In this document: one piece after another, positions 1 through 64,000 of the stretch
Layout of the letters: the number at the start of each line of letters is the position of its first letter
Position numbering within the stretch: the first letter of the stretch is position 1
DNA from: Planctomycetota bacterium
Lineage (GTDB): Bacteria > Planctomycetota > Phycisphaerae > FEN-1346
Direction: 5' to 3'
DNA length: 64,000 bases
Assembly (NCBI GenBank): GCA_030602705.1
Contig: JAUVZF010000002.1
Coordinates: 1 to 64,000 of the forward strand
The notes under the pieces: generated by a model
Told to the model about the DNA's origin: nothing
Database searches by the model: none
The model's input: the letters and a program-made list of their open reading frames with translations, nothing else
Program-made: the position numbers and the translations under genes

Positions 1-224
1 GCACCAGCGCTGCGCCCGGCCACGGCCGATCCGAGGTTTCTGTATTTATCGAACCTCGCGGTACGCCGTCTTGACAAAAACCTTCGTTGCGCATGTTCCG
101 CCGGTGGAGCGGAGATGGCTGAGGGCGAAGGCACAGACGCCGGGCCCGGCGCCACGACCGGCCCCGCGGCCGGCGCGGGCGGTCCGCTCGCCGGGACCGG
201 TCCTTCGGCGTCGGCGGATGCGGT

Positions 225-860
225 TTAGCGCTTGCGGAGTTTGATGGTGGCGATGTCCGAAAGCCGCACGGAGAACTCGAACCGCAGGCCGATGACCGTC
301 TGGCCCATGTCGCCCTTGCCCAGGCAGTTACCCTGGTCACCGTACCCGCGCGCCCGGAGCTTCCTGGCCAAGAGACTGGGGTACCCCTCGATATCCTTGA
401 CGCCGTACCGCTCCAGGGCGTCGCGTCTGGGGCGGATAACGGCCTCCGTGCCGTCCTCAAGGTCGACGATAATCGCGCCGTCTTCAATGCGGACCGCCCA
501 GTAGAGCCGGCTCGCCGGCCAGCTCGTCTCGGCCGGTTGAGTGGCGCTCCAAGGCGACGTGGCCGGCGAAGGCGCCGCGGGCTTTGGCGTGCGCGGCGCC
601 GGCCCGCTGAAGCAGAGAAAGTACACGACCAGACCTATCCCGACCAGCACCACGAAGCCGGCGCTCCCAAGGAGCGCCAACTCCCTGGTGCGGCTCCGGC
701 GGTCTTCCCGGAGCGGAGAATGAGGCGATGGGTGCCCGGCCGGCCGGGCGCCGGGGATGCGGGCCACTTGGCCGCAGGCGGGGCACTTGGCGCGGCGTCC
801 GGCGTACTCGTCCTTGAAGTGGTACTCCTTCCCGCACGCACAGCGGACGTCGATGGGCAT
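225..860 (-). CDS. Zinc-ribbon membrane protein of unknown function
   Basis: N-terminal CxC...CPAC ribbon (RCACGKEYHFKDEYAGRRAKCPACGQ) followed by a hydrophobic TM segment (LLGSAGFVVLVGIGLVVYFLCF). Confidence 0.75.
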   Translation of the reverse strand: MPIDVRCACGKEYHFKDEYAGRRAKCPACGQVARIPGARPAGHPSPHSPLREDRRSRTRELALLGSAGFVVLVGIGLVVYFLCFSGPAPRTPKPAAPSPATSPWSATQPAETSWPASRLYWAVRIEDGAIIVDLEDGTEAVIRPRRDALERYGVKDIEGYPSLLARKLRARGYGDQGNCLGKGDMGQTVIGLRFEFSVRLSDIATIKLRKR

Positions 861-1073
861 GGCTTCCTACCCTCTCGATGGCTAGAACAATCGACTTGGA
901 ATCCCTTTCGGGGCACAAAGCCCCTCCCGGGATTCTTGGCTGAACTCTACCCAACGAAACAGGGTCTGTCAAGCACAAGGGGGCGGGGAGCACGGTCGCG
1001 GGGCTGACGCCGGCCCAACCTTGACGGCAAGCGGCAGCAGGTCTACGATGCCGCCCGCACCAAAGAGTCATGG

Positions 1074-2213
1074 TCACGCGGCCCTGCGACGGTGCCGCAC
1101 AAAGACACCTCCCAGGGCCAGCAGTGCCAGCGTGGCCGGTTCGGGCACCATGTAAATCTCGTAGTCCCAGTCCGCGCCCTGCCAGACGATGTTCAGACCT
1201 GAGATCTGGGGGTACCGATCGGGGTAGTCGTTATCGGTAATCTGGGTGACGGTCGTGCCGTCGTACATGAAGATCTCAAAGTCCCAGCCCTCGTCGTCAT
1301 ATCCTTCCCAGACCACGAGGGCCCCGTCGATCTGCGGGTTCATGTCGTCATAGTCATTGTCGGTGAGCTGGATGACCGTACTGCCGTCGTAGTAGAAGAT
1401 CTCGTCGTCGAAACCGGTGTCGCCTGTGGCTACCCAGACCACGTTCGTTCCCGAGATCTTCTGCTCCCAGTCGTTGTAGTCATTGTTGGTGATCGGAGTC
1501 TCCGTGACGCCATTCCAGAGGACCAGTTCATAGTCGCCATCGGTGTCGTCCCACCGTTGCCAGACGACGTTCGTTCCTGAGATCTCCGGATGGATGTCGG
1601 TAACGTCGTTGTCCGTCAGTTGAGTGGCGGGCAGGGAACCCGTGTATAGGTAGATCTCGTCGTCGTGGAAATCCGCCATGCTATTCCAGACCGCGTAGGA
1701 CCCCGAGATCCTGGGGTTCTCGTCCATGTTATTGTTGCTGCTGATCTGGAGGACGGTGCCGTTGTAATAGTAGATTTCAGGATCGTTGCCGTCATAGCCT
1801 TGCCAGACGACGTTCGATCCTGAGATCTGCGGGTCCCTGTCGTCCCAGGTGTCATTGGTGATCTGGGTCGTGGTGACGCCGTTGTAGAGGTAGATCTCAC
1901 TGTCGTTGTAGGCGCTGTCGTCCTCACCGGACCAGACGACGTTCGATCCGGAGACCTGGGGACTGACGTTTTCCCTGCCGGTGTTGGTCAGCTGGGTAGT
2001 GCTGACACCGTCATAGAAGAAGACCTCAGAGGTCCAGAAGTCCAACCAGCCTTCCCAGGCCACGTTCGATCCTGAGATCTGGGGGCGCTCGTCCTCATAG
2101 TCGTTGTCGGTGATCTTCTGGATGCCGGCCGCTCTCGCCCCGGTCTGGCTCAGAGCTCCCAACCCGACGACCACACAGAGTGCGGTAAGAAGAGCTGTCC
2201 GAAAGAGTCTCAT
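1074..2213 (-). CDS. Secreted TolB/beta-propeller-like repeat protein with PEP-CTERM anchor
   Basis: Signal peptide; about eight ~41-aa repeats (xISGSNVVWxGYDDxxxEIYxYNGxxxTQITDNDYxDxxP); C-terminal VPEPATLALLALGGVFVRHRRR PEP-CTERM motif. Confidence 0.85.
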   Translation of the reverse strand: MRLFRTALLTALCVVVGLGALSQTGARAAGIQKITDNDYEDERPQISGSNVAWEGWLDFWTSEVFFYDGVSTTQLTNTGRENVSPQVSGSNVVWSGEDDSAYNDSEIYLYNGVTTTQITNDTWDDRDPQISGSNVVWQGYDGNDPEIYYYNGTVLQISSNNNMDENPRISGSYAVWNSMADFHDDEIYLYTGSLPATQLTDNDVTDIHPEISGTNVVWQRWDDTDGDYELVLWNGVTETPITNNDYNDWEQKISGTNVVWVATGDTGFDDEIFYYDGSTVIQLTDNDYDDMNPQIDGALVVWEGYDDEGWDFEIFMYDGTTVTQITDNDYPDRYPQISGLNIVWQGADWDYEIYMVPEPATLALLALGGVFVRHRRRAA

Positions 2214-2292
2214 GGCCTCGCTCCTTACCCCCTCTTCCCTTGAGAATTGCCCTCAATTGGGCAGGCCCAAGCACGATTATGAAAAACGGGCC

Positions 2293-2319
2293 AAGATGTC
2301 CGCTCCCTCCGGACATCTT
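2293..2319. repeat. Inverted repeat/hairpin AAGATGTCCG-ctccctc-CGGACATCTT
   Basis: 10-bp perfect arms read directly; outer ACGGG/CCCGT pairing also possible. Confidence 0.6.
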
Positions 2320-2476
2320 AACCCGTCTATTTACCCGCAGGCACATTATACACCATGGCTGCAAGAAGTCAAACACATTCTTATCCGCGCGACTCGCGTG
2401 AACGGGCACTTTACCTTGACCCCGGCCCATCTGGGCCCTACGATTCCGCTCGCATCCTTCGATTACGGACAAGGGT

Positions 2477-2740
2477 ATGGCGCGGAAAGAACAGGGCCGT
2501 ATCCCGAAACGAATCCTTCGCGGCGGCCCGGCTCGTGAATCGTTCGAGTTGAACGGCCGCGCCTATCGCCTCGACAAAGTCCTCAAGCACGACTTCTTCG
2601 CAGTCACGGGGCGATACGCCGGGCCGGACGGCCGGCGCGTGGTCCTCAAGCACTATCACACCGAGCCGTGGCTCGGATGGCCGCTCGACTGGGCGGGGCG
2701 CCTGATGGCCGACCGCGAGGTCCGCAACCAAGCAGAGCAA
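2477..2740 (+). pseudogene. N-terminal remnant of a kinase-like protein (Ser/Thr or LPS-kinase type)
   Basis: Protein-like stretch FELNGRAYRLDKVLKHDFFAVTGRYAGPDGRRVVLKHYHTEPWLGWPLDWAGRLMADREVRNQ resembles a kinase N-lobe, then sequence loses protein character before the neighbouring gene stop at 2827. Confidence 0.5.
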
Positions 2741-2826
2741 GCAGGAACACCGGCAAGTTTCGCCTCGGCCGCCCCCGTGAACTGTTCCAGCGCGCGGCAA
2801 CGGTATGCCCGCTGCCGGCCGGGAAA

Positions 2827-4899
2827 CTACAGCGAGAGGACGAATTCGACCAGGTGGTTGATCTCGTCACGGGTGAGCGAGCCAATCTCGCCGCGCTCCT
2901 TGCCGTGCTTGCCCTTGATGATCAACTCCTCGATCGTGGTGTAGCGACCGTCGTGCAGGTACGGGGCGGTCCGCCAGGTCTCGATCAGTGTGGGTGTGTC
3001 GAAGTCCGCCCGGTAGTCGTACGGGCTTTTCGACGCCACGTCGTAGATTCGCAGATCCGTGTACAGGGGGGCCGGATGGCACTTGGCGCAGCCTGCCTTG
3101 TCGCTGAAGAACAGCCTCTTGCCTCGCCGGGCCGCCGGGCTGAGCCGACCGTTCACAAGGTACGGGCTGGGGACCGGCCGGAGCGACTTCAGATACGCAT
3201 CAATCGCCGCGGCGTCTTCTTCCCGGCATTCGCCCAACAGGATATGCCTGATGCCGGCGCGGACGCCCACCTCGGCCGAGTCGCGTACGGCCGTGGCCAT
3301 CGCCGGCGGGGTCTTGTGGGCAAGGAGCAGGCTCTTGGTGTTCTTCAGATTGCCCATCCCGTCGTTCAGCAGGTCCCAGTTCAGGCCGTCCGTCCGGGCA
3401 TCCGGATGGCAACTGGCACAACTCTGCCACTGCTGCATACAAAGGGTCGCGTCGTTGAAGAGCATGCGGCCGCGCTGCCGGGCGGTGAGTTGCGGCTCGC
3501 TGCCCAACGCAATTGTGCCTGCCCGGCCGCCCGCTTTGGCTTCAAGAGGGATGACGCCCACCGTATCGGTGAAGTATTCGGCGACGTAAGCGTTGGAGCC
3601 GGCGATGGTCACTCCACGGCCCCCCTTGCCGTTGAGCCTGATTCGCCGCCGCAACCCGGCCAGGAACGTCAGGTCGTTGGATACGCCTGCGGCGGTGCCC
3701 AAGATATAAAGGTCTCGCTGCTCGTAGTCGCCCGCTTCCGCTTTGCCCGCCAGGCCGGCGCGGTAGCGGCGGAAATAGTCCAATATCTCATTGCGGTCGT
3801 CATAGGTGACTTCTCCGACGCTGCCTGCGTCCGGCTCCACCGCCATCGCAAGCAGTTTGGCCAAAAGGGCGGGCGCATTGATGAGGCTCACCTCGTGGCT
3901 GCCGGCGTGTGTCACGCAGACCCATTTCCCGTCGGCGGTGCAGGCGACGCCCCACGGGTTCGCCGCACCCATGTCCATATTGTCCAACAGCACCGTGTTG
4001 ACCAATCTGCTTTCCGCCGTGTCGATGATGCTGAGGGCGTTGGCGTTCATCCATCCGTAGCCCACCTGCATGGTGGGCAACTCGTAACGGGCCATCAGAT
4101 GTGTAACGTATGCATATCTGCCGTCCGGGGAGACGCACACACCCCGCAGGCCGGTCGCCCCGTCCGGAAGGCGAACCGTGGACGGCCGGTTGGTCTTCGT
4201 GTCGACGACGGTCACCGCACCCGACACGGGGTAGGCATCGGCGCGACCGGCAGGCAGGTGGTTGATCACCAGGACGGACCTGCCGCCGGGCGTGACGGCG
4301 GCGGCAAAGGGTTCACGGACCGCGGGCACCCGCACCACCTCCTCGTTCGTCCGGAGGTCTATCACGGAAATGTCGTTGCTGAACCGGTTGCACACGTACA
4401 GGCGCTTGCCGTCGGGGGCGACGGCGGGGCCAATCGCCGTGTGGCCGGCCGCGATGCTCGCCGTCACCTCGCCCGACGCGGCGTCGATGGCCAAGACGGT
4501 GCTTCGGGCAGCGGCGCAGGTTACGTACAGCCTGCTGCCGTCGGGGCTCAACACCAGGCCGGTCGGCTCAGAGGGCATGCGGATGGAGCGGATGACCCTG
4601 CGGCTGTGAAGATCCACGAAGGCAATCTGCCCGGCATCGGCGTTGGCAACGTAGAGAGTTCGACCGTCTTTCGACGCAACCAGGGCACAGGGACCCAGGA
4701 AGTTCCCCGCCTCCACGGCGCCGCCCATCGCAGTAACCACTATGCTGCACGCGGCCACCACCCGGAACCACGGCCGGAATCCGCCGGTTATGAATCTATC
4801 TCTTTGCATCTGGTACAACCCGGAATCGCGCGCCCGTCGGACGTCGTCATACACAAAGGGCTTTGACGCAACCAGGCCGACCGCCAGCGCTGATCTCAA
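2827..4899 (-). CDS. YVTN beta-propeller fused to di-haem cytochrome c peroxidase-like domain
   Basis: YVTN-type repeats (GRTLYVANADAGQIAFVDLHSRRVIRSIRMPSEP); two CxxCH haem motifs (CASCH, CAKCH); MauG/CCP-like motifs (TPTLIETWRTAPYLHDGRYTTIEEL). Start codon uncertain. Confidence 0.85.
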   Translation of the reverse strand: MRSALAVGLVASKPFVYDDVRRARDSGLYQMQRDRFITGGFRPWFRVVAACSIVVTAMGGAVEAGNFLGPCALVASKDGRTLYVANADAGQIAFVDLHSRRVIRSIRMPSEPTGLVLSPDGSRLYVTCAAARSTVLAIDAASGEVTASIAAGHTAIGPAVAPDGKRLYVCNRFSNDISVIDLRTNEEVVRVPAVREPFAAAVTPGGRSVLVINHLPAGRADAYPVSGAVTVVDTKTNRPSTVRLPDGATGLRGVCVSPDGRYAYVTHLMARYELPTMQVGYGWMNANALSIIDTAESRLVNTVLLDNMDMGAANPWGVACTADGKWVCVTHAGSHEVSLINAPALLAKLLAMAVEPDAGSVGEVTYDDRNEILDYFRRYRAGLAGKAEAGDYEQRDLYILGTAAGVSNDLTFLAGLRRRIRLNGKGGRGVTIAGSNAYVAEYFTDTVGVIPLEAKAGGRAGTIALGSEPQLTARQRGRMLFNDATLCMQQWQSCASCHPDARTDGLNWDLLNDGMGNLKNTKSLLLAHKTPPAMATAVRDSAEVGVRAGIRHILLGECREEDAAAIDAYLKSLRPVPSPYLVNGRLSPAARRGKRLFFSDKAGCAKCHPAPLYTDLRIYDVASKSPYDYRADFDTPTLIETWRTAPYLHDGRYTTIEELIIKGKHGKERGEIGSLTRDEINHLVEFVLSL

Positions 4900-5057
4900 T
4901 CTGTTCAGGCGAGATAGTCAGGGACGCAGGCCAGTAGGCCACTCCGGCAAGTTACCATACGCGATACGGCACTGCCACTATCATCTGGTGCGGGTTTCGG
5001 GAAGGGGCGTGGCAACGATTTCCGGCATGAGGCAAGGGCTCCGAGCCGCGACCCGCT

Positions 5058-5150
5058 GTGTGCCACGGCCGGTCTTGTCCGGCCGTGTGTTGTTCATGCG
5101 GTGGGTGGCGCACGCAAGAACACGGCCGGACAAGACCGGCCGTGGCACAC
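5058..5150. repeat. Perfect 31-bp inverted repeat with 31-bp spacer
   Basis: GTGTGCCACGGCCGGTCTTGTCCGGCCGTGT (5058-5088) and its exact reverse complement (5120-5150); a third arm copy at 23816-23846. Confidence 0.9.
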
Positions 5151-5476
5151 GCGCTCTGCGCGTTTTTTGCCGGGCATAAAGCCCGGCGCTACTGCGGTTT
5201 GGCCGTAGCGCCGGGGTTTATCCCCGGCGCATCCTGGCCGGAGCCGCGCCGGCCATGACACCGCGCCCTTGGGCCGCATGCTGCGGTCTGGAGACCGCGC
5301 CGTGCTGCCCGCCAAGACGGCAGCGCCCGTCAACAGAAACCCGTATCCTGTCCCCGTAATACGGTCCCTTCGTGTAATGCTCTTCCACAGATTGAAAGCA
5401 AGACTTCTTGCATGCCGGACGGATCCGCATCCCCGATCCCTCTTCCTGCGCCGGCACACCCCCGTACATTCCATGG

Positions 5477-5604
5477 GTACGTGTTTAGCGTCCCACGCGC
5501 CACCAAGAGGGTGGCACGGCAGCGGCGAAGCCGCGGCCGTGGGTCGCGTCGCGCCGAGTGCGGGTGCACGGCCCAAGGGCCGTGCCACCCCGCTAAACAC
5601 GTAC
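5477..5604. mobile_element. Miniature element, subfamily A copy 1 (128 bp)
   Basis: Termini GTACGTGTTTAGCG / CGCTAAACACGTAC; direct repeat ATTCCATG at 5468-5475 and 5605-5612; near-identical to 45614-45741. Confidence 0.85.
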
Positions 5605-5614
5605 ATTCCATGAA

Positions 5615-8257
5615 CTATGGAGTTTGCAGCGGCGCAAGCGCCTGATTGATGGTATCGGAACATGGATCGCGCAGGGGTTTTGCCTTTTTTTTGGCGCCGC
5701 GCGGCCGGAAGGTCTCGTGTCCGGCCATGACCTTGGACAGGCTTTCAAGCCATTGGCGCTTTTGCTCCGGCTGCTTCAGGCAATTTCCGGCTGCCTTTAT
5801 CCTGGCCGCCAACAGACGGCAGTCCTTGAGATTTCGCTCGCCGGCTACGGATCGCTTCAATTCCAAAGCGACCCGAGCCAGAAGCGGTTTCATCAATTCT
5901 GATTCCGGCGGCATCTTCTGGCCGGACAGCCTGGCCAAGACCGGCACTGAGGCATCGGTGGCGACACGGTACTTATGCCCGAAGTACTTTTCGTGTCCTT
6001 GTGCCTGTTTCCATAGTGTCAGGGCCCATTGTTTCCTTGCTTCCTTATTCTTAATGCAATTTGCCGCAGCCTTGATTCTGACCGCCATCCTGGTGCTGGC
6101 GACATCATTATCGCGCGAGGCTTTGGTTTGCACAGATTTCAAATGCTCTTTGAAGGCCTGCTTTGTGCGGGATAAAAGTGCAGGCAGCCCCCCAATCGCC
6201 AGCCGGTAGGCGGCCAGTGTGGCGGGGATATCGCACTTCTCTTCTTGCAGGAACGCAAAAACCGCCCTAACCGTCCGCTTGTCCTTCGGCACCGGTAGTT
6301 TGGCGATGCGTGCGAACATGCGGCTCTTAAGGGTCTTGTTATAAAGGCCGTCCACCGGGCATCCGGGCTTGCCATTCGCTGCCGCAAGCATAGCGCGAAA
6401 CGCTTGCCAGAATCGAACCTGCTCCTGCGGGGTGGCGGCCGCAGCCTGGGCGGCGTCAGCGAGGAGGAAGTTGTATGGGTTTATGGCAAGACCACTTTCC
6501 AGCAGCCTGACGCCGTGAGCCTGGCGCTGGGCCTCCGGAAGCAGGCGGAAGACGGCGTAGGCCATCGTGGAATCGAGGTAAGACTGCACGCCATAGTTCA
6601 CCGCCCACGCGACGCTCTGGTGGTACACCATGGGCTTGCGTTGATGAAACGAGATCTCATAGCCATTCTTCCTGCCAGTCCGCTTAACCAGGTCTTCGCC
6701 GAAGAACCAGGGCGTGAACGGAGTTGTTTTGTCGTCACCGCCCGTCGCGTATTGCCCGCCTTTACAACTATAGGTTTTGGTTTTGGGATCATACCTGAAT
6801 GCAACCATGGCGCAATGGCCCGGCTGGATGGCCTGGGAGGCCGGAATGCCCAGAACGTTGTGGGAACGCGATGAGATAGCGGCCATCGTCCCGCACACGC
6901 CTCCGTCCTTCAGCATTATCTGGATGGTGCTGTAGGTGAACGGGTACGGCTTCAGGCGTCGCGCGGACTGCATGGCATGCTGCTGCGCTATGCCTCCGAT
7001 GAACTCGCCATACGTCTGAAACTCCCCTTTGTCGCGGAATGCCGCCCACCGCTCCTCGCGTTCGCGCAAAGGTTGGTTATTCGCCGCGAGCATGGTCAGG
7101 ATCGGCCAGGGTGCGGTCAGAGGAAAACGCGGCCACTTGCGCTGAGCCTGAGTCTCCGGAGGGAATTTGTATTCATTGTTCCGGATAAGATAAGCGCATC
7201 GCTCAGCCGGCGAGGGGAATGGATCGCGCTTTGCCGGCAACAACCCCCTGGCCTCGTAGGCCGTACGGAACAGAAAGTAGGCTTCGTTAATATTCTTGTA
7301 TTGCTGACCACGAACCATATCGCGACTGTTCCAGTGGACGATGCGCTCACCGCAGTCAATCTTGACCGTCTGTCCCTTGGCCTTCATATAGGCGTTGAAC
7401 TTTTCCTGAAGGGCTTTGCTGGCCAACACATCGGCGGCGTAAAGAGAGCGCGTACGCTTCTCGGTGACCGCAACCTTCTTGGGCTTCCGTTTGGGCGCGG
7501 GGATGGCAATGCCACGCTTGTCGTACTTGAGTTCAGGCAGCACTGCCTTGTGTCCGACCACGACATCCTCTTCAATCGTGTTCTCATTGAGGAAGTTGAT
7601 GATGTGGTCGTTCATGTCGAGTGTGCGACCGGGCGCCTTCGTATCTACCGGCTTCCGCGGATCGCCGTTGATGACCAGTTTCAGGGGCGGGCGCGGCGTG
7701 ATGTCGGCTTCCACTTCTTGTTTGGTATGCACGATGGCCGCCGCCAGCGCGAGTTGGCGATACTTCTCAAACGCGGCCTTCCCCAGGTCCAGTCGCAGTG
7801 AGTACAGCAGTAACAGCACATCCGACGCTTTGTGGTGGGCGCCATAGACGCCGGCTTCCATTTCCGGATTGGCATCGATCCACGCAAAGAATTCATCCGG
7901 TAATGACTTACCTTGCGCTTGCAGATCAGACTTCGCTTGCGCCTTGGCGTAGGCAAGAAACGCCTCACGAACTTTCGGAGTGAACTTGTACCGTTCGTTC
8001 ACACAGATTTTGAGCATCCTCGCTTTGCGTTCGTTCGCCTTCGTCAACAGGGCGCCGGCGCCATCTGCCTTTGTGGCAGCCTTTGTTTCTATTGCTTTGC
8101 CCGGAGCCGGCGGTGGCTCGGCAGATTGGGCCTTTCCGGCGGAGAGGCCCGCAAGGATTATTGAAAATGCTATAGCAAGCGACCTGCTTGTCGCTGTTCC
8201 GGCATGGCGCACATTATTGTTCATTATCAGGCTCCTATCACTTCGGTGGCTATCCAT
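5615..8257 (-). CDS. Large secreted protein with transglutaminase-like (Cys/His) core
   Basis: Signal peptide (SLAIAFSIILAGLSAGKAQSA); DGGVCGTMAAISSRSHNVLGIPASQAIQPGHCAMVAF resembles a transglutaminase-like Cys and His region. Confidence 0.6.
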   Translation of the reverse strand: MDSHRSDRSLIMNNNVRHAGTATSRSLAIAFSIILAGLSAGKAQSAEPPPAPGKAIETKAATKADGAGALLTKANERKARMLKICVNERYKFTPKVREAFLAYAKAQAKSDLQAQGKSLPDEFFAWIDANPEMEAGVYGAHHKASDVLLLLYSLRLDLGKAAFEKYRQLALAAAIVHTKQEVEADITPRPPLKLVINGDPRKPVDTKAPGRTLDMNDHIINFLNENTIEEDVVVGHKAVLPELKYDKRGIAIPAPKRKPKKVAVTEKRTRSLYAADVLASKALQEKFNAYMKAKGQTVKIDCGERIVHWNSRDMVRGQQYKNINEAYFLFRTAYEARGLLPAKRDPFPSPAERCAYLIRNNEYKFPPETQAQRKWPRFPLTAPWPILTMLAANNQPLREREERWAAFRDKGEFQTYGEFIGGIAQQHAMQSARRLKPYPFTYSTIQIMLKDGGVCGTMAAISSRSHNVLGIPASQAIQPGHCAMVAFRYDPKTKTYSCKGGQYATGGDDKTTPFTPWFFGEDLVKRTGRKNGYEISFHQRKPMVYHQSVAWAVNYGVQSYLDSTMAYAVFRLLPEAQRQAHGVRLLESGLAINPYNFLLADAAQAAAATPQEQVRFWQAFRAMLAAANGKPGCPVDGLYNKTLKSRMFARIAKLPVPKDKRTVRAVFAFLQEEKCDIPATLAAYRLAIGGLPALLSRTKQAFKEHLKSVQTKASRDNDVASTRMAVRIKAAANCIKNKEARKQWALTLWKQAQGHEKYFGHKYRVATDASVPVLARLSGQKMPPESELMKPLLARVALELKRSVAGERNLKDCRLLAARIKAAGNCLKQPEQKRQWLESLSKVMAGHETFRPRGAKKKAKPLRDPCSDTINQALAPLQTP

Positions 8258-8483
8258 GGTTCCTCCGCTCGTGAAAGCGGCCGCGACGGCCCTATTATGT
8301 TCCTTCGTCAGTTGGCCGGACATGCACGTAGGGATATCCGGTGTCAGGATACGCGTTTCACCTCCGCTTGCGGGGGCGGCCGGGCCGGCCGGGAAGCAGG
8401 CGGCGCCGCAGCCGATGCCCCGGACGAAGGCGCGACGTGGTGTCCGCCTGTGTGTCCCATGATGTCGCACCCTTCCCCGGCCC

Positions 8484-11400
8484 CTATTGCTTGCCCGACA
8501 TGCAAAGCACCTTGCCGTCTTCGGTCGCGATGTACAGCCTGCCGCCGGCTGCAATCATGCCGTCGAAGGCGGGTGGCGAGACGAGCGAATACGACTTGAC
8601 GAGCGAGCCGTCCTTCGCTGCGAAAACCTGGAGCATGGCGCCTTTGCGCCCCTCGAAGGCCGCCAGCGGGTCCTTCGGGTCCAGCACGTCGGGCGTCCCG
8701 GCGGCAAACAGGTGGTCGCCCGCCTGCCCCGAGGTTGCCGAACGGGCCAGCAGCATGGCGCGGATGCGAAGCGGTATCATCTTCTGCCACTTCGCCGGCC
8801 GGCTGCGCACGTAGCCGGTGCCCTTCTCGACGCCGCGTCCGCCTCTGCGGTGCTTGTCGGTGGCGGCCTCTTTCGGAAGCCAGTTGATGGCGACGGACTT
8901 CTTGCCCCTCTCGTCGAGCATCGGCTCATTGTCCTTGTCGTCGGCGAACAACAGATAGCCGTGCTCGGCCGGGATGAAGAGGGGACTCCATATGAACCGG
9001 CGATAGAAGTACTTCACCGCGTAGGTCGTGCTGTCGTCGAACACGACGAGTTGCCCGCTCTTGGGGGATTGCTGGGAGAAGTAGAAACCGGGCCACCGTC
9101 TGCTGTACATCCAGTAGAGCCGGTCGAAGCCGGTGTCGTCCAGGAAGCCACCCGTGGCGACCAGGTGGTTGGCGCCCATGTCCAACTCGCCGAGGCTGCT
9201 TTCGCGATTGGTCGCCAGGCGGTTCAGTTGGCCGTCGAACTTGATCCGCCGCATGTACAGGTCCTTGCCGTCGCTGACGATCAGGTCCGGCAGCGCGCCC
9301 TCCATGGCAAACGGCCGGCCGACGTCTTTCGTGACGTCCGGCCACGGCCCTTCCAGATGGTGATGGTGGAGCACCTTGCCGGTCTTTGCGTCGAGGCCGT
9401 AGACGAGGATCCCGCCGTCCATGAAGGACGACCGCCCGGCGGCGAAGTACACCACCCCGCCCTGCACCAGCACACTGCCCTGAACGGGCCAGACGGACTC
9501 GAGTTGCCCGAACGACACCACCCGCCGGTCCGGCGCGGCGCGGAAACGCCACACCAACGCCCCGTCGGTCGCGCGCAGGCAATACACCGAGCCGTCGCGG
9601 CAGCCGAAGAGCACCATCCCGTGCTGCACGGTGGGCGAGGAGTCGATGCGCCCACCGGCGGTGAAACTCCAGACGTCCCGGCCGGTTGAGGCGTTCAGGC
9701 AGCGGATGCGGTGGGCGTCCTTCTCCGCCACCCAAAGGTGGTTGCCGACCACGACCGGCTGCGAAGCCCGGCAGGCCAGTTCGACCTGCCATTGCTTGCC
9801 CAGTTCGGCGGGGACGGCCGTCTTCGCCCACCCGCTTCGCTGGCCGTCGCGCCGGTACATGGGCCAGTCGTCGGCCGATGCCTTGGCCTCGTCCGAGACC
9901 TTGCCGTAGGCGCTGCCGCGCTGGAGGTTGGCCTCCGTGGCGGGCTTCAGTTGGTCGGCAGGTTCCGCCGACATCGCGAGAAAGCCGGAGACCTTGACGC
10001 CCGGGTAGCAGAAGCACTGGTTGTGGGGCACGTAGAGCAGCCCGTTGGCCGGCGTGAGCCCCGTAAAACACGGGCCGCGGAGCCAGTCGTGGCGCATGTG
10101 ATTGTCGCCCTCGGTGTCCAGGAACTCGGCCCCGCGTTTGGGCAGGATCAGGTAGCGCACGGTCGCCTTGCTGCGATGGCAGCGATAATGGTGGCCGGGA
10201 GAGATCGTTTTGCCCACCGAGAGCGTCTTTTTGACCTCGCCGGTCCGAAGGTCGCGTCCTTTCAGAGAGCCGCACCAGACGGTGCCGCCGCCCGTGACGA
10301 ACAGGTCGGTCGGCTGCGTGCACGCGGCCGCCCAGGCCCTTGCGCCGGCGTGCCGCCAGAGGACCTTGCCGTCGTCCAGTGAGAAACTCGTCAGATAGAA
10401 GCGGCCTCGTGTCTTCGGCTTCCTCTGCTTCTTCTTGGCCGCGCCCTTCGCCGCCTCGTTTCCGCCTGCGGTCGCGGTCGCCTGCCCTTGACCGTGGAAG
10501 AGCACGACGCCGTCGCTGATGACCAGCGTGCTGGTTCCGCCGAGCGTCGAGCCGATGGGGTTGGGCGCCCGCCAGACGTCCTTGCCGGTCCTGGCGTCGA
10601 GGCAGACGAGTTCCTCCAGGTTGTGGTAGACAACCCGGCCGGCCTGGGCGGACAAGGCGTACGGCACCACGCGGATGTCTTCCTTACGCCACAACTGCTT
10701 GCCCGTCTTGACGTCGACGGCGGCAAGCGTATCGTCGAGCGAGTCCTTCCCGATACGAGCGGTCGCTCCGACCGACCGCTTCTTGGTGATCTTCACGGCG
10801 AGGACGCCGTCGGCAAGGATCATCTCGTCGGCGCCCTTTGTGCCTTCGAGGGCCTCGCTCAAGATCTCGCCGGTCGCCGCGTCCAACACCGAGACGGGCG
10901 AGTCGAGGAAGCGGAGGGTGACGTAGACGCGCTTCCCCGCCGCGACCAGCCGCCGAGGTATCGTGTGATGGATGTTCCATCGGTTCCCGACGCCCGTGCC
11001 GAATTCCTGCTGCCACTTCCGCATCGGTACTTTCCACAGCAGAACGCCGCTGGCCGCGTCCCGCGCGATGAGGCTGCAGCGCTGCGGCAGTTTCCTGTAC
11101 ACGCCGGTGGGCGCCTCGTCGAAGATGGTGAAGATTCGCCCGCCGGCAGTGACGACGGCGCCCACGCTGCTGGGGAATTCGTGGCTGCGGCACCATCGCG
11201 GCCCGGCCACCCAGCGCAGGCGCTTCGGCGGACCGATGCGCCTGTCGTTGGCCACCGCGTTGCCGCCGGCGTCGCGAAGAAAATGGGACCACTCGTCGAT
11301 CTGGGCGGACCTCGGCTTGACCGTCTTTCGCCACGTGTCGCCCTGCCGGACGTACGCCACACCGTTCGGCGCGAGCACGCGGCGGACCTCGTCCATCGTC

Positions 11401-11759
11401 ACCTGCCCCAGGTCGCTTGCGACCACGAGGTTCACCAGTTCGCGAACGTACGGCAATTGCTTGCCGTCGAAATGATCGACGGAGACCTTGCCGTACACGC
11501 CGAGCGATTGAATGTGCCGCCTTGCCTCGCGCACCTTGTCCACGTCGGTGTCCAGGCCGTGGACCAGGTAGCGCTCGCTGGCGTGAAGTGCAGCCGTCAG
11601 TCTGCCGTCGCCGCAGCCGAGATGGACCACCAATCCGCCTTTGACACCGGCCGCATCGAGGATATCTGTGGCCGTGTCGGCAGACAGAGCCCGCATGGGA
11701 GCGAAGACGACAAGCGCAGCCCAGAGAACGACGCGCCTTCTTGAGAGGGTTGAACGCAT
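8484..11759 (-). CDS. Exported class I SAM-methyltransferase-like domain fused to PQQ/BamB-type beta-propeller
   Basis: Signal peptide MRSTLSRRRVVLWAALVVFAPMRALSA; motif I GLVVHLGCGDGRLTAALHA; PQQ-like blades (LVCLDARTGKDVW, VYCLRATDGALVWRFRA). Confidence 0.8.
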   Translation of the reverse strand: MRSTLSRRRVVLWAALVVFAPMRALSADTATDILDAAGVKGGLVVHLGCGDGRLTAALHASERYLVHGLDTDVDKVREARRHIQSLGVYGKVSVDHFDGKQLPYVRELVNLVVASDLGQVTMDEVRRVLAPNGVAYVRQGDTWRKTVKPRSAQIDEWSHFLRDAGGNAVANDRRIGPPKRLRWVAGPRWCRSHEFPSSVGAVVTAGGRIFTIFDEAPTGVYRKLPQRCSLIARDAASGVLLWKVPMRKWQQEFGTGVGNRWNIHHTIPRRLVAAGKRVYVTLRFLDSPVSVLDAATGEILSEALEGTKGADEMILADGVLAVKITKKRSVGATARIGKDSLDDTLAAVDVKTGKQLWRKEDIRVVPYALSAQAGRVVYHNLEELVCLDARTGKDVWRAPNPIGSTLGGTSTLVISDGVVLFHGQGQATATAGGNEAAKGAAKKKQRKPKTRGRFYLTSFSLDDGKVLWRHAGARAWAAACTQPTDLFVTGGGTVWCGSLKGRDLRTGEVKKTLSVGKTISPGHHYRCHRSKATVRYLILPKRGAEFLDTEGDNHMRHDWLRGPCFTGLTPANGLLYVPHNQCFCYPGVKVSGFLAMSAEPADQLKPATEANLQRGSAYGKVSDEAKASADDWPMYRRDGQRSGWAKTAVPAELGKQWQVELACRASQPVVVGNHLWVAEKDAHRIRCLNASTGRDVWSFTAGGRIDSSPTVQHGMVLFGCRDGSVYCLRATDGALVWRFRAAPDRRVVSFGQLESVWPVQGSVLVQGGVVYFAAGRSSFMDGGILVYGLDAKTGKVLHHHHLEGPWPDVTKDVGRPFAMEGALPDLIVSDGKDLYMRRIKFDGQLNRLATNRESSLGELDMGANHLVATGGFLDDTGFDRLYWMYSRRWPGFYFSQQSPKSGQLVVFDDSTTYAVKYFYRRFIWSPLFIPAEHGYLLFADDKDNEPMLDERGKKSVAINWLPKEAATDKHRRGGRGVEKGTGYVRSRPAKWQKMIPLRIRAMLLARSATSGQAGDHLFAAGTPDVLDPKDPLAAFEGRKGAMLQVFAAKDGSLVKSYSLVSPPAFDGMIAAGGRLYIATEDGKVLCMSGKQ

Positions 11760-11847
11760 TCTTGTTCTCCTGTTAGCGGTGCGCGCAGGGCTCACGGCTC
11801 TGAGGGGATAAACCCGCTTGTCCTCTCGAGAGGCCGCCGGATTTACA

Positions 11848-12095
11848 TTTCGCGCGGTCCGTTGGCGCCCTTGACCGTCTCGGCGAGGGCGCGGCGGTCA
11901 TCTCCGACCGTACCGAAATCCTCGCTGCCGATGGTGTCGTCCTGCCCGGCGTCGGGGCGTTCCGGCGCGCGATGCGGAATCTGAGCGAATTGGGCCTCCT
12001 CGAGACGATGCGCGAGGCCGATGATTCCGGGAAGCCGGTTCTTGGCATCTGCCTCGGTCTCCAGCTCTTCTTCAGCGAAAGCGCCGAGCACGGGC
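11848..12095 (+). pseudogene. hisH: Internal fragment of imidazole glycerol phosphate synthase subunit HisH
   Basis: Manual translation: ARSVGALDRLGEGAAVISDRTEILAADGVVLPGVGAFRRAMRNLSELGLLETMREADDSGKPVLGICLGLQLFFSESAEHG, with the HisH LPGVGAF and GKPVLGICLGxQL motifs; no start, C-terminal half missing. Confidence 0.75.
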
Positions 12096-12190
12096 AACGT
12101 CACCCGCTTCGGCCAAGATGGCAGGATTTCGGGAGCGCGGGGATCGGGCGGAAGATCGTAACTTGCCGCCGGTTCCGGACTTGCGATGGC

Positions 12191-12263
<73 letters not shown>

Positions 12264-12493
12264 TCTGCAAGGGCCGCATTCTATGCGCCGGCGCGGCCGT
12301 GTCAATGGCCTGCGCCGAAACCTTGTCACGCCACAGCGGTTATGTCGCACCTTAACGCCAAGGGGAAAACGTCACACCCGATAATGGGTGCGGCCTGCCC
12401 GCCGTAGTCCCGGTCTGTGTCGGGACGAAGGTGGGAGACCCACCGCGCAAAACTCATGTCGGACCGCTTGGAGCAAGCCCGCAAGAAAAGGCC

Positions 12494-12525
12494 GGGGAGA
12501 TCCGCCAGTCGCGTCGGATCTCCCC
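12494..12525 (-). terminator. Intrinsic terminator-like hairpin downstream of the small basic gene
   Basis: GGGGAGATCCG...CGGATCTCCCC 11-bp stem, followed on the minus strand by GGCCTTTTCTT. Confidence 0.6.
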
Positions 12526-12565
12526 AGGAAACCTTACCGGCTACTCGTCGGTGTTGAAGGCGAGG

Positions 12566-12694
12566 TTATCTCTTCCTCTTTCTCTTCTTCGCCTTCTTCT
12601 TGGCCGGTTTCTTTTTGGCTTTCTTCTTGGCCTTCTTCTTGGCCGGTTTCTTCTTCGCTTTCCTCTTGACTGCCTTCTTCCGCTTCTTGGCCAT
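12566..12694 (-). CDS. 42-aa Lys/Ala-rich basic protein (histone-tail/Hc1-like)
   Basis: MAKKRKKAVKRKAKKKPAKKKAKKKAKKKPAKKKAKKRKRKR*; upstream SD AGGAAAGGAGATGTCTTATG; below the ORF-track length cutoff. Confidence 0.75.
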   Translation of the reverse strand: MAKKRKKAVKRKAKKKPAKKKAKKKAKKKPAKKKAKKRKRKR

Positions 12695-12833
12695 AAGACA
12701 TCTCCTTTCCTAAGAACTGTCCCTCACCGGATGCTAGGTACCGCGCCGGGCAGTGTCAACACTTTTTCGCGCGGAATTGCATATTTTTTCGTGGAGCGCT
12801 TCGCGTTTCCCTCGCTCGAAACAACCATACCCT

Positions 12834-14504
12834 TTATCGGTTATCCGAGAGGGCTGTCTTAAGCAAGAACGCGCGTCGCGCGGCGCGAACGGCGCTCACC
12901 TGCTTCTCGGCGAGCGCGGCGCGCAGAACCTCGACGGCGGCGCGCACCGCGGGATCGTCGCGCAGGTTCCTGACGGGTTCGCCTGGTTGCTTGACGTCGC
13001 GATTCGGCTCGACGCCACGTCCTTCGATGCACGCATCGTCGGGATCGTAGACGCGCGCAACCGTCACGCAAACGGCGCCGGCGCCCCCGCGGATGGAAAC
13101 GTTGATCTGCGCAGCGCCCTTGCCGAAAGTGCGCCGCCCGACGAGCACCGCGCGTCCGCGCTGCGCCAGCGCCGCAGCGAGCACTTCGGCTGCGCTGGCC
13201 GTGCGTTCGTTGATGAGAACCGCCAGGGGACCTCGCCACTGCCGGCGTGCGAGCAGCGGCACGTCGTAGGTCCACGTGGCGCCAAGGGCGCGCCCGCGCG
13301 TCCGGGTCACTCGCCCCCGCGCCAGGAAGACGCCCGCCGCGCCGATCGCCTCCAGGAGCGTGCCCCCCGGATTGCCGCGCAGGTCCAGGATGATGGCCGC
13401 TGCGCCCTGCTCGGCGAGCGTGCCCACGGCGCGACGTAACTCCTTTTCCGTACCGGACTTAAACGCCGTCAGCCGCAGATAGCCGATCCCCTCCTCGCCT
13501 TCGATCAAGCGGGCGTGCGAAACCGACGGCAAACGCACGACGGACCGTTCCAGAACGACGCTGCGCGTCCGGCCGTGCCCGCCCGGTCGTACCGAGACCC
13601 TGACCTTCATCCCTCGTTTGCCGCGCAGCCGGCGTGACACGTCGGTCAGCGAGAGGCCCTGCACCGCCTGCTCTTCGATGGCCGTGATCTCGTCGCCGGC
13701 CTTGAGCCCGGCCGTGGCGGCGGCGCCGCCGTCAAAGACCTCGGCCAGGAATATCCGCCCGCCGCGCGATGCGATCCGTGCGCCGATGCCCGTGTAGGCG
13801 CCCTTGGTCTGTTGGCGGAGGGCGTGCAGCATCTCGGGCGTGAGGAACCGCGTGTACGGGTCAAGGCTGTCCATTGCGCCGAAGAGGAACTCCGCGACGA
13901 CGGCGCCGTCCGGCAGGCCGAGCATCGCCCGGTTCTTCTCCATCGTGACGGCCAACCAGTCGGCCGCCTGAAACGCGAACCACGGATCGGCCGCGCGCGC
14001 TTTCAGAAAAAGAATCTCGAGCGTTTCGGCAAATCGCGCGCGTTTCGCCGCGTCGTCCGCTTCGCCGAAGCGCGCGCGGAACGTCGAGTTGTCGAGCGCA
14101 GCGCGCAAACTTCGGATCCCCGCCGCAACCAGATCGCCGTACGTGACCGGGTCCACGTAAAACCAGACGACGGTGCGCATCGCGTCGGCGTAAACCCATC
14201 GCCCCGCGCGGGCGTCCATGTCGCGCGCCGACTCCGCGAGACCGTCGTTCGACCAGCGTCGCGTCACGGCTTTCTGAAGTGTGGCGCGCCCGGCGGAAGT
14301 CTCGCACGCCGCGAGCAGGTCGCGCGACGTCGCAGAATCCGGCCCGCGCTCGGCCGCCGCGCGCTCCGTCAGGCGGCTTTCATAGGAGGGCCAGTACGCG
14401 CCGTGGGGGAAGATCGCGCAGCCGGGAAACAGCGCCGCCACGAGCAGCACAAGCACGAGGGCGCCAGGTGGGCGGCAAGACGGGGCAGGCCGACGAGAGG
14501 ACAT
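12834..14504 (-). CDS. S41-family C-terminal processing peptidase (PDZ + protease)
   Basis: PDZ (YTGIGARIASRGGRIFLAEVFDGGAAATAGLKAGDEITAIEEQAV) and S41 core (GIGYLRLTAF...ILDLRGNPGGTLLEAI, ERTASAAEVLAAAL, TFGKGAAQ); lipobox-like LFPGC. Confidence 0.85.
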   Translation of the reverse strand: MSSRRPAPSCRPPGALVLVLLVAALFPGCAIFPHGAYWPSYESRLTERAAAERGPDSATSRDLLAACETSAGRATLQKAVTRRWSNDGLAESARDMDARAGRWVYADAMRTVVWFYVDPVTYGDLVAAGIRSLRAALDNSTFRARFGEADDAAKRARFAETLEILFLKARAADPWFAFQAADWLAVTMEKNRAMLGLPDGAVVAEFLFGAMDSLDPYTRFLTPEMLHALRQQTKGAYTGIGARIASRGGRIFLAEVFDGGAAATAGLKAGDEITAIEEQAVQGLSLTDVSRRLRGKRGMKVRVSVRPGGHGRTRSVVLERSVVRLPSVSHARLIEGEEGIGYLRLTAFKSGTEKELRRAVGTLAEQGAAAIILDLRGNPGGTLLEAIGAAGVFLARGRVTRTRGRALGATWTYDVPLLARRQWRGPLAVLINERTASAAEVLAAALAQRGRAVLVGRRTFGKGAAQINVSIRGGAGAVCVTVARVYDPDDACIEGRGVEPNRDVKQPGEPVRNLRDDPAVRAAVEVLRAALAEKQVSAVRAARRAFLLKTALSDNR

Positions 14505-14509
14505 GCGGG

Positions 14510-14827
14510 TCACTGGTCGGGGTCCCGAAACAGGTCCTCGAACCGCCGTCGGGCATCGTCCTCGGGGCGGGCGGTGTCGGCAGACGGTGCGTGGCGACTT
14601 CGCGCGGCGGGATCGGCCACGTACTGGAACTCCTCGCAGAAGTTCTGCCCCTGCGGGTCGCGCACCGGCTCGGTGTTGGGCAGGCGGCAGCCCGGCAGGC
14701 CCGGATCGTAGCGCAGGCAGTTGGCGCACGTGTGCATGAAGGCGGCACATTCGGGGCACTCCTCGCGGCAGCCGACCGGCCCGCCGGTCTCCCACACCGC
14801 CCCGCATTTCGGGCATCGGCGTTTCAA
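14510..14827 (-). CDS. Small Cys-rich zinc-ribbon protein
   Basis: MKRRCPKCGAVWETGGPVGCREECPECAAFMHTCANCLRYDPGLPGC; directly upstream of the S41 gene. Confidence 0.65.
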   Translation of the reverse strand: MKRRCPKCGAVWETGGPVGCREECPECAAFMHTCANCLRYDPGLPGCRLPNTEPVRDPQGQNFCEEFQYVADPAARSRHAPSADTARPEDDARRRFEDLFRDPDQ

Positions 14828-14937
14828 GACCCTGCCTCACACCCTGGTTGGCGAACCGCCACGGCTCCCGCCACGGTCCTTCGGCCTGACTCAGGCGATG
14901 CCCTCACGGCCGGGGAGCGACGAATCCTGCACCGCTC

Positions 14938-15903
14938 TCACGCGGGCCGGCCGGTGCGGTCAAACGCTTCGGCCGCAAGGGCTGCTCCAAGGATGCCGGC
15001 GTCGCCGCCGAGCGTGCTCCAGCGGATTTCGCACCCCGACCAGGCCCGCTCGAACACCGTTTCGCGGACGTGGCGCCGGACGCGGTCGAGGAACGCGGCG
15101 CCGGCGCCCATCATGCCGCCCGTCAGGACGACCATCTCGGGATTCAGGACGTGCATGATGCTGGTGATGCCGATGGCCAGGTACTCGGCGGTTTCCTCGG
15201 CGATCCGGGCCGCCAGATCATCACCCTCGGCGGCGGCAACGAAGATGTCCTCGCAAGTCACGTCGTCGTTGTCGGCAAGGCTGGAAGGCTCACCAGCCGC
15301 TTCGGCATCTTTGAACCGCCCGACGACGGCGGTTGCCGAGGCATAGGCCTCCAGGCACCCCTTTCTGCCGCACCCGCACGTGCGGCCGCCGTGTTGGACG
15401 ACAATATGCCCGAGTTCGGCCCCCGTGTCGCTCGTGCCGCGGAAGAGGCGGCCGTCAATAATGATGCCTCCGCCGATGCCGGTTCCGAGCGTCAGAAGGA
15501 AGATGGTGCCCGCGCCCCGTGCCGCGCCGCACCGGAACTCGCCGTAGGCGGCAACGTTGGCGTCGTTCTCAAGGTTGACCATCGCTCCGAGTTTCTCGTG
15601 AAGCACGTCGCGAACCGGGATGTTTATCCACCCCTTCAGGTTCGGCGCAAACAGCACAACCCCGGCTTTCCAATCGACCGGCCCCGGCGCGCCCACCCCG
15701 ACGGCCGCCACGTCACCGGCTTCGATGCCGGCCTGCTCCACCAGGTCGTGCACGGCTTGGGCCATGCGTTCGAGCACGTGGTCGGGGCCTCCGTCGGCCT
15801 CGGTCGGCGTGGTCAACTGGTCGAGGATGCGGCCGTCGGCCGAGACGAGTCCCAGTTTCAGGTTCGTGCCGCCCAGGTCGATTCCAACGTAGTGTTTGGT
15901 CAT
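14938..15903 (-). CDS. ROK-family sugar kinase (glucokinase-like)
   Basis: MTKHYVGIDLGGTNLKLGLV; ROK Zn motif CGCGRKGCLEAYAS; GTGIGGGIIIDG. Confidence 0.9.
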   Translation of the reverse strand: MTKHYVGIDLGGTNLKLGLVSADGRILDQLTTPTEADGGPDHVLERMAQAVHDLVEQAGIEAGDVAAVGVGAPGPVDWKAGVVLFAPNLKGWINIPVRDVLHEKLGAMVNLENDANVAAYGEFRCGAARGAGTIFLLTLGTGIGGGIIIDGRLFRGTSDTGAELGHIVVQHGGRTCGCGRKGCLEAYASATAVVGRFKDAEAAGEPSSLADNDDVTCEDIFVAAAEGDDLAARIAEETAEYLAIGITSIMHVLNPEMVVLTGGMMGAGAAFLDRVRRHVRETVFERAWSGCEIRWSTLGGDAGILGAALAAEAFDRTGRPA

Positions 15904-15912
15904 GGTTTTCGG

Positions 15913-16076
15913 GTACGTGTTTAGCGTGTCATTCCGAGCGAGCGAAAAAGAGTCGAGTCCCGGCGCGCCGGGATCGCCGTTATGCGTGTCCGGACGACGA
16001 GATTTCTCCGCTCGCCTCGCCTTTGGCGAGCGCTCGGTCGAAATGACATCGCTTTGAGAGCACGCTAAACAGGTAC
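15913..16076. mobile_element. Miniature element, subfamily B copy 1 (164 bp)
   Basis: Termini GTACGTGTTTAGCGTG / CACGCTAAACAGGTAC; perfect 8-bp direct repeat GTTTTCGG at 15905-15912 and 16077-16084. Confidence 0.92.
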
Positions 16077-16127
16077 GTTTTCGGAACGGCGTTTGGCATT
16101 TGCCGAGTGGTCTGGCGAGATGGTCGT

Positions 16128-18587
16128 CTACGGTGCTTTGCGCCACTCGGCGATCTTGGCCAGCCGGTCATCGAGCGGCGCTTTCAGGTCATATCCGTGA
16201 TCGCTGCGTCCGGTAGCGGCCTCCAGCGCCGCAAGGACTCTGGTCTCAAGCATTCTCTGCTTCTTGGTGGCGGCGGCGGCGAGGGCGTCGAGCAACCTGG
16301 CGGCGGCCGGCTTCCCGACCTTCTTGAGCGTGGCGGTGGCAGCCGCCACCTGTTCATCGGAGCCGGCCAACTTCGCGAGTGCCGCGTCGATCGCCCCGGC
16401 AGCCGCCTGATCCTTGAGCGTTTTCAGTGCCGGCGCCATGGCCGTGCCGCCCCAGTCCGGCCGCGCCCGCGCCAGCGCTGTGAGCAATTCCATCGCCTGT
16501 TCAGGCCGCTTGGCCTTCAGCAGCGCCTCGGCCCGCGTCCGGATGGCGTTGAGGATGGTGTTGCGGCTGGTCGTGTCGGCCCCGTCCATGGCGGCCACCA
16601 GAGGGGGAACGCCCTCGGTGTAAGGTTCTTTGGCGAGCAGGATGAGGCCGAGTTGCCGATGGAGTCCGCGGAGGCGGGGCTTGTTATCGTCCGGTGTCAG
16701 GATGATCAGTTGCCGCAGCGTCGGCACCGCGCTGTCCGGGGTGCCTGCGGCCACGTAAGCGTCCACGAGTTTCTCGTAGAGCGCCACGGCCGCCGGCGTG
16801 TTGCGTGCGGTGGCGGGGACCTTCGTCAGGGCCAGTTCGAAGAGTGCGGCGGCCCGCGGCATGTCCTCGGCGCCTTCGCGTGCAAAGAAGACGTCGCCCA
16901 TCTGCTGGGCCAGGTCCGTGGAGCCGCTCTGGTCGGCGAGCGAGCAGATGGCCTCCCAGAGTGCGTTTCGGACGGCCGGTTCCGCCTCGGCGCCGGGCTT
17001 GAGCCGGTCTGCCATCTTGGCGGCGGCATCCGCTCCGCCGACTTTTGCCATGGCGGCCGCCACCGCCTGGCGGACGCCCTTGTCCTTGTCCTGAAGCCGT
17101 GCGACCAGGGCCGCCACCGTCTTCTGGCCGACCTTGGCAAGGTTCCCCAGCCCCTGGGCGGCGCTGAAGCGAACGCTCGGCACCGGATCCTCGAGGGCTG
17201 CCGAGAGGATCTGCTCGGCCGACGGCGGCGCGATCCTCGCCAGCGCCAGGCAGCCGGCCTCGCGGACCGCCGGCTGCGTGGCCGCCCGGGCGAGATGGCT
17301 GAGCGGCTTCAGCGCCGGCTTGACGGCCTCGGCATGGGCGCCGTTTTTTTCGCCGATCTGTCCGAGCGCCCCGGCGGCACGGAGCACTTCGACCTCGCTC
17401 GCCGCATCGAGCATGGCCACCAACTTCGGCACGGCCTTGACCACCTTGAGATCGCCAAGGGCCGAGGCGATAGCGGCCCGCGTCTCGGGCAACTCTTCGT
17501 TGTCGAGTTGTGCGAGCAGGACGGGGCCGGCGGCGGTTTCCTGCCAGGCGGCCAGCGCTTTGGCTGCGGCCGCGCGAACGATCGACGACTCGTCGCCGAG
17601 ATGTTTCAGGAGGGCGGCGATCAGTTCCTGATACGCCTGGCGGGCGGCGCCGTTTCCGCTGCTGAGTACGCCGGGCGCCATCGCGGCCGCCTGCCGGGCG
17701 GCGAGGGCCCGGACTTGCGGGACGGCGTCGCCGAGATGGGCCAGCGCCAGTTTGCCCTTCGCCTGGGCGTCGGCCGCCTCATAGATTTCCGTCAGTTGGC
17801 TGATCAGTCGTGCCTGGACGCGCGCCAGTTCCCCCTCGCGGCGTTTGAGGCGCTCCCGAAATCGTTTGAGCAACCCCGCCAGGAGCCGCGACTCGGCAAC
17901 GCCCTGGTGCGCCCTCCACCACTGGTTCCACGCCTTGGCCGAGGCCGCCAGGTCCGTGAGGCCGGTCATGTCGGCCAGCGCCGCGGCGGCCGCTTCGACC
18001 ACGGCGGGCTGCGGGTCTGAGGTCATCTCGACGAGCGCCTCGATGGCGCGTTTGTCCATGATCTGCGAGAGCGCCTGGATGGACGCCAGCCTTGCGCCCA
18101 TCGCCGTCGTGGACGCCGAGGCCAGGTCTTTCAGGCCCTTGAGGACTTTCTCGTTGCCTTGGTACGCGCCGAACGCCAGCGCCGCAGCGCGGCGGGTCGG
18201 TTCGTCGTCGCTGCGCAGGACTCCGAAGAGCGGGTCGATGAGCGCTTCGTGGGCCGAGTCGCGCGCTGCAAGAACGCCGAGCACGGCAAGGGTCGCCTCG
18301 GATGGGGCCGGCGCGGCCAACACTTCGAGCAGGATCGCGCGAGTTGCCTCGTTGTCCTTCTCGATGAGCACCTGAGCGGCGTCGCGGCGGGTGGCGAACG
18401 TGCGATCCGGCCCCGTCAGGAAGTCGCGAAGGCGGGCGAGTTCGGGGTCGGGTTTCCGGGCAGACGCGCCGGCCTTGGCGCCAAACGCCGCGGGAGCCGA
18501 AATCAACACGGCGACCGCGAGCGCCAGGACACGGACGGCCCCGCGCGACCATGCGGCCGGATTATGGCACACCTTCCCCGCCCGCAT
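16128..18587 (-). CDS. Exported HEAT-repeat protein
   Basis: Signal peptide (VRVLALAVAVLISAPAAFGA); many HEAT-type helices (VPSVRFSAAQGLGNLAKVG, DKGVRQAVAAAMAKVGG). Confidence 0.8.
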   Translation of the reverse strand: MRAGKVCHNPAAWSRGAVRVLALAVAVLISAPAAFGAKAGASARKPDPELARLRDFLTGPDRTFATRRDAAQVLIEKDNEATRAILLEVLAAPAPSEATLAVLGVLAARDSAHEALIDPLFGVLRSDDEPTRRAAALAFGAYQGNEKVLKGLKDLASASTTAMGARLASIQALSQIMDKRAIEALVEMTSDPQPAVVEAAAAALADMTGLTDLAASAKAWNQWWRAHQGVAESRLLAGLLKRFRERLKRREGELARVQARLISQLTEIYEAADAQAKGKLALAHLGDAVPQVRALAARQAAAMAPGVLSSGNGAARQAYQELIAALLKHLGDESSIVRAAAAKALAAWQETAAGPVLLAQLDNEELPETRAAIASALGDLKVVKAVPKLVAMLDAASEVEVLRAAGALGQIGEKNGAHAEAVKPALKPLSHLARAATQPAVREAGCLALARIAPPSAEQILSAALEDPVPSVRFSAAQGLGNLAKVGQKTVAALVARLQDKDKGVRQAVAAAMAKVGGADAAAKMADRLKPGAEAEPAVRNALWEAICSLADQSGSTDLAQQMGDVFFAREGAEDMPRAAALFELALTKVPATARNTPAAVALYEKLVDAYVAAGTPDSAVPTLRQLIILTPDDNKPRLRGLHRQLGLILLAKEPYTEGVPPLVAAMDGADTTSRNTILNAIRTRAEALLKAKRPEQAMELLTALARARPDWGGTAMAPALKTLKDQAAAGAIDAALAKLAGSDEQVAAATATLKKVGKPAAARLLDALAAAATKKQRMLETRVLAALEAATGRSDHGYDLKAPLDDRLAKIAEWRKAP

Positions 18588-18821
18588 TACATACCCCCAT
18601 TCTGAATTATCGCTGCCAACGTCACACGGTACCTTTCGGCTGAGTGAGTGTCAACCGGAATCGGGCAGAACGGGCGGGTTTCTGAGGTTTTCGGCCGATT
18701 CCGGTGCCCCGCGCCCTTCGGCCCGTTCGCCTGCCGTTCCGGACGCCCGTCTCAGACGGGCTAGCGCAGTTCACGATTGGTTGTAGCACCGTGCGCGGCC
18801 CGTACGGACCGCGCCCAACTG

Positions 18822-19292
18822 TCAAGTTGCCGCGTCAAGCCGCGCTGCGAGTTCGCGCACTGTGAGGCCCGTCACCGGGTCGATGGCGTCGGGGGCGATC
18901 CGCGAGAGCGGTTCCAGAACGAACCGACGCTCGCGCAGACGCGGATGCGGGATGGTCAGTTCCGCCGTCTCCAGTATGAGACGGCCGTAGAGCAGAATGT
19001 CGAGGTCGATCCGGCGTGGTCCCCAGCGTGGCCCTTGGCGACGGCCGAGGTCGTGTTCGATGCGTTTCAGTTCCGCCAGCAGCGCCGCCGGCTCCAGGTC
19101 GGTCTCGATCGCCGCGGCGCCGTTCAGGTAGTGCGGCTGTCCGGGCTGACCGCCGACCGGCTCGGTTTCGAGAAGAGCGCTGACCGTCCGCACGCGGATC
19201 GCAGGGTGCGCGGCCAGTTGCGCGAGCGCCGCCTTGAGCATCTCGCGACGCTTGCCGAGGTTGGCGCCCAGGCCAAGGTAAACGGTTGGCAT
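18822..19292 (-). CDS. folK: 2-amino-4-hydroxy-6-hydroxymethyldihydropteridine pyrophosphokinase
   Basis: VYLGLGANLGKR, PVGGQPGQPHYLNGAAAIET, GRRQGPRWGPRRIDLDILLYG, IPHPRLRERRFVLEPL. Confidence 0.95.
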   Translation of the reverse strand: MPTVYLGLGANLGKRREMLKAALAQLAAHPAIRVRTVSALLETEPVGGQPGQPHYLNGAAAIETDLEPAALLAELKRIEHDLGRRQGPRWGPRRIDLDILLYGRLILETAELTIPHPRLRERRFVLEPLSRIAPDAIDPVTGLTVRELAARLDAAT

Positions 19293-19297
19293 CGTCC

Positions 19298-19378
19298 CGC
19301 TCGCTTACGCTCGCGGCTAGTTACACTCGCGCCCGACCAGCCACGTGAGAAAACTAGCCGCGCACGTAAGTAAGCGGC
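19298..19378. repeat. Imperfect intergenic inverted repeat
   Basis: CGCTTACGCTCGCGGCTAGTT versus AACTAGCCGCGCACGTAAGTAAGCG, between dapL and folK. Confidence 0.65.
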
Positions 19379-19431
19379 GCAACCACTTGGGCTGCCAGCC
19401 CAATCCGCATCAAAACTTACCTGACCCTGCG

Positions 19432-20595
19432 CTAGAACTTCAGCCCCTTGATCCGCTCGGCGGCCTCTTCGAGTTTGGCCTCGGGCACCGTCAGGGCGAA
19501 CCGGATGAACCCCTCGCCGTGCGGGCCGTAGCCGATGCCCGGCGTCGCAACGATGTCGGCCTCCGCGAGCAGCCGGTCGCAAAAGGCGCGGCTGTCGATG
19601 CCGTCCGGGCAGGCGACCCAGACGTAGAACGTGGCGTCGGGGCGGTTGACGTCCAGGCCGGCGGTCGCCAGCGCCGCCACGAGGCAGTCGCGCCGCCGCC
19701 TGTACAGGGTCCGAATCGCGTGGATTTCCGGCCGGTCGTACCCACGGATCGCCGCTGCCGCCGCCCGCTGGATCGCCCCGAACACGCCGTTGTCCATGTT
19801 GCTCTTGATCGCCACGAGGCTCGCAATCACGTCGGGGTTCCCGGCGACCCATCCGCACCGCCAGCCCGTCATATTGAAGGTCTTGGAGCAGGAATGGAAC
19901 TCGACGGCCACGTCGCGGGCGCCGGCGATTTCGAGGATGCTGATGGGCGGCTGCTCGAAGTAGACCTCGCTGTAGGCCGCGTCCTGGGCGATGAGGATGT
20001 CGCGGGCGGCCGCCCACGCCACGACCGCCTCATAGAACGCCCGCGTGGCGGCGGCGGCCGTCGGGTTGTTCGGATAGTTCAAGTAGATGAGTTTGGCCCG
20101 CCGGAGGTCCTTCGCATCGAACGCGCCGAGGTCCGGCAGGTACCCGGAGTCCTTCGTAATCGGAAACCGCACCACCTCACCGCCCGCGAACCGGATGCTC
20201 GAGTTGTAGACGGGGTACCCCGGATCGGGCGAGAGGCCGACGTCGCCGGGGTTCATGATGGCCAGCGGCAGGTGGCTCAGCGTTTCCTTCGACCCCTGGG
20301 CCGGCAGGATCTCGGTGTCCGGATCGAGGGCCACGCCGAAACGTTTCTCGAAGAACTCGGCGATGGTCTCGCGGAAACCCGCGTCGCCGCGGTCCAGGGC
20401 ATACTGATGCGTCGCGGGGTCGGCCACCGCCTTCTGTGCCGCCTGGATGATGAAGTCCGGGGTGGGCGTATCGGGATCGCCGATCCCTAAGTTGATGACC
20501 GGCCGCCCCGCCGCAATCGCCGCCTTCTTCTTCTTGTCGATCTCCGCAAACAGGTACGGCGGCAACGCCTTCAAGCGGTCGCTTTGGGTCTGCAT
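19432..20595 (-). CDS. dapL: LL-diaminopimelate aminotransferase (class I/II PLP aminotransferase)
   Basis: LPPYLFAEIDKKKKAAIAAGRPVINLGIGDPDTPTPDFI, YPNNPTAAAA, HSCSKTFNMTGWRCGWVAG. Confidence 0.9.
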   Translation of the reverse strand: MQTQSDRLKALPPYLFAEIDKKKKAAIAAGRPVINLGIGDPDTPTPDFIIQAAQKAVADPATHQYALDRGDAGFRETIAEFFEKRFGVALDPDTEILPAQGSKETLSHLPLAIMNPGDVGLSPDPGYPVYNSSIRFAGGEVVRFPITKDSGYLPDLGAFDAKDLRRAKLIYLNYPNNPTAAAATRAFYEAVVAWAAARDILIAQDAAYSEVYFEQPPISILEIAGARDVAVEFHSCSKTFNMTGWRCGWVAGNPDVIASLVAIKSNMDNGVFGAIQRAAAAAIRGYDRPEIHAIRTLYRRRRDCLVAALATAGLDVNRPDATFYVWVACPDGIDSRAFCDRLLAEADIVATPGIGYGPHGEGFIRFALTVPEAKLEEAAERIKGLKF

Positions 20596-20918
20596 GGTGC
20601 GCTCGCGTTCTTTCGTGAACGGATTCGGCCTGCGCTTCCAGCCGGCGGTCGTCACCTTTTCAGGCCGCGCATTCTAGGTTCGCACACCTGCGGCGGCAAG
20701 CCTAAAGGCCGGGCGGCGGTCTTCCGGCGCCAACCCGACGCACTTACGATGTGAATTCGCCTTACGTGCCGGCACTACCCATAGCATCGCCGAGACGACC
20801 CCTGCGGACAAGAGCCTTCCGCCGGCATTTCGCAGATACGGTTGCGCCTGTCTCGGCGCACCGGCCCCGCCCGCGGAAGAATCTTGAACGCCGACCGCGC
20901 CCTTGCTAATCTATACCC

Positions 20919-21275
20919 GTGCCGAAAAAGCCTCGGCCCAAACGCAAGAGCCGGTCCGAAAAACCCAAGAGGCGATCCCCCCTTGTGGACACGCGGGTTA
21001 TCTATTGCGGCGACAACCTGGAGAAACTGAAACAGTTTTCCGACGCCTGCGTGGACTTGATTTACATAGACCCGCCCTTTAACTCCAACCGCAACTATGA
21101 AGTGTTCTGGGGCGAGACCCGCGAAAAACGGACCAAGGGATTCTTCGTCGCCTTCGATTACGCATCCGACGCCCTGACCGAAATCGACGCCTTCTTCCGC
21201 CGCAGCGGAAAATCCATCATCGCATTGACCGTAAAAGAAATCCTCGACGAAGAAATCGCCAAGAAACTTGCCTGA
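20919..21275 (+). pseudogene. Internally deleted site-specific DNA methyltransferase (N- and C-terminal ends fused)
   Basis: VIYCGDNLEKLKQFSDACVDLIYIDPPFNSNRNYEVFWGETREK (DPPF motif, N-terminus) joined directly to RTKGFFVAFDYASDALTEIDAFFRRSGKSIIALTVKEILDEEIAKKLA (typical C-terminus). Confidence 0.75.
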
Positions 21276-21532
21276 GTTTCATTCAGGCTTCCGGGCTTAT
21301 GGGCCGCCCTTGGCCCGCCAGTCAACGAAGAGGCGTACTAGGGTTCAGCAAGGCCACGAATCCGAACTACGGCCGGCGATACCAGAAGGCGTTTCGCATT
21401 CTGATGGCGAAGGAGTAACTCTCGCCCGCGCATTGTGCGATGACCGATAGATAAGGTGGCCGCTCGGCATCATGAGGAACTGACGAAAAAGGCAATGGCA
21501 TCACTGAACAACTGACTGTAAAGTGGCGGCTC

Positions 21533-22903
21533 ATGGGGAAGCCTTTCCAAGTCCGGGACGCCGTACACAGTTTCATCAGCCTGACCCGCGAGGAGGTCAG
21601 GCTGATGAACACCCCAGTATTCCAGCGCCTGCGCGGCATCCGCCAACTTGCTCTGGCCAACCTCGTCTACCCTGGCGCCCTCCACACCCGCTTCGACCAC
21701 AGCCTTGGCGTATGCCATGTCGCCCGTCTGATGGCGGAGCAACTGGACCTTAAGCCCGGCGAAACGCGTTTGGTGCGATTGGCGGCTTTGCTTCACGACT
21801 TGGGCCACGGCCCCTTCAGCCACGTTTCTGAAGACGCACTCGAGCTCTACGGTGACCGATCGAAACTGCCTCCAAAGCAAAAGAGGGAGAAGATACACGA
21901 GGTTGTGACGGGCCACCTCATCTGCCACGACGGCGATATTGCCGCCATCCTCAGAAAGAAGATCCGTCAGGAGATTGCCGACCTTCTGGCGGACGGCCGA
22001 GCCCATCGCGTGTTGCGCGCCATCGTGTCAGGTCCTCTGGACGCGGACAAGCAGGATTACCTTCTGCGGGACAGCCTTTTCTGCGGCGTGCCATATGGGC
22101 ACTTCGACCTCCACCAACTATTGCGGTCTTTTGTCGCAGGCGGCTCTAGGAACAACAAGGAATTGATGCTCGACCCGAACGGCCTGCACGCTGCGGAGCA
22201 ATACGTCCTGGCCAAGTATTACTTGACCACGAACGTGTACCGGCACAAGGTCCGCCTCATTACTGACCAGATGCTGATTCGCGCCATTGTGCTAGGGATT
22301 GAGCAGGATGAAATCAGGGACCTGAAGCGGCTCTACCAGTTCGACAACTCGGACCGGTTCTACGCAAACTACTGCCGCTGGGACGACTCGCGGTTCTTCT
22401 GCACATTCTGCCATGACGACTCCCGCAGGACGCGTTGCCGCCGCCTTCTCGAGCGTTTGGTCAGCCGCCACTTGCTCAAACAGGTGTTCGCCGAGCACAT
22501 CCGCGACTTCACCGATCCTCGAGTCAAGAGTGCGTTGCTGGGGCTCTGCAAGCCGGAAAAGCGGGGGGCGCGAGACAGGCTTGAGGCTGATCTCGCCAAG
22601 GCCTTGTCGAAACGCCTTGGGCAGAAGATTGACAAGCGATTCGTCATCGTCAATGCCTTCGACATTAAGTCCGTTCGCACCACCTCGCGCAATGACGAGG
22701 GCAGCATCCTGGTTGCCAAGGAGCCCGATCCGGTGGCCTTCGAAGAAGAGTCCGACCTTTTCAAGTCGATCAACGCAGAGTACACTAAGGGCTCGGTGGA
22801 GGTCTACGCGCCCCTTGACTGGAACAACCACACGGAGAGAAAGCGGCTGCGACGAAAGGTGAGGAAGCCAATCCTGGAGGTCATTAAGGCAATGCCCACG
22901 TAA
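21533..22903 (+). CDS. HD-domain phosphohydrolase (dGTPase/SAMHD1-like)
   Basis: VRDAVHSFISLTREEVRLMNTPVFQRLRGIRQLALANLVYPGALHTRFDHSLGVCHVA...LLHDLGHGPFSH. Confidence 0.88.
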   Translation: MGKPFQVRDAVHSFISLTREEVRLMNTPVFQRLRGIRQLALANLVYPGALHTRFDHSLGVCHVARLMAEQLDLKPGETRLVRLAALLHDLGHGPFSHVSEDALELYGDRSKLPPKQKREKIHEVVTGHLICHDGDIAAILRKKIRQEIADLLADGRAHRVLRAIVSGPLDADKQDYLLRDSLFCGVPYGHFDLHQLLRSFVAGGSRNNKELMLDPNGLHAAEQYVLAKYYLTTNVYRHKVRLITDQMLIRAIVLGIEQDEIRDLKRLYQFDNSDRFYANYCRWDDSRFFCTFCHDDSRRTRCRRLLERLVSRHLLKQVFAEHIRDFTDPRVKSALLGLCKPEKRGARDRLEADLAKALSKRLGQKIDKRFVIVNAFDIKSVRTTSRNDEGSILVAKEPDPVAFEEESDLFKSINAEYTKGSVEVYAPLDWNNHTERKRLRRKVRKPILEVIKAMPT

Positions 22904-22914
22904 GGAGCCCGAAG

Positions 22915-23478
22915 ATGGACGCGACCGATTTTGTGCTCATGGCGCTGCATGCCATGGGGGGAAAGATTCAGGGCAAGACGAAACTCCAGAAGACCACGTA
23001 TTTTCTGGGCGTGATGACCGGTCATCTTGATGACCTTGGCTATCGCGCCCACTACTACGGCCCGTACTCGGACGAGGTGGCTGACGCTGTTGATCGCTTG
23101 CACAACGTTGAGTTTGTGGACCAAAGCGTCGCCGGAGGGGGCGCGGTCAACCAATTCGGCTTCGACGTTTGCCGCTACGACTACGCGCTCACCGAGGACG
23201 GTAAGCAGATCGCTGAAGCGAAGGCTGCTGACAGGCCAACGTTCTGCAAGAAACTCCAGCGCGCCGTTAAGACCCTACGTAACGCTGGTGATGATCTCGA
23301 TTACGTGAAACTTTCCATCGCCGCCAAGACTCACTTCATGCTCGGTAAGAAGAGGGGCAAGGCAACAATGGCGGAGTTGGCCAACCTCGCGAAGCGATTC
23401 GGATGGAAGGTGACCAAAGAGCAGGTCAAGGAAGCCGCTCAGTACCTAAACACACTCGGGCTTGTGCGACTCAGTTAG
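22915..23478 (+). CDS. YwgA/Panacea (SocA-like)-type protein
   Basis: MDATDFVLMALHAMGGKIQGKTKLQKTTYFLG...LGYRAHYYGPYSDEVADAVDRL; 11 bp after the HD gene, same strand. Confidence 0.65.
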   Translation: MDATDFVLMALHAMGGKIQGKTKLQKTTYFLGVMTGHLDDLGYRAHYYGPYSDEVADAVDRLHNVEFVDQSVAGGGAVNQFGFDVCRYDYALTEDGKQIAEAKAADRPTFCKKLQRAVKTLRNAGDDLDYVKLSIAAKTHFMLGKKRGKATMAELANLAKRFGWKVTKEQVKEAAQYLNTLGLVRLS

Positions 23479-23815
23479 CGGCATCCATTGAGGCTTGCGC
23501 ACAATTCCGGGGACACCCATAACCGCCCTTCTGTCAAGGGCGATCTTGCCCCACCCTTGTTTCACCGGGCCCGTATGGGGAAGGTGAGTCCACGGAGTCG
23601 TTGGTTGTTGTCGTGGTTGTTGGTGTTGTCGTTTCCCTGGTGCTCGTCGTCCTCGTTGCTGTTCGATGCTGCGGCATCGCGTGGCTGGCAGACACCCATT
23701 CGCACCGTATCTGCTCTTCCGTCGTTCGGACCGTGCATTATTCTTCTCGCGGGTCGTACGGGCCCAATCACAGTAGCGGCACATCGGAGGCGTCGGCCTT
23801 GCGGGTCTCAACAAC

Positions 23816-23846
23816 ACACGGCCGGACAAGACCGGCCGTGGCACAC
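23816..23846 (+). repeat. Third copy of the 31-bp ACACGGCCGGACAAGACCGGCCGTGGCACAC sequence
   Basis: Exact match to 5120-5150. Confidence 0.9.
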
Positions 23847-24004
23847 TCACTTTTCAACGGCGCCGCGGCGCCGTTACGGCTTTGGCTGAGGCAGTTGCGC
23901 CGTTCAATCCTCCTTCGCCAAGGCTTCGGAGGACAAGTCCGCACTCCGAAATCCGAAATCCGCAATTGCCTTTGCCCTATTCCCTGTTCCCTGTTTTTCG
24001 GCCG

Positions 24005-24064
24005 TTTTGTTAGAACTCTAACAAAATCCCTGCCCCTCCCTCCATTTTGTTAGAACTCTAACAA
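24005..24064. repeat. Two palindromes TTGTTAGA-AC-TCTAACAA spaced 40 bp
   Basis: TTTTGTTAGAACTCTAACAAAA at 24005-24026; TTTTGTTAGAACTCTAACAA at 24045-24064. Confidence 0.8.
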
Positions 24065-24148
24065 CTTTTTGGTCCCTGCGGCGCTGCGCTCGCCGGTTGC
24101 GTTTTGGCCTTGGTGACTTACGTCAATTTTGCCCCCTTCAAAACCCCT

Positions 24149-24219
24149 CAAAAACGGAACAAAACCGAACAAAAACGGACAAAAACGGACACAGAAATCG
24201 CAAAAACGGATCAAAAACC
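24149..24219. repeat. A-rich degenerate tandem repeat, unit ~ACAAAAACGG
   Basis: aaaaacggaacaaaaccgaacaaaaacggacaaaaacggacacagaaatcgcaaaaacggatcaaaaacc. Confidence 0.75.
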
Positions 24220-24628
24220 AGCGCGTTTTGCCTTACCTATCTTAACATTTGAGGCCAAATCGCCCCTCACGGGCCAGAATCAAGGATCGGAGGCAAAAAA
24301 AGCGCGCATTTGCCTGTTTCGGCGAGGTGAAAATTGACGTAAGTGTTATAGAGCAGGCCGCATATCTGCCGGCGCCCAGGCCCCTTCGACGCTCACGGCG
24401 AGCCGAATCCGCCCGCTGCGCTCGCTCTCCGGTGACAGACGGCCGGCGGTGGCAAGTCCCGTCAAGACGACCTCGCCCCAGAGGGGACCATTCTGTCTTG
24501 CACAGACAGGGCGTCACCGCTTTGCCGCAACCTGGGGGAAAATGGCGGTTTACAGAGCCTGCGTCCGAGTCTATGCTAACCGGGGCGCGAAGCGGTGCGT
24601 GATAACAGGCAAACTGGAGGGCCGCCCC

Positions 24629-25054
24629 ATGAACGCACGGAAGAGCCTCATCGCCTGGCTCGCGGTCCTGTTGCTGTGTCTGGCTGCGGCAGGCTGCACG
24701 CCGGGCAAGGCGATGGGCCGGCGATACGGGTCGGTCATCGGTATCAAGCCGGAGAGCATCCCGGAGTACAAGCGTCTGCACGCCGCCGTCTGGCCGGAGG
24801 TGCTGGCGAAACTCCAGGAGGTGAACGTCCGGAACTACTCGATCTACCTGGCCGAGGTGAAACCGGGCGAGTTCTACCTCTTCAGTTACTTCGAATACGC
24901 GGGCGACGACTTCAAGGCCGACATGGACCGGATGGCAGCCGACCCCAACACGAAACGCTGGTGGAAGCACACAGACCCGCTCCAAGCGCCCGTGCCCACG
25001 CGCAAGGAGGGCGAGCACTGGCACACCATCGAAGAGGTGTTCCACATGGACTAG
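24629..25054 (+). CDS. Lipoprotein with L-rhamnose mutarotase (RhaM) domain
   Basis: Lipobox LAAAGC after the signal peptide; RYGSVIGIKPESIPEYKRLHAAVWPEVLAKLQEVNVRNYSIYL...FSYFEYAGDDFKADMDRMA; ends WHTIEEVFHMD. Confidence 0.85.
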   Translation: MNARKSLIAWLAVLLLCLAAAGCTPGKAMGRRYGSVIGIKPESIPEYKRLHAAVWPEVLAKLQEVNVRNYSIYLAEVKPGEFYLFSYFEYAGDDFKADMDRMAADPNTKRWWKHTDPLQAPVPTRKEGEHWHTIEEVFHMD

Positions 25055-25070
25055 CGGAAGGAGAAACGCG

Positions 25071-26528
25071 ATGGACGCAGCACGAACAGGGGCGCTCGGT
25101 CTCCTTTTGGCCGCAGGGCTGGCTTTGCCCCTCATGTCCGAATCCCTGGGGGCAACCGCCCAGGAGACAGAGGATTTTCTGAGGGCGAGTCCCCAGGACC
25201 TGCGGTGGTGGCAAGAGGCGCGGTTCGGCCTGTTCATCCACTGGGGGCCCGTCAGTTTGAAGGGGACCGAGATCGGCTGGTCGCGGGGCGGGCAGCGCGG
25301 GCGCAGAAAGGGCCGCGGCCCGATTCCGGTCGAGGTGTACGATAACCTCTACCGGCAGTTCAACCCGACGAAGTTCAATGCCGCCGAGTGGGTCGGCATC
25401 GCCAAGGCCGCCGGCATGAAGTACCTGGTGTTTACGAGCAAGCACCACGACGGGTTCTCGATGTTCGGCACCGAACTGACCGACTACAAGATCACGAACT
25501 CGCCTTTTCGGCGCGACGTGGTGGCGGAACTGGCGAAAGCCTGCCACGAAGGCGGCCTGCGGCTGGGTTTCTACTACTCGCCTCCCGACTGGTATCATCC
25601 GCACTACCGGACGGCCAACCACGCCCGTTACGTCGAGTTTCTCCACGGCCAACTGCGCGAACTGTGCACGAACTACGGCAAGGTGGACGTCATCTGGTTC
25701 GACGGTCTCGGCGGGAAGGCGGCGGACTGGGACTCACAGACCCTGTTCAAGACGATCCGGCGCCTTCAGCCCCACGTCCTCATCAACAACCGGGCGGGGC
25801 TGCCGGGCGACTTCGACACGCCGGAGCAGCGCATCGGCAAGTTCCAAATCGACCGCCCCTGGGAAACCTGCATGACCATCTGCCGCCAGTGGGCCTGGAA
25901 GCCCAACGATACCATGAAATCGCTCAAGCAGTGTCTCGATGCGCTCATCCGCTGCGCCGGCGGCGACGGCAACCTGCTCTTCAACGTGGGCCCCATGCCC
26001 ACAGGCGAGATCGAGCCGCGCCAAGTCGCACGGCTCAAGGAGATGGGCGACTGGCTCGGCAAATACGGCCAGAGCATCTACGCCACGCGGGGCGGCCCGT
26101 TCCGCCCGGGCGCCTGGGGGGCGAGCACGCACAAGGGCAACACGATCTACCTGCACGTTCTCCGGTGGCCGGGCGACTCGGTCACGCTCCCGCCCATCCC
26201 GAGGAAGATCGTCGGCCACTCCGTCATGACGGGCGGCGTGGCCGAGGTCAGGCAGACGGCCGAGGCCATCGAGGTCTCCGTCCCGGAGGCCCACCGGCAG
26301 GAACTCGACACGCTCGTCGTTCTCCGCCTCGACGGTCCTGCTGCCGGTATCAAGGTCGGCACCCTCCGCTCCGGGTCCGTCGCCACGGGCAAGAAGGCCG
26401 GTGCGTCGAACGTGTTCCGCAAGATGGCCGAATACGGCCCGGACAAGGTCCTGGACGACGACCCCGACACCCGTTGGGCCACCGACGGCCCGACGATCTC
26501 GGAGTTTCAGTTGTTCACGTCCCGGTAA
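25071..26528 (+). CDS. Alpha-L-fucosidase, GH29 (copy 1)
   Basis: FGLFIHWGPVSLKGTEIGWSRG, YLVFTSKHHDGFSMFGTELTDY, KVDVIWFDGLGG; remnant F5/8-type C domain at the C-terminus. Confidence 0.92.
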   Translation: MDAARTGALGLLLAAGLALPLMSESLGATAQETEDFLRASPQDLRWWQEARFGLFIHWGPVSLKGTEIGWSRGGQRGRRKGRGPIPVEVYDNLYRQFNPTKFNAAEWVGIAKAAGMKYLVFTSKHHDGFSMFGTELTDYKITNSPFRRDVVAELAKACHEGGLRLGFYYSPPDWYHPHYRTANHARYVEFLHGQLRELCTNYGKVDVIWFDGLGGKAADWDSQTLFKTIRRLQPHVLINNRAGLPGDFDTPEQRIGKFQIDRPWETCMTICRQWAWKPNDTMKSLKQCLDALIRCAGGDGNLLFNVGPMPTGEIEPRQVARLKEMGDWLGKYGQSIYATRGGPFRPGAWGASTHKGNTIYLHVLRWPGDSVTLPPIPRKIVGHSVMTGGVAEVRQTAEAIEVSVPEAHRQELDTLVVLRLDGPAAGIKVGTLRSGSVATGKKAGASNVFRKMAEYGPDKVLDDDPDTRWATDGPTISEFQLFTSR

Positions 26529-26544
26529 GGCGAGGCACAAGCGC

Positions 26545-27972
26545 ATGACTGACATCCGGGCATGGTGCGGCATGTTGCTGGCGGTGCTGGCCTCTTGGGG
26601 CACGACAGCCGGCGCAGAGAGCGAGAAGCCGTGGGACATGCTGACCGCCAGGCCGCAGGTCGTCCGGACGTGGCAGAACTTGCGCTTCGGCATGTTCATC
26701 TGCTGGGGGCCGGTGAGCCTGACCGGCAAGGAGATCGGCTGGTCGCGCGGCGAGCCGTCCTGGGGCCGGCGGCAGGGGATGAGGGGCGGCAAAGGGCCGA
26801 CGCCGGTCGAGGTCTACGATAGCCTCTACAAGAAATGGAAACCGGACAAGTTCAACGCCAGCCAGTGGGTCCGGGTAGCCCAGGACGCCGGCGCCAAGTA
26901 CATCATCTTTCTCATCAAGCATCACGACGGATTCTGCCTGTTCGACTCCGCACTGACCGACTACAAGAGCACCGGGCCGGAGTCGGCGTGGAAAGTGGAC
27001 GTGTTGAAAGAGATGGCCGACGCCTGCCACGAGGCCGGCCTCAAACTCATGATCTATTACTCGCAGCCCGACTGGCACCACCCCGACTTCCTGGCCGACC
27101 GCCACGACCGCTACATCAAGTACCTGCACGGCCAGGTCCGCGAACTGCTGACCAAGTACGGCCGCATCGACGGGCTGTGGTTCGACAACCTGCGCCGTCC
27201 CAGTCCGGCGGCCGCCAAACTTTGGGACGCCGAGAACCTCTTCAAGATGGCGCGAAGCATCCAGCCGCACCTTATCATCAACAACCGCTGCGGCCTGCCG
27301 GGCGACTTCGACACCCCGGAACAACGCGTCGGCAGATTCCAGACCCGTCGCGCGTGGGAGAGTTGCATCACCCTCGGCACCCAGTGGGCCTGGAAGCCGG
27401 ACGACCGCATCAAGTCGCTCAAGCAGTGCATCGACATCCTCGTCAGATGTGTCGGCGGAGACGGCAACCTGGCCCTGAACTCGGGCCCCATGCCCGATGG
27501 CCGCATCGAGCCGCGCCAAGTCGAGCGGTTCAAGGAGATCGGTGCCTGGCTCGCCAAGTACGGCGAAAGCATCTACGGGACGCGGGGCGGCCCGTTCCGC
27601 CCGGGCGCCTGGGGGGCGAGCACACACAAGGGCGACACGATTTACCTGCACGTCCTGCGGTGGCCGGGCGAGAGAATCATCCTGCCCGTCATCGACCGGC
27701 GGATCGTCTCGCACAGCGTGCTGACCGGCGGCAGCGCCACGGTCACGCAGACCGACGAGGGCATCACCGTCTCGGTCCCGCCGGGGAGCCGCGATAAACT
27801 CGACACCATCGTGAAACTTCAACTCGACGGCCCGGCCATACGGCCCGTAGGGGCGGCCGGTGCGACCCCGGTGACCGCCCGCCACGTGCGCCTGAACCTC
27901 GTGAAGACGACCGAGGGACCGTCGATCCGGGAGTTCCAACTGTTCGCTCCGAAGGAGGGTGGCAGGGAATGA
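26545..27972 (+). CDS. Alpha-L-fucosidase, GH29 (copy 2)
   Basis: FGMFICWGPVSLTGKEIGWSRG, YIIFLIKHHDGFCLFDSALTDY, RIDGLWFDNLRR; extensive similarity to copy 1. Confidence 0.92.
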   Translation: MTDIRAWCGMLLAVLASWGTTAGAESEKPWDMLTARPQVVRTWQNLRFGMFICWGPVSLTGKEIGWSRGEPSWGRRQGMRGGKGPTPVEVYDSLYKKWKPDKFNASQWVRVAQDAGAKYIIFLIKHHDGFCLFDSALTDYKSTGPESAWKVDVLKEMADACHEAGLKLMIYYSQPDWHHPDFLADRHDRYIKYLHGQVRELLTKYGRIDGLWFDNLRRPSPAAAKLWDAENLFKMARSIQPHLIINNRCGLPGDFDTPEQRVGRFQTRRAWESCITLGTQWAWKPDDRIKSLKQCIDILVRCVGGDGNLALNSGPMPDGRIEPRQVERFKEIGAWLAKYGESIYGTRGGPFRPGAWGASTHKGDTIYLHVLRWPGERIILPVIDRRIVSHSVLTGGSATVTQTDEGITVSVPPGSRDKLDTIVKLQLDGPAIRPVGAAGATPVTARHVRLNLVKTTEGPSIREFQLFAPKEGGRE

Positions 27973-29015
27973 CCTCCCGGGAAAGGGTGCTCGCGGCCTT
28001 CGAGCACGTCGAGCCCGACCGTGTGCCGGCGTGGTGCGGCTCGTCGGAGGAGTTCTGGGCGAAGGCCACGGCCGCACTCGGCCTGGACGACGAGGGCCTG
28101 CGCGTCCGTTTCGGCGATGATTTCCGACGCGTCTGGCCGCGGTACGTCGGCCCCGAGTTCCAACTGTCTCCCGGCGTACATTCGCGGACGCCTTTCGGCA
28201 TCGAACGCAGCGGCGTGGGGTACGGCATGGCGATGAACCATCCGCTGGCCGGCGCGACACTCGACGAGGTCCACGACTACGCCTGGCCCGACCCGTCGTG
28301 GATGGACGTCTCCGGCGTCCGGGCCGACGCCCAGGTCTGGGGCGGCCGGTACGCCATTCTCGGCGGCGACTGGGCGCCGTTCTGGCACGACGCCCTCGAA
28401 CTCCTCGGCATGGAAGAACTGTACCTGAAGATGTACGACGAGCCGGAGTTGGTGGACGCGCTGTTCGGGCACGTCGTCGATTACTACGCGATCGTGAGCC
28501 AACAGATCTTCGACGCCGCTGCCGACGCCATCGACATCTTCTTCATCGGAAACGATTTCGGAAGCCAGACCGGGCCGCTGCTCGGCGAGGACCTGTTCAG
28601 ACGATACGTCCTGCCGCACCTTGCGCGGCTGACCGACCTGGGCCACGCCTACGACCTGAAGGTCATGCTGCACTGCTGCGGCGGCTTCGCGCCACTCATC
28701 CCGGCGATGATCGAAGTGGGCCTCGACGGCCTGCACGCCATCCAACCCTCCTGCCACGGTATGGACCTGGGCGGCTTGAAGCGCGACTTCGGCGACCGCG
28801 TCCTCTTCAACGGCTGCATCGATTCCCATCACGTGCTGATCGAAGGCACGCCCGGCTCCGTTCGAGACGCGACGCGCGAGGTGCTCGCCATCATGAAGCC
28901 CGGCGGGGGGTTCGTGGCGGGGGCCAGCCACGACGCGATCCTCGAAGAGACGCCCGTCGAGAACGTCGTCGCCATGTTCGACGCGATCCGCGAGTTCGGC
29001 ATCTACGACGCCTGA
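27969..29015 (+). CDS. UroD/MtaA-superfamily methyltransferase-like protein (1)
   Basis: TSRERVLAAFEHVEPDRVPAWCG; VMLHCCGGFAPLIPAMIEVGLDGLHAIQPSC (HxCG metal motif); ATGA overlap with GH29-2. Confidence 0.85.
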   Translation: MTSRERVLAAFEHVEPDRVPAWCGSSEEFWAKATAALGLDDEGLRVRFGDDFRRVWPRYVGPEFQLSPGVHSRTPFGIERSGVGYGMAMNHPLAGATLDEVHDYAWPDPSWMDVSGVRADAQVWGGRYAILGGDWAPFWHDALELLGMEELYLKMYDEPELVDALFGHVVDYYAIVSQQIFDAAADAIDIFFIGNDFGSQTGPLLGEDLFRRYVLPHLARLTDLGHAYDLKVMLHCCGGFAPLIPAMIEVGLDGLHAIQPSCHGMDLGGLKRDFGDRVLFNGCIDSHHVLIEGTPGSVRDATREVLAIMKPGGGFVAGASHDAILEETPVENVVAMFDAIREFGIYDA

Positions 29016-29043
29016 AGCCGGTGCGCTGCGCCACGAGACACGC

Positions 29044-30564
29044 ATGAGCGACGCTGAGATGAAACCCGGCGACACGATCCTGCGTATGGAAGGCATCGAG
29101 AAGGACTTCGGGGCGGTCCGCGCGCTGGACCACGTCGATTTCGACCTCTGCGCCGGCGAGATACACGCTCTTGTCGGCGAGAACGGCGCCGGCAAGTCCA
29201 CCCTGATGAACGTCCTGGCCGGCCGCTTTGCGGATTACCGCGGACGGCTCGCCGTCTTCGGGCGACAGGTCCGCCTGACCAACCCCCGCCAGGCACTTGG
29301 CCTGGGCATCGGTGTCATCTACCAGGAACTGAGCGTTCTCGGAAACCTGACCGTGGCCGAGAACATCATGCTCGGTCACGAGCCGGCCGGCCGCCTGCCC
29401 GGTACGCTCGACAGGCGCGCCCTGGCCGCCCAGGCTCAAGCCGTGCTCACCGAACTGGAGTTCGACCTGCGCCCGGATGCGCGCGTCGCGGGCCTGAGTC
29501 ACGCTCGTCAGTGCCTGGTTGAGATCGCCCATGCCATCCGAAAGGACGTGCGGCTGCTGGTGTTCGACGAGCCGACCGCATCGCTCGGCGGAGACGACGT
29601 CGGTCGGCTCTTCGAGGTCATCCGCCGCCTGAAGGCCCGCGGCATCGGCATCATCTACATCTCACACCGACTCGCCGAACTGCCGCAGATCGCCGACCGC
29701 GTGACCGTCCTTCGCGACGGCAAGGTCGTCGGAACACGCCGGATTGCCGACTGCAAGGTATCGGCGCTCAGCCAGATGATGCTCGGCCGCAAACTGACCG
29801 ACATGTTCCCCCCGAAGCGCAACACGCCCGGCGAGGTGATTCTGAAGGTGCGCGGCCTGACGCGTCCGGGGGCGTTCCACGACATCTCGTTCGATCTGCG
29901 CGAGGGCGAGATCCTTGGCATCGCCGGCCTCGTGGGCTCCGGCCGGACCGAAATCGCGCGGGCCGTCTTCGGAGCCGACCGGGCCGCCGGACGATGCGAA
30001 TTCCTGGGCCGGCCGCTACCCCGGCGCTCGCCCAAGCGGTGCATGGCGCGCGGCATCGGGATGATCCAGGAAGACCGCAAACGCGACGGAACCATCACGG
30101 ACTCCTCGGTCGGCCTGAACATCGGCATCAGCGTTCTCGACCGTCTGTCCGGCGCCGTCGGCTTGCTGCGCCCGCGCCGCATCCGAAACAACGCCCGTCG
30201 AATGATCGACCGCATGGGCATCCGGCCGACCGACCCGGCCCGATTGATCCAGACCCTGAGCGGAGGCAACCAGCAGAAGGTGGTACTCGGACGCTGGCTC
30301 TGCCGCGACCCGAAAGTCCTGATCCTTGACGAACCGACCCAGGGCATCGACATCGGCACGAAGGCCCAGATCTACCGCCTCATAATGGACCTGGCCGCCG
30401 CCGGCAAAGGAATTATCCTGATCTCGTCGGAGTTCTTCGAGATCGTCAATCTCGCCGACCGCATCCTGATGGTCCGCGACGGGCGGATCGTGCGCGAGAT
30501 GCCCGGCCCCGGGACCGACGTGGACGCCCTGTTTGCGGCATGCATCGGAGAAGGTGACGAATGA
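29044..30564 (+). CDS. Sugar ABC transporter ATPase (RbsA/MglA type, two ABC domains)
   Basis: Walker A GENGAGKST; signature LSGGNQQKVVLGRWLCRDPKVLILDEPTQGIDIGTKAQIY. Confidence 0.95.
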   Translation: MSDAEMKPGDTILRMEGIEKDFGAVRALDHVDFDLCAGEIHALVGENGAGKSTLMNVLAGRFADYRGRLAVFGRQVRLTNPRQALGLGIGVIYQELSVLGNLTVAENIMLGHEPAGRLPGTLDRRALAAQAQAVLTELEFDLRPDARVAGLSHARQCLVEIAHAIRKDVRLLVFDEPTASLGGDDVGRLFEVIRRLKARGIGIIYISHRLAELPQIADRVTVLRDGKVVGTRRIADCKVSALSQMMLGRKLTDMFPPKRNTPGEVILKVRGLTRPGAFHDISFDLREGEILGIAGLVGSGRTEIARAVFGADRAAGRCEFLGRPLPRRSPKRCMARGIGMIQEDRKRDGTITDSSVGLNIGISVLDRLSGAVGLLRPRRIRNNARRMIDRMGIRPTDPARLIQTLSGGNQQKVVLGRWLCRDPKVLILDEPTQGIDIGTKAQIYRLIMDLAAAGKGIILISSEFFEIVNLADRILMVRDGRIVREMPGPGTDVDALFAACIGEGDE

Positions 30565-31610
30565 CCGCGAATCCTCAACCGCCCACGCCCGCCGGAGGCC
30601 GTTGGAAACCGTCGTTTCAACTCATCCAGGCGGGCACCGTCCTGCTGCTGCTGCTCGTCCTCTGCGCCGTCTCGGCCAGTCAGACCGAGACCTTCCTGAC
30701 GTGGCAGAACCTGGTCTATAACCTGCTGACCAATGCGGCGTACCTGGGGATCATGGCGTGCGGCATGACGTTCGTGATGGTGGCGGGCGGCTTCGACCTG
30801 TCGGTCGGGTCAACGACCACGGTGTGCAGCGTGGTAACCGTCCTCGCGCTCCAGGCCCTGACGGGCCAACCCGTGTGGGTGTCCATTGTGGTTGCCGTCC
30901 TTGTGACGGCCGCGGCCGGGACCCTTCTCGGCGCCCTCAACGGCGCCACCATCTCCTACATCGGGGTCAACCCGTTTGTGGCGACGCTGAGCACGATGCT
31001 GGTGTTTCGCGGCATCGCCCTGATTCTGACGCACGGCGGGCAGACCGAGAGCGTCCCGCTCGCGATGAAGAACACGTTCAGCCAACTGTACTGGGGCAAG
31101 GTCCCCCTGTTCGGGAGCGAGGCGTACCAGGTTACGGTGCCGATACTGGTTTTCGCCGGCGTTTTTCTCATCTGCCTGTACGTGCTCCGTTTCACACGGT
31201 TCGGCCACTACGTTTACGCCGTGGGGGGAAACGAGAACGCCTCGTGGCTGGCCGGGATCAACACCTCGCTCGTCAAGGCCGCCACGTACGCCATCTGCGG
31301 CCTGACGTGCGCCGTGGCGGCCGTCATCTACACCGGCATGTCGAACACGGCCCAGGCGGCGAGTTACCGCGGACTGGAACTGGTGGTGATCGCCAGTGTC
31401 ATCGTGGGTGGCACGCCGCTCGGCGGGGGGAGCGGGGGGCTGCTCTTCACCCTGGTCGGGCTGTTGCTGCTGTCGGTCATCGAGAACCTCCTGCCGCAGT
31501 TTGGGGTTCAAGAAGAGTACCGGAACATCGTCAGAGGGCTTATCATTCTCGTGGTCGTCGCCGTGGACGTGCTGGCCCGGGGGGGCGGCAGAAAAGCAAG
31601 GAGAACGTGA
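30561..31610 (+). CDS. Sugar ABC transporter permease (RbsC type)
   Basis: Polytopic; GMTFVMVAGGFDLSVGSTTTVCSV; GGTPLGGGSGGLLFTLVG. Confidence 0.93.
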   Translation: MTANPQPPTPAGGRWKPSFQLIQAGTVLLLLLVLCAVSASQTETFLTWQNLVYNLLTNAAYLGIMACGMTFVMVAGGFDLSVGSTTTVCSVVTVLALQALTGQPVWVSIVVAVLVTAAAGTLLGALNGATISYIGVNPFVATLSTMLVFRGIALILTHGGQTESVPLAMKNTFSQLYWGKVPLFGSEAYQVTVPILVFAGVFLICLYVLRFTRFGHYVYAVGGNENASWLAGINTSLVKAATYAICGLTCAVAAVIYTGMSNTAQAASYRGLELVVIASVIVGGTPLGGGSGGLLFTLVGLLLLSVIENLLPQFGVQEEYRNIVRGLIILVVVAVDVLARGGGRKARRT

Positions 31611-31611
31611 C

Positions 31612-32748
31612 ATGGCAAGTCGCTCGTGGTACCTGTTTAGCGTGCTCTCGAAGCGATGTCATTTCGACCGAGGCCTCGCGCAGCGAGGCCGAGCGGAGAA
31701 ATCTCGTCGTCCGGACACGGATAACGGCGATCCCGACGCGCCGGGACTCGACTCCCGCGGCTGCGCCGCGGTCGCTCGGAATGACACCACGCTAAACAGG
31801 TACCGCTCGTCTTTAGCGGCGGTCGCGGCACTGGCGCTGGCACTGACGATGGGCTGTTCGGGCGATGACCCTACCGAGGCCGGCGGGCCGGGTGCGCCCG
31901 CGGCGTTCAAGATCGGATTCTGCATGACCCTCGACCATCCTTACTGGCAGAACATGCGGCTCGGATCCGTCGACGAGGGCAGGAAACTCGGCGCCGAGGT
32001 CATCATCATGAACGCCAAAGAGGACCCGGTGCTCCAGATTCAGCAGATCCAGGAACTCATCGCCAAACAGGTGGACCTGGCGTGCGTGGTGCCCATGAAG
32101 AGAGAGCCGCTCGTCGCGGGCGTGCGGGCGCTGAACGAGGCCAATATCCCCGTCATCATCGTTAACCGCGAGGTCGCCGAAGGATGCGACTACCTCTGCT
32201 ACACGGGAACCGACACCTACGCCGGGGCCGTTACGTCGGCCGAGATACTCATGGACGCCATCGGAGGGGTGGGCGGCATCGTCGAACTCCACCAGCACCT
32301 CGGCACCGGCCCGCAACTCGCGCGCTCAAAGGGCCTCCGGGATGTGCTCGCAAAGTATCCGGACGTCACACTCCTCGGCCGCGCGCCTCACGGCGGCGAC
32401 CGCGGCAAGGCCATCAAGGAGACGCAGGTCTGGCTCGGCAAGTTCCCCGACCTGAAGGGCATCTACGCACACGGCGACAACTTCGCCATCGCCGCAGCCG
32501 ACGCCTGCCGCCAGGCCGGCCGCAGCCACGTCGCCGTCGTCGGCATGGGCGGCAGCCAGGAGGCCATCGAGGCCATCAGGGAAGGCCGGCTCACGGGCAC
32601 GAGTTTCCAGCAGCCCGAGGAGGAAGGACGCAGCGCCCTGCGCCTGGCCGTCCGCCACCTCAACGGCGAGACGCTCAGGGAATCGTACCTCATCCCCTGC
32701 CCGCCCATCACGAAGGAGAACGCCCACCAGTTCAAGGGCCAGTTCTGA
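31612..32748 (+). CDS. Sugar ABC transporter substrate-binding lipoprotein (RbsB type) carrying an in-frame element insertion
   Basis: MASRS-[61 aa]-RSSLAAVAALALALTMGCSGDD; mature KIGFCMTLDHPYWQNMRLGSVDEGRKLGAEVIIMNAKEDPVLQIQQIQELIAKQVD. Confidence 0.9.
   Translation: MASRSWYLFSVLSKRCHFDRGLAQRGRAEKSRRPDTDNGDPDAPGLDSRGCAAVARNDTTLNRYRSSLAAVAALALALTMGCSGDDPTEAGGPGAPAAFKIGFCMTLDHPYWQNMRLGSVDEGRKLGAEVIIMNAKEDPVLQIQQIQELIAKQVDLACVVPMKREPLVAGVRALNEANIPVIIVNREVAEGCDYLCYTGTDTYAGAVTSAEILMDAIGGVGGIVELHQHLGTGPQLARSKGLRDVLAKYPDVTLLGRAPHGGDRGKAIKETQVWLGKFPDLKGIYAHGDNFAIAAADACRQAGRSHVAVVGMGGSQEAIEAIREGRLTGTSFQQPEEEGRSALRLAVRHLNGETLRESYLIPCPPITKENAHQFKGQF
31629..31803. mobile_element. Miniature element, subfamily B copy 2 (175 bp), inside the substrate-binding-protein ORF
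   Basis: Termini GTACCTGTTTAGCGTG / CACGCTAAACAGGTAC; direct repeat CGCTCGTG (31621-31628) / CGCTCGTC (31804-31811). Confidence 0.9.
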
Positions 32749-32778
32749 GCGGCCCCACAGAGAAGGAGTAGAACGACG

Positions 32779-35058
32779 ATGGCCAGTGCGCTCAACCGCT
32801 TCCTCTTCGGCCCGGCCGTTGCAGCGGCCCTGTGCATCTGCCCTGTGGCAGCCGCCGGCGCGGCCGAGACGGCACACCGGATGGACGCCTGCAACGTCCT
32901 CTGGAAGACGCCGAGCAAAGATGCGTTGGGTTCCATGCCCCTGGGCAACGGCCGTATCGGCCTGAACGCCTGGGTCGAGCCGAGCGGCGACCTTCTGTTC
33001 TACATCTCGCGGACCGACAGTTGGGGCGACAACGGGCGCCTGCTCAAGGTCGGCCGCGTGCGCATCGGCCTCGACCCGCGCCGGCAGACCTCGTCGCCCG
33101 GATTCCGGCAGACGCTCAGCCTGAAAGACGCCACCATGACCGTCCGCTACGGCGAAGGCCAGGCGGCGAAACTGCAATTGTGGGTCGATGCCAACCACCC
33201 CGTGATTCACGTCGCCATCGAGGCGCCCCAGCCGGCCTCGGCCACGGCGGCGATCGAACTGTGGCGGACCAGGCAGGAGAAACTGCCGAGCATCGAGTGC
33301 AGCGACGTCCTCAACCGTGATCCGCAAAAACGGCCGACCGTCGTCGAGCCGGACACGATCCTCGCCAACCAGACCGGCCGCATCGGTTGGTACCACCGCA
33401 ACGTCAAGTCCGTCGGCCCGAGCGATCATGCGCGCATCCAGGGCATGACCGGTTACGAGCGCGACGATCCGCTGCTGCATCGCACCTTCGGCGCGATCAT
33501 CACCGCGCCGGGCGCCAGGCGCCTCGACGATACGCACCTGCAATCGCCGGCAAGCAAGCGGCACCAGTTCAGCATCTACGTCGATACGCTTCACCCGGCG
33601 ACGGAGGAGCAGTGGCTGGCGCTGATGGAGAAGCACATGCAGCGCGTCGGCGCGATTGAGTTCGCGGCACGGCGGGCGGCCCACGAGAAGTGGTGGGCCC
33701 AGCGATGGAACCGCAGTTGGATCGTGGCCGAGGAGGCCGACGGGTCCGGCAAGATTGACGACGCCCAAATCATCAGCCGCGCGTATGCCCTGCAGCGTTT
33801 CATCGATATCTGCGCCGGGCGCGGGGCGTATCCGATCAAGTTCAACGGCTCCATCTTCACCGTCCCGCATCCCGGCAAGCCCGGCGACGCCGACTACCGC
33901 CGCTGGGGACCGGGCTACTGGTGGCAGAACACGCGGCTGCCCTACATCAGCATGTGCACCAGCGGCGATACCGACCTGATGCTTCCGCTGTTCGCGCAGT
34001 ACATCGACCGCTTCCTGCCGCTGAACCTCTATCGCACGAAGCACTATTTCGGCCATGGCGGGGCGTACTACATCGAGTGCGTCCACTTCTGGGGCGATGT
34101 CTTCAACCAATCCTACGGCTGGACGCCGTTTGAGAAACGCAAAGACAAACTCCAGGTATCCGGCTGGCACAAGTGGGAATGGGTCGCCGGGCCGGAACTG
34201 GCGTACATGGCGCTCGATTACTATGAATACACCGGTGATGAGAACTTCCTTAAACAAAAGGTTCTGCCGACCGCGGATGCGGTCATGACATTCTTCGATG
34301 AGCACTACGATGTCGATAAGAACGGCAAACTCGTTATGCACCCGGCCATGGCATGCGAGACGTGGTGGAAGTGCACGAACCCGATGCCGGAACTGGCCGG
34401 CCTGCACGCTCTGACTGCGCGGCTGCTGGCATTGCCTGATCGCCTGACCACGCCCGAGCAGCGGGCATTCTGGAGGACGTTCCGCAAGAAACTGCCCGCC
34501 CTGCCCACGCGCCAGGTCAATGGCAAGACCGCCTTCGCCCCGGCTGAGAAGTTCGAGAACAAACGCAACAGCGAAAACCCCGAACTGTATTGCGTGTTCC
34601 CGTTCCGCCTGGCGTCGTTCAATCGACCCAACGCCGATCTGGCCGTCAGTGCGCTGAACCATCGCTGGAACAAGGGCAACTCCGGCTGGCGCCAGGACGA
34701 AATCTTCATGGCTTACCTGGGCCTGACCGACCAGGCACGACGAAACCTTGTCGGCCGCGCGAAGAACTCCCACCGCGGCTCGCGCTTCCCCGCCTTCTGG
34801 GGACCCAACTACGACTGGATCCCCGACCAGGACCACGGCGGCGTGTTGATGAAGGCCCTTCAGGCGATGCTTCTCCAGACCGACGGCAGCAGGATCTTTC
34901 TGCTCCCGGCATGGCCGAAAGACTGGAACGTCGAGTTCAGACTCCACGCGCCGGCCAAGACCACCGTCGAGTGCGATTTCCGCGACGGCAAAGTCCGCAG
35001 CCTCACGGTCACGCCGCCCGAACGCAAGGCCGACCTTGTCATCGGGAAGCCCCAGTGA
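32779..35058 (+). CDS. Secreted DUF5703/GH95-like glycoside hydrolase
   Basis: Signal peptide; NVLWKTPSKDALGSMPLGNGRIGLNAWVEPSGDLLFYISRTDSWGDNGRLLKVGRVRI; (alpha/alpha)6-type C-terminal part. Confidence 0.8.
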   Translation: MASALNRFLFGPAVAAALCICPVAAAGAAETAHRMDACNVLWKTPSKDALGSMPLGNGRIGLNAWVEPSGDLLFYISRTDSWGDNGRLLKVGRVRIGLDPRRQTSSPGFRQTLSLKDATMTVRYGEGQAAKLQLWVDANHPVIHVAIEAPQPASATAAIELWRTRQEKLPSIECSDVLNRDPQKRPTVVEPDTILANQTGRIGWYHRNVKSVGPSDHARIQGMTGYERDDPLLHRTFGAIITAPGARRLDDTHLQSPASKRHQFSIYVDTLHPATEEQWLALMEKHMQRVGAIEFAARRAAHEKWWAQRWNRSWIVAEEADGSGKIDDAQIISRAYALQRFIDICAGRGAYPIKFNGSIFTVPHPGKPGDADYRRWGPGYWWQNTRLPYISMCTSGDTDLMLPLFAQYIDRFLPLNLYRTKHYFGHGGAYYIECVHFWGDVFNQSYGWTPFEKRKDKLQVSGWHKWEWVAGPELAYMALDYYEYTGDENFLKQKVLPTADAVMTFFDEHYDVDKNGKLVMHPAMACETWWKCTNPMPELAGLHALTARLLALPDRLTTPEQRAFWRTFRKKLPALPTRQVNGKTAFAPAEKFENKRNSENPELYCVFPFRLASFNRPNADLAVSALNHRWNKGNSGWRQDEIFMAYLGLTDQARRNLVGRAKNSHRGSRFPAFWGPNYDWIPDQDHGGVLMKALQAMLLQTDGSRIFLLPAWPKDWNVEFRLHAPAKTTVECDFRDGKVRSLTVTPPERKADLVIGKPQ

Positions 35059-35076
35059 CGACGAGAAACACGCCTC

Positions 35077-36234
35077 ATGCGTAACGATGCGAAGGCCAAG
35101 ACCGAACGCGTCCTGGCAGCGATTCAGCACCGCGAGGCCGACCGCGTGCCCGTCGGCGAGTTCTTCTGGACCAACTTCCTCCGCCGCGCCAGGCGAGAAC
35201 TCGACGTCGCCGACGACTTCGACCCGTACCGCTACTGGGACCTCGACATGGTCGTCGTAAACCCGAACATGGACCCGCACATCACCGGCATCGAGGTCCT
35301 CCAGGACACGCCCCAGCGCAAGGTGGTCCGGACCGGCTTCGGGGTCACCATCGAGCGGCGGGCCGATTTCCCCATGCCCAACTACCTCGACTTCGAGACC
35401 ACCTCCTACGACGACATGGACGCCCTGGAGTTCGACGACCCGCTCGACCCCCGCCGGTATCACGAGGCCATCGACGACCAGATCAACGCCGTCACCGACA
35501 CGCTGAACCTCGGCTATCCCTCGTTCGTTGACCGGGTCAGCGCTTGCGCCGACCACACTTGCGTCTTCGGCAGCGTCTGCGAAATCCAGGAGCAACTGTG
35601 GCGCGTCATCGGCCCGGAAAACGTGTACTATAAGATCGCCGAGGATCCCGACCGCCTCGCCGCGTTCATCGAGCGGCTGGGCGATTTCCTCGTCGGCATC
35701 GTCGAGGGACAGATCGCCGCAGCAGCCGGCAAACTCGCCGGCCTTTACGTCTGGGGCGACGTTGCGTATGACCAGGGCATGCTCTTCTCGCCCGATTTCT
35801 GGCGACGAGCCCACAAGCCCCAACTGGCGCGCATCTGCGACGCCGTCCACGCCCACGGCCTCAAGGTCATCTATCACGGCTGCGGCAACGCCAGCGCGAT
35901 CTTCGAGGACATGATCGAAGTCGGGGTGGACGCGTATAATCCCCTGGAGGCCAAGGCGGGCCTCGACGTGGTCGAGTTGAAACGCCGGTTCGGCGACCGC
36001 TGGGCGTTCAACGGCAACATCGACGTCCGCGTCCTCGCCACGGGCGACCGCGACGCCGTACGCCGCGAGGTCCTCACGAAACTCAATGCCGCCAAGGGCG
36101 GCGGATTCATCCTCCAGTCCGACCACAGCGTGCCCGACAACGTCGCTCCGGCCACCTATGATTACCTCGTCAACCTCGTACGCGAGCACGGGACGTATCC
36201 CCTGGACCTCGGCGAGTTCGACCGCCAGGTCTGA
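35077..36234 (+). CDS. UroD/MtaA-superfamily methyltransferase-like protein (2)
   Basis: KTERVLAAIQHREADRVPVGEFFW; VIYHGCGNASAIFEDMIEVGVDAYNPLEAKAGLDVVELKRRFGDRWAFNGNID. Confidence 0.85.
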   Translation: MRNDAKAKTERVLAAIQHREADRVPVGEFFWTNFLRRARRELDVADDFDPYRYWDLDMVVVNPNMDPHITGIEVLQDTPQRKVVRTGFGVTIERRADFPMPNYLDFETTSYDDMDALEFDDPLDPRRYHEAIDDQINAVTDTLNLGYPSFVDRVSACADHTCVFGSVCEIQEQLWRVIGPENVYYKIAEDPDRLAAFIERLGDFLVGIVEGQIAAAAGKLAGLYVWGDVAYDQGMLFSPDFWRRAHKPQLARICDAVHAHGLKVIYHGCGNASAIFEDMIEVGVDAYNPLEAKAGLDVVELKRRFGDRWAFNGNIDVRVLATGDRDAVRREVLTKLNAAKGGGFILQSDHSVPDNVAPATYDYLVNLVREHGTYPLDLGEFDRQV

Positions 36235-36258
36235 CGGCGCAAGGTGGGAGTTACCGCG

Positions 36259-36582
36259 ATGAAACGTTACGGCATGATGGTGCGGGTGCCGCCCGAGAAC
36301 GTCGAGCAGTACAAGCACCTGCACGCCGACGTGCCCGCCGGCGTCCTGGCGATGATCCGCGAGTGCAACATCCGCAACTATTCCATCTACCACAAAGACG
36401 GCTGCCTGTTCAGTTACTTCGAATACACCGGCGAGGACTTCGACGCCGACATGGCCAGGATGGCCGCCGACACCGCCACGCAAGCGTGGTGGGACGTCTG
36501 CAAACCGCTCCTGGAGCCGCTCGCGACCCGCGGCCCGGACGAGTTCTGGGCCACCATGGAAGAAGTGTTCCACTGCGATTGA
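36259..36582 (+). CDS. rhaM: L-rhamnose mutarotase-like protein (cytoplasmic)
   Basis: MKRYGMMVRVPPENVEQYKHLHADVPAGVLAMIRECNIRNYSIYHKDGCLFSYFEYTGEDFDADMARMA; no signal peptide. Confidence 0.88.
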   Translation: MKRYGMMVRVPPENVEQYKHLHADVPAGVLAMIRECNIRNYSIYHKDGCLFSYFEYTGEDFDADMARMAADTATQAWWDVCKPLLEPLATRGPDEFWATMEEVFHCD

Positions 36583-36602
36583 CCGTCAAGGAGAATTGTC
36601 TC

Positions 36603-37727
36603 GTGACCAGTAAAGAACGCATGCTGCGTGCCCTGGCGCGCGAAGTGCCCGACCGTCTGCCGACGACCATCCATCAGTGGCAGCCGTATCACCTCGACAC
36701 GTACATGGGCGGGATGGACGAACTCGAGGCCTTCAAGGCCGTGGGCCTCGATGCCGCTATCCCATTCTGCGAGGGCATGGACCAGATGTGGGTCGCCAAA
36801 GACCCCGCCGCACCCGACCTCTCGCCCGATTGGCACGTGCAGCCAACCGTGGTCAAGGACGACCCCGACGAGCGCCTCATCCGCTGCACCGTGACGACGC
36901 CCGAAGGCGACCTCTCCTACGCGACCGGCACCAACCGTTACACCACCTGGATCACGGGGCGCCTCATCAAGGACCCTGAGCGCGACGTGGACCTCATCGA
37001 GAAATACATGCCCGTGCCCCGGCTGGACCAGCGGCGGATTGCGGAGGCGTACGCTTCGCTCGGCGACGCCGGCATCCTGCGCGGCTTCGTCTGGGGCGAG
37101 CAGGCCGGATGCTGGCAGCACGCCTGCTGCCTCTACGGCGAGGAACCGATGATCTTCGCCGCCATCGATACCCCCGCCTGGGTCCATCACCTGCTCGACG
37201 TGCTCCTGGTAAAGAAACTGCGGTTCATCGAGGAGTCGCTCGACGGGGCCAGGTTCGACCTCATCGAGACGGGCGGCGGGGCGGGCTCCAGCACCCTTAT
37301 CTCCCCGAAGATGCACGAGGAGTTCTGCCTGCCCTACGCACGCAAAATTCACGACGCCTGCCACGCCGCAGGCCAGAAGGTGGTGTACCACACGTGCGGC
37401 GGAATGATGCCCCTGCTCGACCTGATCGCCGCCAACGGGTGCGACGCGTCCGAGACGCTCAGTCCGCCCGCCGTCGGCGGCGACGTGGCCGACATCGGCG
37501 AGGTCAAACGCCGCATCGGCGACCGCGTGGCGCTCGTCGGCGGGATGAACCAGTTCCAGATCCTCGGCGAGGGCAGCCCCGAGCAGGTCCGGGCAGAGGT
37601 CCACCGACTCTTCGAGACCGCCGGAGCGGGCGGGGGCTACATCTGCTCGGCCTGCGACCATTTCTTCTTCGCCCCGCCCGAAAACCTGAAGGCCTTTGCC
37701 CAGGCGGCCAAGGAGTGTGTATACTGA
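36603..37727 (+). CDS. UroD/MtaA-superfamily methyltransferase-like protein (3)
   Basis: GTG start; TSKERMLRALAREVPDRLPTTIHQW; VVYHTCGGMMPLLDLIAANGCDASETLSPP; ICSACDHFFF. Confidence 0.83.
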   Translation: MTSKERMLRALAREVPDRLPTTIHQWQPYHLDTYMGGMDELEAFKAVGLDAAIPFCEGMDQMWVAKDPAAPDLSPDWHVQPTVVKDDPDERLIRCTVTTPEGDLSYATGTNRYTTWITGRLIKDPERDVDLIEKYMPVPRLDQRRIAEAYASLGDAGILRGFVWGEQAGCWQHACCLYGEEPMIFAAIDTPAWVHHLLDVLLVKKLRFIEESLDGARFDLIETGGGAGSSTLISPKMHEEFCLPYARKIHDACHAAGQKVVYHTCGGMMPLLDLIAANGCDASETLSPPAVGGDVADIGEVKRRIGDRVALVGGMNQFQILGEGSPEQVRAEVHRLFETAGAGGGYICSACDHFFFAPPENLKAFAQAAKECVY

Positions 37728-37905
37728 GAAGTGGCCGCACCGGGCCGGACGCCGCACCACCGAGGACCGTCAGCCGTTGGCGACGCCAGATGCCGAAACC
37801 GATCCCTATCCTGATCGTGCTCATTGCGGCCGTGGCCGCTGAGTTGGTGCGCGGCGGGCCGCGAGCGGTCCTGGGAATGGCGGATCGGAGATCGCAGATT
37901 TCAGA

Positions 37906-40173
37906 TTACAGCGTCGATTGCGGGTCGACGTCGATGGCCATCTGGATGTTGCCGGGCGGGGAGAGGTCGCTGCGCACGCCGTCGAAGAAGTGCAGCAGTG
38001 CCCGGGCCGAGGGCGCTTTCAACAGCAGATGGTACCGCCAGAAGCGGCTGATTTTCGAGATGGGGCAGGGCTGCGGGCCGAGGATGGTGATCCCCGCGAC
38101 GCGGGCCGGTTCGATGAGCCGCCCGGCCACCGCCTGGATCGCCTCGTGTGCCCTCTGGCGCTGCTGGCTGCGGACGACGATCCGTGCCAGCCGCCCGAAC
38201 GGCGGATAGCCCAGGCGCCGGCGTGTCTCGAGTTCGTCGCGGGCGAAGGCGTCGTAATCGTGCTTGGCGGCCAGTTGGATGGTGAGGTGGTCGGGCTGGA
38301 AGGTCTGAACGAAGACCTCGCCGCCCTTGGGCCCGCGTCCCGTACGTCCGGCGACCTGCGTAACGAGTTGGAACGTCCGTTCGTTAGCGCGGAAATCGGG
38401 CAGGCTCAGGGCGACGTCGGCGTTGATGACACCCACGACCGTCACGTTCGGGAAGTCGAGTCCCTTGGCAACCATCTGGGTGCCGAGCAGGATATCGACC
38501 TCGCCGTCGCGGAAGGCCGACAGGAGGCGCGCGTGCCCGCCGCGGGGGCGCATCGAGTCGGCGTCCATGCGTCCGAGGCGGATGTCGGGGAACTTGCGCT
38601 GGACCTCGTCTTCAACGCGCTGGGTGCCGGTGCCCCAGTAGTTGATGGTCTCGGCGCCGCAGGCGGGGCACGTCTCGGGCGGGCGTGCTTTCTGGCCGCA
38701 ATAGTGGCACTGGAGCACGCCCGGCTTCGCGTGGTAGGTCATGCCGACGTCGCAGTCGGGGCACCTGGCAACGTGCCCGCACTTGACGCAGAACAGGTGG
38801 GTCGAGAAGCCTCGCCGATTGAGGAACAGAATGGTCTGCTGCTGTTTGCGCCAGGCTTCGGCGATGGCCTTCTCCAGCGCCCGTGACAGGGCGTGGTGCC
38901 CTTTGCGTTCGGCCACTTCCTGGCGCATGTCGATGATGTGTACGGGCGGCATCGGGCGGCCGCCGATCCGCTGCGTCAACCGCGCTTCCTGGTAATGGTC
39001 GAGCGTCCGGACGTTCTGATACGACTCGAGGCTCGGCGTGGCGGAGCCCAACACCACGGGCACGCCGACGAGGTTCGCCCGCATAATGGCGCTGTCGCGA
39101 GCGTGGTAGCGCGGCGCGGTGTCCTGTTTGAACGAGTTCTCGTGTTCCTCGTCGATGACCATGAGGCCCAGGTCCCGGACCGGGGCGAAGACGGCGCTGC
39201 GTGCGCCCACGACGACGTCGGCCCGGCCCTCGCGGATGTCGCGCCACTGGCGATGCCGCTCGACGTCCGTTAGACCTGAATGCAGGACCGCCACGTGCGT
39301 GAAGCGTTCGCGGAAGCGTCGGATGGTCTGAGGCGTGAGGGCGATCTCCGGCACCAGGACGATGGCCTGCCGGCCGCGCTCGACCACGTCCTCGATGGCC
39401 CGCAGGTACACCTCGGTCTTCCCCGAGCCGGTGACCCCCTGAAGGACGATGACGCCGAACTCCTCGGCGGCAATCCTGGCCTTGACCCGCTGGAGGGCGA
39501 GGGCCTGTTCGGCCGTCAGGTGGATCGTCTTGGGTTCTTCGAGTTCGATGAACAGGTCTCGCGCAAACTCATCGACCTCGCGGGTCTCGATGCGCACCAA
39601 GCCCTTCTTTTCGAGACTCTTGATGACGGCCACGGTGCAGCCGGCCTGTCGGGCGAGTTCGCGGGGCGCCAGCGGGGTTCCCTCGGCCTGGGCCAGGCGG
39701 TCGAGGACGCGGCGCTGCTTAGAGAGGATGCGATCGACCTCCGACTCGCTCTTTTCGGTCCGGACGACCAGTTGGACGGTCTTGAACCCTGCCTTCCGCT
39801 TGACGGCGGCGGGCAGGATCGCCTCGAAAACCTGACCGATGGGCGTAACGTAGTACCGGGCCATCCAGAAGGCCAGGTCCAGCAGGTCCCGTGTCAGGAG
39901 CGGCTCGTCGTCGAGGATCTCGGCAACCTCTTTGACCTCCTTGATGTCGGTGGCCTCCAGACCCCGGGCGATCCAGCCGACGGCCCAGCGGTTGCCCCGG
40001 CCGAAAGGCACCTTGACCCGCTGGCCGGGCCACACCTTGCCGCGCAGAGGCTCCGGCAGGCGATAGGCGAAGGTCTGGTCCACACCGATGGGCAGGGCCA
40101 CGGAGACGAAGGGGGTCTCGAGGGCCGGGCGGTCGGTTTGCGTGTCGTTTTCAGGCATCGTTAGCGTGGTCAT
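37906..40173 (-). CDS. priA: Primosomal protein N' (PriA helicase)
   Basis: GVTGSGKTEVYL, VIDEEHENSFKQDTAPRYHARD, Zn motifs CVKCGHVARCPDC / CHYCGQKARPPETCPACGA. Confidence 0.96.
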   Translation of the reverse strand: MTTLTMPENDTQTDRPALETPFVSVALPIGVDQTFAYRLPEPLRGKVWPGQRVKVPFGRGNRWAVGWIARGLEATDIKEVKEVAEILDDEPLLTRDLLDLAFWMARYYVTPIGQVFEAILPAAVKRKAGFKTVQLVVRTEKSESEVDRILSKQRRVLDRLAQAEGTPLAPRELARQAGCTVAVIKSLEKKGLVRIETREVDEFARDLFIELEEPKTIHLTAEQALALQRVKARIAAEEFGVIVLQGVTGSGKTEVYLRAIEDVVERGRQAIVLVPEIALTPQTIRRFRERFTHVAVLHSGLTDVERHRQWRDIREGRADVVVGARSAVFAPVRDLGLMVIDEEHENSFKQDTAPRYHARDSAIMRANLVGVPVVLGSATPSLESYQNVRTLDHYQEARLTQRIGGRPMPPVHIIDMRQEVAERKGHHALSRALEKAIAEAWRKQQQTILFLNRRGFSTHLFCVKCGHVARCPDCDVGMTYHAKPGVLQCHYCGQKARPPETCPACGAETINYWGTGTQRVEDEVQRKFPDIRLGRMDADSMRPRGGHARLLSAFRDGEVDILLGTQMVAKGLDFPNVTVVGVINADVALSLPDFRANERTFQLVTQVAGRTGRGPKGGEVFVQTFQPDHLTIQLAAKHDYDAFARDELETRRRLGYPPFGRLARIVVRSQQRQRAHEAIQAVAGRLIEPARVAGITILGPQPCPISKISRFWRYHLLLKAPSARALLHFFDGVRSDLSPPGNIQMAIDVDPQSTL

Positions 40174-40303
40174 AGCACCAGGGGAATCGGCAGATTTCCG
40201 AGGCGACTTGAGCCGTATGTGGCCTCCTTGTTGGCGGCCGGCGCGGGTCGAGGTAACCCGCCGCTCCCGCGGCGGGCTCGGCTGCGGGCCGCGGCGGGCT
40301 CGG

Positions 40304-40768
40304 TTACCGTCCGCGGCTTCGTCGGGCGAGTTCGCGTGCGATGTCGCGCTGGTGATCGCGCTTCTTCAGGTCCTCGCGCTTGTCGAACTCGCGTTTGCCG
40401 CGCACTACGGCGAGTTCCACCTTCGCCCAGCCGCGCTTGAAGTAAACCGTCAGCGGAACCAGTGTGTAGCCCTTCTCGACGGCCCGTCCGAGGAAGCGGC
40501 TGATCTGGCGCCGTTTCAGCAGAAGTTTCCGCGTGCGGCGGGTGTCGTGGCCGAACTGATGGGCCTGGGCGTACGGGCCGATGTGCATGTTGAAGAGGTA
40601 CACCTCGCCGCCCCTGAGGCGTGCAAAGGCCTCGTCGATGTTGCCCTTTCCCTCGCGCAGGGCCTTGACCTCCGACCCTTCCAGCACGAGCCCCGCCTCC
40701 ACGGTCTCCAGGACGTGGTAGTTGCGTCGGGCCTTTTTGTTTCGGACTCGTGGCGTCTTGGGGGGCAT
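40304..40768 (-). CDS. smpB: SsrA-binding protein SmpB
   Basis: NKKARRNYHVLETVEAGLVLEGSEVKALREGKGNIDEAFA...YFKRGWAKVELAVVRGKREFDKREDLKKRD. Confidence 0.97.
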   Translation of the reverse strand: MPPKTPRVRNKKARRNYHVLETVEAGLVLEGSEVKALREGKGNIDEAFARLRGGEVYLFNMHIGPYAQAHQFGHDTRRTRKLLLKRRQISRFLGRAVEKGYTLVPLTVYFKRGWAKVELAVVRGKREFDKREDLKKRDHQRDIARELARRSRGR

Positions 40769-41070
40769 GAGACCATTATAGCAGCCGCCCCGACCTCCGC
40801 AAACCGCCGATGCGACTGTTTTGGGCCGCAAAAGTGTAAAGCGCGAACGAGAACCGGCCGATAAGTCCAAGGCCGGTCACGCGCACACCGCAACGGCAGG
40901 ATGTGCTGGGAAGGAATAGCGCATGGAATGCGGCGATGGTGCGCCTGTCGGCTCCGAACGCCTTTCCTCTTTTTCCTGCATCACAGCCTGATTGGACAGA
41001 CCGCGCCCATGCGGAGCGAATGCTGCGTGGAGCATGCGGCCGAGAGCAGATTCGAGGTGGAGGGCGCCGG

Positions 41071-42078
41071 ATGAAGCGCAAGGAATATCTTCTGGCGGCA
41101 CTTGTGCTGGTTCTTGGCCTGGTCGTGGCCGGCCAGTTCATGTGCGGTTGTGAGTCTGCCGGGACTGGGGCGCAGGGGTTTACGATTGCCAAGGCCTGGT
41201 GGCCGGCCTGGGATACCTTCGAGATAGGGGTCCGCCGGCGTGAGAAGCGTGAATCATCCTTTCGCACAACGTTCTTTCAAGCGGAGGACTATGTTACTGC
41301 CCTGGAGGCGTTTCAGCGCGGGGAAGCAGACGCCGCCACACTGACCATCTACGAAGCGATCCTGGCGGCCTCTCGTGGGACACCCCTCAAGATCGTCCTG
41401 TTGCTCGATTACACGACCGGAAGCGACGGCATTGTGGCCAAGAACCGTATCCGTTCGCTTCCGGACCTGAAGGGGAAACACATCGGCGTGCAGGAGGGCA
41501 CGATTGCGCATTTTACGGTTCTCAAGGCGCTGGAAAAGGCCGGACTGGACCGGACCGAGGTGAAACTGGTGAACCTCGATTTGGATGCGCTCCAACAGGC
41601 CTTCTTGCACGACCAAGTGGACGCGGCAGGGATCTACGAGCCCTACATGTCGAATCTGGCACGTCAAGGCGGCGGGCACGTTGTTTTCTCGTCGCTGGAG
41701 ATCCCACGTGCCATCTGCGACGTTCTCTTTGTGAAGGAAGCACTCGCCCGGGACCATCCCGACGTCGTCGACCACTGGATTCGGGCCTGGAACGACGCCC
41801 TCAACTTTAAGGGCAGTGACACCGACACCTACCTGCACGCCCTGAACCTACTCAACGGAACGCCGATTCCCGACCTCAAGGCGTCCTTTAAGGGGATATT
41901 CTTCACCAGCCTGGCAGAGAATCGAAGGGCCTTCGGAAAACCCGACAGCCCGGGCTATTTGTTGAATTCGCTGAGAGAGATGCAACGCTTCATGCTTGAG
42001 CAAGGCATCATCGAGCAGCGCGTTCCCTTAGAAGATTCAGTCGACTCTGGGGGTATTCGGAGGTTCTTCGAACAGTAG
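41071..42078 (+). CDS. NMT1/ThiY/SsuA-like periplasmic binding lipoprotein
   Basis: Lipobox-like MCGC; FTIAKAWWPAWDTFEIG; ALEAFQRGEADAATLTIYEAIL; GIVAKNRIRSLPDLKGKHIGVQEGTIAHF. Confidence 0.85.
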   Translation: MKRKEYLLAALVLVLGLVVAGQFMCGCESAGTGAQGFTIAKAWWPAWDTFEIGVRRREKRESSFRTTFFQAEDYVTALEAFQRGEADAATLTIYEAILAASRGTPLKIVLLLDYTTGSDGIVAKNRIRSLPDLKGKHIGVQEGTIAHFTVLKALEKAGLDRTEVKLVNLDLDALQQAFLHDQVDAAGIYEPYMSNLARQGGGHVVFSSLEIPRAICDVLFVKEALARDHPDVVDHWIRAWNDALNFKGSDTDTYLHALNLLNGTPIPDLKASFKGIFFTSLAENRRAFGKPDSPGYLLNSLREMQRFMLEQGIIEQRVPLEDSVDSGGIRRFFEQ

Positions 42079-42096
42079 CAGGGGGCAACGTTTATC

Positions 42097-44181
<2,085 letters not shown>

Positions 44182-44586
44182 GGACAATCCGGGCGATGCA
44201 CGCCTGACGCAGGAGGCCCTCAAGGAGGGCAAGGTCCTCAATCGCGTCAGCGTCGTCCCGGACGGCATCGAGGCGATGGCCTTCCTTCGCCGCCAGGGCC
44301 CCTACGCCGATGTGCCTCGGCCCAACCTCATCCTCCTGGACCTGAACCTGCCCAAGAAGGACGGCCGCGAGGTCCTGGCCGAAATCAAGGCCGACCCGGA
44401 CCTGAAGCGAATTCCCGTCGTCATCCTGACCACCTCGCAGGCCGAAGAAGACATCGCCAGAACCTACGACCTCCATGCGAACTGTTACGTCACCAAGCCG
44501 GTGGACCTGGACAAGTTCCTGGAAGTGGTCCGCTCCATCGAGGACTTCTGGCTGGCCTTTGTTCAACTGCCGCGGGAGTAACGCCC

Positions 44587-45561
44587 ATGGACGGCGGATC
44601 GATGCGTATTCTTCTGATTGAGGACAACCCCGGCGACGCTCGCCTCATCCGCGAGTTGCTCGCCGAGGCGGTGGGCGGGCCGTTCGACGTAACATTGGCC
44701 GACTGTCTCCAGGACGGCCTCCGGCACCTCGCGCCCGGCGCCGCGGACGTGGTCCTGTTGGATCTTTTGCTCCCGGACAGCCGTGGCCTCGACACGCTCG
44801 CCAGGGTCGTCGCCCGCGCGCCCTGGGTGCCGATCGTCGTCCTGACCGTTCTGGACGACAAGGCGCTGGCGGTGGAGGCCCTTCGGCGAGGCGCCCAGGA
44901 TTACCTCGTCAAGGGGCAGGCCGATGGCGAACTTCTCGCGCGGGCCATTCGCTATGCCGTCGAACGCAAGGAGACCCAGAGCAAGTTGGCCGAGGCCAAC
45001 ACGCGCCTCGAAAAGGCCAATCGGCGCCTCAAGGAACTCGCGACCACAGACGAACTGACCGGCCTGTGGAACCGCCGGCGTTTCCTCGAGATGCTCCAGC
45101 AGGAGTGCCGCCGCGCCGGACGCAGCGGCGTCGACCTGGCGTTGGCCATGCTCGACCTGGACCGCTTCAAAGTGGTCAACGACACCTACGGCCATGCGCT
45201 CGGCGACCAGGTACTGGCCAAAGCAGCGTCCATCATACGCCGCGCCGCGCGGGCCACGGATGTTGTTGCCCGGTACGGCGGCGAGGAGTTTATGGTCCTG
45301 ATGCCCGAGACGTCGGCCGGGGATGCCCGAAATGCAGCCGAACGGATCCGCACGCACATCGCACGGCACCCGATCTCGGACGGAACGATAGACGTCGGGA
45401 TCACCGCCAGCGTCGGCATCAGCGCCCTGAAGGACGGGGGCCCCGGCGGTCCGGATCACCTGATCCGGCGGGCCGACGAGGCCCTCTACGCCGCCAAGCA
45501 AGCCGGCCGAAACTGCATCAAGACGTGGGTGGAGATCCACGCGAGCACCGGCGTCGTCTAG
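44587..45561 (+). CDS. Response regulator-GGDEF diguanylate cyclase
   Basis: [51 protein letters not shown] (GGEEF). Confidence 0.95.
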   Translation: MDGGSMRILLIEDNPGDARLIRELLAEAVGGPFDVTLADCLQDGLRHLAPGAADVVLLDLLLPDSRGLDTLARVVARAPWVPIVVLTVLDDKALAVEALRRGAQDYLVKGQADGELLARAIRYAVERKETQSKLAEANTRLEKANRRLKELATTDELTGLWNRRRFLEMLQQECRRAGRSGVDLALAMLDLDRFKVVNDTYGHALGDQVLAKAASIIRRAARATDVVARYGGEEFMVLMPETSAGDARNAAERIRTHIARHPISDGTIDVGITASVGISALKDGGPGGPDHLIRRADEALYAAKQAGRNCIKTWVEIHASTGVV

Positions 45562-45613
45562 AACAGCTCACGTTCAACTCTACCAAGGCATAGCGCGGCG
45601 TGTCTCCCGACTC

Positions 45614-45741
45614 GTACGTGTTTAGCGTCCCACGCGCCACCAAGAGGGTGGCACGGCAGCGACGAAGACGCGGCCGTGGGCCGCATCGCGCCGAGTGCGG
45701 CTGCACGGCCCAGGGGCCGTGCCACCCCGCTAAACACGTAC
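45614..45741. mobile_element. Miniature element, subfamily A copy 2 (128 bp)
   Basis: Same length as 5477-5604 with ~6 mismatches by eye; flanks CCCGACTC (45606-45613) / CCCGACCC (45742-45749). Confidence 0.85.
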
Positions 45742-45791
45742 CCCGACCCACCGCGCAATGTGCGGTTGAGGCATCGGCCCGTCTGCCGACT

Positions 45792-48236
45792 CTATCTGCT
45801 TGGCGCGTCGGTAAAGAGCGCCTTCATCTGCTCGGCGGTCAGTTCTTCCAGACCCGAGTCGGTGTCCACTGCCACCGCCTGGCCGCACGCCGTCACGACG
45901 ACGACCCGCTTGCCCTGGCTGAGTGCCGCCCGCATGTCGGCCCGGTCGCGGACCAACTGGAAGTAGGCCTCCGAGCCCCACTTGATCTTCGTGAGTTTCT
46001 CGTCGCCGGCGAACCGTTCGTCCACCCACACGCCGCGATAGTTGACGAACTGGCGGCCGGCGCGGTGCTGGACCTGTTGGACGCCGCGCAGGTCGCGGCT
46101 GGCGTTCCTCGCCCGCCGCAGACGCTGGCACTCCTGGGCGATCTCGACGGCGGTCTTGCCGGTCTCGGCCTTCTCGAAGTCCCGCTCGTCGGCGCGGACG
46201 CCGGTACTGGCGTAGCCCCCGAACCCGTCGCCCGGCCCGACCTGGAACCGGACGGCCGCCCGTCTCCGCGCGGATTCGGCCGACGGCGAGGGCCGCAGTT
46301 TCCCCCCAGCCTCCGAGAGTGCGAAGGTGTCGCTGAGCCGGTCGGCCTTGCGTTTCATGGCCCGAGCCACCTTGGCGGGCTCCATTGGCGCCGGCCGCGC
46401 CTCGGGCACGGGCCCATCCGCGACGGCGCCGGAGCCCTCCCGCCGCAGGGCGGTGCTCGCCGCGATGCCGTACTGCTTGTACTGTTCGGCGCTCTCGAGC
46501 ACGAGGTAACTCGTGTAGGGCGTCTCGATGCCGTGGGCCAGGCTCAGCCGCACCACTTCGTCCTTCAGTTCCTTGTTCTCGCCGTGCAGGCGGATCTGGT
46601 CCAGGAGATACCCGATCTTGCGATGGGCCCAGAGCGAGGCGATGAACGACCGCTCCTTACAGTTCTTCGGGAACGTCCCCTCGTAGACGAACTCTTCGCG
46701 TCTCTTGCCGACCCGGCCTTTCAGACGGATGACCGAATCGCCGTCGCCGATGTAGGACCCGACGAGGACCACCTGCGACCCCCGGAACAGATCCGGCAAC
46801 TGCCTCGGATACGTCTCGGTGATCTTGACGCCGGGGACTTCGATCTCAAGCCCGGTCAGCACCGGATGGCTCATCTTCGAGAACAGGCGGGTTATCTTGC
46901 CGTCGATGGCCTCGCTTGGGCGGACGTACTCGGTCAGGGCGCCCGTGTCGCCGCTCATGCGGTCCAGGAGACGGGTGTTGACGTCGTCGCCGACGCCGAA
47001 GGTGAAGATCCGCCAGTTGCGTTTGTTCTGTTCCTTGACGCGTTTGGCCAGGGCCTCGATGTCGGTGACGTCCACGGTCGGCCGGCCGTCGGTCAGGAAC
47101 AGGACCGTTGTGAGCCGCACCTCTTCTCTGTCCCGGAGTTCCTTCGGCTGGTTAAGGGCCTTCTGAAGCGCCTCTCCGATGTTCGTGCCGCCGGCGGCCT
47201 CGAAGGCGTCGATCCACTCGCGGGCCTTTTTCCGGTCCCCGTCGCTCGCGGCGGTCCATCCCTCGGCGAACGACTGGGCTATGGTTGAGAACTGGATGAT
47301 CGCGAAACGGTCTTCGGGCCGGAGTTTGTCGATGCAGAACTTCATGGCCTTCTTCGCCTGCACGATCTTCTCTCCCTTCATCGATCCCGACGTGTCGAGC
47401 ACCAGGACCACGTCGCGCGGCACGCGGTCCTTATCGCGGAACTCGCTCTTCGGCGCAATCAGCATCAGGAACATGCCGGGCTTCCCAGGGTCAGGGCGGT
47501 AGGTCATCAGCGAGAGGCCGAAGTCCTTCTTGCTGACCGTCCAGAAGAGTTGGAAGTCGCGGTCCAAGAGCGCCCCCTTGGTCTCCATGCCGGCCACGGC
47601 CTCGTGGTCGCCCCGCCGCGCGACGCCGACCTCGTGCGTGGGGCTGTAAACGTTCTTGATGGGCGTCGCACTTCGGATCCGAACCGTGACGGTGAAATCC
47701 TCGAGCGTCTTCGACGCCTTCTCGCCGATCCGCAGCGGAAAGACGTACTCGCTCAACCCGTCGTCCGTGGGGACCAGGTGCGTGTACTCGAGTTCCACCT
47801 TCTGGGTGCCGCGGGCGGGCACCGGGTAGATCCGCATCCGCAGTAGGTTGCCGTCCATGTATTCGAGGAGGCCGGGGTCCTTGGCCCGCCGGACGATCTC
47901 TTCGTACACCCGCCGGGCCTTGTCCGCCTCCAGCAGTTCGCCCCTCATGCGCTTGCCGCCGATGTACATGGCGAAGTCGCGGATCGCCGCCGTCTTCGGC
48001 ACCGGGAAGATGTACGTGCACTCCAGGTCCCGCCCGGTCGAGTTCCGAAACTCCTGGACCACGCGCGTTGTGGCCACCTGGTCCTCGATGTGCGTGTCCA
48101 CGCGCAGGTACTTGACCGCCAGCGGCGGCAGGCTCTTGTCTTTGGGAATCAGCATCCCGGCGCCGTGGGCGTTCAGGGCAGCGCACGTCAGGGCCGCCAT
48201 GGCCGCCGCCAGTCCCACCAGCCTTGTGAGTTTCAT
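45792..48236 (-). CDS. VIT + VWA domain protein (inter-alpha-trypsin-inhibitor-like)
   Basis: VIT-type LRVDTHIEDQVATTRVVQEFRNSTGRDLECTYIFPVP; VWA MIDAS DVVLVLDTSGSMKGEKIVQAK. Confidence 0.9.
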   Translation of the reverse strand: MKLTRLVGLAAAMAALTCAALNAHGAGMLIPKDKSLPPLAVKYLRVDTHIEDQVATTRVVQEFRNSTGRDLECTYIFPVPKTAAIRDFAMYIGGKRMRGELLEADKARRVYEEIVRRAKDPGLLEYMDGNLLRMRIYPVPARGTQKVELEYTHLVPTDDGLSEYVFPLRIGEKASKTLEDFTVTVRIRSATPIKNVYSPTHEVGVARRGDHEAVAGMETKGALLDRDFQLFWTVSKKDFGLSLMTYRPDPGKPGMFLMLIAPKSEFRDKDRVPRDVVLVLDTSGSMKGEKIVQAKKAMKFCIDKLRPEDRFAIIQFSTIAQSFAEGWTAASDGDRKKAREWIDAFEAAGGTNIGEALQKALNQPKELRDREEVRLTTVLFLTDGRPTVDVTDIEALAKRVKEQNKRNWRIFTFGVGDDVNTRLLDRMSGDTGALTEYVRPSEAIDGKITRLFSKMSHPVLTGLEIEVPGVKITETYPRQLPDLFRGSQVVLVGSYIGDGDSVIRLKGRVGKRREEFVYEGTFPKNCKERSFIASLWAHRKIGYLLDQIRLHGENKELKDEVVRLSLAHGIETPYTSYLVLESAEQYKQYGIAASTALRREGSGAVADGPVPEARPAPMEPAKVARAMKRKADRLSDTFALSEAGGKLRPSPSAESARRRAAVRFQVGPGDGFGGYASTGVRADERDFEKAETGKTAVEIAQECQRLRRARNASRDLRGVQQVQHRAGRQFVNYRGVWVDERFAGDEKLTKIKWGSEAYFQLVRDRADMRAALSQGKRVVVVTACGQAVAVDTDSGLEELTAEQMKALFTDAPSR

Positions 48237-48285
48237 CGAGAGTCCCCTTTCGGTTTGCGCCGCGCCCCTTACCCGACGATCACCC

Positions 48286-49422
48286 TCATCGCGGCGCCCG
48301 CAGTCGGGGCACAGGCCGCACGAGCGGTGCCACGATCCTTTCCTCAACCTGGCACCCGAAATGGACCAGGTGCGAGCCGAAACTCACGCCGTCGCCGACC
48401 AGGCCGGCGCTTCGCGTTGCGATGCCGGCGCCGCTGCCGGGCGTGCCCGTCCGGCAACTTCCCGCGCGGCGGATGCGGTTCAGGAACTCCCGTGCGATGG
48501 CACGGTCCACCGGGCGCATGACGCAGCCGCGCCGAACCTGAAGGACCAGGTCCACGGCGTAGGCGTCGATCAACTTCGGCAGGAGGGCGTGTGCCAGGTC
48601 CGACCGGCCGAAGAACTCGGCCCCGACGGCGCGGCCGGCAAAGCGGTCGGCAAAGAGAAAGCCGACGCTCCCGGCCGGCACCTCCGGCACGATCGTGCGA
48701 CGGACCTCGGCGAGTTTTCTCGCCACGGGCTCGGCCTTGAGGCCGACCTCCAGGCTGCCCGTCGCGTTTTCGGAACCGAGGGCGGCGTTGTTGCGGGCCA
48801 CCTCGGCCCAGACGGCCGACTGGTCGGCCCCCTTGCGCAGGGCCTTCTGGATCGACTGCGGAACCAGAACGCCGGCCGCGCTGAAATCGGACTTGCCACG
48901 CCACCGATGGGCCTCCACGCAAAAGACGGGCGTCTCGACGCGCTGGCCGGGGCTCAAGATGATGTCCCGCCGGACGGTCCGCGTCTGCTTGCCGCCCGAA
49001 ACGACCTCGCCCGCCATGACGAAAACGTGGTCGGAGCGGCTGCGGTTCTCCATGATGATGACCGGAACGGCACCTCCGCCACCCTTCTCCGCGACCACGA
49101 GGATGCCCTTGGCGATGGCCGCATCGGCCGTCCACCAGCGACCGCCCGGGCCGCCGTGCCCTCGCAGCATCACGGGGAAGACGGCGAGGCGGCCACAGAG
49201 GAGCGGATGGCGGACCTCGATGCGGTCGAGGTAAGCGGCCAGTTCCGGCACGTGGGTGGGCAGCGGGGGCAAGACAACAGGCGGACGAACACGCGGCTCG
49301 GGGCGAACGCGCGGCGCCGGGCCGAACTCTTCCTCGATGTACACCGCCGGCGCCGACGCAACCAGGATCGCCAGAGCGATGCCAAACCACCAACCGCCGC
49401 ACAGCAGGCGCCGTCGGGTCAT
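48286..49422 (-). CDS. ARPP-1 (DUF6569)-like secreted protein
   Basis: N-terminal hydrophobic signal; AIAKGILVVAEKGGGGAVPVIIMENRSRSDHVFVMAGEVVSGGKQTRTVRRDIILSPGQRVETPVFCVEAHRW. Confidence 0.6.
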   Translation of the reverse strand: MTRRRLLCGGWWFGIALAILVASAPAVYIEEEFGPAPRVRPEPRVRPPVVLPPLPTHVPELAAYLDRIEVRHPLLCGRLAVFPVMLRGHGGPGGRWWTADAAIAKGILVVAEKGGGGAVPVIIMENRSRSDHVFVMAGEVVSGGKQTRTVRRDIILSPGQRVETPVFCVEAHRWRGKSDFSAAGVLVPQSIQKALRKGADQSAVWAEVARNNAALGSENATGSLEVGLKAEPVARKLAEVRRTIVPEVPAGSVGFLFADRFAGRAVGAEFFGRSDLAHALLPKLIDAYAVDLVLQVRRGCVMRPVDRAIAREFLNRIRRAGSCRTGTPGSGAGIATRSAGLVGDGVSFGSHLVHFGCQVEERIVAPLVRPVPRLRAPR

Positions 49423-50467
49423 GGAGCCATCCTCCAACATTCGCACCGGCCGAGTGCGGCGAGCGGTACGATTCGCCGCGAGTCGTTAAACCAACGCTTG
49501 CGAAGAGTTAGACGTGCACGGCGTGGGTCCGGTTCCATGAAAGCGGTGGAGGCGTGAGGTCAGAGGGGACCTCGGGGGAAAAAATAGGGCAAGACCTGGA
49601 GGGGAGGCCTTGCCCGTGTTGCGGGGATAGACGGCGCTTGAAAGTTTGCCCCGCTCTGTGTTTGGGTTCTCAACACCCTTTGTCTGCCAACGCCGGTGTG
49701 AACCGAAGTTGGCGTGTGTGGGAACGATTGGCAAAGAAGTGTTAGGATCCCTCCAATTAACCCCGCAACACCATTTCGTTTATTACGCCACGCCCCGCAG
49801 GGCGGTTTCAATCAGTATGGCTCGTCCTTTAATTGTGGGAGTAAAGGGGGTTGCTTGGCAAAGCGCCTGAGGTTCTCGTCGCACCCGGGGGAGGGATGTG
49901 CGTGAAGTCACAAGCGATGCCATTAAAGAACGAGCCAGTATGATCCAGTACTGCAAGGGCTGTGCCAAAAGCCGTCCAGGAACGCCGGAAACCTTCTCCG
50001 TGCAGGATAAGTCTATGCCCTGCAAGACGTTACAAACGCGCCTTTTCTCACGCTTGATGGGCAGTGAGACGGCGCAGGCCCCGACCATGTTGCCCTGGGG
50101 CATCACGCCGGGCCGGGAGACGGCACGAAATGGCCCTAAGTTCCTCTGTGACAGTACTTTACGCAGAAGTTGCATCCGAGAGACGGATGTTGTCTCAAGG
50201 CAACATTTCCGCGTGATTTGCTATCCCTGTACTCGGCGGCAACGAGCCGCGTGTTTCGGCCCGGCACCCCCGCCGCCACGGCGCACGAATGCCCGGGCCG
50301 TGGGCGCCACCCGGGTCGTCGGAGAAACGTCCGATAAGTTTCCTAAAGGCGGTGCCCACGGCGAGCCGAAGAGTTCTGTGGGAGCGAGCCAGATCGCCCT
50401 TCTCAGCACTGGGAGCGTTTGTTGGTCGGTGTTCAGCCACAACGAGGGGAGCGCCGGGAGATTCGAT

Positions 50468-51610
50468 ATGCGCGTTATTGCCATCTTCAATCACAAGGGC
50501 GGGTGCGCCAAAACGACGACCGCGATCAACCTGGCCGCGGCGCTTGCAGCGGCCAAGCAGCGGGTTCTGCTCGTTGACCTCGACCCGCAGGCCCATGCTA
50601 CCGTCGGCTGCGGTGTGCGCGAGGAGGAGGTCGAACTGAGTACGTGGCACGTCCTGAAGGGCGAGGAAACCGACGCCGGGCCGCTTGGCTTGCCGGACAT
50701 CGCGTGGGAGGTCCTTGAGGGATTCTACCTTGCCCCGGCCAGCGTCGGCCTGGCGACGCTGGAACAGACGCTTGCGGGAACCGACGGGCGCGAACGGCGC
50801 TTGCGGGAACTGCTCGACCGGCTTGACGGCCGGTACGACTTTGTCCTGCTGGATTGCGGCCCGGGGTTGGGTCTGCTTTCGATCAACGCGCTGATGTCGG
50901 CCGCAGAGGTCATCGTGCCGGTGGACCTCGGCTTCTTCAGCATCTACGGCCTTGGCCGAACCATCCGGACGATCGAGATGATCGGCGAGCGAACCGGCCG
51001 CGCGCCCGCTTTCAGCATCCTGGCGACGATGTACGACACCCGCGCGCGAAGCATGCGCCGGTCCCTTGCGGCCCTGCGGGACCAGTACAAGAGCCGGCTT
51101 CTCAGTACGGTGATCCGTTTCAACGTGGACTTGCGGGAAGCCGCAGCAATGGGCAGCCCCATCGTGGAGTTCCGGCCGGGGTCGCGCGGCCACCAGGACT
51201 ACCAGGCTCTGGCGCAGGAGGTCGTGTCCTCGGACCTGCAGATGGAGTACGAGGCGATGGCTCGCCGGGAAGCCGACGAGCATCGGCGCGTCGAACAGGA
51301 GGTGGATGAGAAGGTCGAAGCGGTATACGGCGCGATCGTCACGGACACCGGTGTCCGCTTCGTCTGTCACGCTCCCGGCGCCAAGCGAGTCCAGATCGCA
51401 GGCGATTTCAACCACTGGGATCCCCAGAACACGCAAAGCGAGATGGTCCTGACGGACGAACCATGCGTCTGGCGAAAAGATGTCACCCTCGGCTCGGGGC
51501 GGTACGCCTACCGCCTTATCATCGACGGGCGGTGGTGCAGCGACCCGGCCAATCCGTACGTCGAGAGCAACCCGTACGGCGAACTGAACAGCGTCGTTGA
51601 AGTCGAGTGA
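50468..51610 (+). CDS. ParA/Soj-type ATPase with C-terminal CBM48/AMPK glycogen-binding-like domain
   Basis: MRVIAIFNHKGGCAKTTTAINLAAALA (deviant Walker A), LLVDLDPQAHAT, FVLLDCGPGLGLLS; C-term VRFVCHAPGAKRVQIAGDFNHWDPQNTQSEMVLTDEPCVWRKDVTLGSGRYAYRLIIDGRWCSDPANP. Confidence 0.93.
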   Translation: MRVIAIFNHKGGCAKTTTAINLAAALAAAKQRVLLVDLDPQAHATVGCGVREEEVELSTWHVLKGEETDAGPLGLPDIAWEVLEGFYLAPASVGLATLEQTLAGTDGRERRLRELLDRLDGRYDFVLLDCGPGLGLLSINALMSAAEVIVPVDLGFFSIYGLGRTIRTIEMIGERTGRAPAFSILATMYDTRARSMRRSLAALRDQYKSRLLSTVIRFNVDLREAAAMGSPIVEFRPGSRGHQDYQALAQEVVSSDLQMEYEAMARREADEHRRVEQEVDEKVEAVYGAIVTDTGVRFVCHAPGAKRVQIAGDFNHWDPQNTQSEMVLTDEPCVWRKDVTLGSGRYAYRLIIDGRWCSDPANPYVESNPYGELNSVVEVE

Positions 51611-52977
51611 TCTCCGACACGCGGGGCGCGATGGAACCGACCGAACTGTCGGCACCGAGACGGCGATTCGCCGGACGGCAAGGCGAGCGAGGGGTGGGCG
51701 AGGCACAGTTCGCCGCCCTTGCCGACGTGCTCCTTTCCGCCCAGCCCGCCGAACCGGTTGCCGACGCGCAAGCAGCCGAACCTCTCGCCGACGAGAGCCC
51801 TCCGGTTCCCGAAGTGGGTGTCCCGCGCGGCCTCTACCTGCTGGTTCCGGCGGGGATCGACCCGGCCGGCCGGCGGGACGCGGCGCTGACGGCGGCCCGG
51901 CGGCTGGCGCCGCACCGCGAGGCGGCCACCGTGTTTGTCTTCGAGAACGGATTGGTCGATGCCCACGTGCTCGGCGAGAGGGCGTGGGGTCGGCTGGGGC
52001 CGCAAAACTATCCGGGCGCGGCCGACATGAACCGGACGGTCAGCGACCTCCTCGGGCAGTGCGACCAGATCGGGCTCGTGGTCTTGGACCCGCCGAACGG
52101 CCGGCTCCATCGCCTTGGCAGAACCCCCTGCCGCACGGTCTTCCTCGCGACGCCCGATGCCGAGAGTATTGTCGAGACCTACCGCACGCTGAAGGCGTGG
52201 CGGTTCAGTGGAACACTGTCCCGCGCGGCGGTGCTCTTCGTGGGCCCGGGCGCCGACCGGGGGACGGGCGATCTCGGGCGGCGGCTTCGCCGGGCTGCTC
52301 AGGGATTTCTCGGATGCGACCTGGCGATTCAGCGCGTCGTTTCGGTCGGCCCTGACGGCGGGGCGGGTGAGTTGCCCCAGGCGCTGCGGGTTTTCTCGCA
52401 AGCGCCCGCCGACCAGGTCTGGCCGCCTCTGCTCGCCGCCGCTGGCCACGGCACCCCGCCCGCCACGGTCCCCTTAGAGGGCAAATACCCACCGGCCGCC
52501 ACTGCCCCCGAGCAGAATCCGCCCGTAGGCATTGAGGAACCGGCCGTGGCGCCGGCCCCGGCGGCCGATGTCTGTCCGGCGTTCGACCTGTGGCAGCCCG
52601 ACAACCGGCGTGACCTGATATCGGCCATCCAGGAGCAGGTTGCGTCGCTGTTCGGGGGTTCGCTGAGACTCATGTTCCAGGTAGACGTTGACGAACCTGG
52701 GGCGCCGCCGCTGGCGGCCGTCCGCGACGACGGGGCCCTGGTAGCGATCCTCCTGGCCGAACCGGGCGAAACGCTGGACACGGGCGCCGCCGAGCGATGG
52801 CTTCGGGTGCATGCGTCGCTCCTGGCCCGTGCGTTTCGACCGTCGGGCATCGCGGCCGGGGCAGAGGTGTTGGCCGTTGCGCTGGCGCCGCTCGAGGCCG
52901 TGCCGACAAGCAACGGCGTTCGCCGCTTCGTCCCGGTCAGGATGGGCGGCCACAAGGGAGTCGTGTTCCTGCCGTAG
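51607..52977 (+). CDS. Uncharacterised protein coupled to the ParA-CBM48 gene
   Basis: GTG start overlaps the ParA stop (GTGA); GLYLLVPAGIDPAGRRDAALTAARRLAPHREAATVFVFENGLVDAHVLGER. Confidence 0.75.
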   Translation: MISDTRGAMEPTELSAPRRRFAGRQGERGVGEAQFAALADVLLSAQPAEPVADAQAAEPLADESPPVPEVGVPRGLYLLVPAGIDPAGRRDAALTAARRLAPHREAATVFVFENGLVDAHVLGERAWGRLGPQNYPGAADMNRTVSDLLGQCDQIGLVVLDPPNGRLHRLGRTPCRTVFLATPDAESIVETYRTLKAWRFSGTLSRAAVLFVGPGADRGTGDLGRRLRRAAQGFLGCDLAIQRVVSVGPDGGAGELPQALRVFSQAPADQVWPPLLAAAGHGTPPATVPLEGKYPPAATAPEQNPPVGIEEPAVAPAPAADVCPAFDLWQPDNRRDLISAIQEQVASLFGGSLRLMFQVDVDEPGAPPLAAVRDDGALVAILLAEPGETLDTGAAERWLRVHASLLARAFRPSGIAAGAEVLAVALAPLEAVPTSNGVRRFVPVRMGGHKGVVFLP

Positions 52978-53040
52978 GCCGCCGTCCTCCTTGCTCCTGT
53001 GTCTTGACACGGTGCGCCGCAGCGGATACCGTACCATGCC

Positions 53041-53496
53041 ATGGACCGGCCGAGTTGGGACGAGTACTTCATGATGATCGCCGAGGACGTCTCGCGGCGT
53101 TCGACGTGTCTGAGGCGCAAGGTCGGGGCGATCCTCGTTGTCCAGCGGCGCATCCTGGCCACGGGGTACAACGGCGCGCCGAGCGGCGTACCGCATTGTT
53201 CAGAGACCGGTTGTCTGCGTGAGCAGATGGCCGTCCCGTCCGGCCAGCGCCACGAACTCTGCCGCGGACTTCATGCCGAGCAGAACGCCATCATCCAGGC
53301 GGCCAAGCACGGCGCGCGGATCGACGGGGCCACGCTTTACACCACACATCATCCGTGCTCTATCTGTGCAAAGATGGCGATCAATGCGGGCGTTACCCGG
53401 ATCGTCTGCCGCGAAGACTATCCCGACGATCTCGGAAAGACCATGCTGAGGCTTGGGGGCGTGAAACTGGAGGTGTTTGCGGGCGGCAAGGGGTAG
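53041..53496 (+). CDS. dCMP/deoxycytidylate deaminase family (ComEB-like)
   Basis: [59 protein letters not shown]. Confidence 0.93.
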
Positions 53497-53839
53497 ACGT
53501 CGCGCTGGGGATGGAACGAGAAGGCCTGATGGCACGGCGGGTTTGGATGCCCACCGTGCCATCGTTCTTTGGCCTGTCGGCAACGGAGGCAAGATCCGGC
53601 GCCGGCGTCAAGAATGTAGGGATCTTTCAGAAAAAGGTTCTGCCCCCACATCATGGGCCGCGGGGCAAGATACCCCCTGCTCATGGGGTCGTGGCGCAAG
53701 CGGTTAGATGATGTGGAAAGAAAATCGTTACGGTGGAAAAGTTTTTTGGTCTGACCACAAGGTATTGTGGTTGGCTGTCTTAGACTTTTCTCGTTCCTGT
53801 GAGAAGAGCGCGCCGGAGACGCCGATGCGGGAAAAAGCG

Positions 53840-53868
53840 TTGACACCCCAGATGGTGGGCTCTAGGAT
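53840..53868 (+). promoter_or_regulatory. Putative sigma70-type promoter upstream of nrdR
   Basis: TTGACA, 17-nt spacer, TAGGAT. Confidence 0.4.
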
Positions 53869-54050
53869 CCCCGGTTGCCGACATACGGTAGTTGTTGTTG
53901 CACTTCCTCAGTTTTTGCTGAAGAGGGAAGGGCCGGAATTCCGATGCCGTAGAGTAGCCGGGTAGCCCAAGATGTTGTATGTTGGCACGTCTTGCTGATT
54001 GCTGTTCCGGCAACGTGGTGCTTCACTACTTCGACGAGGAGCCTGCGGCC

Positions 54051-54572
54051 GTGGAATGTCCTTTCTGTCATCAAGATAATGACAAGGTTGTGGATTCCCG
54101 CGCCAGCGGCGCCGCGATCCGACGCCGACGAGAATGCCTGGAGTGCAAGCGGCGCTACACGACCTACGAACGTGCCGAGAGCGGGCTCCGCCTGCGCGTC
54201 ATCAAGAAAGACGGCACGACGCGAGAGGCTTACGACCGCACCAAGGTCCGCCGGGGGCTGATGCTGGCACTGCACAAGCGCCCCGTCCCGACCGAACGCC
54301 TTGATGCCATCCTACAGGAAATCGAGGACGAACTGACCTCCAAGTACGATCTGGAGATCCCCAGCCGCGCCATCGGCGACCTCGTCATGGAGAAACTTCG
54401 CCGCGTGGACCAGGTGGCGTACGTTCGCTTTGCCAGCGTGTATCGCGATTTCAAGGACATCTCGCAGTTCGTTCAGGAAGTCGAGCCGATGTTGTCGCAG
54501 CGAACCGACACCGCAGGCACGAAACGCAGGACAGAGGGGCCGGATGAATCGGGGCCGACCGGCGGCGACTGA
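54051..54572 (+). CDS. nrdR: Transcriptional repressor NrdR
   Basis: VECPFCHQDNDKVVDSRASGAAIRRRRECLECKRRYTTYERAE plus ATP-cone; GTG start inferred from the family N-terminus. Confidence 0.93.
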   Translation: MECPFCHQDNDKVVDSRASGAAIRRRRECLECKRRYTTYERAESGLRLRVIKKDGTTREAYDRTKVRRGLMLALHKRPVPTERLDAILQEIEDELTSKYDLEIPSRAIGDLVMEKLRRVDQVAYVRFASVYRDFKDISQFVQEVEPMLSQRTDTAGTKRRTEGPDESGPTGGD

Positions 54573-54718
54573 CGGTCGGCCCGAGAGAGCACGCCGCGAG
54601 GGCGTGGGGGGGCGACCCATCGGGGGTCGTCCCCCCGGTAACCGAGGAACGAGCCGGGGGTATCGGGCCGCCGGACCAGACTCAGGCAGGGGCGTGCACG
54701 GGTAGAGAGAGGGCGAGT

Positions 54719-57157
54719 ATGCTGCGCCGTATCACACAGATTCGCAAACGCGACGGGAAAGTCATGCCGTTCGGCGAAGCGAAGATCGCCGATGCGATCT
54801 TCAAGGCGGCCGAGGCCGTCGGAGGAGAAGACCGATTCGTCGCCGACGAACTGGCATCGGCGGTCACCGATTACCTGAACCGCCATTACGAGGGGGATAT
54901 CCCCGGCATCGAAGACATCCAGGACATGGTCGAAAAAGTCCTGATCGAAACCGGGCATGCCAAAACCGCCAAGGCCTATATCCTCTATCGCGACAAACGT
55001 GCCCAGGCGCGGCGGGCGACGATGGTCCGCAAGGCCACGCGCAGCGGGTCGCGCAGTTCCACGGACGTCGCGCTGCTGGTTGACACCGGCGCCAAGGATG
55101 CCCTCTTGCCGTGGGACAAGAGCCGCATCGTCGAGGCCCTGGAGAAGGAGGCGCACCTCGACCCGTCCACCGCCCGCAAGGTGGCCACTGCCGTCGAGGA
55201 GAAGGTGCTGGCCTCGGGCCTGTCGCGCATCTCGACCGGCCTGGTGCGCGAACTGGCGGACAACGAACTGTTCGAACGGGGGCTGACCGGTCGGCTCGAA
55301 CGGCAGAAAGTCCTGGGCATGCCGCGGTTCGACCTGGTGAACCTCATCTATTCGAAGAGCCAGGAGAACTCGAACATCTCGCAGAACAACCCGGAGGCGA
55401 TCAACCTGACGATAGCCGAGACGGTCCTGAAGCAGTTTGCGCTCGGCGAAATCTTCTCACGCGAGGTAGCCGAGGCCCACCTCACCGGCCGCGTTCACCT
55501 GCACGACCTCGGATACCCCACGCGCGTCTATTGCTCCAGCCACAGCCTGGAGTATCTCAAAAAGTACGGTCTGGACCTGGAGAACCTCGACACCAAGAGC
55601 GCTCCGGCCCGCCATGCGCGCACGCTGACGGGCCACCTCAACACGTTCCTGGCGTCGATGCAGGCCTACTACGCGGGGGCGCTTGGCGTGGCCCACATCA
55701 ACATCATGTACGCCCCGTACGTCGAGGAGATGGACGAGAAAACGATGCGGCAGGAGGCGCAGCACCTGATCTTCTCGTGCTCGCAGTCGGCGTTCAGCCG
55801 GGGCGGCCAGACGCTGTTCCTCGACTTCAACATTCACACGGGCGTGCCGAGTTACTTCAAGGACGTGCCCGCGATCGGTCCCGGCGGCAAGTACACCGGC
55901 CGCACGTACGGCGATTATGAGGGTGCCGCCCAGCGGTTCTGCCGCGCCATGCTCGATGTCTGGCGCAAGGGAGACCGCCACGGGCGCCTCTTTGCGTTCC
56001 CGAAGTGCGATTTCCACATCAACGCCGAGACGTTCCGCGAGCCGAAGCAGTTGGAACTCCTGGAGTACGCATGCCGCATCGCCTCCGAAAACGGTGTGCC
56101 GTACTTCGTCTTCGACCGCGACGAGGTGACCCTGAGCGCCTGCTGCCGCCTGCGGACCACCATCGAAGACGATCACATGATCAGGCACCCCGAGAGCATG
56201 CGGTTCTGCGGGTTCCAGAACGTGACGATCAACCTGCCACAGGCCGCCTACCGCGCGGGGCCGGGCAACTGGGACGACCTGTCTCGGAACATCCTCGAGG
56301 CGATGGACATCGCCATGCAGGCCCACCTCGAGAAGCGCGAGTTCGTCAAGGAAATGATGAGCAAGCCCCAGATGCCGCTCTGGCAGATCGGCAGAACCGC
56401 CAAGGACGGCCGGCCGTACGTGGACCTCGATGCCGCCACCTACATCATCGGCCTGGTCGGCCTGAACGAGTGCATCCAGCACATGATGGGCGAGGAACTC
56501 CACGAGCGCGACCGGGCGCTGAAGCGGGGCCTGTGGGTTGTCGCTCACATGTACCGGCAGGCCAAGAAGTACGCCGAGCAGTACGGCCTGAAGGTGAGCC
56601 TGGAAGAGTCGCCGGCCGAAAGCGCCGCCCGCCGCCTCGCCAAGGTCGATATGCGCGACTGGCCGCAGGCCGGCGACGTGCTGAAGGGCGATATCGCAGC
56701 CGACGAGTACTACTACACCAACTCCATTCACCTGCGGGCCGACGCGCCGGTGGACTTGCTCACGCGCATCCGGACGCAGGCCAAGTTCCACAACATGATC
56801 GAGTCCGGCGCCATCATCCACGCGTTTGTCGGCGAGGAACTGCCCCCCGCCGAGAGCATCCTGACGCTGGTCCGCCGGACCTATGAGAAGACGCCGGCGG
56901 CGCAACTGACGATCAGCCCTGAGTTCACCGTCTGCAACGATTGCCACCGAACGACGCCGGGCCTTCATGAAACGTGCTCCTGGTGCGAGTCCGAGGACGT
57001 GTACGGCATGACCCGCATCGTGGGCTACTTCAGCCGCGTGTCGAACTGGAATAAGTCCAAACTGGGCGAACTGAAGGATCGACGCCGCGGCAACTACTCA
57101 GTCACGGGAATCGTCCCGCCCTTGCGGTCGGCCGAGATCGGCACGGCCGCAGGATGA
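54719..57157 (+). CDS. nrdD: Anaerobic (class III) ribonucleoside-triphosphate reductase
   Basis: ATP-cone; LVNLIYSKSQENSNISQNNPEAINLTIAE; C-terminal CNDC...CSWC and glycyl-radical-type MTRIVGYFSRVSNWNKSKLGELKDRRRGNY. Confidence 0.93.
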   Translation: MLRRITQIRKRDGKVMPFGEAKIADAIFKAAEAVGGEDRFVADELASAVTDYLNRHYEGDIPGIEDIQDMVEKVLIETGHAKTAKAYILYRDKRAQARRATMVRKATRSGSRSSTDVALLVDTGAKDALLPWDKSRIVEALEKEAHLDPSTARKVATAVEEKVLASGLSRISTGLVRELADNELFERGLTGRLERQKVLGMPRFDLVNLIYSKSQENSNISQNNPEAINLTIAETVLKQFALGEIFSREVAEAHLTGRVHLHDLGYPTRVYCSSHSLEYLKKYGLDLENLDTKSAPARHARTLTGHLNTFLASMQAYYAGALGVAHINIMYAPYVEEMDEKTMRQEAQHLIFSCSQSAFSRGGQTLFLDFNIHTGVPSYFKDVPAIGPGGKYTGRTYGDYEGAAQRFCRAMLDVWRKGDRHGRLFAFPKCDFHINAETFREPKQLELLEYACRIASENGVPYFVFDRDEVTLSACCRLRTTIEDDHMIRHPESMRFCGFQNVTINLPQAAYRAGPGNWDDLSRNILEAMDIAMQAHLEKREFVKEMMSKPQMPLWQIGRTAKDGRPYVDLDAATYIIGLVGLNECIQHMMGEELHERDRALKRGLWVVAHMYRQAKKYAEQYGLKVSLEESPAESAARRLAKVDMRDWPQAGDVLKGDIAADEYYYTNSIHLRADAPVDLLTRIRTQAKFHNMIESGAIIHAFVGEELPPAESILTLVRRTYEKTPAAQLTISPEFTVCNDCHRTTPGLHETCSWCESEDVYGMTRIVGYFSRVSNWNKSKLGELKDRRRGNYSVTGIVPPLRSAEIGTAAG

Positions 57158-57336
57158 GGCGCGCCTGGGAGGGAGGCGCGCCTCCGCGGACGGCAGGTTG
57201 GTTGGAGACCCCTTGTTGACGGAGGAGCCGGGAGCCGCAAGGCCGCCTTTCGCCGTCCCGGCTCCCCGTCGCTTCCGGGGTCAGGTCGAACGGGCGAGTG
57301 TGCAGGCCCTGGGGCCGACGGAAGGGGACGCGAGTC

Positions 57337-57675
57337 GTGCAGACGGTGCGAGAGCAGGACCAGCAGTATCGAGGTGGAACCAGTGGCGTCAAGTACCTCT
57401 TCCGCGGGCCGAGGATCGACTGGGGCGTCATCCTCTTCGCCCCCGGCGAGCAGCTCGGACGCCACAGGCACAACCAGGTCGAGGAAACGTTCTACTTCGT
57501 CGAAGGGGATGGCGGACGCATCATCGTCGATGATGCCGAGCACCCGATCGTGACCGGTGCGGCGTTTCGCATCGAGCCGGGAGAGGTGCACAACATCATC
57601 AACGATACGTCCACGCCCTTGAAGGCCGTCTTCATCAAGTCGGCTTACTTGCCACAGGACAAAGTCAACGTCTGA
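57337..57675 (+). CDS. Cupin-domain protein
   Basis: FAPGEQLGRHRHNQVEETFYFVEGDGGRIIV...FRIEPGEVHNIIND; start uncertain. Confidence 0.82.
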   Translation: MQTVREQDQQYRGGTSGVKYLFRGPRIDWGVILFAPGEQLGRHRHNQVEETFYFVEGDGGRIIVDDAEHPIVTGAAFRIEPGEVHNIINDTSTPLKAVFIKSAYLPQDKVNV

Positions 57676-57765
57676 CGCCGCCGCAGCGCGGGGCCGGCTG
57701 AAATGACGCGGGGCCATGCGGTACAGACACGAACCAACGTGACATCAGAATGCGTAGGGGGTACC

Positions 57766-58059
57766 ATGAAGTTCGAAGTCTATGGAAAAAACGGCTGTCC
57801 CAAGTGCAAGAGCACCATGGAAAAACTGGCCCTTCTGATCGGCAAAGCCGACGGCCGGGACCACGTCCTCGTCGCCTACCATGATATGGAGACGGTCGAG
57901 GGGATGGCCGAGGGGGCGTTCAACGACGTCACGGACATTCCGACCACGATCCTCCGCACCGAAACCGGCGAACCGATGGCCCGATGGGAAGGCAAGTTGC
58001 CCCCCTCGGTCGAGGTCAAGGCGTTTCTCGCTTCAGCCCCAGGCGGCCCGGTGCAGTGA
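57766..58059 (+). CDS. Glutaredoxin/thioredoxin-like protein (CPKC)
   Basis: MKFEVYGKNGCPKCKSTMEKLALLIG; TDIPTTIL cis-Pro region. Confidence 0.85.
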   Translation: MKFEVYGKNGCPKCKSTMEKLALLIGKADGRDHVLVAYHDMETVEGMAEGAFNDVTDIPTTILRTETGEPMARWEGKLPPSVEVKAFLASAPGGPVQ

Positions 58060-58805
58060 ATACCGACGCGCCCCAACCATTGCCGCCCATCGCCGGATAT
58101 CATCCGACGACGCTCGTCGATTGGCCCGGCCGTCTCGCGTCAATCGTCTTCCTGCCGCGATGCAACCTGCGGTGCCGCTTCTGCCATGCCGGGCCGCTGC
58201 TTACGGAGTCCGCCGACACGATTCCGCTCGAGAGCATCCTGGAGCACGTGGCCTCGCACGAGGGGTGGCTCGACGGCATGGTGATCTGCGGCGGGGAACC
58301 GACCATCTGGCCGACGCTTCCCGCCTTGTGCGAACGGTTCCGCAGCGCGGGCCTCGCCGTCAAACTCGACACCAACGGGACGTTCCCGGACCGCATCGCC
58401 GCCCTCCTGGACGCCTCTCTTCTCGACACCGTCGCGATGGACCTGAAGGCCCCGCTCGACGACCGCTACCACCGGGTCTGCGGCGCACCCGGCATGGACC
58501 TCTCGCTCGTCGAGCGCTCGATGCATCTGCTGATGGAAGGCCGGGTGGACTATGAGTTCCGCACCACCGTCTGCCCGACCTTCATCGGCGAAGACGAGAT
58601 CCGCGCCATGGGTGCCTCCATCGCCGGCGCGAGCCGCTGGAACCTCCAACGCTTCGAGCCGACCTATGCCCTGGACCCCGCCCTGCGCGACGTGGTGCCG
58701 TACGGGCCGGCCCAGATGGAAGCCCTGGCCGAAATCGGCCGCACCTACGTCGCCCGCTGCCGCATCCGCGGCCGGCCGGCCGAGCAGGCGGCCCGCGCGG
58801 GCTGA
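58056..58805 (+). CDS. nrdG: Anaerobic RNR-activating radical SAM protein (NrdG-like)
   Basis: TTLVDWPGRLASIVFLPRCNLRCRFCHAGPLL (CxxxCxxC); GTGA overlap with the upstream gene; near nrdD. Confidence 0.88.
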   Translation: MNTDAPQPLPPIAGYHPTTLVDWPGRLASIVFLPRCNLRCRFCHAGPLLTESADTIPLESILEHVASHEGWLDGMVICGGEPTIWPTLPALCERFRSAGLAVKLDTNGTFPDRIAALLDASLLDTVAMDLKAPLDDRYHRVCGAPGMDLSLVERSMHLLMEGRVDYEFRTTVCPTFIGEDEIRAMGASIAGASRWNLQRFEPTYALDPALRDVVPYGPAQMEALAEIGRTYVARCRIRGRPAEQAARAG

Positions 58806-59032
58806 GCCCGTGCACCCTCCGCTCACCCACCAGATTTTGGGGTCTCAGGACGCCCTTGACACACGTCGTGCCACTTTCTACAGTGCAGGTCCGTCGGGCC
58901 GTCACGGGGCGGGGGCGCTGTGACGGCCCCGCGGTAGGGCAAACAGATTGAAAAACCGCACCTTGGAGCCGCATTGGCTAAAGTCCGATAACCCGCGCCG
59001 TCGATACGTTGTACATTGAGAGCGGGGTCTGT

Positions 59033-60736
59033 ATGCGCGCGAGCCGGACTTCACAAATGGTCGGGCGGAGGCCTTCCGTCTACACCTCCGCCATGCTCTG
59101 CCTGGCGGTTGCCGCCTTGGCTGCGCTCTGCCCGTCCTGCTTGCGCGACCGCGAAGCCCGGGAGCCGCGCACCCCGCGCGACGTCGAAGTCCCCGATTAC
59201 CTCAAGGACACCATCGGCGCGGTTGCCCGGTTCGCCGGCCGCGAGTTCGTTGCCGTGCAGGGTTACGGTTTCGTGACCAGCCTCGATGGCACGGGGACCA
59301 AGGTCGTGCCCCCCGGCGTACGCCAGCAGGTCCTCGACATGATGCGCCGCAACAAGGTGGAACGCCCCGAGGAAGTCCTCGCCGATCCCGAGACGGCCGT
59401 CGTGGCGGTCAGCGGACGGCTCAGGCCGGGCATCAGCAAAGGCGAACTGTTCGACCTTGCCGTGCAGACCATCCCCAGGACCGACACGACCAGCCTCGAA
59501 GGCGGCTTCCTCCTGCAATGCGATCTCTCGCGCGTCAGGCTCACACGTGGGGTGGAATCGCGAGGCGAACCGCTGGCGCTGGGGCGCGGCAGCATTTTCG
59601 TCTCGCCGTTCGGTTCGGAGGGCAAACCGAAGGGGAGCGGCGATCCGCGCATCGGCCGCGTACTGGCCGGCGGCAAGGCGCTCCTGTCGCGCCACTTCCG
59701 GCTCGCACTTCTGACCCCCTCCGTCAGGACCGCCGACCAGGTCGTCCGCCTCGTGAACGCCCGCTTCCCGGACGCCGCCTCGGGCACCCAGGATCCCGGG
59801 CGGATCGACCTGGGTGTGCCGAAACACTTCCAAGAGGACAAGACGCGCTTCCTGGATCTTGTCGGGGCGATCTACATGCGCGAAACCCCGGGTGCCCGTG
59901 ACAGACGGGTCCGGCTCCTCCTCGAAACGCTCGAGGCCGGCGAGGACATGGATCGCGTGGCCCTGTGCCTGGAAGCCTTCGGCCCGACGGTGGCGCCGCG
60001 CCTGCACGGCCTCGGCGAGCACCCACGCGAAGCGGTCCGGTTCTACGTGGGCCGCACGCTGGCTCATCTTCAGGACGCCAGGGCCGTTCACATCCTCGAA
60101 CGCCTTGTCACCGACGACCGCTCGACGTTCCAGGAGCAGGCGGTCGAGGCCCTGGGTAAACTTCGCAGCGGCCTCGGGCTTGGCGTGCTCGGTCGCGCGC
60201 TGAACGCGGCGAGCGCTCGGGTGCGCGTGGCGGCCTGGCGTCAGATGGACCGGCTGGCCCCGCAGACGTTCCCGGCCCGCACGTTCACCGACAAGTTCAC
60301 CTTGAGCACCGTCGCGACGCGAGGCGAGCCGTTCATCTACGTGGCGCGGACCCTCAAGCCGCAGATCGCCGTCTTCGGCAACGTGGCGATCCGGCCCCCC
60401 GTTCTGGCCGAGACCCGCCGCGTAACCGCCACGGTACTCGAGAACGAGGACACGCTCAAACTCATCTCTCGCCGACGCTCCAGAGACGTGCGCGTCGAGG
60501 CGGCCCTCGACGTCAAGAACCTTGTCGAGAAACTGGTGTTGCCGTTCGGCATCAGCGAAACGCAGCCAAAGGTGCAGGGCCTCGATCTTGGGTACGGCGA
60601 CGTTGTGGGCCTGCTGCACGAAATGTCGCGCAAGGGAGCCCTGACCGGACCGATCGTGCTTCAGCCGCTTGAGTACCGGATCCCGGCCGGCCGGCCGGTG
60701 GCACGCCCGATCAGCACCACGGGGGAGAAAGAGTGA
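59033..60736 (+). CDS. FlgI-related lipoprotein with HEAT-like repeats
   Basis: Signal/lipobox region LAALCPSC; FlgI-like VAVQGYGFVTSLDGTGTKV; HEAT-like ARAVHILERLVTDDRSTFQEQAVEALGKL. Confidence 0.65.
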   Translation: MRASRTSQMVGRRPSVYTSAMLCLAVAALAALCPSCLRDREAREPRTPRDVEVPDYLKDTIGAVARFAGREFVAVQGYGFVTSLDGTGTKVVPPGVRQQVLDMMRRNKVERPEEVLADPETAVVAVSGRLRPGISKGELFDLAVQTIPRTDTTSLEGGFLLQCDLSRVRLTRGVESRGEPLALGRGSIFVSPFGSEGKPKGSGDPRIGRVLAGGKALLSRHFRLALLTPSVRTADQVVRLVNARFPDAASGTQDPGRIDLGVPKHFQEDKTRFLDLVGAIYMRETPGARDRRVRLLLETLEAGEDMDRVALCLEAFGPTVAPRLHGLGEHPREAVRFYVGRTLAHLQDARAVHILERLVTDDRSTFQEQAVEALGKLRSGLGLGVLGRALNAASARVRVAAWRQMDRLAPQTFPARTFTDKFTLSTVATRGEPFIYVARTLKPQIAVFGNVAIRPPVLAETRRVTATVLENEDTLKLISRRRSRDVRVEAALDVKNLVEKLVLPFGISETQPKVQGLDLGYGDVVGLLHEMSRKGALTGPIVLQPLEYRIPAGRPVARPISTTGEKE

Positions 60737-60820
60737 CCCGGCGTCGCGGCGTCGCCGGACGCGCCATCTGAACCGCCGGCGCCCCGACCGGGGCGCCGTG
60801 CAGAGGGGAGTACCGACAGC

Positions 60821-63800
60821 GTGGAACTGAAGAGACTGGAACTGTTCGGATTCAAATCCTTTGCGGACCGGACCCCCTTCGAGTTCGACTCCGGCATCAC
60901 GGTCATCGTCGGACCGAACGGGTGCGGCAAGTCGAACATCGTCGATGCCGTCAAGTGGGTCCTCGGCGAGCAGAGCCCCAAGAGCCTTCGCGGCCGCGAA
61001 ATGGCCGACGTCATCTTCGCCGGGTCCGAGAGCCGGCGAAGCCTCGGCTTTGCGGAAGCCACGCTCACCTTCGACAACTCAAGCGGAATGCTGCCGATCG
61101 ACACGACCGAGGTCGAAGTCAGCCGCCGCCTCTACCGCAGCGGCGAGTCGGAGTACCTGCTCAACCGCAAACCCTGTCGCCTGCGCGATATCCGCGAACT
61201 GTTCATGGACACGGGCGTCGGCGTCGATGCCTACAGCCTCATCGAGCAGGGCAAGGTGGACGTGCTGCTCCAGTCCAACCCGCACGAACGCCGTCTTATC
61301 TTCGAAGAGGCCGCCGGCATCTCCAAGTACAAGGCCAAACGCAAGGAGGCCGAGCGGAAACTCGCTCGCACAGAGCAGAACCTCTTGCGCCTCGGCGATA
61401 TCCTCCAAGAAGTCGAGCGGCGACTCCGAAGCGTCAAGTACCAGGCAGGAAAGGCACGCAACTATAAGCAGTACACCGCCCGGCTGAAGGAACTGCGGGT
61501 CTCCTACGCCCTGAACCAGTATCACGAGCACACCGCCGCCCTCGCCGCCCAGCAGACCGATATCGACGACCTCCAGAACCAGCGCTCGGCCCGGTCGGGT
61601 CATCTGGCACAACTCGACCAGCAGCGGTCGGCGCTCGAAGCAGAGTTGATGGACCTGGAGAATCGGGTCCGGCAGGTCGACGCCCGCTTGGGCGAGGTCC
61701 GCTCCGGCCTGGCCGCCCGCGACAACGAGATCGGGTTCCACCGCACGCGCGTGGACGAACTTCGCCAGATCATCGGGCGCGACCGGCGCAAGATCGGCGA
61801 ACTCTCGGACCATCTCCGGGAGGCCGACGCCGCCGTCGAAACACGCCGCACCAGCATGGCCGACGTCGCCGTCGCAGCACGCGACCAGGAAACAACCGTC
61901 GCGTCCATCGAGCAGCGGCTGCGCGACCTCTCCGGACAGGTCCGGAACCTGACCGGCCGCATCGAACACGCCAAAACGGCGATGCTCGACCTGGCCCAGG
62001 AGCGCACGCGGCACAGCAGCCGCCAGGCCAGCCTCGACCTTCGCCTCGAGACGCTCCAGGGCCAGACCCGCAAACTCCACGCCCGGCGCGACGAGATCGC
62101 AACCTCGCTCCACGAGATCGCCCGCCAGGAAGAGGCCTTCCGCCGCGAAGGCGAGACGCTCAAACGCGAGATCGCCGACCGTCGCGGACGCCTCGAGGCG
62201 AAACGACGCGAGGCCGAGGCCAGGCAGCAGCAGGCCGAGCAGGTCGGGGAGCAGTTCGCCCGCGCCAAAGAGGAAGCCTCCGCACTCGACAGCCGCCGTG
62301 ACCTGCTCGAAGACCTCGAACGCCGCGGCGAGGGCATCCCCGCCGCCGTTCGAAAGGTTGCCGAAGCGATCCGGACGGGCGGTGTCGGCGAGCGATGGCG
62401 CGGCATGGTGGCCGATCTGATTGAAGTGGACGCCGACCACGCCGTCGTTATCGAGTCGGCCCTTGGGCCGGCCGAGAAACTCCTGATCGCCGACCGCCAG
62501 GCCGACGTTCTGGCCCTTGCCCGCCGTCTGGAGGGTCAACTCTCCGGCCAGGTCCGCTTCCTCGCCCTGGATGCCATCCAGCCGGTTACCAACGGCCACG
62601 ACCCTTCGGCTGGCTCAGGGCAGGCCCTGTCGGCTTACCCGGAGGCGGTCGGGTGGGCGACGGACTACGTGCGTGCGGCCGAGTCGATCCGCCCGGTGAT
62701 CGAGCATCTGCTGGCCCGGACGATCGTCGTGCGGACGCTCGACGGCGCAGCCGAACTGGCTCGCGGGCCGCTTCGGGGTTACCGCTTCGTCACCCTCTCG
62801 GGCAGCGTTCTAGAGGCCGACGGGTGCATCGCGATCGGGCCGCCCGGACCCGAGACGAGCCTGATTTCCCGGCGGTCGGAGTTGCTCGCGATCCGGCGCC
62901 GGCAGGGGGACCTCAGAGCACGCATCGAACGTCTCGACGACCAGCGCCGCCGGGCCCTCGAAGTGCTGGCCGCGCTCGACGAGACCCAGCAGGAACTCAG
63001 GCAGGAGATTTACGAGGCGTCGATGCGGAAGGTCGAGGTCGAGGGACGACTCCGGCGCCTCGCCGAGACGCGCCGGCAGTTTCAGACCGAAAGACCGGTC
63101 CTCGAAAGCGAACTCGAGGACCTGGCCCGTCAGCGCCGCGAGGCGAGCGACGCACGCGACGCCACCGCACGCGAGATCGCCGGGATCGAGCGGCGCGAGG
63201 CCGGGCAGCAGGCGGCCATCGCCGAGCAAGTCGCGCAGCAGGAGAGGCTCACTCGCCGGCGCGACGCCTGCGAGCAGGAGCGGACCGGCGCCCACGTGAC
63301 CCTGGCTCAGTTGCGCGAGAAACACACCGCGCTCGTGGACGGGCTGGCCGCTGCACGTCGCGACCTGGCTGCCACACGCAGCGGCATCGAAGAGGGCCGC
63401 ACGGAACTGGCCCAGTGCCAACAGCGAGTTCGCGAGTCGGAGCAGGCGATGCTCCGCCTTCAGTCGGAACTCGCGACCCTCTTCATGGACAAGGAGTCGG
63501 CCGAGGCCGACGCCCGCCGCCTGGCGAGCGACCGGGCCGAGCGGCGCGACACCGTCTCCGCCCTCTCGCGCGAGGCCCGGACCATCGAGGGCGAGAGCAA
63601 CGAACTGCAGCAGCACATCCACGAACGCGAACTCCAGCAACGCGAACTCCTGACCAAACGCGACGACCTCGTCAGCCGAGTCCGCGATGATTTCGGCATG
63701 GACCTGGTCGAACGGTATGCCCAGTGGCAGGCCGAGCAGGTTGACTGGGACGCCGTCGCCGAGGAAATCCGCGAACTCCAGGCGAAGATCGAACGCCTCG

Positions 63801-64000
63801 GCGCCGTCAACCTCGACGCCATCGACGAGCAGGAGGCACTCGGACAGCGGGCCGCGTTCCTGCGGAAGCAGAACGACGACCTCGTCAAGGCACGCGAGAC
63901 GCTGAGCGGCCTCATCGACCGGATCAACCACGAGAGCCGCCAGCGATTCCTAACCACCTTCGACGCCGTCCGCGGGCACTTCCAGGAACTGTTCCGGAAA
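60821..64000 (+). CDS. smc: Chromosome segregation protein SMC (3' truncated by window edge)
   Basis: GTG start; VELKRLELFGFKSFADRTPFEFDSGITVIVGPNGCGKSNIVDAVKWVLGEQSPKSLRG; coiled coils and hinge; no stop in the window, hence absent from the ORF track. Confidence 0.95.
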   Translation, partial: MELKRLELFGFKSFADRTPFEFDSGITVIVGPNGCGKSNIVDAVKWVLGEQSPKSLRGREMADVIFAGSESRRSLGFAEATLTFDNSSGMLPIDTTEVEVSRRLYRSGESEYLLNRKPCRLRDIRELFMDTGVGVDAYSLIEQGKVDVLLQSNPHERRLIFEEAAGISKYKAKRKEAERKLARTEQNLLRLGDILQEVERRLRSVKYQAGKARNYKQYTARLKELRVSYALNQYHEHTAALAAQQTDIDDLQNQRSARSGHLAQLDQQRSALEAELMDLENRVRQVDARLGEVRSGLAARDNEIGFHRTRVDELRQIIGRDRRKIGELSDHLREADAAVETRRTSMADVAVAARDQETTVASIEQRLRDLSGQVRNLTGRIEHAKTAMLDLAQERTRHSSRQASLDLRLETLQGQTRKLHARRDEIATSLHEIARQEEAFRREGETLKREIADRRGRLEAKRREAEARQQQAEQVGEQFARAKEEASALDSRRDLLEDLERRGEGIPAAVRKVAEAIRTGGVGERWRGMVADLIEVDADHAVVIESALGPAEKLLIADRQADVLALARRLEGQLSGQVRFLALDAIQPVTNGHDPSAGSGQALSAYPEAVGWATDYVRAAESIRPVIEHLLARTIVVRTLDGAAELARGPLRGYRFVTLSGSVLEADGCIAIGPPGPETSLISRRSELLAIRRRQGDLRARIERLDDQRRRALEVLAALDETQQELRQEIYEASMRKVEVEGRLRRLAETRRQFQTERPVLESELEDLARQRREASDARDATAREIAGIERREAGQQAAIAEQVAQQERLTRRRDACEQERTGAHVTLAQLREKHTALVDGLAAARRDLAATRSGIEEGRTELAQCQQRVRESEQAMLRLQSELATLFMDKESAEADARRLASDRAERRDTVSALSREARTIEGESNELQQHIHERELQQRELLTKRDDLVSRVRDDFGMDLVERYAQWQAEQVDWDAVAEEIRELQAKIERLGAVNLDAIDEQEALGQRAAFLRKQNDDLVKARETLSGLIDRINHESRQRFLTTFDAVRGHFQELFRK

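Follow-up and report, generated by a model that had tools for sequence, protein, structure and literature searches.

A short transposable element inserted in frame within the signal peptide of a planctomycete sugar-binding lipoprotein gene

Can a mobile element enter the start of a protein-coding gene, keep its reading frame and still leave a protein that could be exported? The question is raised by a sugar-binding lipoprotein gene of an uncultured Planctomycetota bacterium, located in a 64,000-nucleotide stretch of DNA (hereafter, the window; all positions refer to it). Genes for an ABC ATPase and a BPD_transp_2 permease immediately precede it, a DUF5703/GH95-like gene comes after it, and this transporter/GH95-like set is flanked on both sides by URO-D family genes. 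The permease stop codon (31608-31610) is separated from the lipoprotein ATG by 1 bp. Residues 106-353 match Pfam Peripla_BP_4 (E=2.8e-51), the body being that of an RbsB-like sugar-binding protein. The frame is open from the ATG at 31612 (translation MASRSWYLFSVLSKRCHFDRG...DTTLNRYRSSLAAVAALALALTMGC), with no stops and no frameshifts past the insertion. The features of the locus are collected in Table 1.

Table 1. Features of the lipoprotein locus, in window positions
Feature	Position	Strand	Basis
ABC sugar-transporter permease gene	30561..31610	+	Pfam BPD_transp_2 (E=5.5e-38) and open reading frame
Shine-Dalgarno sequence AAGGAG	31598..31603	+	18 bases (AAGCAAGGAGAACGTGAC) 5' of the ATG identical in the nearest orthologue
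Gene for the sugar-binding lipoprotein (378 aa), with 61 codons inserted in frame	31612..32748	+	Pfam Peripla_BP_4 (E=2.8e-51) and open frame
Left target-site duplication (TSD) CGCTCGTG	31621..31628	.	8-bp TSD rule from 55 copies
Miniature inverted-repeat element (MITE), 175 bp, without transposase	31629..31803	.	Family of ~100 copies with terminal inverted repeats (TIRs) and 8-bp TSD
Left TIR GTACCTGTTTAGCG	31629..31642	+	Inverted-repeat and family searches
Inner palindromic core TGTCATTTCGACCGAG...GGAATGACA	31657..31786	.	Occurs in another genus of the family, there lacking these TIRs
Right TIR GTACCTGTTTAGCG (reverse strand)	31790..31803	-	Inverted-repeat and family searches
Right TSD CGCTCGTC	31804..31811	.	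One mismatch to the left TSD
Rest of signal-peptide hydrophobic region and lipobox SLAAVAALALALTMGC	31810..31857	+	Cys is codon 82 (31855-31857)

Boundaries, ancestral state and identity of the insertion

The boundaries of the window copy were set from its family, in which a 14-bp TIR, GTACSTGTTTAGCG, stands beside exact 8-bp duplications in most of 55 paired copies. The inverted arms of the window copy itself extend over 22 bp (31628-31649 and 31783-31804) and are imperfect. The left TSD corresponds to nucleotides 10-17 of the coding sequence, the element begins at nucleotide 18, and 7 of the 8 TSD bases are identical between the two sides. Element and duplicated target together amount to 175+8 = 183 bp, i.e., 61 added codons without a stop. 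When the flanks are joined with a single repeat copy, they read MASRSSLAAVAALALALTMGC with the frame unchanged, and the lipobox cysteine, codon 82 in the present gene, becomes codon 21. The segment SLAAVAALALALTMGC consists of a hydrophobic core followed by the lipobox and its cysteine and fits the lipobox pattern.

Orthologues support this reconstruction. The nearest (G003/L032, same family, 76% identity) carries the identical leader AAGCAAGGAGAACGTGACATG with Cys at position 21 and no insert, and the distance from Cys to the TLDxPYWQNM motif is 24 residues both there and in the window protein. The shared leader, Cys position and motif spacing anchor the start codon and the signal peptide on either side of the insertion. 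A second orthologue of 76% identity (L061) likewise has Cys at 21 and a spacing of 24. The insert was absent from all 18 orthologues examined, a set in which two lack a lipobox by the pattern used and the starts of a few are less certain. The initial annotation had described an element in frame inside the signal peptide, its arithmetic of 61 stop-free codons and a clean lipoprotein signal without it; all three are borne out by the repeats, the family, the open frame and the absence of the extension from every orthologue examined. Its further suggestion that the insertion was caught early appears plausible, because the TSDs still match at seven bases and the copy is, over most of its length, identical to stretches of copies elsewhere in the genome.

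At 175 bp the insertion is within the range of roughly 50-600 bp typical of MITEs and is devoid of a transposase, and it belongs to a family with TIRs, a TSD of constant length and many dispersed copies. It thus agrees with the definition of a MITE in every respect tested, the parent insertion sequence aside. The clear 8-bp TSDs of the family set it apart from REP/RAYT-type repeats, which are defined as lacking them. An Rfam search at the insertion site gave no match, and a literature search with the letters of the repeat returned only unrelated matches.

Since the TSD is 8 bp long, IS66 was considered as the parent; this genome contains none, and the copies in two relatives carry no matching TIR. 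A 1454-bp TIR pair in another genome (G004) proved to be a one-ended repeat next to a separate MITE. A 70-bp stretch that starts with the same TIR (GTACGTGTTTAGCGTCCCCGGCGTCACRTGACGCCG) occurs about nine times in one-ended form, with different sequence beyond it (L141:2930-3083, L220-L226). At the nine places followed, there was no partner end and no transposase, either between matching ends or with a matching TSD.

A repeat family with exchangeable cores

The TIR was searched across the 3.88-Mb genome. At up to one mismatch, GTACSTGTTTAGCG was found at 201 ends, compared with 1 for a reversed control pattern, and the window alone holds 8 TIR-like matches against 0.17 expected; the occurrence of the TIR is therefore not due to chance. 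A search with the whole element gave 40 matches in the genome. About 0.58 Mb of sequence, the window among it, yielded 55 paired copies (122-298 bp), most of them with an exact 8-bp TSD. The family amounts to approximately 100 copies, and nearly all of those sampled are intergenic. Outside this genome, one copy in another genus of the same family (L166) combines these ends with an exact 8-bp TSD, and more such copies were found in G001 and G004. Across the class, the distribution of these ends is patchy (14 of 199 genomes).

Many contigs of the source assembly, G000 (C4, C10, C11, C29, C32, C33, C38, C103 and others), have an end that lies about 140 bp inside a copy, and the family is probably a main cause of assembly breaks in this genome.

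Among the copies with enough flank, 0 of 49 were clearly coding on both sides by a coding score, a test that is blind to insertions in the first or last few codons, the window copy included. No clear out-of-frame insertion in the interior of a gene was seen among the sampled copies. Four apparent intragenic cases (L114, L119, L134 and the window copy at 15913) were discarded, as the flanking genes begin or stop beside the element or the spanning frame looks non-coding. The in-frame copies in the sample were the one in the lipoprotein gene and one other, at the last codon of a predicted open reading frame (L163:18932-19109); it would add about 60 C-terminal residues to the product of this putative gene. 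Recurrent in-frame insertion across many genes, the hallmark of Rickettsia palindromic elements, was not seen among the sampled copies of this family.

The palindromic cores found within the same TIRs and 8-bp TSD are unrelated to one another; they begin with TGTCATTTCGACCGAG or GGGTGGCACGGCC and, in G001, with GGGCGGCCACATGGGGCCGCCCC. The window itself contains four copies of this shell (5477-5604, 15913-16076, 31629-31803 and 45614-45741). For the core type of the lipoprotein insertion, 25 module combinations were counted in 43 copies, and the hairpin module of the window copy has a single match in its own genome and is otherwise found in G002. In that genome, which belongs to another genus of the family, the core TGTCATTTCGACCGAGGCCTCGCGCAGCGAGGCCGAGCGGAG gave 32 matches (L177-L186) with no exact TIR match and no GTAC ends. 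Its abundance there without these ends indicates that core and shell are separable. The MITE ends thus behave as a shell around several unrelated palindromic cores, and this modular make-up is a more unusual observation than the in-frame insertion.

Translation, export and competing explanations

How often such a copy would leave a gene readable was estimated from the 43 copies of this core type. Their 258 strand-by-frame readings include 43 open ones; openness coincides with a frame-keeping length in 11 of 258 (4.3%), which serves as the neutral expectation. The forward frame used in the lipoprotein gene is open in 10 copies; openness is therefore built into some copies, and selection is not needed to account for it. 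Given a chance of roughly 4% for each insertion and a genome that carries about 100 elements, a single survivor of this kind is unsurprising and calls for no special mechanism.

Within the first 100 residues, hydrophobicity is confined to the original h-region, which now begins at about residue 65, behind an extended n-region with 13 K/R and 8 D/E. According to the position rule of PROSITE PS00013, a lipobox Cys lies at about residues 15-35; the gene without the insert conforms to this rule, while Cys 82 does not. Lipoprotein signal peptidase (signal peptidase II) cuts before the lipobox Cys. As the added residues fall within the part it removes, the mature protein would be unchanged if export succeeds, and the insertion would represent an extension of the signal peptide rather than of the mature protein, provided that the product is exported and matured normally.

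We consider it probable that the MITE inserted by chance, kept the frame and survived, that the gene is translated from its original ATG and that export then removes all MITE-derived residues. The insertion near the 5' end of the RbsB-like coding sequence is evident from the sequence, and the non-autonomous element would have been mobilised in trans by a transposase making 8-bp target duplications. The copy is open in the frame read and, with its duplicated target, has lengthened the coding sequence and introduced neither stop nor frameshift. Survival would have followed chance, as the other copies of the family suggest that gene-breaking insertions are purged. The start of translation is most likely still the original ATG with its conserved ribosome-binding site, yielding a pre-lipoprotein with a net-basic n-region of about 66 residues, followed by the intact hydrophobic core and lipobox. 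If the Sec pathway exports it, cleavage before Cys82 would release the usual mature protein, with lower expression or slower export as the likely cost. Counting against this account are an n-region longer than usual at 66 residues, a Cys outside the PROSITE range and a stable RNA hairpin near the start codon, which could hinder translation.

A rather less likely explanation is that the lipoprotein is silenced or badly impaired, either by a hairpin that blocks translation or by a long n-region that stops export, the open frame being coincidental and the gene a young pseudogene. The RNA of 31590-31850 is predicted to fold to -128 kcal/mol (z = -4.6), its long stem beginning 14 nt after the A of AUG, and such a strong and stable hairpin right by the start codon may lower translation. 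The neutral chance estimated above also speaks for impairment, as does the presence in the genome of two weaker paralogues (31% and 27% identity). Against it stand the intact remainder of the gene and the lack of clear interior out-of-frame insertions among the sampled copies, which suggests that broken genes are not freely tolerated. The insertion nevertheless looks too recent for the intactness of the frame 3' of it to establish function.

The further proposal that the extended signal is itself functional, the protein being exported and matured from a MITE-derived n-region of about 66 residues, with signal peptides as safe landing sites and the extension tuning expression or export, we regard as unlikely.

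Restart of translation at an internal codon 3' of the element, restoring a short signal peptide, is very improbable: the CTG codons 74-78 and ATG codon 80 do lie in or after the hydrophobic core, but neither ATG, GTG nor TTG occurs in frame between codons 11 (GTG) and 80, ATG80 leaves just two residues ahead of the lipobox Cys, and none of these codons is preceded by an AGGAG-like Shine-Dalgarno sequence. The internal start that the initial annotation had allowed for is thus not available, and an exported lipoprotein must begin at the original ATG or at GTG11, with the added residues in its signal peptide.

Equally little weight is given to the insertion being an artefact of assembly or a variant carried by a minority of the sampled population. 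The draft assembly is fragmented and many of its contigs end inside copies of the same repeat, but breaks about 140 bp into identical copies suggest a k-mer of about 141; moreover, the hairpin module of the window copy is unique in the genome, and the site, which has a proper TSD, is deep within a 105-kb contig, so that the assembly path is probably unique.

Relation to known in-frame insertions

As a type of event, the in-frame fusion of a MITE to a gene is already known from Rickettsia palindromic elements (RPE), ERIC, Correia and QMITE. RPE are palindromic mobile repeats of about 100-150 bp found in frame in protein genes, and at least one fusion, in Gmk, yields a translated and active protein (PMC2229807, PMC10969869). 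The window MITE resembles them as a short palindromic mobile repeat inserted in frame in a gene. In contrast, RPE occur in numerous conserved genes and lack established TSDs, whereas the present family has a clear 8-bp TSD and nearly all of its copies are intergenic, and the in-frame insertion described here lies within a cleavable signal peptide.

Among ERIC, Correia and other enterobacterial and neisserial MITEs, open frames are fused in frame to genes, and some of these fusions involve predicted signal-peptide or transmembrane segments (PMC2229807). Their sequences are unrelated to the window MITE and their TSDs differ; in the window, the signal peptide comes from the host gene and is lengthened by the MITE. 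QMITE1 and QMITE2 of Coxiella burnetii comprise about 50 copies per family, some inserted in frame, QMITE2 measuring 150-190 bp with duplications of 7-11 nt (PMC5896051). Coxiella genes of known function were struck only at the 3' end, with no 5' cases seen there (PMC5896051), whereas the window MITE occupies the 5' end and a cleavable region.

A parallel for the resulting signal is the extended signal peptide region (ESPR) of autotransporters, 25 residues that precede a normal signal sequence whose C-terminal part usually suffices for export (PMC8151025). Both place a long extra n-region before an otherwise normal Sec signal; ESPR proteins are exported, while export of the window protein is predicted. 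Type 5 secretion proteins share the ESPR as a conserved sequence of 25 residues, whereas the MITE-derived sequence is unrelated and longer, and any function it has is putative. By analogy, the ESPR indicates that a long additional n-region need not stop a signal from working.

In-frame fusions of mobile elements are a proposed source of new protein sequence. The locus described here is a clean example: a relative shows the ancestral state, the TSD is near-exact and the prediction is simple. A concentration of MITE fusions in signal peptides would, if true, be a general rule, which a single case can only suggest. A cleaved signal peptide could be a tolerant entry point for such elements, where inserted codons place no burden on the mature protein.
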